From: a virus
DNA length: 26,824 bases
Virus record (IMG/VR): IMGVR_UViG_3300042564_002195
Location: 1 to 26,824 of that record
Reading direction: 5' to 3' (one strand)
Below are positions 1-26,824 of the stretch, one piece after another. How positions within the stretch are numbered: the stretch's first letter is position 1; every line of letters begins with the position of its first letter. The translations under genes were made by a program, and so were the position numbers. The notes under the pieces were generated by a model that was not told where the DNA came from, ran no database searches, and was given only the letters and a program-made list of their open reading frames with translations.

Positions 1-45
1 ATCTGTGCCCTCTGCTAATTTAGATAAATTACGTGGTATACTCAT
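1..45 (-). CDS. Start of a further phage tail/fibre gene (truncated by window edge)
   Basis: Only the first 15 codons are in the window, translating to MSIPRNLSKLAEGTD. The ATG at 45-43 is preceded at good spacing by AGAGGTACTTA, a clear ribosome binding site, and no stop occurs before the edge. It follows the DUF7936-like gene by about 30 nt on the same strand. N-termini of the form NLSKLAEGTD are common at the start of phage fibre or receptor-binding proteins in which 'GVLxxxKGGTG' follows, so a second fibre gene is a reasonable inference. The visible part is too short to prove it. Confidence 0.6.
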   Translation of the reverse strand, partial: MSIPRNLSKLAEGTD

Positions 46-75
46 TAAGTACCTCTTTTGGTTTTGTTGTTAACC

Positions 76-441
76 TTATGCGGGTGTTGGAGCAGGTGTC
101 TCTGGAGCAGGAGCCCAAGGCATCTGAGCCTCGGTGATTGGATTGTGCTTCTCATCAATCTGCTTTTGAATTTGAGCATTTACGTGCTCTTCGTAACCGC
201 CAACAACTACGGCTTTAATCCAGTTCAAAATGATCTCTTCAGTCAGTTCTGAGAATGGAATAAAGGTTGAACCTTCAGGCATGGTTGTTGAAGTAAATGG
301 GGTTGCTCCCGAGAAAGTACCCTCGTGTCCATCCTCATCTACACCAGTCTTGGTCCAATAAGTTTGAACAACAGCGCTCTGATGAGCACCTTCGGTTTTT
401 GTCTTTAAGGAAGTAACTTTCCATGTGTATGTAACGGCCAT
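76..441 (-). CDS. Small phage protein, DUF7936-like (121 aa)
   Basis: The protein begins MAVTYTWKVTSLKTKTEG and contains AVVQTYWTKTGVDEDG, then LTEEIILNWIKAVVVG, a helix with NAQIQKQIDEK, and a Pro/Ala-rich tail ending in repeated PAPxTPAP. This layout matches, from memory, a family of small proteins (DUF7936) found next to fibre genes in aquatic phages. No biochemical role is known to me. It starts at the ATG at 441-439, after TTTTAGGAGAAAATT, a strong binding site. It sits between the 2717-residue fibre and another probable fibre gene, so a structural or fibre-associated role is likely. The family name is moderately sure; the function is unknown. Confidence 0.8.
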   Translation of the reverse strand: MAVTYTWKVTSLKTKTEGAHQSAVVQTYWTKTGVDEDGHEGTFSGATPFTSTTMPEGSTFIPFSELTEEIILNWIKAVVVGGYEEHVNAQIQKQIDEKHNPITEAQMPWAPAPETPAPTPA

Positions 442-467
442 AATTTTCTCCTAAAATTGGCTATAGT

Positions 468-488
468 AAAAGTTAGCGGTTTGCTAAC
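468..488 (-). terminator. Weak hairpin with T-run overlapping the fibre stop codon
   Basis: Read on the minus strand, GTTAGC-AAACC-GCTAAC forms a 6-bp stem with a 5-nt loop, followed at once by TTTT. The stem overlaps the end of the 2717-residue fibre gene and its TAA stop. The short stem and four-T tract suggest a weak terminator or a 3'-end stabiliser. Confidence 0.4.
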
Positions 489-3400
489 AAGGATTTGACT
501 AGTGATTTTAATTCATCTAGTTCTGATTGTTGTTGTTGTAGTTGTGAACGTAATGTTGTAACTTCAGTATCTTGCTCTTTAATAGCTTCAACAAGGACTG
601 AAACAATTTTTGAGTAGTCTAAAGATTTTGTTTCCTTAGAAGTTTGTTCCCCTGGTTTAGATGAATTTGAAGTTAAAACTAATTCAGGAAAAACTAATTC
701 AACCTCTTGTGCTATCATACCAACTGAAGGAATACCTGTTTCTTTCCAATCGAAATAAACGCCCCTTAACTTTTTAACTTTCTCTAAGGGATTATTGATT
801 TCCCTGATATTTGTCTTTAATCTAACATCAGAATACGCAGTAATATTATTTCTTGCGGTTAGATTACCAGACATATCTAGATATAAGTTTCTGGTCCAGT
901 TATTACCATCAACACCACCTGCACCACCATACCAGTTAATTGTTTGATCCGCAGCATGGTGTACTAACCAGTAAGAGCCGGTATCCGTATTTCTTAAGCA
1001 ATAAGAGGGGTAATTTGTTCTAATTGTAAATTGTTCAGCACCAAACGGTGATGCATTCCAGGCACCTCTTAATACTTGGTATCTGTGTGAGCTACCACCA
1101 GATTGGTCTGTGTAATAAGCAGTATCGTTAGCATCGTAAAATATTGGCGCTCGCATATCACCATTAGACTGCCAAATGCCATTATTTAAAATCCAACCTG
1201 AAGTATAAGCTGAACTAAAATCACTACCACCAACACCCCTACGGAACACCCAGCCACGACCAACGCTGTCCATTGTTAAGTAGGTGTTATAGCCATCTCC
1301 CTGACCTGTTGGATTTGGGAAATTACCACCATTATTTTTAAAACCAATTGCAGAAGTTGTAGTATTACCAGCACTCCAAAAGAAAATTTGATTTGAAGTG
1401 TCGGTAGGGCTTTGATCTCCTCGAATAGCAAGACCATACAATGATGATATGCCTTCGGGATCAACGTAATAGTTTGTATTGTTACTGTCGTAAAAGATTG
1501 GTGATCTCCACGACCCACTGGCAGTGCCATTACCATTAGCATATAAAGTATAAGGTTCAGCACCATTTGAATTTCTAAAAATGAAAATACCATCATTCAT
1601 ATTTTGGAAATACAATGAACTTCCGTGCCACTGAATTTTGTTCATTTCACCAGTCCAAGCAGTGTGGTTGCTTTGAATAGCACCACCAATTCTTAGGGAT
1701 ACTCCACTACTAGACGGATCTAGGTAATAATTCGTGTCATTACTGTCATAAAATATTGGTGCTCTAAAGGATGGGTTAGTACCACTTACTTGTGCAATCC
1801 CAGAATCGTAACCAACAGAGAAAAAGGTTTCAAAGCTAGTTGCTACTGCTTCATTTGTAGTAAAACGCCAACTCCAACCGTTTCCACTATTATTTGTTGT
1901 AATTCTATAAGTAAGAAAACCACCGGTATCTGCAACAGTAAAACCGCCTTGGCCTCCAGAAGCCGCATAAGCACGAACAGTACCATTACCAAGATCAGCG
2001 TAACCAGATGTGTTACCACTATCGTAAAAGATTGGTGTACGAACATCCGTAGCAACAGTCATACTGCCGCCAGTGCTTATAGTAGTTCTTAGCGAAGCAG
2101 TGCCAGCTGGTACAAACTCAATTGGTCCAGGATCATTCCAAAGATACAAACTTTGATTGCTAACGCTATTTCCAGTAGTTCTGTTTTTGATCAAATACCC
2201 GTTTCCTGCACCAGAAGCACTCAACTGAAGGTATGCGTAAGTACCACTAGCGTCAGTGTTTGTTATTTGCTGCCATACAGCCGCAGCCGATCCAGTTTGA
2301 ATGTTTGTAACTGAGTTAGAAGTCCAAGAACCAATGTTTGAACCGCTTGCAGGGTCTACATAAAACGCAGTGTTGTTACTGTCGTAAAAGATTGGTGCAC
2401 GGTAACTATTATTTGCTTGGGAAAAAGTTGAATTTTCATAAATTACCCCTCGAGCATTTTCAATTATAGTGTCACCAAGACTGTGTCGAATATTAAACTG
2501 TGCAGGATTTCCAGCAGACTGATTGAAAGACTGAAGAATATAACCTGAATCGTTTTTATAGCTATAAATTGGTCCATACACATCTATATGCGCTCTAAAA
2601 TTAGTAAACGCAGCATTTAATGTGTTTAAATACGAATTACTATTAGGGTCTACATAAAATGCTGTGTCATTACTATCATAAAAGATTGGTGCACGGAAAG
2701 AGGCAGTAGCAAAAATTGGAGTTGTTCCCCAACCTAAGTCACGACCCATTTCTATATAGTTACTTCCTCCACCCCAAAATACAAAGGGAGATGCAAGCCT
2801 GTGCGCAGAGTCATGTACAACAAATTCCCAATTATCAGCACAGTTTGCAAGTATACCACCATTCATACTGCCTGACCAACCACTTGTATAATGGTAGTTA
2901 GTGCCAACATTTCCTAATGCTAAAGAACCCACTTGCATGCCCGAAGAATAATCAACGCTACCTATAGCTAATTTCGAAAATCTGCTAATATCGCTAGGAT
3001 TTACATAAAAGCTAGTGTCGGGACTATCATAAAAGATTGGTGCTCGGTAATCTCCACTAGTTGTATAAGTACCTGTACCGCTTCCTTTGTTTGTCAAGTT
3101 TGCAAAATCTACTGATCCTGCTGAACCAGCACTATCAGCGACCCTTGCAGAATCTACCCTAACACCATAAGTATTTGAACCGTTCCAACCCATTAGTGTT
3201 GGGTATGTTCCAGTCCAATTATTTTGTGGATTAGTGTTGTTACAAGCACCTCCGCTTGGTGTTGTGCTAGCTGACGCATCAAAAATAACGTGGCTGTTGC
3301 TGTAGTTTTTCCACCCAAGCATACCAACAACATTGTTAATAACACCAGTGCTGTTCCAGTTTCCTTGCGTACTTGTTAATAATACTGCGCTACCACTAAT

Positions 3401-6400
3401 ATTGATACCCCAAGTTCCAGACGCTCCAGATCCTGTTAAGGATGGTGAATAACTTGTATAGTTACCTGCATGGAGAACTTGATTACCCCCTTGAGTAAGA
3501 GCGCCCGTTATATTAACATTACCGGAAGCATCAATACGAATACCAGTAGAATTGCTATCACGCCCAAACCACGCATAACCATCATATGCATCAATATACG
3601 CTGTGCCGTTAGTATTTTGCCCGACTCGCAACTGATTATTAATACGGACAAGTCCAGAGACTGTTCCGCCAGTTAAAGGCAAAGAGTATGAATTATAGTT
3701 ACCTGCATGAAGTACTGTATTACCCCCAAATGTAATGCTTGTTTTATTAATTTGAGCACTAGAAGTCCAATTATACGCTCCGTCTAGGCTGTAATAACCA
3801 ATATCAAGCAACGTAGATACATTACCATCACCTGCAATGATAGGAGATGCAGTAGTACTGGCCATACCAATACCAGTCCATAAATTGCCGGTTTCGTAAA
3901 TCCCAATGATTTTCTTTGCATTTGGAAGGCTAGTGCCCCAAGAAATGCGTCCTGTTAAATTACCACCAGCCAAAGGCAAATAAGGACTCAATGCAGAGCT
4001 AGTAATATACCCACTTGGATTAGTAGCATTATAAGGTGTATAACCTAATGCTGTTGTTACATTGCCAAAAGTAATTCCAGAGATATAACCAGAAGGATTG
4101 CTAGAGCTATAGGCATCAGTAATACCATAGCCAGACAATGTTGTAGGTTTACCTGTGACACCACTGAATGGAACAGCTGCAGCACTAGCCACTGATAAGC
4201 TTGATTGAGGGGTCTTAGTCCATAAGTCTGTTGAGCTTACATAAACTAGTGTATCACCGTTTGTAGGATTCTGCGCAGATACATCATGGATCTCATCCAT
4301 CTCGTAACCGTTTTGGATCTTAACCTGAATAGTACCCTGATTAGCATGGCTGTATGTTACAACACCAACATATACCAAATGAATTGGTGCATAAGGTTTA
4401 GTGTTTGTATAACCACCTGCAGTAGTACCACTTAAATATAACTGAGTTCCATCAGGGTATGCAATTGTATTTAATCCAGAAACTGAACCTACAACAACGA
4501 CATAACCATTTTGATTATTTGGAATGTCTGCCTGAACCATACCATAAGTCTGCGCAGAGGTAGAGTCACCCGTAGCGATAGCCTTAGAGACTACTGCTTT
4601 ATTTCCTGCAGCACCACTAATGTACACTACAGTACCTTTAGTTAGTACTCCACCAGTTTCATTACGAACTTGGCTAATTAAATTTCCTGTACTTGCGGCT
4701 GTACCTACGCTTAAATCCCTAATTGTACCTGTAGGGCTAATAATAACACTACCATCGCTAGATGTAATAGCGCTTACTGCATTATCAGCTAAAGTGCCTT
4801 GAGCAGCAGTAGCAAAGTAACCTACATTTTGAGCAGAGGCAGTACCTAGTGTGGGCTTATTAAGAATAGCCGCATCACCTGTTGTAGCATTCCAGTCAGC
4901 ATTAACGTTTACTTCAGCACCTGCAGCAATACCTGCTAACTTAGACTTTTCAGTCGTAGTGTAGTTATTGTCAGTATGCACATAAGCAGAATCGATAACC
5001 GTATTAGCATTGTATCCTTGTACAGATACACCAATAGTTGCTGGTTGTAGGGCAGTATCTGCCTTAGCACCCTGAGCAGCAGTAGCATAGGCTGTACTAT
5101 CAGTAGTAGCCGCAGTACCTAATCCAAGATTAGTTCTTGCACCAGCAGCTGTAGTAGCACCTGTACCACCAGAGCCAATAGCAACTGTACCAATAATATT
5201 CTGAGCAAGTACTTGACCAATACCATAAACATTATACACAAAGGCATCAACTGCCGCTCCTGCACTAGCAGGTACATTTAGTGTAAATGATGTTTCATTA
5301 GTTGCTGTATAATCCGAAGTTCTTAACAGTACACCGTTAACATAAACTTGAATAGAGCCTAGTGGATAAGTTACATTGAATGTAGTTTGTCCAGCAGTGG
5401 CCGTAAAGCTTGTGCGTGAGTATGCACTTGTAGGCAAATTAACTGTTGCCCAATAAGCCGCTGTACCATCAGTTCTCAGGAACTTATCAGCATGAGTAGC
5501 TTGTGGAGGTAAAGCATCTACAGTAGCCCAGGAAGCATTTGTTCCGTCTGTTGTTAAGAATTGTCCATTATGAGTTGCCTGTGCAGGTAACGCATTAATT
5601 GTTTTATTTTTCCATAAATTAGTTGCTGATTCATACTCTAGAATCTGGCCATTAGTAGCTGAACTGATTGTTACATCTGTTAAGCCGTCTAAGTTATATC
5701 CATTAGCTAAAGCTGAAGTACCAAGACCTAGATTAGATCTTGCTGTTACAACGTTAGTTAATTCTGAAAGATTATTACTAGCAAGTAAATAACCATCACC
5801 AGACATATAAGCTGCAACCCATGCAGTACCTGTATAAACTCTCATTCCTTGAAGAGTAGTGTTAAAGTACAATGCACCAACAACTAGGGGATTACCATCG
5901 TTGTCTAATGTTGGGTTAGAGGCCTTTTCACCTAAGTATTTATCATCAAAATTATCAAAGGCAGCTAGAGCTTGATCACGGGCAGCCTCAGCGGCAGCTT
6001 TAGCGATGTTAGCTGTATTAGCACTACTAGCAGCATTAGTAGCAGATGTGTCTGCATTGATAGCTGAAATATTTGCAGCACTAGCAGAGGTACTTGCAGA
6101 AGAAGCAGAGGCTGCAGCATTACTAGCTTGAGTACTTGCAGCTGTTGCTGAAGCGCTTGCGTTAGTAGCAGAAGTACTTGCAGCTGTTGCTGAGTTACTC
6201 GCATTAGTAGCCTGTGTGGTTGCAGTGTTAGCAGACGCAGTGGCACTAGTAGCTGAGTTAGCTGCAGCAGTAGCAGAGGCGCTTGCCTCATCAGCCTTAA
6301 TGCTTGCTGTGTTTGCGTAGCCAGTAACTGTAGTAACTGTATTTGCAGCAGCAATAGAACTAGCTAAGGCATCGTCTGCATAAATTTCTGCGTTAGACTC

Positions 6401-8626
6401 AGAAGTATCAGCAGAGCTAGCAGAGGTAGCGGCATTAGCAGCATAAATACTTGCAGCACTAGCACTGGTAGCCGCATTCGTCTCACTAAGAGCAGCAGCA
6501 TTAGCAGAGTTACCTGCAAGAGTGGCACTTGTGCTAGCTGAGGCAGAACTTGTATTTGCACTTGAAGCAGAGTTAGCAGCATTAGTCTCAGATGTAGCAG
6601 CATTAGCGGCACTTGTAGTTGCACTACTTGCGGCACTGGTTGCTTCAGCAGCTTTAGTAGTTGCTGTTGTGGCTGATCCACTAGCGCTTGTTGCGGAGAC
6701 ACTTGCTTCACTAGCTTTAGTTGTTGCAGTAGCTGCAGCAGTTGTAGCCAATCCTTCGCTTAATGCAGAGGAGGTAGCGCTTGCCGCAGAATTAGTAGCA
6801 CTCACAGCTGCATCACTGGCGCTTGTAGAAGCCTCAGCAGCTTTGGTTGTTGCTGTATTTGCACTAGCCAGAGCATTTGCCTCGGATGTATCTGCGTTAG
6901 CTTCAGAGACACCTGCATTAGCAGCTGAAGTAGCGGAACTAGCAGCTGAGTTAGCAGCATTAGTTGCTGAATTAGCAGAAGCTAAAGCGCTATTAGCTGA
7001 ATTAGTAGCTGAGGTAGCACTTGCTGTTGCACTATTAGCAGAATTAGTTGCTTGTGTAGTTGCTGTAGTCGCAGATGCAGCAGCATTAGTAGCACTTACT
7101 CCAGAGGCCGAAGCATATGAAGAAGCTAAGTCAGCGCTTGTTGCAGCGGCATTCTTATAATTAAGAGCATAGTTCTCAGATGCACTAGCATTAATTTCAG
7201 AACTCTCAGCAGCATTTTCAGAGGCCAGCGCAGCATCAGCGCTTGCATCAGCAGCATTAGCAGAAGTGGCAGCTTCAGCGGCTTTATTAATTGCTGTAGT
7301 GGCATAGCTCTGTGAAGTAGCAGCACTAGAAGCAGCCTGAGAAGCACTCAATGCAGCATTCTGAGAGGCTGTCTGTGCAGTAGCATCATAGAACTGCCAG
7401 CCAGTGGATGTATAAACTTTTAACTTGTTTTCTACGCTGTTAAAATACTCAGCACCAATCATTACTGGATCACCATTACCGTCTAAGGTAGGATCAGCAT
7501 TTAATTCGCCTAAATAGGTACTTCTAAAGGATGCTAAACTAGCTTCAGCGGCAGCCTGAGCAGCAGCAGCATCAGCAGCACTTTGAGCGGCTTCAGCGGC
7601 TTTTAATGTAGCTGTACTAGCTGAAGTAGAAGCAGAGGTAGCACTAAGAACTGCTTGGGCAGCACTTGCAGACGCTTCTGTAGCTTTAGTTGCAGCAGTA
7701 GCAGCACTGTTAGAAGCTTCAGAGGCTTTTGTTGTAGCGGTTGATGCACTAGCGCTCGCTGAGTTCTTTGAAACCAAAGCATCAGCTTGACTAGCGGCAG
7801 CTGCAGTAGCACTATTGGTAGCACTTGTAGCCTGTGTAGTAGCTGTAGTAGCTGAAATAGCAGCTTGGTTAGCACTTGTGTTAGCACTTGTAGCACTATT
7901 AAGAGCAGATGTTGCACTAGCTGCAGCATTGTCTTCACTGTTGTCTGCATTAGTAGCACTTGTAGCGGCACTTGCAGCACTTAGACTTGCAGCTAATGCT
8001 TGAGAGTTTGCATTAGTGGAGCTTGCTAAAGCAGATGAGGCAGATGCTTGAGCTTCATTACGATAGAGCAAAGCATTAGCTTCTGAACTTGCAGCAGCAT
8101 CCTCACTAGCCGCAGCATCAGCAGCAGATAATTGAGAATTGATAGCACTGTCTTCTGAGGCATCTGCATAGTTACTTGATTCTAAGGCACTAGCTGCTGA
8201 GTTAGTTGCACTTTGTGAAGAGGCATTAGCTTGAGCAGCAGCAGTGACTGCACTCTGAGCAGCAGCATTGGCGCTAGCACTTGCAGCACCTGCACTAATA
8301 GAAGAGTTACTTGCGCTTGTAGCAGATGCAGCAGCGCTATTACTAGCGGAAGTAGCTGAGGTAGCTGCAGCAGCAGCAGACGCAACAGCTAAGGCTGACT
8401 TTTCAGCAATTGAGGCTAGCTCGTCAGAAAATTCTTGAGCAGTACCTGTGTACCCATTTTGAACAGCAATTTCGTATGCACTATAGCCTTGTGCACCTTG
8501 GCCACCAGTACGAGACAAAGACAATACATAGTCAACCGTCTCTACTGTTAAAATATTATTTTGAGTTGTTAAGTCTAATGTAATTGCATTAGGGTTAACT
8601 GTAACTTCATAATTTTGTGTAGCCAT
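473..8626 (-). CDS. Giant long tail fibre with Ala/Ser/Thr stalk and C-terminal S74 autochaperone (2717 aa)
   Basis: This is a receptor-binding fibre. In order: residues 1-70 are an attachment domain with GGQGAQGYSAYEIAVQNG, a common fibre N-terminal motif. Residues ~70-365 and ~425-885 are stalks of Ala/Ser/Thr/Asn with xxSATSAxxSA periodicity, as in lambda side tail fibres. Two copies of a ~45-residue module (YLGE...NPTLD...ALYFNT...VYTGTAW) follow the stalk halves at ~370 and ~893. Further on are SNLGLGT repeats, a TAGQTTFNV...IQVYVNGVLL beta domain, and VLHAGNY repeats. Seven copies of a motif like FRAPIFYDSNDTAFYVDP lie between ~1860 and ~2500. The last 119 residues are a Peptidase_S74 intramolecular chaperone: SDVRLK gives Ser2599 and Lys2604, followed by GMIAQEVE and FPELV. 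Family knowledge predicts self-cleavage just before Ser2599. The start follows AGAGGTATAAT; the upstream gene stops 1 nt before. Confidence 0.93.
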   Translation of the reverse strand: MATQNYEVTVNPNAITLDLTTQNNILTVETVDYVLSLSRTGGQGAQGYSAYEIAVQNGYTGTAQEFSDELASIAEKSALAVASAAAAATSATSASNSAAASATSASNSSISAGAASASANAAAQSAVTAAAQANASSQSATNSAASALESSNYADASEDSAINSQLSAADAAASEDAAASSEANALLYRNEAQASASSALASSTNANSQALAASLSAASAATSATNADNSEDNAAASATSALNSATSANTSANQAAISATTATTQATSATNSATAAAASQADALVSKNSASASASTATTKASEASNSAATAATKATEASASAAQAVLSATSASTSASTATLKAAEAAQSAADAAAAQAAAEASLASFRSTYLGELNADPTLDGNGDPVMIGAEYFNSVENKLKVYTSTGWQFYDATAQTASQNAALSASQAASSAATSQSYATTAINKAAEAATSANAADASADAALASENAAESSEINASASENYALNYKNAAATSADLASSYASASGVSATNAAASATTATTQATNSANSATASATSATNSANSALASANSATNAANSAASSATSAANAGVSEANADTSEANALASANTATTKAAEASTSASDAAVSATNSAASATSSALSEGLATTAAATATTKASEASVSATSASGSATTATTKAAEATSAASSATTSAANAATSETNAANSASSANTSSASASTSATLAGNSANAAALSETNAATSASAASIYAANAATSASSADTSESNAEIYADDALASSIAAANTVTTVTGYANTASIKADEASASATAAANSATSATASANTATTQATNASNSATAASTSATNASASATAASTQASNAAASASSASTSASAANISAINADTSATNAASSANTANIAKAAAEAARDQALAAFDNFDDKYLGEKASNPTLDNDGNPLVVGALYFNTTLQGMRVYTGTAWVAAYMSGDGYLLASNNLSELTNVVTARSNLGLGTSALANGYNLDGLTDVTISSATNGQILEYESATNLWKNKTINALPAQATHNGQFLTTDGTNASWATVDALPPQATHADKFLRTDGTAAYWATVNLPTSAYSRTSFTATAGQTTFNVTYPLGSIQVYVNGVLLRTSDYTATNETSFTLNVPASAGAAVDAFVYNVYGIGQVLAQNIIGTVAIGSGGTGATTAAGARTNLGLGTAATTDSTAYATAAQGAKADTALQPATIGVSVQGYNANTVIDSAYVHTDNNYTTTEKSKLAGIAAGAEVNVNADWNATTGDAAILNKPTLGTASAQNVGYFATAAQGTLADNAVSAITSSDGSVIISPTGTIRDLSVGTAASTGNLISQVRNETGGVLTKGTVVYISGAAGNKAVVSKAIATGDSTSAQTYGMVQADIPNNQNGYVVVVGSVSGLNTIAYPDGTQLYLSGTTAGGYTNTKPYAPIHLVYVGVVTYSHANQGTIQVKIQNGYEMDEIHDVSAQNPTNGDTLVYVSSTDLWTKTPQSSLSVASAAAVPFSGVTGKPTTLSGYGITDAYSSSNPSGYISGITFGNVTTALGYTPYNATNPSGYITSSALSPYLPLAGGNLTGRISWGTSLPNAKKIIGIYETGNLWTGIGMASTTASPIIAGDGNVSTLLDIGYYSLDGAYNWTSSAQINKTSITFGGNTVLHAGNYNSYSLPLTGGTVSGLVRINNQLRVGQNTNGTAYIDAYDGYAWFGRDSNSTGIRIDASGNVNITGALTQGGNQVLHAGNYTSYSPSLTGSGASGTWGINISGSAVLLTSTQGNWNSTGVINNVVGMLGWKNYSNSHVIFDASASTTPSGGACNNTNPQNNWTGTYPTLMGWNGSNTYGVRVDSARVADSAGSAGSVDFANLTNKGSGTGTYTTSGDYRAPIFYDSPDTSFYVNPSDISRFSKLAIGSVDYSSGMQVGSLALGNVGTNYHYTSGWSGSMNGGILANCADNWEFVVHDSAHRLASPFVFWGGGSNYIEMGRDLGWGTTPIFATASFRAPIFYDSNDTAFYVDPNSNSYLNTLNAAFTNFRAHIDVYGPIYSYKNDSGYILQSFNQSAGNPAQFNIRHSLGDTIIENARGVIYENSTFSQANNSYRAPIFYDSNNTAFYVDPASGSNIGSWTSNSVTNIQTGSAAAVWQQITNTDASGTYAYLQLSASGAGNGYLIKNRTTGNSVSNQSLYLWNDPGPIEFVPAGTASLRTTISTGGSMTVATDVRTPIFYDSGNTSGYADLGNGTVRAYAASGGQGGFTVADTGGFLTYRITTNNSGNGWSWRFTTNEAVATSFETFFSVGYDSGIAQVSGTNPSFRAPIFYDSNDTNYYLDPSSSGVSLRIGGAIQSNHTAWTGEMNKIQWHGSSLYFQNMNDGIFIFRNSNGAEPYTLYANGNGTASGSWRSPIFYDSNNTNYYVDPEGISSLYGLAIRGDQSPTDTSNQIFFWSAGNTTTSAIGFKNNGGNFPNPTGQGDGYNTYLTMDSVGRGWVFRRGVGGSDFSSAYTSGWILNNGIWQSNGDMRAPIFYDANDTAYYTDQSGGSSHRYQVLRGAWNASPFGAEQFTIRTNYPSYCLRNTDTGSYWLVHHAADQTINWYGGAGGVDGNNWTRNLYLDMSGNLTARNNITAYSDVRLKTNIREINNPLEKVKKLRGVYFDWKETGIPSVGMIAQEVELVFPELVLTSNSSKPGEQTSKETKSLDYSKIVSVLVEAIKEQDTEVTTLRSQLQQQQSELDELKSLVKSLLANR

Positions 8627-8627
8627 A

Positions 8628-9065
8628 TTATACCTCTGTTGGAGAATATCTTACTTCGATTAGACCCCTAAAAGGTTTCCACACTTGTTTACGAGTACCA
8701 ATACCAGTATCACGAATTTCTAGATCAATAAAACCGTATACGGGTTTGTTTGGTGTTGGTTGTGTTGCCCAGCCAGTAATTAATGTTTCTGGAATAACCA
8801 TAATAAATTGGTTATTAGTGTCAGCAGTATCCAATAAAGGAATAGTTACAACTGCGCCACCTGGTCTTACTGAATCAGGAATAGCTCCTGATCCATCATT
8901 ATTCGCTTCTACGACTTTACTAAAGATTTCATAATCAGAAATGTTAGTTAGCCAAGATAGGGTTAAATTTAAATGTATCTGTTCACCCTTGATAACAGAC
9001 ACTAGTACTGCACCATCATCAGATATCAAATCTTTTGATGCAGACGTAATTTTACTTCTTGCCAT
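8628..9065 (-). CDS. Putative small tail/fibre-adaptor protein (145 aa)
   Basis: I do not recognise this protein firmly. It is predicted to be mostly beta strand, with no signal peptide or membrane segment. Features are SVIKGEQIHLNLTLSWLTN near residue 24-42, an acidic Asn-rich loop (NNDGSGAIPDS), and an alternating-hydrophobic C-terminal half with YGFIDLEIRDTG, then WKPFRGLIEVRY. The Ig-like appearance resembles domains that join fibres to the tail tip (BppU-like N-terminal domains), which is an analogy only. The ATG at 9065 follows GAGAAGGGAACAAAA, a strong binding site. The stop is separated from the fibre ATG by one base (TAATATG), so the two are probably translationally coupled, which supports a fibre-attachment or adaptor role. 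Confidence 0.7.
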   Translation of the reverse strand: MARSKITSASKDLISDDGAVLVSVIKGEQIHLNLTLSWLTNISDYEIFSKVVEANNDGSGAIPDSVRPGGAVVTIPLLDTADTNNQFIMVIPETLITGWATQPTPNKPVYGFIDLEIRDTGIGTRKQVWKPFRGLIEVRYSPTEV

Positions 9066-9101
9066 TTTTGTTCCCTTCTCGATCCTCAGATGGAGTTCAG
9101 G

Positions 9102-9560
9102 TTAATCAATTGAATAAATTAAACCTCGGTTTCTCTTTATCCAGCCTTGTTTTAGTAACACTCGATTGAATGTTTCATGGTTATCTAGTTCACTAGACGT
9201 AACTACTAGACGAATATCCTTTTCTCTAGCAGCCTCTATCATTGCTTCATGGACAAGAATTAATGCTTTTACAGCAGAATATCCAGATAAGCTACAATGG
9301 TAATATAATTGATACAATACTTTTTCTCTAGAATGCAGATATGGTCTAGTTGCTTTTGCAGCTATCCAACCAACTAGTTCATCATTGTATTTAACAATCC
9401 TGAAGAAATCACCACGTTTAGCAAGAGCTATCAGGTTTTCCCTACAGTAAACTTCATCTATTCCGATTTCATCTAATTCATAATGACTAAACAATTCTAA
9501 TGAAATATCTAGACATTTATCGATTTCTTCTAATGTTCTTATTTTATCTATTAATATCAT
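9102..9560 (-). CDS. GNAT-family N-acetyltransferase-like protein (152 aa)
   Basis: The fold signature is that of GNAT acetyltransferases, which move the acetyl group of acetyl-CoA onto an amine. A helical N-terminus (LEEIDKCLDISLELF) leads to strands IVKYNDELVGWIAA, matching the substrate-side beta hairpin. YQLYYHCSLSGYSAVKAL then occupies the CoA pyrophosphate-loop position, followed by the helix HEAMIEAAREK. DIRLVVTSSELDNHETFNRVLLKQGW then matches the usual C-terminal motif (strand, DN..., gfxxxG). The glycine-rich Q/RxxGxG/A loop is only loosely kept (LSGYSA), so activity is not certain. The target is unknown; modification of a tail protein or host surface precursor is possible. It interrupts the chaperone-fibre gene order. 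The start ATG at 9560 lacks a normal binding site: the nearest is AGGT 12 nt upstream, at the foot of the hairpin element. Confidence 0.78.
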   Translation of the reverse strand: MILIDKIRTLEEIDKCLDISLELFSHYELDEIGIDEVYCRENLIALAKRGDFFRIVKYNDELVGWIAAKATRPYLHSREKVLYQLYYHCSLSGYSAVKALILVHEAMIEAAREKDIRLVVTSSELDNHETFNRVLLKQGWIKRNRGLIYSID

Positions 9561-9571
9561 ATATAATATAT

Positions 9572-9613
9572 TACCTAGGGGAGCCTAGGATCTCTCTTTA
9601 GCGTCCCCTGGTA
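9572..9613 (-). repeat. Hairpin regulatory element, copy A (42 nt)
   Basis: On the minus strand this reads TACCAGGGGA, CGCTAAAGAGAGATC, CTAGGC, TCCCCTAGGTA. CCAGGGGA can pair with TCCCCTAGG (one bulged A), giving an 8-bp stem that presents CGCTAAAGAGAGATC in a ~17-20 nt loop. It matches copy B at 40 of 43 aligned positions; the loop and both stem arms are invariant and the few changes fall in one short segment. It lies between the stop of the fibre chaperone gene and the acetyltransferase ATG and is followed by a TATTATATA box. Function is unknown: a promoter with hairpin, an RNA-processing site or a translational regulator are all possible. Confidence 0.8.
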
Positions 9614-9619
9614 AATTGA

Positions 9620-10045
9620 TTAATTTGGTTTAGTTGGCCAAATAACATCAAAAGGATAACCTGTTTGTGTGGTTATATCTCTAAGCTCTTGACGATAATT
9701 TGCCCAAGCTGTTTGTTTTTCTATACTCAATGGATTATTAGGTAACTGAGTCCAATCAGAACTTGATAACAACATATATCTATTTCGTTTAATTTCAACT
9801 TCTTTTAATTGAGAGTTTTCTACCCAAGAAAAAGTTGTATCATTCCAAAAACAAGAAGTTGATGGTTTTTCTGATTTCTTTACAACTGCATTATTTTGAA
9901 AATAATGGGTATCAGGTGCACATAAACTATCTGTCTCTAAAAATGTATCTTCTGGATATTTTTGCTTTGTTGCTTCAAAGGAATCTTCATCTAGTCCATA
10001 ACCTTGTTGTAAAATGTTGTTAGATATTCTTGCATAAAATTTCAT
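9620..10045 (-). CDS. Phage tail fibre assembly chaperone, Phage_tail_APC family (141 aa)
   Basis: The C-terminal ~60 residues carry the hallmark of the Phage_tail_APC family (PF16778): KRNRYMLLSSSDWTQLPN, then AWANYRQELRDI, ending PFDVIWPTKP. Members are thought to help fold or assemble tail fibre or tip proteins and not to remain in the virion. The N-terminal half (MKFYARISNNILQQGYGLDE and a DTHYF segment) is variable in the family. The ATG overlaps the stop of the gpJ-like gene (TAATG), and the binding site GGAG lies inside the last gpJ codons, so it is probably translated by coupling right after gpJ, its likely client. Confidence 0.9.
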   Translation of the reverse strand: MKFYARISNNILQQGYGLDEDSFEATKQKYPEDTFLETDSLCAPDTHYFQNNAVVKKSEKPSTSCFWNDTTFSWVENSQLKEVEIKRNRYMLLSSSDWTQLPNNPLSIEKQTAWANYRQELRDITTQTGYPFDVIWPTKPN

Positions 10046-13000
10046 TAGCGTCTCCGAATAAATGCACTTAAAACAATGTTTTGAAAAGCGTAGGAACCAC
10101 CATTACCAAAACCACCTGCTAACCCATAGGAATAACCATTTAAACTTAAAGTCTGAGTGCCACTTGTACTAACCGTTGCTGTTGCCCGAATAACCTTGGA
10201 GGTTACCCAGCCTTCTAAAGCTGTAATAGGACTAGTGTCGGTTATTCCACTAAAGTTCGTAATACTAGAACTTTTTGTCTCTGTAACAACAACACCATTA
10301 AACTGAAGTTGAGCTCTTAAAACAGAGATATAGGTATACTCATCCCAAATATAAGGATAAAGTGTATTAACCCTAGGATCAAAGGTTGCTTCAAGTAATA
10401 CTACATCTCCTGCATTAGCAGAAAATGAAATTGATGCAAAAGTGTCAACTAAAGGTCCGGTTACAGAGCCCTGCCACCATCTATGAAATCCATTATAAGA
10501 ACCGTATGCAGCTGTTGTAACAGCATTAGTATTAATATTTCCAGTAGCAACCACATTACCATTAAGCGTCATCTGACTACCATTATAGCTAATATTGGTA
10601 GAATTATTACCTAAAGCAAATGTACCATTGCTATTTAATATACCACCTGATCCGGTCATTGAAGTACCAGATACAGCAGGAGCACTTCCTACTTGGAGAG
10701 AATTTGTAAATACTGTACCACTATTAATCTTATCAGCCGTAATCGTATTTGCAGCAATTTTACTTGCATCAATAGTTCCCGCTCCAATATTTCCAGCAGT
10801 TAATATACCAACCTGAGCCGTACCAATAGCTGCGCCTGAAATATATGTAGAAACATTACCACTTGTAATAGTATTCAAATAAGCAAAACCACCAGCACCA
10901 AGAGTACCTAATGTTACATTGCTATTCAAAATACCAGCAGGGGCATTTGCCAGGTCTGTTCTAACAGCACCTAAACCACTGGCGGTAACTGTACCACCAC
11001 CAGCACCATATAAAGTACCATCTGAACCAATTGAAATAGCATTGTTAGCTACAGCTGTACCGTTTCCAGTTCCAATACCATTAATAGTACTTCCTGAAAC
11101 AGTAATTGAAGAGTTAGCAACTGTAGTGTTATTGCCAGTTCCAATACCTGTAATATTACCTCCAGACACCGCAATTGCACTATTAGCAACTACTGTCCCA
11201 GTACCTGTGCCAATTCCTGAGAGTGCCCCATTGACAATATTAATTTCACTATTAGCAACTACTGTACCACTACCAGTACCAATACCATTAATTGAGCCTG
11301 AAGAAATAGTAATAGCTGAATTAGCCACTGTAGTTCCAGACCCTGTACCAATACCGTTAATAGCACCACCTGAAATAGTAATTTGACTATTTGCAACAGC
11401 TGTACCCGCACCAGTGGAAGTACCACGGATTATACCTGAAGCATCTACAGATGTATTATTAGCTGCTAAGACCCAGCTACCAGAAATTTTCTGATATAAC
11501 TGAAAAATATCTGTTGCATAAAAGATATCACCATCTGCACCAGTAGGTCTACTTGCAATTGCACCTTGTGTAAATACATTTTTAGTTGCATCTAATGCAC
11601 CTGAATAACCAAGACCACTAATTGTTACTGTACCACCTCCAGCATTATTGAGTGTACCGTTACTACTTAAACTAATATTACTATTTAAAATACCAGCGGG
11701 AGCATTACCTAGACTAGTTTGTACTGCACTAATACCAGTTGCTGTAACCCCACCTGAAACAGAAGGTCCACCAGAAGCGCTAATTGTACCATTGCTATTA
11801 ACTGTTAATGCAATATTATTATTTAACCATCCGGATGAAGCCGTAATTCTTGAATAATCAAGATTGGTTCCTGAACCAAAGATTACATTACCTGAAGCAT
11901 CTTTGATTGTAAGCCCCCGAGTATCAATGTTACTAGGTACTACCACTTGCCCGTTAAGTGTTATTACACTACCGTTATAAGTAATATTGTTAGTATTATT
12001 ACCAACAGCAAACTGGCCATTCGAGTATACAACTGCACCAGCACCAGTCATTGTTGTCCCACTGATTTCAGCAGTACTTGACTTGATTGTACCAGATACA
12101 GTTAGGCTACCTGTGTTAGTTGTAATAGTAGATAAGCTACCAACTTTTAGAGCGGACAAATAAGGTACATTCCAAATAGTGTTATTTGTTACTGGATCAT
12201 AAACACCATCAGATTGATAAACAGATTCACCCGCATTAATAGGTGGAGGAGTAGCTTGCCAAACTGTATCTGCACCCCATGATCCATTTGCAGGATATGA
12301 ATTAATACCAGATGTAGTAATAGTAGAAGGTGTAGAAGCTAAGGAAGTTAAAGTTGTTTTACTATAACAAATTCTAGCAGAGGCACCTTGTTGTCCAGGA
12401 GAACCAGGAGAACCATTAGTGCCATTTGTACCAGCATAACTTATAGCAACTATACTGGCATTAGTCCAATTAATTTGAGTACTTGTAGTAGTTGCACTGT
12501 CAGATATATTTACACTTGCAGCCCATAGAGTAAATCCTGGACTAGGGGGATTCTGAATTGTTGAATACCAATCCGTAGGTACATTATTAAATGAGGATGT
12601 TGCCCAAGTATAAGTAGATGAGCCTAATGGTCCTACGGGTAAAGAGGATGCCCAGCGATAAACAGTAGGTCTAGCTACCTGTAATCCAGGAAGTCCTGTT
12701 GCACCATTTGATGTGATTGATGCTATAGTAACTCCACTTGACCAGTCTATAACTGTATCAATTGTGCCTCCAGCAGCTGTGATTGACTTTGTAGCAGTCC
12801 ATAGTTGAATGCCTGAAGTTCCTGGATTTGTAGAAATATAAGTTAGCCAATTATTACCTCCCGCATAAGCGGAATTTGTTCCTGTAGTCCAATTATACGC
12901 AGAAATATTATTTGGGTTTCCGGGTTGAGTTGGAGACCACTGATATAATGTAGCTGTTGCATATTTAGCTCCAGGGTCTCCTGGATCTCCTTTAACTCCA

Positions 13001-15744
13001 ATTCCAGTTGCACCAGTTATTGCCTTTGCTAAAGAAATTTCCTTTGAAAGAATAATATTATCAATACCTAAGGTTAAATAGATAGTTGCATATTGATCAT
13101 TAATTGCAGTTATAGTAACTACACCTTGAGAAATAGTAGCGTTACAACCTACTGGATTAATTGAGTATGAAATTTCTGCTGGAGGTACTACATTTAAACC
13201 CCTATAGAGATACATCTCTACGGTTTTAGGTAGTTGGCCAGCTAAGGGAACCCCATCTTTATTACAAGTAAAGGTTAACGAATCATTTGATAGAACTATT
13301 GCATAAGGTAAGGCATCTTCTGCAGGTATTAAAGTTGTCAGCGCAGTTGTTGCCATGTTAGACAATCTACCCGCCTTAGATAAAGCTCTTACACCAAAGA
13401 TTGTTTTACTTATCCTTAATGCTGGAAGATTAAAGCTAGTGTCTGTAGTTCTGCCTAGTTCAGTCCATATAATTTGATTATTTACATCTGTATTTCCTGG
13501 GATATAATAATAAGTAATATAGGTATCTAATGAACTTGTATCTACTCCAGTCCAGGATAATCGACCTGAAGAATTTAAGATTTCAGTGTCTTGTTGAGTA
13601 TAGGATAAGTTAGTAGGAGTGCCAAATACAAAGTTGTAAATATTAGGTGTTTTAATATACTCGTTATCATTGACATTCCATGCTAACTGCGTAGAATCAA
13701 ACCTAGTAGCATTAACTTCACAAACCCCTTCTTCAGTAATTTTTACTTCATTTACTCGTAAATAAAGATCAGTACCTACTCCTAGATTTAAAGTAGTACT
13801 GTTTAACTTTATAAAGTCACCTGGCTCTAAGAATTTATCTTTAATTACATATTTAAATTGTATACCGAAGGCACTACGACTAACACGAACCAACTCTTCA
13901 GCCTTAGCCAATGCATGGTAGTAATCTGTAACACCATCAGCAAAAATATCTGTTTCTAATTCTAATCCATTGTCCTCAGCTTTCATCGCATTATAGATAG
14001 CTGCATCGTTAACAATAGTCAAGAAGCTAGTATAGTTTTCAGATCTAGTAGTCCAAAAGATAAATGCGCCCTTACTAATTTTAACAGCAACACCTTTAGA
14101 GCCGACGTTATCATCAGTACCCTGTACTCGAATACGATACTCAGTGTTTGCAGTTAAAGCAAAACTACCTGTTTTAGTAGTATTAAAGTTTCCATGACTA
14201 TCAGAGTAAACTGGAGTACCGTTAGCAGTAGTTACTGTAATTGTACAATTATTATCTGCTGTAAATTCAATACTAAAAGTTCCAGTTTCTTTTACAAAGA
14301 ACTTCCATGTTTGATCAAAGGAAGAACCTGAACCAGACCATACTGCGTACTTTTTGAGAAGGCTACCACCTGCATTATCGGGCCAACCTTTGTCTTCTGC
14401 TACTGGATATTTAAATCCACCAATACCTCTTAAAGATGTACCTGAAACTTTTGGAGGCCAAGATACTGTATCTTCTTTAAAATTTTCAGATTCATTGTGA
14501 AACCTTACAGTACATTGATTTAGTCTCTCACTAGAGCTTGGCCAATTAATATTAACTGTGTTGTCTAGTACTAAATCAGAATCTGTCAAACTTGCAGCAA
14601 TAATTACTGCTTCATTGTTTGCAGGATACTGTAAATTAAGTTTATATTTTCCTGCTGACCACACTAATCTAGCATCACCCATTGTAGAAAGAATACTCTC
14701 TACATTCTCTCTTAACGGCTTTTGAGTGTCAATAATTGCATTGCATTCATACAATCTGACGTCTCTAGAGGCAGATAAAGGAGTTACACCCTCTGCTCCT
14801 GCACTACCATTTGTGGGGAAATAAACTTTACCTCCGACAAGAGCATCTTGTAATACAATTTGATCACATATTACTTTTGCATTGTAGAAAGACTCTAGGT
14901 CTACTAAAGAAATATCCATTCCTTTACCAGAAGTTTTATCTAGTAAGTAGTCTAGCAAACACAATGCAGAATTGTTAGAATAACTTATTGTGGGTGCTAG
15001 AGCATAAGTATAACTACCTACTGTACCTGATCTAACAATATCTTTTATTTTCTTGCCTTCAATAAAGAATTGTAGCATAGGTACACCGCTAAATGCAGGA
15101 TTGTCCCTATCTAGTTTTACTACAACAGAGGCGTATGCTACACCTACACTGTTCTTTATTTGTGTAAATACAGAATTAACTCTTTCAGGATTATTTGCTG
15201 CCATTACACTGTCTGCAATAGCAGAATCACCATAATGCAAGTCAATACGAGTTCCTGAATTTAATTTAGTCTCTGTATAAATATTTGGATTTTCAGCATC
15301 CCCGCTATCATATGTAGTGGTAGTTGATGAGTTTAAATCTGGATCATCTGAGTAACGAGATTCATCATATACTACATCATAAACATTATTAATTGGACCT
15401 TGGCATAATGCTTGTTGGAAAAACAAGAATTCATTATTTTTTCCACTAATATTGTTATTAAATTCAGGGTTAGTAATTACTCTATCACTATTGGGACTGG
15501 CATAAACGTAACTATTTCCAGTGTTATGGTAAGACCTTACGCCACCAATTTTTGCTCTACCATACACAATAGGTAAAGTGACACCTTCTCCCTCTACTAC
15601 AACCTCATAACCTTTTCTAGCGTCTGCAGCTGCCTGAGCCGCCTTTTTCATTTTTCTTGCCTGAGTAACTTGATAAGTAATGGAGGCTACCGTAACCCAT
15701 GTTTGCCATGTTACTGTGGCTAGATATGCGAGTACCTCTGCCAT
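10045..15744 (-). CDS. J: Tail tip / host specificity protein, lambda gpJ-like (1899 aa)
   Basis: This is the central tail hub and host-recognition protein. Near residues 50-70, EGVTLPIVYGRAKIGG is the typical start of the J hub domain after a helical N-terminus (YQVTQARKMKKAAQAA). Hub segments follow up to ~430 (DARLVWSAGKYKLNLQYP) and resume at ~594 (ELETDIFADGVTDYYHALAKA). Between them a ~155-residue beta-rich insert carries KETGTFSIEFTADNNCTI and TEYRIRVQG. A fibronectin-III-like region is at ~710-800. Two ~80-residue YxW...LW modules and two collagen-like stretches (GDPGDPGAK, GSPGSPGQQG) are at ~910-1125. Six 23-residue GIGTGxGTxVAN repeats, paired GNNxxNIxYNG modules and a beta-rich C-terminal domain ending IRRR follow. 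I chose ATG 15744 because GGGGGAAAG sits at correct spacing and the ATG overlaps the upstream stop; a GTG five codons earlier precludes that site. Confidence 0.93.
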   Translation of the reverse strand: MAEVLAYLATVTWQTWVTVASITYQVTQARKMKKAAQAAADARKGYEVVVEGEGVTLPIVYGRAKIGGVRSYHNTGNSYVYASPNSDRVITNPEFNNNISGKNNEFLFFQQALCQGPINNVYDVVYDESRYSDDPDLNSSTTTTYDSGDAENPNIYTETKLNSGTRIDLHYGDSAIADSVMAANNPERVNSVFTQIKNSVGVAYASVVVKLDRDNPAFSGVPMLQFFIEGKKIKDIVRSGTVGSYTYALAPTISYSNNSALCLLDYLLDKTSGKGMDISLVDLESFYNAKVICDQIVLQDALVGGKVYFPTNGSAGAEGVTPLSASRDVRLYECNAIIDTQKPLRENVESILSTMGDARLVWSAGKYKLNLQYPANNEAVIIAASLTDSDLVLDNTVNINWPSSSERLNQCTVRFHNESENFKEDTVSWPPKVSGTSLRGIGGFKYPVAEDKGWPDNAGGSLLKKYAVWSGSGSSFDQTWKFFVKETGTFSIEFTADNNCTITVTTANGTPVYSDSHGNFNTTKTGSFALTANTEYRIRVQGTDDNVGSKGVAVKISKGAFIFWTTRSENYTSFLTIVNDAAIYNAMKAEDNGLELETDIFADGVTDYYHALAKAEELVRVSRSAFGIQFKYVIKDKFLEPGDFIKLNSTTLNLGVGTDLYLRVNEVKITEEGVCEVNATRFDSTQLAWNVNDNEYIKTPNIYNFVFGTPTNLSYTQQDTEILNSSGRLSWTGVDTSSLDTYITYYYIPGNTDVNNQIIWTELGRTTDTSFNLPALRISKTIFGVRALSKAGRLSNMATTALTTLIPAEDALPYAIVLSNDSLTFTCNKDGVPLAGQLPKTVEMYLYRGLNVVPPAEISYSINPVGCNATISQGVVTITAINDQYATIYLTLGIDNIILSKEISLAKAITGATGIGVKGDPGDPGAKYATATLYQWSPTQPGNPNNISAYNWTTGTNSAYAGGNNWLTYISTNPGTSGIQLWTATKSITAAGGTIDTVIDWSSGVTIASITSNGATGLPGLQVARPTVYRWASSLPVGPLGSSTYTWATSSFNNVPTDWYSTIQNPPSPGFTLWAASVNISDSATTTSTQINWTNASIVAISYAGTNGTNGSPGSPGQQGASARICYSKTTLTSLASTPSTITTSGINSYPANGSWGADTVWQATPPPINAGESVYQSDGVYDPVTNNTIWNVPYLSALKVGSLSTITTNTGSLTVSGTIKSSTAEISGTTMTGAGAVVYSNGQFAVGNNTNNITYNGSVITLNGQVVVPSNIDTRGLTIKDASGNVIFGSGTNLDYSRITASSGWLNNNIALTVNSNGTISASGGPSVSGGVTATGISAVQTSLGNAPAGILNSNISLSSNGTLNNAGGGTVTISGLGYSGALDATKNVFTQGAIASRPTGADGDIFYATDIFQLYQKISGSWVLAANNTSVDASGIIRGTSTGAGTAVANSQITISGGAINGIGTGSGTTVANSAITISSGSINGIGTGSGTVVANSEINIVNGALSGIGTGTGTVVANSAIAVSGGNITGIGTGNNTTVANSSITVSGSTINGIGTGNGTAVANNAISIGSDGTLYGAGGGTVTASGLGAVRTDLANAPAGILNSNVTLGTLGAGGFAYLNTITSGNVSTYISGAAIGTAQVGILTAGNIGAGTIDASKIAANTITADKINSGTVFTNSLQVGSAPAVSGTSMTGSGGILNSNGTFALGNNSTNISYNGSQMTLNGNVVATGNINTNAVTTAAYGSYNGFHRWWQGSVTGPLVDTFASISFSANAGDVVLLEATFDPRVNTLYPYIWDEYTYISVLRAQLQFNGVVVTETKSSSITNFSGITDTSPITALEGWVTSKVIRATATVSTSGTQTLSLNGYSYGLAGGFGNGGSYAFQNIVLSAFIRRR
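11041..11440 (-). repeat. Six tandem 69-nt repeats inside the gpJ-like gene
   Basis: The same sequence boundary (CCAATA or equivalent on the plus strand) recurs at 11072, 11141, 11210, 11279, 11348 and 11417, an exact 69-nt period. Each unit encodes 23 residues of the form GIGTGSGTTVANSAITISSG. Copies differ at third and some first positions, so the array is old enough to have drifted but has kept its frame. It probably builds a beta-helical or trimeric shaft segment. Confidence 0.85.
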
Positions 15745-16340
15745 TATACTTTCCCCCACTTAAGTTGTAAAACTCCCGAGCCTTCATAAATTTGATCGAA
15801 GGCAGTATCCGAGGAATCTCTAGATGCAGATGCATCCTTTGTTGTATAAAAAGGTTTAGTCATATCTAAATCATTCATTGGGCTTGAACAACCAATATTT
15901 AAAAGAACTTCACCTGTTTCTGCAGTATTTATACTATAGTCTGTGGAGTCAATTGCACCACGATAGACTGTAATAACGTTTGAAATATCTGTCTCTACTT
16001 GCTTAGTAGTTTGATTTACAAAGCCTAGTTTTACATCTACAATTTTTCCTATTAACCCAGAGTCAATAGTTGCGCCAAATGTAAAATTTGGATCTGCAAA
16101 ACTAATCTTAAACAATTCTCTATCTACAGTAGACGATAGTTTAGGTGTATCAATTCTAACAATTTTACCATCACCTAAATAAGTTGCAACTGGTGTTACA
16201 CCATTATAAATTGTTAGCTCTCTAAAGTAAGTAGAGGTCTTATAAGAATTAGTAGGAGATAATACTACCTCTACTAAATAAAAAGCCTCTATTACTGGTT
16301 GTGCCAATATATCTTGGACTGTTTGACTGAATTTTATCAT
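15744..16340 (-). CDS. Tail tip protein upstream of gpJ, DUF2163 / lambda gpL-position (198 aa)
   Basis: The protein occupies the slot just before the hub protein, like lambda gpL or the DUF2163 proteins of other phages. Visible features fit this: LVEVVLSPTNSYKTSTYFREL near the N-terminus, a central KIVDVKLGFVNQTTKQVE strand pair, VITVYRGAIDSTDYSI, the strand LLNIGCSSPMNDLDMTKP, and DTAFDQIYEGSGVLQLKWG at the end, matching the D..F..V......WG close of the family. In the virion it would lie between distal tail ring and hub. It starts with ATG overlapping the previous stop (ATGA), and its own TAA overlaps the gpJ ATG (TAATG), showing coupled translation. The exact family is a recollection; position and pattern agree. 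Confidence 0.8.
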   Translation of the reverse strand: MIKFSQTVQDILAQPVIEAFYLVEVVLSPTNSYKTSTYFRELTIYNGVTPVATYLGDGKIVRIDTPKLSSTVDRELFKISFADPNFTFGATIDSGLIGKIVDVKLGFVNQTTKQVETDISNVITVYRGAIDSTDYSINTAETGEVLLNIGCSSPMNDLDMTKPFYTTKDASASRDSSDTAFDQIYEGSGVLQLKWGKV

Positions 16341-16927
16341 AATTTTTCTAATAACCTTATCTGTCCTGTATCCATTAAGATACCATCACTATAAACCATT
16401 CCTGTGACTACATCCGTGTCATATAAACATTCCATCTGAACATTATCTCCATAAGTCATACTTCCTGCTACATTTGAAACAAGAGGCGGAAATATCGTTA
16501 ATACTCCATTACCTGTTAAATTAGCAGTAGTCATATAAACTTTAGAATGATTTGAAAACTTTACAAATGTACCCTTAGGTAATAAATTAAAGAGTCCAGT
16601 TGAAATAACAACTTGACTTTGACCAGCCACCCCTGAAACTGTAGGGATTCCAACAGCTGTTCTAGCTTTAACAACTCCATAGTTTTGGGGTACAATTACT
16701 GTCACTGTTTCAGAATAACCCTTAGTCACTAAATTAACCATTAGGTCTTGAGCATCAGTCGTAAGAGGCTCAAGGCCAGCGTCGATTTCCCAACGTTGAG
16801 CACTCCTACGGCTAATAAATCGTTTTAGTGATAGGGTATCTGAAACGAAGACTGGCTGATTGCTTTTGATTGTTAGCGGTGCTGTGAATCTTGCAATCAC
16901 CTCTCCATTGTCATAGATACCATACAT
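16337..16927 (-). CDS. Distal tail-like protein (lambda gpM position, 196 aa)
   Basis: The gene directly follows the tape measure, where lambda gpM and Dit proteins are found, and encodes a beta-rich protein of suitable size. The N-terminal ~80 residues (ARFTAPLTIKSNQPVFVSDT, then SAQRWEIDAGLEPLTTDA) look like a tail-tube-derived ring domain. The following ~90 residues form a small beta domain (GVAGQSQVVIS...LPKGTFVKFSNHSKVYM...LTIFPPL). It probably makes the ring joining tube and tip. The ATG at 16927 follows AAGGTAAAATT, 4 nt after the tape measure stop. I infer the role mainly from position and fold-like pattern; no catalytic motif is visible. Confidence 0.72.
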   Translation of the reverse strand: MYGIYDNGEVIARFTAPLTIKSNQPVFVSDTLSLKRFISRRSAQRWEIDAGLEPLTTDAQDLMVNLVTKGYSETVTVIVPQNYGVVKARTAVGIPTVSGVAGQSQVVISTGLFNLLPKGTFVKFSNHSKVYMTTANLTGNGVLTIFPPLVSNVAGSMTYGDNVQMECLYDTDVVTGMVYSDGILMDTGQIRLLEKL

Positions 16928-16931
16928 AATT

Positions 16932-19900
16932 TTACCTTAATCCTTTCTCTCTATTGTGGGAGTTAACCCCCTCAGCAATAGATGGGAGCATTCTATAAAT
17001 TTCCGATTTTGTTTGACGACTAATATCGCCTGTAATATTTACATTGACTACTTGTTGATTTTGATTAGACATTGCAGAAGCAACTCTAGCTTGTTGAGCC
17101 TCATTTAGGATAACCTCACCTGCGTGAGCAAGCACTGGAGTAGCACTGCCCATGTTGCCAGGAATAACACCACCAGCAGCAAATCCAGGCAGGAAACTAA
17201 AGAGAGAGCTAAAACCAGAGAATCCTTTACTAAAGAAATCTCCAATACCACTTCCAAAGCCTTTTAGTTTATCTGCAAATCCACCTAGTAAGCCATTTTT
17301 ATCACCTATTAGACCTTCAAGTCCTTGAGTAATTTTTACATACATTGGTTTAGCCTCAGATGAACCTAATTCTCCAAACATACTTGTACCTAGCATCTTA
17401 CCTAAACCGTTAGTGATATCCTTAAATAGGAAGTCATTTAATTGACCTGCAAAAGCATCTGTAACAGTACTAGTAATGGAATTTAAAAAAGTTTTTCCTA
17501 TATCCTTTTCACCAGTAATAGTATTCTTAATAAGGTCCTTACTGGCTCCAAGTAATGAAGAACTAATTTGTTTTCTACGATCATCTTGTGTGCTAATACC
17601 TTGACCAATTTTTTGAACTAATGTTAATTGTTTTTCTAGTAATGCTAGCTTATCTAAATCAAGGCTATTACCTTCTAACTTTAGATCATTTATATCCTTG
17701 TTAAGTTCTGCTATTTTTGCACTTGCTGCTTGAGCCAATCCAAATTCTTTTGGATCTAATTTTCTCAACAAATCAGTGGGTAGTCCGGTATTGGCACTTA
17801 TTTGAGAAGCTAAATCACCAAAGGTTTCAGGTCTAGCCTTAAATTTGTCTAGACTATTAGTAATTGCTTTAATACTAGCTCTTGCTTCATTTATTCGTTT
17901 TAGGCTTTCTTCTGAAAGTGGATCAACGCCTTTTTCAAGATCAGCTAACCTTTTCTCTTCTGTACCTAAATCAATAAGTAATTGTTTTACTGTACGTGAA
18001 TCTTTTCCAAATCTAGCAATATCAATAATTTTGAAATCATATTTAGACTTCTTTATAATATTGGGTAGCTCGCCATTGACAAGAATATCAGCACGATTTC
18101 TTAATGCCTCGACTGCTTTAAAGTTTTCTCTTAAAGCTTTTTCATCTAAGATCTTAAAGGTATCTCCCTCTGTAATAACTAATTTCTTACGAGCTTCGTC
18201 TAATTCATTAAGTTTAATTCTGATATCTTCAAATTGATTTAGATCACCCTCTTTAAAACCTTGGAAGAATTCTTGACCAACAGTAACACCTGTACGGCTA
18301 GCTAAAGATTCTATCTTAGTAATCAAATTACGATCTAAAACAGCGTTTCTCTTTTTGCTTAATGCCTCAATCTGTTTATCAAAAGCAGTTATTACCTCGA
18401 CATCAAGGGTTTTCAAACCTGCAGGATCATTAGTTCTGGTTAATAAGTACTCATTTTTCTTATCATCTATCTCTTTGATTTGTTTGCTTAATTCTTGTGC
18501 ACTAAGTATATCTTTAACATCAAAGCCAGACTTAAATAAAGCACCAATATCAATTTTAGAATCGCCTTTTGAGAGACTTTCTGCAAATAACTCAAGAACA
18601 TTTTTGCCTTTATCACGCATAATTTTAGCGTATTCAGCGTCTGTTCCAACAATCCTATCTGAGATTTCTTTAGCTTGATTTGGATTTGCAGGTAGTCCAC
18701 TTGCATCTCTTGCTAAATTCTTGAGTAAGCTTTTATCTTTAAAGCTTTGAGCTAATAACTCTATTACTCGTTTAGATTCAGTTGGAGAAAGCATCAAGGA
18801 CTTCATCAGATCAACTGAAAGGTTTGTCTTACCTATTTGGAAAGCAAAGTTTTCAAAGAAATCTCTATTCTGGAATTCGTCTTGAATTACCTTCTTAAGT
18901 TGAATAGCTTGACGTGCAGCATTTTGTTTTGCACTAGCAGAGGCCTCTGGGTCGATACTAATTGCATCTAGTTCTTCTAGCCTTTTCTTAAAGCCCTCTA
19001 ATCTCTTAACTCCTCTTGAACCAAAGCTATCAATTAATTCCCTACTAAGATTTACACCCAATGAAGATAAAGCTCCAGATAAGCCTTCATTACCAGCTAA
19101 CTTTGCAATCTCAGCATTAAAATCTCTAGTAGCATCTCGAGAAGCCTTAAATGCTTCGGCTAACTTATTAACATCATTACCAGCAAGGGAAATATTGCGT
19201 CTAGCCTCATCCATTTTGTTCTTTAACGCAAATAGTCTATCCCCAAAACCTTTGATAGAAGATAAGCTAGCAAATTTGAATAGTTGCTCAACATTAATAT
19301 TTGTACCAGCACGTTTAAATAGATCTTCTAGTCTTAGTTTTAATGAGCCAGCAATTTTAGATTCTTCTACTGTAAACTTAACATTTTCAAGTTTAGCATC
19401 AATTTGAACCTGAATAGCTAATGCTTCTTCACTGCCTTTGGCTTTTTCTTTTAACTGCTTGAATAAATCTTCTAACTCTTTAACTAATTCAACAACCTGA
19501 GCAGGGTCATTAAAACCAAATAGATCTTTCAATTCGACTTTAATCCCAGCGCCTGGTTGGAATTTTTCTAAATTAGAAAGAGCTTTCTGAGCCTCAGTTA
19601 AAGAAGTTTGATACTTATCAACAGCAGCACGTTCTTCGGCTAACTTCTTAAATTCAGAGGTTAACTTATTAACTTGTTTTCTAGCAAGTTCTAGCTCTAA
19701 TTCTGCTCTTGGAAATCCGCCAAATAATCTAGTAAATATTCCACTGAAACCGTTTAAGTCATCAATGGCACTATTTAGACGATTAAATGCCGTTACTGAC
19801 ATTTGAATTTCTTCTGGCTTTAAATATTTATCGATTTCTTTAAATATTTCTACATTAGACCCTACTTCAGAGTTCAATGTTCTAGAACGAGCATCATTAA

Positions 19901-22900
19901 ATAATGTGTACTTATCTAAGAATTGTTCGAATGGCAATACAAAGTTTTCTACCGAGAATCCAGAGAAAAATGGAACTTTACGTTCTAAGTCTTTATTTAA
20001 GAAGACATATAAAGACTCAGCTTGAGTTTGAGCACCCTTCATAGCGGCACCAAGATCGTCTATGCTACTATTAAAGGCATACTTCTCTGCCTTCTTATCA
20101 AAGAGATCTCTTAACTTTTGTAGGTCAGCCGTTGTTTCTGTTGTTACTGAACCAAGCTCTTCTTCCTCTTCTTTAGCACGTTTAATTACTTCGGATAATC
20201 TTGTACCTAAACTTTGTAAAGACTTCGATTGCCCCTCTGTAAGTTTGCTGTAGTTAATACCACTAATCTTACCTGAGAAATCTAATGCTTGCCCACCTAG
20301 TTCCGATCTTGGTAGTAACGCTTCTAGTTGTTTCTGACCAGAAGGCTTTAAACGGAATAGCTTTGAGATCTTTTCAATTACATCATCAAGCTTAGTCGTA
20401 AAGCTATTACCCTCACCAAACAACCATACTGCAATAGCACCAATACTTAATGAAGCTACAATTGCAACAATACCAGCAACAGATGTAGCTACTAGTATAA
20501 TACCTTTGATTACAAAGGCAACTGCTGCAAGAATTCCGCCAAATACTGCGCCTAGTATTCCGCCTAGGAAAAGTATACCATTTATTAGTACTTTTAATCC
20601 TGCGGCAAACTTAACGAAGAAATTAACCCATCCACCTGTTAGTAACTGTAGTGTACTAGCAAGTAACCCCATACCAATACCAAGGCCATTAAGACCAGTA
20701 CCTACCGCCTTAAGAGCGGTTAAACCTGCACCACCTAAAATTCCAAATGCGGATACGACATTCTTTAATGCTCCACCAAAGAAAGCCCAACCTGCTGGAG
20801 GTAGTAATAAGGCGTATATGCCATATTCACCAACAAAAGAAAGTACAGAGTTTACAATACTAGAACTGGCAGAAGCAGTCTCGGCCTGAGCCGCATTTGC
20901 AGCACTTGTAAACAAGGCAAAGGCGGATAACAATGCGCCTACGACAAGTCCCTTTTTACCCTTAAATAGCTTACCTAATAAGCCCTCAGAGCCAGCCATC
21001 CCTTCCACATCTACGTTCATCTTATCAAGTACTTTCTTGATATTTTCAGTATAGACCTTTGCTCTTTCAGCAGGATCTACGCCTTCTTTTCCTAACATAG
21101 AGGTATCTAAGAAACTCTTATTTTTACCTAAGTCCTTAAATTTATCTGTAGCTTTAGTGATATTGTCTTTAACTTTATCAGCTACTCCACTAACCTTTTC
21201 GGCTACACTTTTTCTTACTGCATCTCCATCTTCTTTTCCGAATAAGAAATCAGTAATACTAATTTTACCCTTAGTGTAATTTTCTCTGTTCTCACCACTG
21301 TTAATATTACCAAGAACTTTTCCAACAAGGTCTTTTACTTTATTAATTTTTCCAGCTATCTCACCAGCCTTAACTTCACCAAACAAGTTAGTAAACAATT
21401 TTGTTTTAGACAGTGTAGCGGCTGCGGCTAGAGATTGAGTAATGAAAAATCGGAATACAGAAGTAATCGCATCCTTAACAAGTTTACCTGCAACATCCTC
21501 ACCAAGAATGGCGAGTGTAATTAGTGGAATACCACCAGCTAATGCAACGGCTAAATTAACTTGTTCTGAAAATCCAGAGAAGATTAATGCAATACCTGCG
21601 ACCAAATATTTAAAGTTAGCACCTAATAAAGCCTGGCCTACCAAACCACCTTTATCTTTTGATCCACCAGACAAACCTGTAATAAATGTTAAGAATCCAG
21701 TAACAAATTCTTTGACTACTGCTACCTTGCTCAAGATAGTGGCAATACCACCACCTACCAAGATAGTACCTAAAATACCAGAATCTCCTACACTTAGTAA
21801 TGAGAAGAAGCTTGAAATTGCTTGACCGATTATTCCAAATTGATCTAAGAATGCCTTACCAAAGGCATCTGCAAAGGTAACTAGTTCACCCAGTAGTTTA
21901 GGTATAGATAATAGTGCTTCTCTTAAATAGAATCCAATAATAGAACCTGCGGTTTCTCCAACCTCTTTAAATACATTAGCGTCAAAAGCTTCGTATAAAG
22001 CCTCTGCAATGCGAGGCACTAAAGCTAATTTAACAAGCGTTCCTGCGGCAGAGAAGAATGTAGCGAATGTGGCTGGTGCAACCAATGCAAGTACTGCGGC
22101 TAATACGGCTACGTCAGCAATGTTCTTGAACACTAAACCTAACTCTCTTAGAGGTAGACTTGCTACAATATCTTTAACATCAATCTTTTCTATTTTAAGT
22201 TTGATATTTGCAACAGTATCCTTGACTCTTTCTTTGATACTACTACCAATACTGCTCTTAGCAATCACTTCTTTAGTGTCTATACCTTTTGCGGTAACTT
22301 TACTAAATAATTCTCTTGTGGAGTTTGCGATATTGTTAAAGGAAGCTTTAACTCTCTTTGCAAACAATTCTATTTTAGCAGTACCTTCTACATAAAGCTT
22401 GTCTGCCCATAATAATACGCCATCAACTAGATCTGGCCAATATGAACGACCTACTACTTTGTCATAAATATCAAAGAAATAGGCTTTAATATTTTCAGCA
22501 AATTTACGAATAAAATCGTCAACTTTGCTTAGTCGGGTAAATATACTATCCTCAATCCTCTCACTCATGTATAGCATATAAGCTACAACGGCAAGAGCTG
22601 TTTCGATGATTACGAATCTTAACTCTGCAAATGCAGTAGAGAATCCATACAATGCTCCAGCGGCTACATCTAAACCTAATAAATTAGAGACCAATAGTTT
22701 TAGTCCAGTTACACCTCTAACTTGAATGATACTAAATGTTTCTAGTAAACTGGGATTTATTCCAAGTAAGCTTCGAGTTAAGTAAACTAGGTTAGTAGCA
22801 AACTCTGCGATGTAAGTAAGCGCAAGTAAGACAGCAGGTACAAAGAATCTTTGAACAGTGTAACTTAGAATTTGTAGTGACTGTCTACCTAATTCAATAA

Positions 22901-24263
22901 ATCGATCAAAACGAATATTAGAGAATTCGATAAGTGGGTTGCTAGCAATACCTATTGCGGCACCAAATGATTTTAGTGATGCTACACCTCTGTATAATGG
23001 TGTTACAAAGTTATCTCTGAAACCAACAGAGAATGCCAAGAATCCAAATACATTATTAGGGTCTAAACCCTCTGCAAGTTTATTAATATTCCTAGTTAGT
23101 TCTATTACTGATTTTGAATCAAAAATATCACCAATAGTTCTAGAGGTTCTGGTGTCTCCAAATAAAGTAAATAGACCTAGTGCTTCTACTAAACCTAATA
23201 CTTCTTTCCTTGCTCCGAATACGGACTCGTAAAAGGCCAAGAAAGAAATTCTTAGTCTATCAAAGAAAAAGGAATTTGCCAGTACTGTTAATGGTGCTGT
23301 AAATGTACGGATAACAGGTACAATAGCGCTAATATTTTTACCAACGGCAACAATTAAGTTTGCAAAGGCAGATGCTACTAGTTTTGCATCTCTGATTGTT
23401 TCACTAAACCTAGAACTCAGTATCGTAAAATAAACATCTGCAACTTCAGCGAGGTTAGTGATGATTATAGATACTCTATTTATATTTGAGCCAAGTAGCT
23501 GGGAAAGACCACTTGACTTTGAAATCTCGGACAATAATAAATTGATTGAGTCTTTTAGTCTAACAGTCGATTGCTCAAATGTTGGAGCTAACATAGCAAA
23601 CTCACTATTGAGTTTCTCTGTCTGACTTAGCAATGCTTTAAAGACTACATCAGTAGTAAGTCTACCTTCTTCAGCAAGCTTTCTTAATTCTCCAATAGAA
23701 GAACCAATACCATCAGCAATAGCTCTTGCAATTCTAGGTGTTTGTTCTAGTACTGAGTTTAATTCTTCACCACGTAATTGACCTGAAGAAAGGCCTTGCC
23801 CCAACTGAATTAAGGCGGCTCTTGCAGACTCTCCAGCGGTACCAGAGATAGTAACAGCTTTCTGTACGTTTTCAGTAGCCTGTAAAAGTTGTTTAGTAGA
23901 AGTGTTAGTTCCCTTTAGCGCAGATCCAAACTTAGTAAATACTTCAACAGTGCCTTGCAATGAACCCCTTGTCTTTACAGATAGGGCTAATAGCTCTGAC
24001 TGAACAACTATTAGTTCTTTTGTTCTGCCAACAACTAAAGCAATTCTATTCTCTAGGTTTGTAAAACTATCTGAGGCTCTTGTAATGGCATTAACTGCAC
24101 CAAATGCAGCAAAGGCAGCTGTAACAGTACCTGCTAAACTGGCTAACGTCTTTGTAGCAGAGGTTGTTGTCTTTTCTATTCTACCAACCGATGCTGAAAG
24201 TCTTTCTAAATCTCTTTGTGCTTGCGACGAGTCAGACGTGACTTTCAATGCGATATCTGACAT
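16932..24263 (-). CDS. Tape measure protein (2443 aa)
   Basis: The protein sets tail length and is ejected with DNA. Residues ~60-240 are the conserved tape measure domain: LALSVKTRGSLQGTVEVFTK, QLGQGLSSGQLRGEELNSVL, TPRIARAIADGIG and LRKLAEEGRLTTDVVFKAL are textbook for lambda-type tape measures. Hydrophobic segments lie near residues 700-760 and 890-930, with a dense cluster at ~1100-1285 (LLASTLQLL, GILGAVFGGILAAVAFVI, VAGIVAIVASLSIGAIAVWL). A long charged, helical, coiled-coil-rich part covers ~1330-2250. The C-terminus has the family's Gly-rich end with TPVLAHAGEVILNEAQQARV. At ~1.5 A per residue the predicted tail is about 360 nm if uncut. The start follows AAGGAGATATT, a strong site set against a terminator hairpin. 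Confidence 0.96.
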   Translation of the reverse strand: MSDIALKVTSDSSQAQRDLERLSASVGRIEKTTTSATKTLASLAGTVTAAFAAFGAVNAITRASDSFTNLENRIALVVGRTKELIVVQSELLALSVKTRGSLQGTVEVFTKFGSALKGTNTSTKQLLQATENVQKAVTISGTAGESARAALIQLGQGLSSGQLRGEELNSVLEQTPRIARAIADGIGSSIGELRKLAEEGRLTTDVVFKALLSQTEKLNSEFAMLAPTFEQSTVRLKDSINLLLSEISKSSGLSQLLGSNINRVSIIITNLAEVADVYFTILSSRFSETIRDAKLVASAFANLIVAVGKNISAIVPVIRTFTAPLTVLANSFFFDRLRISFLAFYESVFGARKEVLGLVEALGLFTLFGDTRTSRTIGDIFDSKSVIELTRNINKLAEGLDPNNVFGFLAFSVGFRDNFVTPLYRGVASLKSFGAAIGIASNPLIEFSNIRFDRFIELGRQSLQILSYTVQRFFVPAVLLALTYIAEFATNLVYLTRSLLGINPSLLETFSIIQVRGVTGLKLLVSNLLGLDVAAGALYGFSTAFAELRFVIIETALAVVAYMLYMSERIEDSIFTRLSKVDDFIRKFAENIKAYFFDIYDKVVGRSYWPDLVDGVLLWADKLYVEGTAKIELFAKRVKASFNNIANSTRELFSKVTAKGIDTKEVIAKSSIGSSIKERVKDTVANIKLKIEKIDVKDIVASLPLRELGLVFKNIADVAVLAAVLALVAPATFATFFSAAGTLVKLALVPRIAEALYEAFDANVFKEVGETAGSIIGFYLREALLSIPKLLGELVTFADAFGKAFLDQFGIIGQAISSFFSLLSVGDSGILGTILVGGGIATILSKVAVVKEFVTGFLTFITGLSGGSKDKGGLVGQALLGANFKYLVAGIALIFSGFSEQVNLAVALAGGIPLITLAILGEDVAGKLVKDAITSVFRFFITQSLAAAATLSKTKLFTNLFGEVKAGEIAGKINKVKDLVGKVLGNINSGENRENYTKGKISITDFLFGKEDGDAVRKSVAEKVSGVADKVKDNITKATDKFKDLGKNKSFLDTSMLGKEGVDPAERAKVYTENIKKVLDKMNVDVEGMAGSEGLLGKLFKGKKGLVVGALLSAFALFTSAANAAQAETASASSSIVNSVLSFVGEYGIYALLLPPAGWAFFGGALKNVVSAFGILGGAGLTALKAVGTGLNGLGIGMGLLASTLQLLTGGWVNFFVKFAAGLKVLINGILFLGGILGAVFGGILAAVAFVIKGIILVATSVAGIVAIVASLSIGAIAVWLFGEGNSFTTKLDDVIEKISKLFRLKPSGQKQLEALLPRSELGGQALDFSGKISGINYSKLTEGQSKSLQSLGTRLSEVIKRAKEEEEELGSVTTETTADLQKLRDLFDKKAEKYAFNSSIDDLGAAMKGAQTQAESLYVFLNKDLERKVPFFSGFSVENFVLPFEQFLDKYTLFNDARSRTLNSEVGSNVEIFKEIDKYLKPEEIQMSVTAFNRLNSAIDDLNGFSGIFTRLFGGFPRAELELELARKQVNKLTSEFKKLAEERAAVDKYQTSLTEAQKALSNLEKFQPGAGIKVELKDLFGFNDPAQVVELVKELEDLFKQLKEKAKGSEEALAIQVQIDAKLENVKFTVEESKIAGSLKLRLEDLFKRAGTNINVEQLFKFASLSSIKGFGDRLFALKNKMDEARRNISLAGNDVNKLAEAFKASRDATRDFNAEIAKLAGNEGLSGALSSLGVNLSRELIDSFGSRGVKRLEGFKKRLEELDAISIDPEASASAKQNAARQAIQLKKVIQDEFQNRDFFENFAFQIGKTNLSVDLMKSLMLSPTESKRVIELLAQSFKDKSLLKNLARDASGLPANPNQAKEISDRIVGTDAEYAKIMRDKGKNVLELFAESLSKGDSKIDIGALFKSGFDVKDILSAQELSKQIKEIDDKKNEYLLTRTNDPAGLKTLDVEVITAFDKQIEALSKKRNAVLDRNLITKIESLASRTGVTVGQEFFQGFKEGDLNQFEDIRIKLNELDEARKKLVITEGDTFKILDEKALRENFKAVEALRNRADILVNGELPNIIKKSKYDFKIIDIARFGKDSRTVKQLLIDLGTEEKRLADLEKGVDPLSEESLKRINEARASIKAITNSLDKFKARPETFGDLASQISANTGLPTDLLRKLDPKEFGLAQAASAKIAELNKDINDLKLEGNSLDLDKLALLEKQLTLVQKIGQGISTQDDRRKQISSSLLGASKDLIKNTITGEKDIGKTFLNSITSTVTDAFAGQLNDFLFKDITNGLGKMLGTSMFGELGSSEAKPMYVKITQGLEGLIGDKNGLLGGFADKLKGFGSGIGDFFSKGFSGFSSLFSFLPGFAAGGVIPGNMGSATPVLAHAGEVILNEAQQARVASAMSNQNQQVVNVNITGDISRQTKSEIYRMLPSIAEGVNSHNREKGLR

Positions 24264-24274
24264 AATATCTCCTT

Positions 24275-24324
24275 AAAAAAATGCCCTCAGATATATCACG
24301 AATTGTGTGATGCATCAAAGGGCA
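24275..24324 (-). terminator. Intrinsic terminator abutting the tape measure binding site
   Basis: On the minus strand TGCCCT (24324-24319) pairs with AGGGCA (24287-24282), and inside it ATCAC pairs with GTGAT around a 7-nt loop. Seven T residues follow (24281-24275), then AAGGAG, the tape measure ribosome binding site. Stem plus T-run is a classic Rho-independent terminator, placed within one transcription unit between the gp10-like gene and the tape measure gene. Confidence 0.8.
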
Positions 24325-24329
24325 AAAAA

Positions 24330-24692
24330 TTATACTATAGTGGGTTCGAATCCACTTTTCATTAGTGTTTGTTCAATAAAGAATGGAGGTGCTTGTTTAG
24401 ACCATCCTGCGTTTAGGTATGTAATATATTCTGCATCATTGCTTACTACATGCCTTGTTTCAGTTAGACTAACAAGAAATTTATTCTTGAAAGAAAATGA
24501 TACTTTAAAAGAATTTTCCTTGTAGTTTTTCCATCTACTCGCAGCATAACCTGTATCTTTAGGTGTAACTCTCTTTAATTCTTCAACAGCAGTATCAACT
24601 GCTTCTTCAATAATAGAGTCTACACTTTGTTCTAAAGCATTGGAGAGCTTATTATTAAGTTGTTTACTTATTTCTAATTTAAGTTTTATCAA
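24330..24692 (-). CDS. HK97 gp10-like tail completion/neck protein (120 aa, TTG start)
   Basis: The protein shows the HK97-gp10_like pattern: an amphipathic N-terminal helix (ISKQLNNKLSNALEQSVDSI), VEELKRVTPKDTGYAASRWK, strands KVSFSFKNKFLVSLT, then YITYLNAGWSKQAPPFFIEQ, the conserved 'Y..yLn.GwS.QAP' end. The family acts in head-tail joining or tail completion, usually encoded before the tube gene; here it lies after the chaperones. An ATG at 24731 would overlap the upstream gene by 53 nt and has no good site. The TTG at 24692, eight or so bases after GGGAGGT, gives MIKLKLEISKQ and a 14-nt overlap, so I prefer it. The protein stops 5 nt before the terminator hairpin. Confidence 0.83.
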   Translation of the reverse strand: MIKLKLEISKQLNNKLSNALEQSVDSIIEEAVDTAVEELKRVTPKDTGYAASRWKNYKENSFKVSFSFKNKFLVSLTETRHVVSNDAEYITYLNAGWSKQAPPFFIEQTLMKSGFEPTIV

Positions 24693-25017
24693 CTTCCACC
24701 TCCCAATCCACTTTATTGTTAATCGCTGCACTCTTTAATCTGGCTAACAAACCTGAGTTTACTATCGAGGAAGATAGTTTATCATCTCTTTCATTAGAGG
24801 CACTTTTAATTGCCGCAATCGAAGAGAATAGCTTTTCAGGTTTTTCTTTGACACCTTGTGCCTGTAATAACATATAGGTTCTTTGATCCTCTTGCCAACC
24901 AGGAGGACGTTGCCTAAAATATTCGAACCAACCTAGTAGTTCCTCATAGGGCATTTCTGTAAGGAGTCTATAAACTGGCATATGTAGTTTAAATGCCAAT
25001 TCATAGATCTCAATCAT
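24679..25017 (-). CDS. Tail assembly chaperone T domain (lambda gpT-like, 112 aa from internal ATG)
   Basis: The sequence MPVYRLLTEMPYEELLGWFE followed by RPPGWQEDQRTYMLLQAQG is the signature of lambda gpT-like or DUF4035 chaperones: a short helical protein that binds the tail tube protein. KLFSSIAAI follows, then a charged C-terminus ending WEVEVDKT. In lambda, gpT is made only fused to gpG by a -1 frameshift, and the same arrangement is open here, because this frame continues upstream without a stop to the slippery site. The internal ATG at 25017 has AAGGAA only 2-3 bases before it, poor spacing, so separate initiation is doubtful. Confidence 0.85.
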   Translation of the reverse strand: MIEIYELAFKLHMPVYRLLTEMPYEELLGWFEYFRQRPPGWQEDQRTYMLLQAQGVKEKPEKLFSSIAAIKSASNERDDKLSSSIVNSGLLARLKSAAINNKVDWEVEVDKT

Positions 25018-25328
25018 TTCCTTATCTAATATTACTTGCCCTGAGTCACGTTTCCCAATCCTGAGAACATGAGAACTTCATTAGATAGACGAGATAATTC
25101 GTCAACAGGAAATGCACTAAAATCTTCAGTTGATAATTCATCAGCGCCATCAACGGCACATGAGATTACATACTGTAATAGTTGGATACTTGCATTTTCA
25201 TCTTCTCCAACGGCTTTTGACTTCTCTTGAATCTCCATAACTTGAGAGACAGAAAGTTTCTTAATTGTAACGTCCTCACCCATGAATTTGGTTTTCTTAG
25301 ACATTACTTTTCCAACGAGATGTTTCAT
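24679..25328 (-). CDS. Frameshifted gpG-T tail assembly chaperone fusion (about 216 aa)
   Basis: Predicted product of -1 slippage at 25050-25056. Zero-frame residues 1-93 of gpG end ...GLGN. Base 25050 is then read twice and translation goes on in the -1 frame as RDSGQVILDKE, running straight into MIEIYELAF of the T domain with no stop until 24679. In lambda the GT fusion binds both the tape measure (through G) and tube protein (through T) and is needed in small, fixed proportion to G. The frame geometry here is exactly right, which makes expression of the fusion very likely, but its efficiency cannot be read from sequence. Confidence 0.85.
25032..25328 (-). CDS. Tail assembly chaperone G (lambda gpG-like, 98 aa)
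   Basis: The small helical protein has FMGEDVTIKKLSVSQVMEIQ, then NASIQLLQYVISCAVDGA and FSAFPVDELSRLSNEVLMFSG, matching gpG-like chaperones (first part of the tail chaperone pair). Family knowledge places it on the tape measure before tube assembly; it is absent from the finished tail. The zero-frame protein ends five codons after the slippery site (VTQGK, then TAA). I keep the ATG at 25328, preceded by TAAGGAAAATAAA, over the internal ATG at 25304 (MSKKTKF), whose site TTGGAAAAGTA is weaker. Confidence 0.88.
   Translation of the reverse strand: MKHLVGKVMSKKTKFMGEDVTIKKLSVSQVMEIQEKSKAVGEDENASIQLLQYVISCAVDGADELSTEDFSAFPVDELSRLSNEVLMFSGLGNVTQGK
25050..25056 (-). promoter_or_regulatory. Programmed -1 ribosomal frameshift site G GGA AAC
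   Basis: The heptamer GGGAAAC is in the exact zero-frame register X XXY YYZ (TTG GGA AAC), five codons before the gpG stop. The -1 frame from here is open into gpT. An AGGA lies about 8-11 nt upstream (TCAGGATTGGGAAAC) and could act as an internal Shine-Dalgarno stimulator. Lambda uses GGGAAAG at the same place. Confidence 0.92.
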
Positions 25329-25345
25329 TTTATTTTCCTTACTTT

Positions 25346-25591
25346 TTACTTACTATCACTAAACAAGTGCTTGTTATTTTCTTGGAAGTCATCAAGTACT
25401 TTACGTACTGTATGTAGTACAGATAATGTTTCCATAATCTCTTTACCTACTTGACTATCTTTATCGAAGTCTTGAAATCTTTCAAATGATTTACGAATAC
25501 TAATATCAACACTACGTCTCATATGACGGAATGTAGTTTTCATAACAAATGACTTACTGAATGGTGGTTTATCTTCTTTATTATCAACCAT
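25346..25591 (-). CDS. Unknown small protein between tube protein and gpG (81 aa)
   Basis: I do not recognise this protein. It is charged and probably helical: MVDNKEDKPPFSKSF, a basic segment KTTFRHMRRSVDISIRKSF, an acidic patch QDFDKDSQ, then MXTLXXXXXVRKVLDDFQEN-type amphipathic helix near the C-terminus (residues ~53-72). There is no signal peptide, membrane segment or metal site. The ATG at 25591 follows AAGGATAATT, a good binding site, and hairpin element copy B lies 27 nt upstream of it. The gene ends 17 nt before gpG, so it is probably cotranscribed with the chaperones. Lambda has no gene at this position. An assembly role is possible from context, but a small accessory gene is as likely. 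Confidence 0.72.
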   Translation of the reverse strand: MVDNKEDKPPFSKSFVMKTTFRHMRRSVDISIRKSFERFQDFDKDSQVGKEIMETLSVLHTVRKVLDDFQENNKHLFSDSK

Positions 25592-25617
25592 AATTATCCT
25601 TAAATACTATATAATAC

Positions 25618-25660
25618 TACCTAGGGGAGGCCTCAGATCTCTCTTTAGCGTCCCCTGGTA
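25618..25660 (-). repeat. Hairpin regulatory element, copy B (43 nt)
   Basis: Minus strand: TACCAGGGGA, CGCTAAAGAGAGATC, TGAGGCC, TCCCCTAGGTA, then GTATTATATAGTA. The stem arms and the 15-nt loop core are identical to copy A. Differences are confined to the segment beside the 3' arm. It begins directly after the T-run of the tube-gene terminator and ends 26 nt before the ATG of the 81-residue gene. The tandem of terminator, hairpin and AT-rich box suggests the start of a new transcript or a processing point, which is inference. Confidence 0.8.
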
Positions 25661-25681
25661 AAAAGGGGAAATTAATCCCCT
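25660..25681 (-). terminator. Intrinsic terminator after the tail tube gene
   Basis: On the minus strand AGGGGA-TTAATT-TCCCCT forms a 6-bp stem with a 6-nt loop, followed by a run of T. It lies 6 nt after the tail tube stop codon. It would end or reduce transcription after the highly expressed tube protein, so that the downstream chaperones and tape measure are made in smaller amounts. Confidence 0.85.
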
Positions 25682-25687
25682 AAGCCA

Positions 25688-26239
25688 TTAAGATGCGTTT
25701 ACAGTTGCTGGACCGTAGAACTGGCTTTGTACAGACAAAGTCAAAGTTGCTTGGTTAGCGTCTGTTAACTGTGGGCTTACTAGCAAAGCTTCTAACTTAC
25801 CAACGAAGTAGAAGTTAGAGTTAGCACCAGCACCTAGACCAGTAGCATTGGTCTCAAGGCTAGCAGGCTTAGAGTTCAAGAGGGAGAACTGGAAAGCATA
25901 TTGCTTACCGTCACCAACTCTAGCACCTAGACCACCTACAGTTGTAGGATCCCACTCGGAAGGCACGTAGTTAATCGTGAGTTCGAGGTTAGGAGCGTCA
26001 GATTGACCTTGAATCTGCTGTGATGTTGCTGAACCATAAACAGGAACGTTAACAATGTTAGCAGGAGTACCGATTTGTGGGAACTCACGAACGTTCTTGA
26101 TTTCTTTGAATGCTGTATCATCAGCAAACAAAGCTACTAATTCTGATAGTGTATCAGCTGAAGTAATATTTGTGATAGCGGTAGTATTAACTGCGAGAGC
26201 AGAAAAGATACCAGCGCCAATTGAAGTAATGTGTGCCAT
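25688..26239 (-). CDS. Major tail tube protein (183 aa)
   Basis: This is the subunit that stacks in rings around the tape measure to form the tail tube. Evidence is position (after the terminator protein, before the chaperones), size typical of lambda gpV-class tube proteins, and a beta-rich sequence: FKEIKNVREFPQIGTPANIV, then VPVYGSATSQQIQGQSDAPN, LELTINYVPSEWDP, YAFQFSLLNSKPAS, FYFVGKLEALLVSPQLTDAN and a final QATLTLSVQSQFYGP. The N-SQQIQGQ...L.LT.NYVP segment is typical of the tube family's central beta sheet. It has an ATG at 26239, after GGAGAATAAATAAC. A strong terminator follows the gene. Confidence 0.9.
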   Translation of the reverse strand: MAHITSIGAGIFSALAVNTTAITNITSADTLSELVALFADDTAFKEIKNVREFPQIGTPANIVNVPVYGSATSQQIQGQSDAPNLELTINYVPSEWDPTTVGGLGARVGDGKQYAFQFSLLNSKPASLETNATGLGAGANSNFYFVGKLEALLVSPQLTDANQATLTLSVQSQFYGPATVNAS

Positions 26240-26244
26240 GTTAT

Positions 26245-26646
26245 TTATTCTCCATAAGCTTTAAAATTTATTGAATAATCGCCACGATAAAGTGATTTAT
26301 CTGCGGGATCAAGGCCAAGCTTTACTAAAGTGCTTGTGCCAAATTGGGTTCCATTTGTCAAAGTCTTCCCTTGAAAAAATGAATCTATTGAGTCAGCAAT
26401 GCTAAACAGTTGAGCATCACCGTTTCCTGCTTTAACAAAAATCGAAAGGATTAGCATCCCAGATAATTTTTTCTTAAGTCCATGAGCATCAACAGTAGAC
26501 TTGCCAGGTAATATTGTTATTCTGATAAATGCAGAGGAACTATCAATAGCTCCGCTATAATTATCAGGATAAGCTTTATAACCAGTAGCAGTCCAAGCAG
26601 AAGATGCAAATACACCATAAACATCTGATTTTAATTTACTGAACAT
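26245..26646 (-). CDS. Tail terminator protein, DUF4128-like (133 aa)
   Basis: This protein would cap the tube at its head end (role of lambda gpU). It fits the DUF4128 pattern: a leading helix, AYPDNYS, SSAFIRITILPGKST, then GLKKKLSGMLILSIFVKAGN with the conserved G...i.v.vf.p.G, then LFSIADSIDSFFQGKTLTNG and a closing LYRGDYSINFKAYGE strand. The length is normal. The ATG at 26646 follows GCGGGAGTTTAAT; this binding site is inside the last codons of the gene before. The twelve bases just upstream, CTCTCTTTAGCG, are the exact complement of the loop of the two hairpin elements, which may matter for regulation. Confidence 0.83.
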   Translation of the reverse strand: MFSKLKSDVYGVFASSAWTATGYKAYPDNYSGAIDSSSAFIRITILPGKSTVDAHGLKKKLSGMLILSIFVKAGNGDAQLFSIADSIDSFFQGKTLTNGTQFGTSTLVKLGLDPADKSLYRGDYSINFKAYGE

Positions 26647-26647
26647 A

Positions 26648-26824
26648 TTAAACTCCCGCTAAAGAGAGTACAACTATGAACTCATCCTTTGAAATAATAT
26701 TACAACCGTATTCTACGGAATCAATTGTTACCCGAGAGTAGCGACTGAAATTAATTGTTTTATCATTTTTAATTGTAAGAGAAGTTGTTGTTACAGGAAT
26801 TCCAGACTCATAAGTTTTAGACAT
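26648..26824 (-). CDS. Small phage protein at window edge (58 aa, possibly complete)
   Basis: The frame is open from the last base of the window and starts with ATG there: MSKTYESGIPVTTTSLTIKN, then FSRYSRVTIDSVEYGCNI and KDEFIVVLSLAGV before the TAA. It is beta-rich and I do not recognise it. The binding site would lie outside the window, so the ATG may be the true start or an internal Met of a longer protein. It ends 1 nt before the tail terminator ATG (TAATATG), so it belongs to the same operon. Connector, neck or small tail protein genes are usual at this place. Confidence 0.65.
   Translation of the reverse strand: MSKTYESGIPVTTTSLTIKNDKTINFSRYSRVTIDSVEYGCNIISKDEFIVVLSLAGV
26657..26668 (-). 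promoter_or_regulatory. 12-nt complement of the hairpin-element loop, next to the tail terminator ribosome binding site
   Basis: CTCTCTTTAGCG on the minus strand is the exact reverse complement of CGCTAAAGAGAG in both hairpin elements. It runs directly into GGGAG, the ribosome binding site of the tail terminator gene. A 12-bp RNA pairing would cover the edge of that site. It is also coding (VLSLA in the 58-residue protein), so it may be coincidence. Confidence 0.35.

Follow-up and report, generated by a model that had tools for sequence, protein, structure and literature searches.

The promoters of phages T7 and SP6 are read by a cognate RNA polymerase that the phage itself encodes, recur in many copies in the direction of the genes and follow a 23-bp layout from -17 to +6, in which a C at -7 and a core of the type (C/G)CTA(A/T)A are followed by a G at +1 and a purine-rich start. 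In T7, the RNase cleavage sites R6.5 and R13, a strong and a weak one, respectively (PMC5592923), are found together with the promoters phi6.5 and phi13 ahead of late genes. Folding of the T7 promoter regions placed phi6.5 inside a predicted hairpin and phi13 in one arm of another, and in both cases the hairpin is formed by read-through RNA only. Here we analyzed a stretch of 26,824 nucleotides of viral DNA (referred to as the window), a fragment of a long-tailed phage in which all tail genes, encoding the major tail protein, the tape measure and the tail fibres, lie on the minus strand. Two minus-strand elements located between genes, copy A (9613..9572) and copy B (25660..25618), combine the promoter layout of T7 and SP6 with a hairpin of the kind seen at phi6.5 and phi13, and each is very probably a late promoter, which probably acts as a processing hairpin as well.

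The initial annotation had described A and B as a repeated hairpin with an invariant loop, CGCTAAAGAGAGATC. The two copies indeed agree in 40 of 43 columns when aligned from TACC to GGTA, differing by two substitutions and one gap, and CGCTAAAGAGAGATC occurs exactly twice in the window, for which about 0.7 matches would be expected even with three mismatches allowed. A third match to the core, CGCTAAAGAGAGTAC at 26657-26671 on the plus strand with two mismatches, overlaps a gene end in antisense, lacks the upstream half and was discarded as a chance match. As to its nature, most of the supposed loop turned out to be a T7-type promoter core; the stem runs on into it, leaving the tetranucleotide GAGA as the actual loop. 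A TATTATATA box said to follow the element is not conserved, A/T-rich leaders of varying sequence being found at this position in relatives. The absence of a matching named RNA motif was confirmed by an Rfam scan of the whole window, which returned none at the gathering threshold, and the further copies named beforehand as a test of the element were found: the 18-base core GGACGCTAAAGAGAGATC is present exactly at 50 loci in IMG/VR, in two settings, either after the major tail gene, as at B, or before the acetyltransferase-like gene, as at A. When the B region was compared with named phages at the nucleotide level, a single short match of 70% identity was obtained, to EBPR siphovirus 1.

In order to compare the core with described promoters we lined it up with T7 promoters, aligned at their annotated +1, and with SP6 promoters located in the genome of that phage. 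In this register the core reads taccaggggacgctaaa followed by GAGAGA, and its consensus is the same as that of SP6 at 12 of 15 positions between -13 and +2, while SP6 and T7 share 10 of 15. Promoter A (TACCAGGGGACGCTAAA followed from +1 by GAGAGA) thus spans 9591..9613 and promoter B 25638..25660, both on the minus strand, with the G of CTAAAG as the predicted start (9596 and 25643). They differ from the T7 and SP6 promoters in belonging to a new sequence class, ACCAGGGGACGCTAAAGAGAGA, in occurring in long-tailed phages and in that two of the copies lie within a hairpin. No description of these promoters came up in the literature searched, though one may exist elsewhere.

Searching with the pattern [AG]GGNNNCG[CT]TAAAG, we found six sites in the near relative G001, which is about 91-97% identical to the window over the main shared blocks, as well as five in G002, six in G003 and 15 each in the cultured phages DSS3_VP1 and DSS3_PM1, all of them in gene direction, against a shuffled-sequence expectation of about 0.1-0.2 sites. 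Across the near relatives of 57-80 kb there are three to six sites each, again without exception in gene direction. The sites in G001 include one before a gene for a 160-aa protein (59256), one upstream of the terminase region (58636), the counterpart of copy B before the tape-measure module (41563), the counterpart of copy A ahead of the module with the acetyltransferase and fibre genes (25365) and one just 3' of the polymerase gene (5020), a placement like that of T7 phi1.1A after gene 1. Broader patterns gave mostly chance matches without hairpins, with the exception of orthologous B sites. One G001 site, the promoter-like GACAAGGTGACGCTAAAGCAGAG, lies inside the polymerase gene (G001:C1, about 6278-6300, minus strand) and is also seen at the same place in G003, G005, G008 and G009; it may reflect coding constraint (DKVTLKQR) or be an internal promoter.

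A T7-type RNA polymerase (PF00940, about 722-737 aa, E about 1e-80) is encoded by all nine of the larger relatives (40-80 kb). Its gene lies outside the 26.8-kb window and is present in the near relatives. The G001 enzyme keeps the T7 catalytic residues D537, K631, Y639, H811 and D812, as well as R746, while the position of T7 N748 is occupied by K, where SP6 has R. Apart from this enzyme, G001 encodes a 1478-aa fusion protein (L089:5302-9738, minus strand; G001:C1:45302-49738) that joins a Phage_Mu_F-like minor head domain (residues 148-245) to a divergent single-subunit RNA polymerase (ssRNAP) domain (residues 1059-1434) with the motifs DGRGR, DASSSG, K-x7-Y and HDAF. Such a fusion with ssRNAP motifs is encoded by most of the relatives searched and by the two DSS3 phages; in DSS3_VP1 and DSS3_PM1 its annotation goes no further than minor head protein-like or head morphogenesis protein. 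The fusion probably serves as a virion RNA polymerase.

The nearest cultured relatives are DSS3_VP1 and DSS3_PM1 (Naomviridae, Noahvirus), with T7-type polymerases that are 49% identical, and the source of the window is most likely an uncultured relative of the Naomviridae phages. The family is said to have been described by Rihtman and colleagues in 2021. The promoters of DSS3_VP1 and DSS3_PM1 have much in common with A and B, namely a homologous polymerase, a core that fits the same search pattern and a site in the place of B, which in DSS3_VP1 sits between the major tail gene and a homologous gene for a protein of about 80 aa and has a different sequence. The promoter consensus of the two phages, taataggttacgttaaa followed by GAGGGG, is unlike the core in the window, the differences lying in its upstream and middle bases. 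The papers searched contained no published account of the DSS3 promoters either. A homologous polymerase in the relatives, repeated core sites in gene direction and the DSS3_VP1 site at the position of B together argue that the core at A and B is very probably the promoter of the phage's own T7-type RNA polymerase, which lends strong evidence to one of the options that the initial annotation had offered. The DNA of both cultured phages contains uracil, which in DSS3_VP1 replaces thymine, a deaminase being used for this (PMC12697855). G001 carries a gene of the dCMP/cytidine deaminase family (L090:16460-16876, minus strand), and taken together with the uracil DNA of DSS3_VP1 this suggests that the phage group of the window may share the uracil-DNA chemistry.

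Promoter B is preceded on the minus strand by the major tail protein gene (25688..26239) and an intrinsic terminator (25660..25680; GGGGATTAATTTCCCC and then a T-run) whose T-run adjoins the promoter. A terminator directly before the promoter is also seen, by eye, in most close relatives, while at A no terminator was found upstream of the element. Downstream of promoter B lies a gene for an 81-aa protein of unknown function (25346..25591, minus strand). It is not cargo: DSS3_VP1 has a homologue (35% identity) at the same position. The gene downstream of promoter A (9102..9560, minus strand; 152 aa) had been called an acetyltransferase. Its order of secondary-structure elements is GNAT-like, and the fold matches are weak: the best are GNAT acetyltransferases at an E-value of only 0.01, obtained with a low-confidence model (pLDDT 63). 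Further along, the long tail-fibre gene region (5000-8400) features short alanine/serine-rich repeats, many of them in 21-base steps.

Hairpin A (9572..9613) and hairpin B (25618..25660), both on the minus strand, have the same design. The promoter from -17 to +2 forms the 5' arm, GAGA the loop, and the bases after +6, which complement the promoter, the 3' arm (TCCTAGGCTCCCCTAGGTA in A, with a 1-nt bulge, and TCTGAGGCCTCCCCTAGGTA in B). RNA folding upheld the claimed hairpins as strong (-19.8 kcal/mol for A and -23.2 kcal/mol for B, z about -3.3 for both). No U-run follows the 3' arm on the coding strand, as would be looked for in an intrinsic terminator. Between -17 and +35, 13-14 upstream-downstream pairs are expected at A and B versus 2.4-5.9 at the other G001 sites. 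Because other promoters in the same genomes have no hairpin, promoter and hairpin are separate layers, and the promoter does not need the hairpin; it is therefore not tenable to view the element as an RNA hairpin whose loop is invariant, since that loop is a promoter core that also occurs alone.

To avoid selecting by motif, we surveyed the hairpin in the regions downstream of major tail gene orthologues that had been found by protein. It is present in nearly all close relatives, with z-scores of -3.5 to -6.9 against shuffled 3' sides at 19 of the 22 sites examined. In a more distant lineage (L179, L199, L204) the hairpin is weak (z -1.1 to -1.4) and forms in another register, and downstream of still more distant orthologues we found no such promoter, often a terminator-like hairpin alone. 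Formal pair counting showed 93.5% of cells to be paired; a single pair varies in both arms, by a double change from G-C to A-U, in 4 of 23 sequences, and the observed covariation score was reached by 32 of 500 shuffles of the 3' letters. This test has little power, since the promoter constitutes the 5' arm and is nearly fixed. Where the promoter does change, the 3' arm follows in some lineages, GACGC being found with GGC and GACAC or GACAT with GGTG or AGTG; in one lineage CCAGAGG is matched by CCTTTGG in the other arm, and in one the outer stem is perfect and free of bulges. In DSS3_VP1 and DSS3_PM1 the situation is different: complementarity between upstream and downstream sequence at their sites (15 each) is mostly not significant, and many sites have a stem-loop from near +1 rather than a hairpin that overlaps the promoter. 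These stem-loops, at or near +1 after many of the predicted promoters, resemble the T7 phi10 leader.

Promoter identity, copy number, orientation, the co-encoded polymerase and the strength and conservation of the hairpin were computed directly. From these we infer a start site and a cleavage with its purpose, as follows. The phage's own T7-type polymerase would bind from -17 to about -5 and initiate at the G of CTAAAG, so that the RNA would begin with GAGAGAUC; the transcript from copy B would serve the tail module and that from copy A the module of acetyltransferase and tail-fibre genes. Transcripts that start at the promoter itself lack the 5' arm, so that the full hairpin can form only in read-through RNA or in DNA. 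Accordingly folded RNA would be that coming from an upstream promoter, with a GAGA-capped hairpin of about 16 bp, which probably marks it for cutting by an enzyme of the RNase III type; RNase III is presumably what cleaves the other R sites of T7. Cutting would separate the upstream from the downstream messages and leave the upstream message with a structured 3' end.

The T7 precedent is the reason why we take the hairpin to be a probable processing site, and it makes the RNA-processing option of the initial annotation plausible, with the cleavage itself resting on analogy. A and B possess the stable promoter-overlapping hairpin in read-through RNA that a site of the R6.5/R13 type requires, and they too stand before late genes. 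They differ from phi13 and phi6.5 in that the promoter makes up the 5' arm, the loop is GAGA and the cleavage is putative. The terminator directly upstream of B counts against processing, as less read-through RNA is to be expected there. By this analogy, the odds that the hairpin is an RNase III-type processing site on read-through RNA appear about even.

The alternative that fares best accepts the promoter and sees in the hairpin a stability element, which would shield the 3' end of the upstream RNA against exonucleases, or hide a ribosome site in the read-through RNA, without any cleavage. A strong GAGA-capped hairpin between genes would suit such a role, as would the missing terminator upstream of A and the stem-loops with which DSS3_VP1 promoter transcripts, like that of T7 phi10, often start. 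However, the ribosome site at B (AAGGATAATTATG) is well downstream of the hairpin, and an uncut hairpin by itself makes no 3' end, so we consider this reading possible but doubtful.

Far less probable, in our estimation very unlikely, is that the hairpin extrudes as a DNA cruciform and acts as the promoter of the divergent polymerase fused to a head protein, which is probably virion-borne, in the manner of phage N4. The virion RNA polymerase of N4 uses extruded hairpins, which have a short stem (7 bp in the P2 complex that was solved) and a 3-base loop and lie upstream of +1 (PMC4496689). The coincidence of promoter and hairpin and the wide presence of the fusion in the relatives searched and both DSS3 phages speak for such a likeness. 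Stem size, loop size and start position do not: the stem at A and B is about 16 bp, its loop has four bases in place of three, and the start lies inside the hairpin. Furthermore, hairpins of this kind are few or absent at the sites of DSS3_VP1 and DSS3_PM1, although both phages possess the fusion; the genes served by A and B are late ones; and promoters of the T7/SP6 type, which the core matches, are read as duplex DNA. Highly improbable, too, is a combination in which one DNA element serves two phage polymerases, as duplex for the T7-type enzyme and as extruded hairpin for the virion-borne fusion polymerase; if true, it would couple early and late transcription. Least credible is a mobile cassette of promoter and stem-loop that helps small genes to insert, as in T4-type phages (PeSL), a likeness drawn in the initial annotation and suggested by two near-identical copies in one genome and the accessory-looking gene after A, since both positions are fixed in the relatives seen, that of B, between the major tail gene and the following gene of the tail module, across the family and together with its downstream gene even in DSS3_VP1, and sigma-70-type promoters are lacking at B and matched near A only at the rate of shuffled sequence.

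With the core read as a promoter of the phage's own polymerase, the sites provide a testable map of late promoters in an uncultured group of Naomviridae-related phages, along with a promoter specificity that is new for a T7-type polymerase. Copies A and B would add, besides T7, a further case in which a promoter and a probable processing hairpin are laid out on the same bases.
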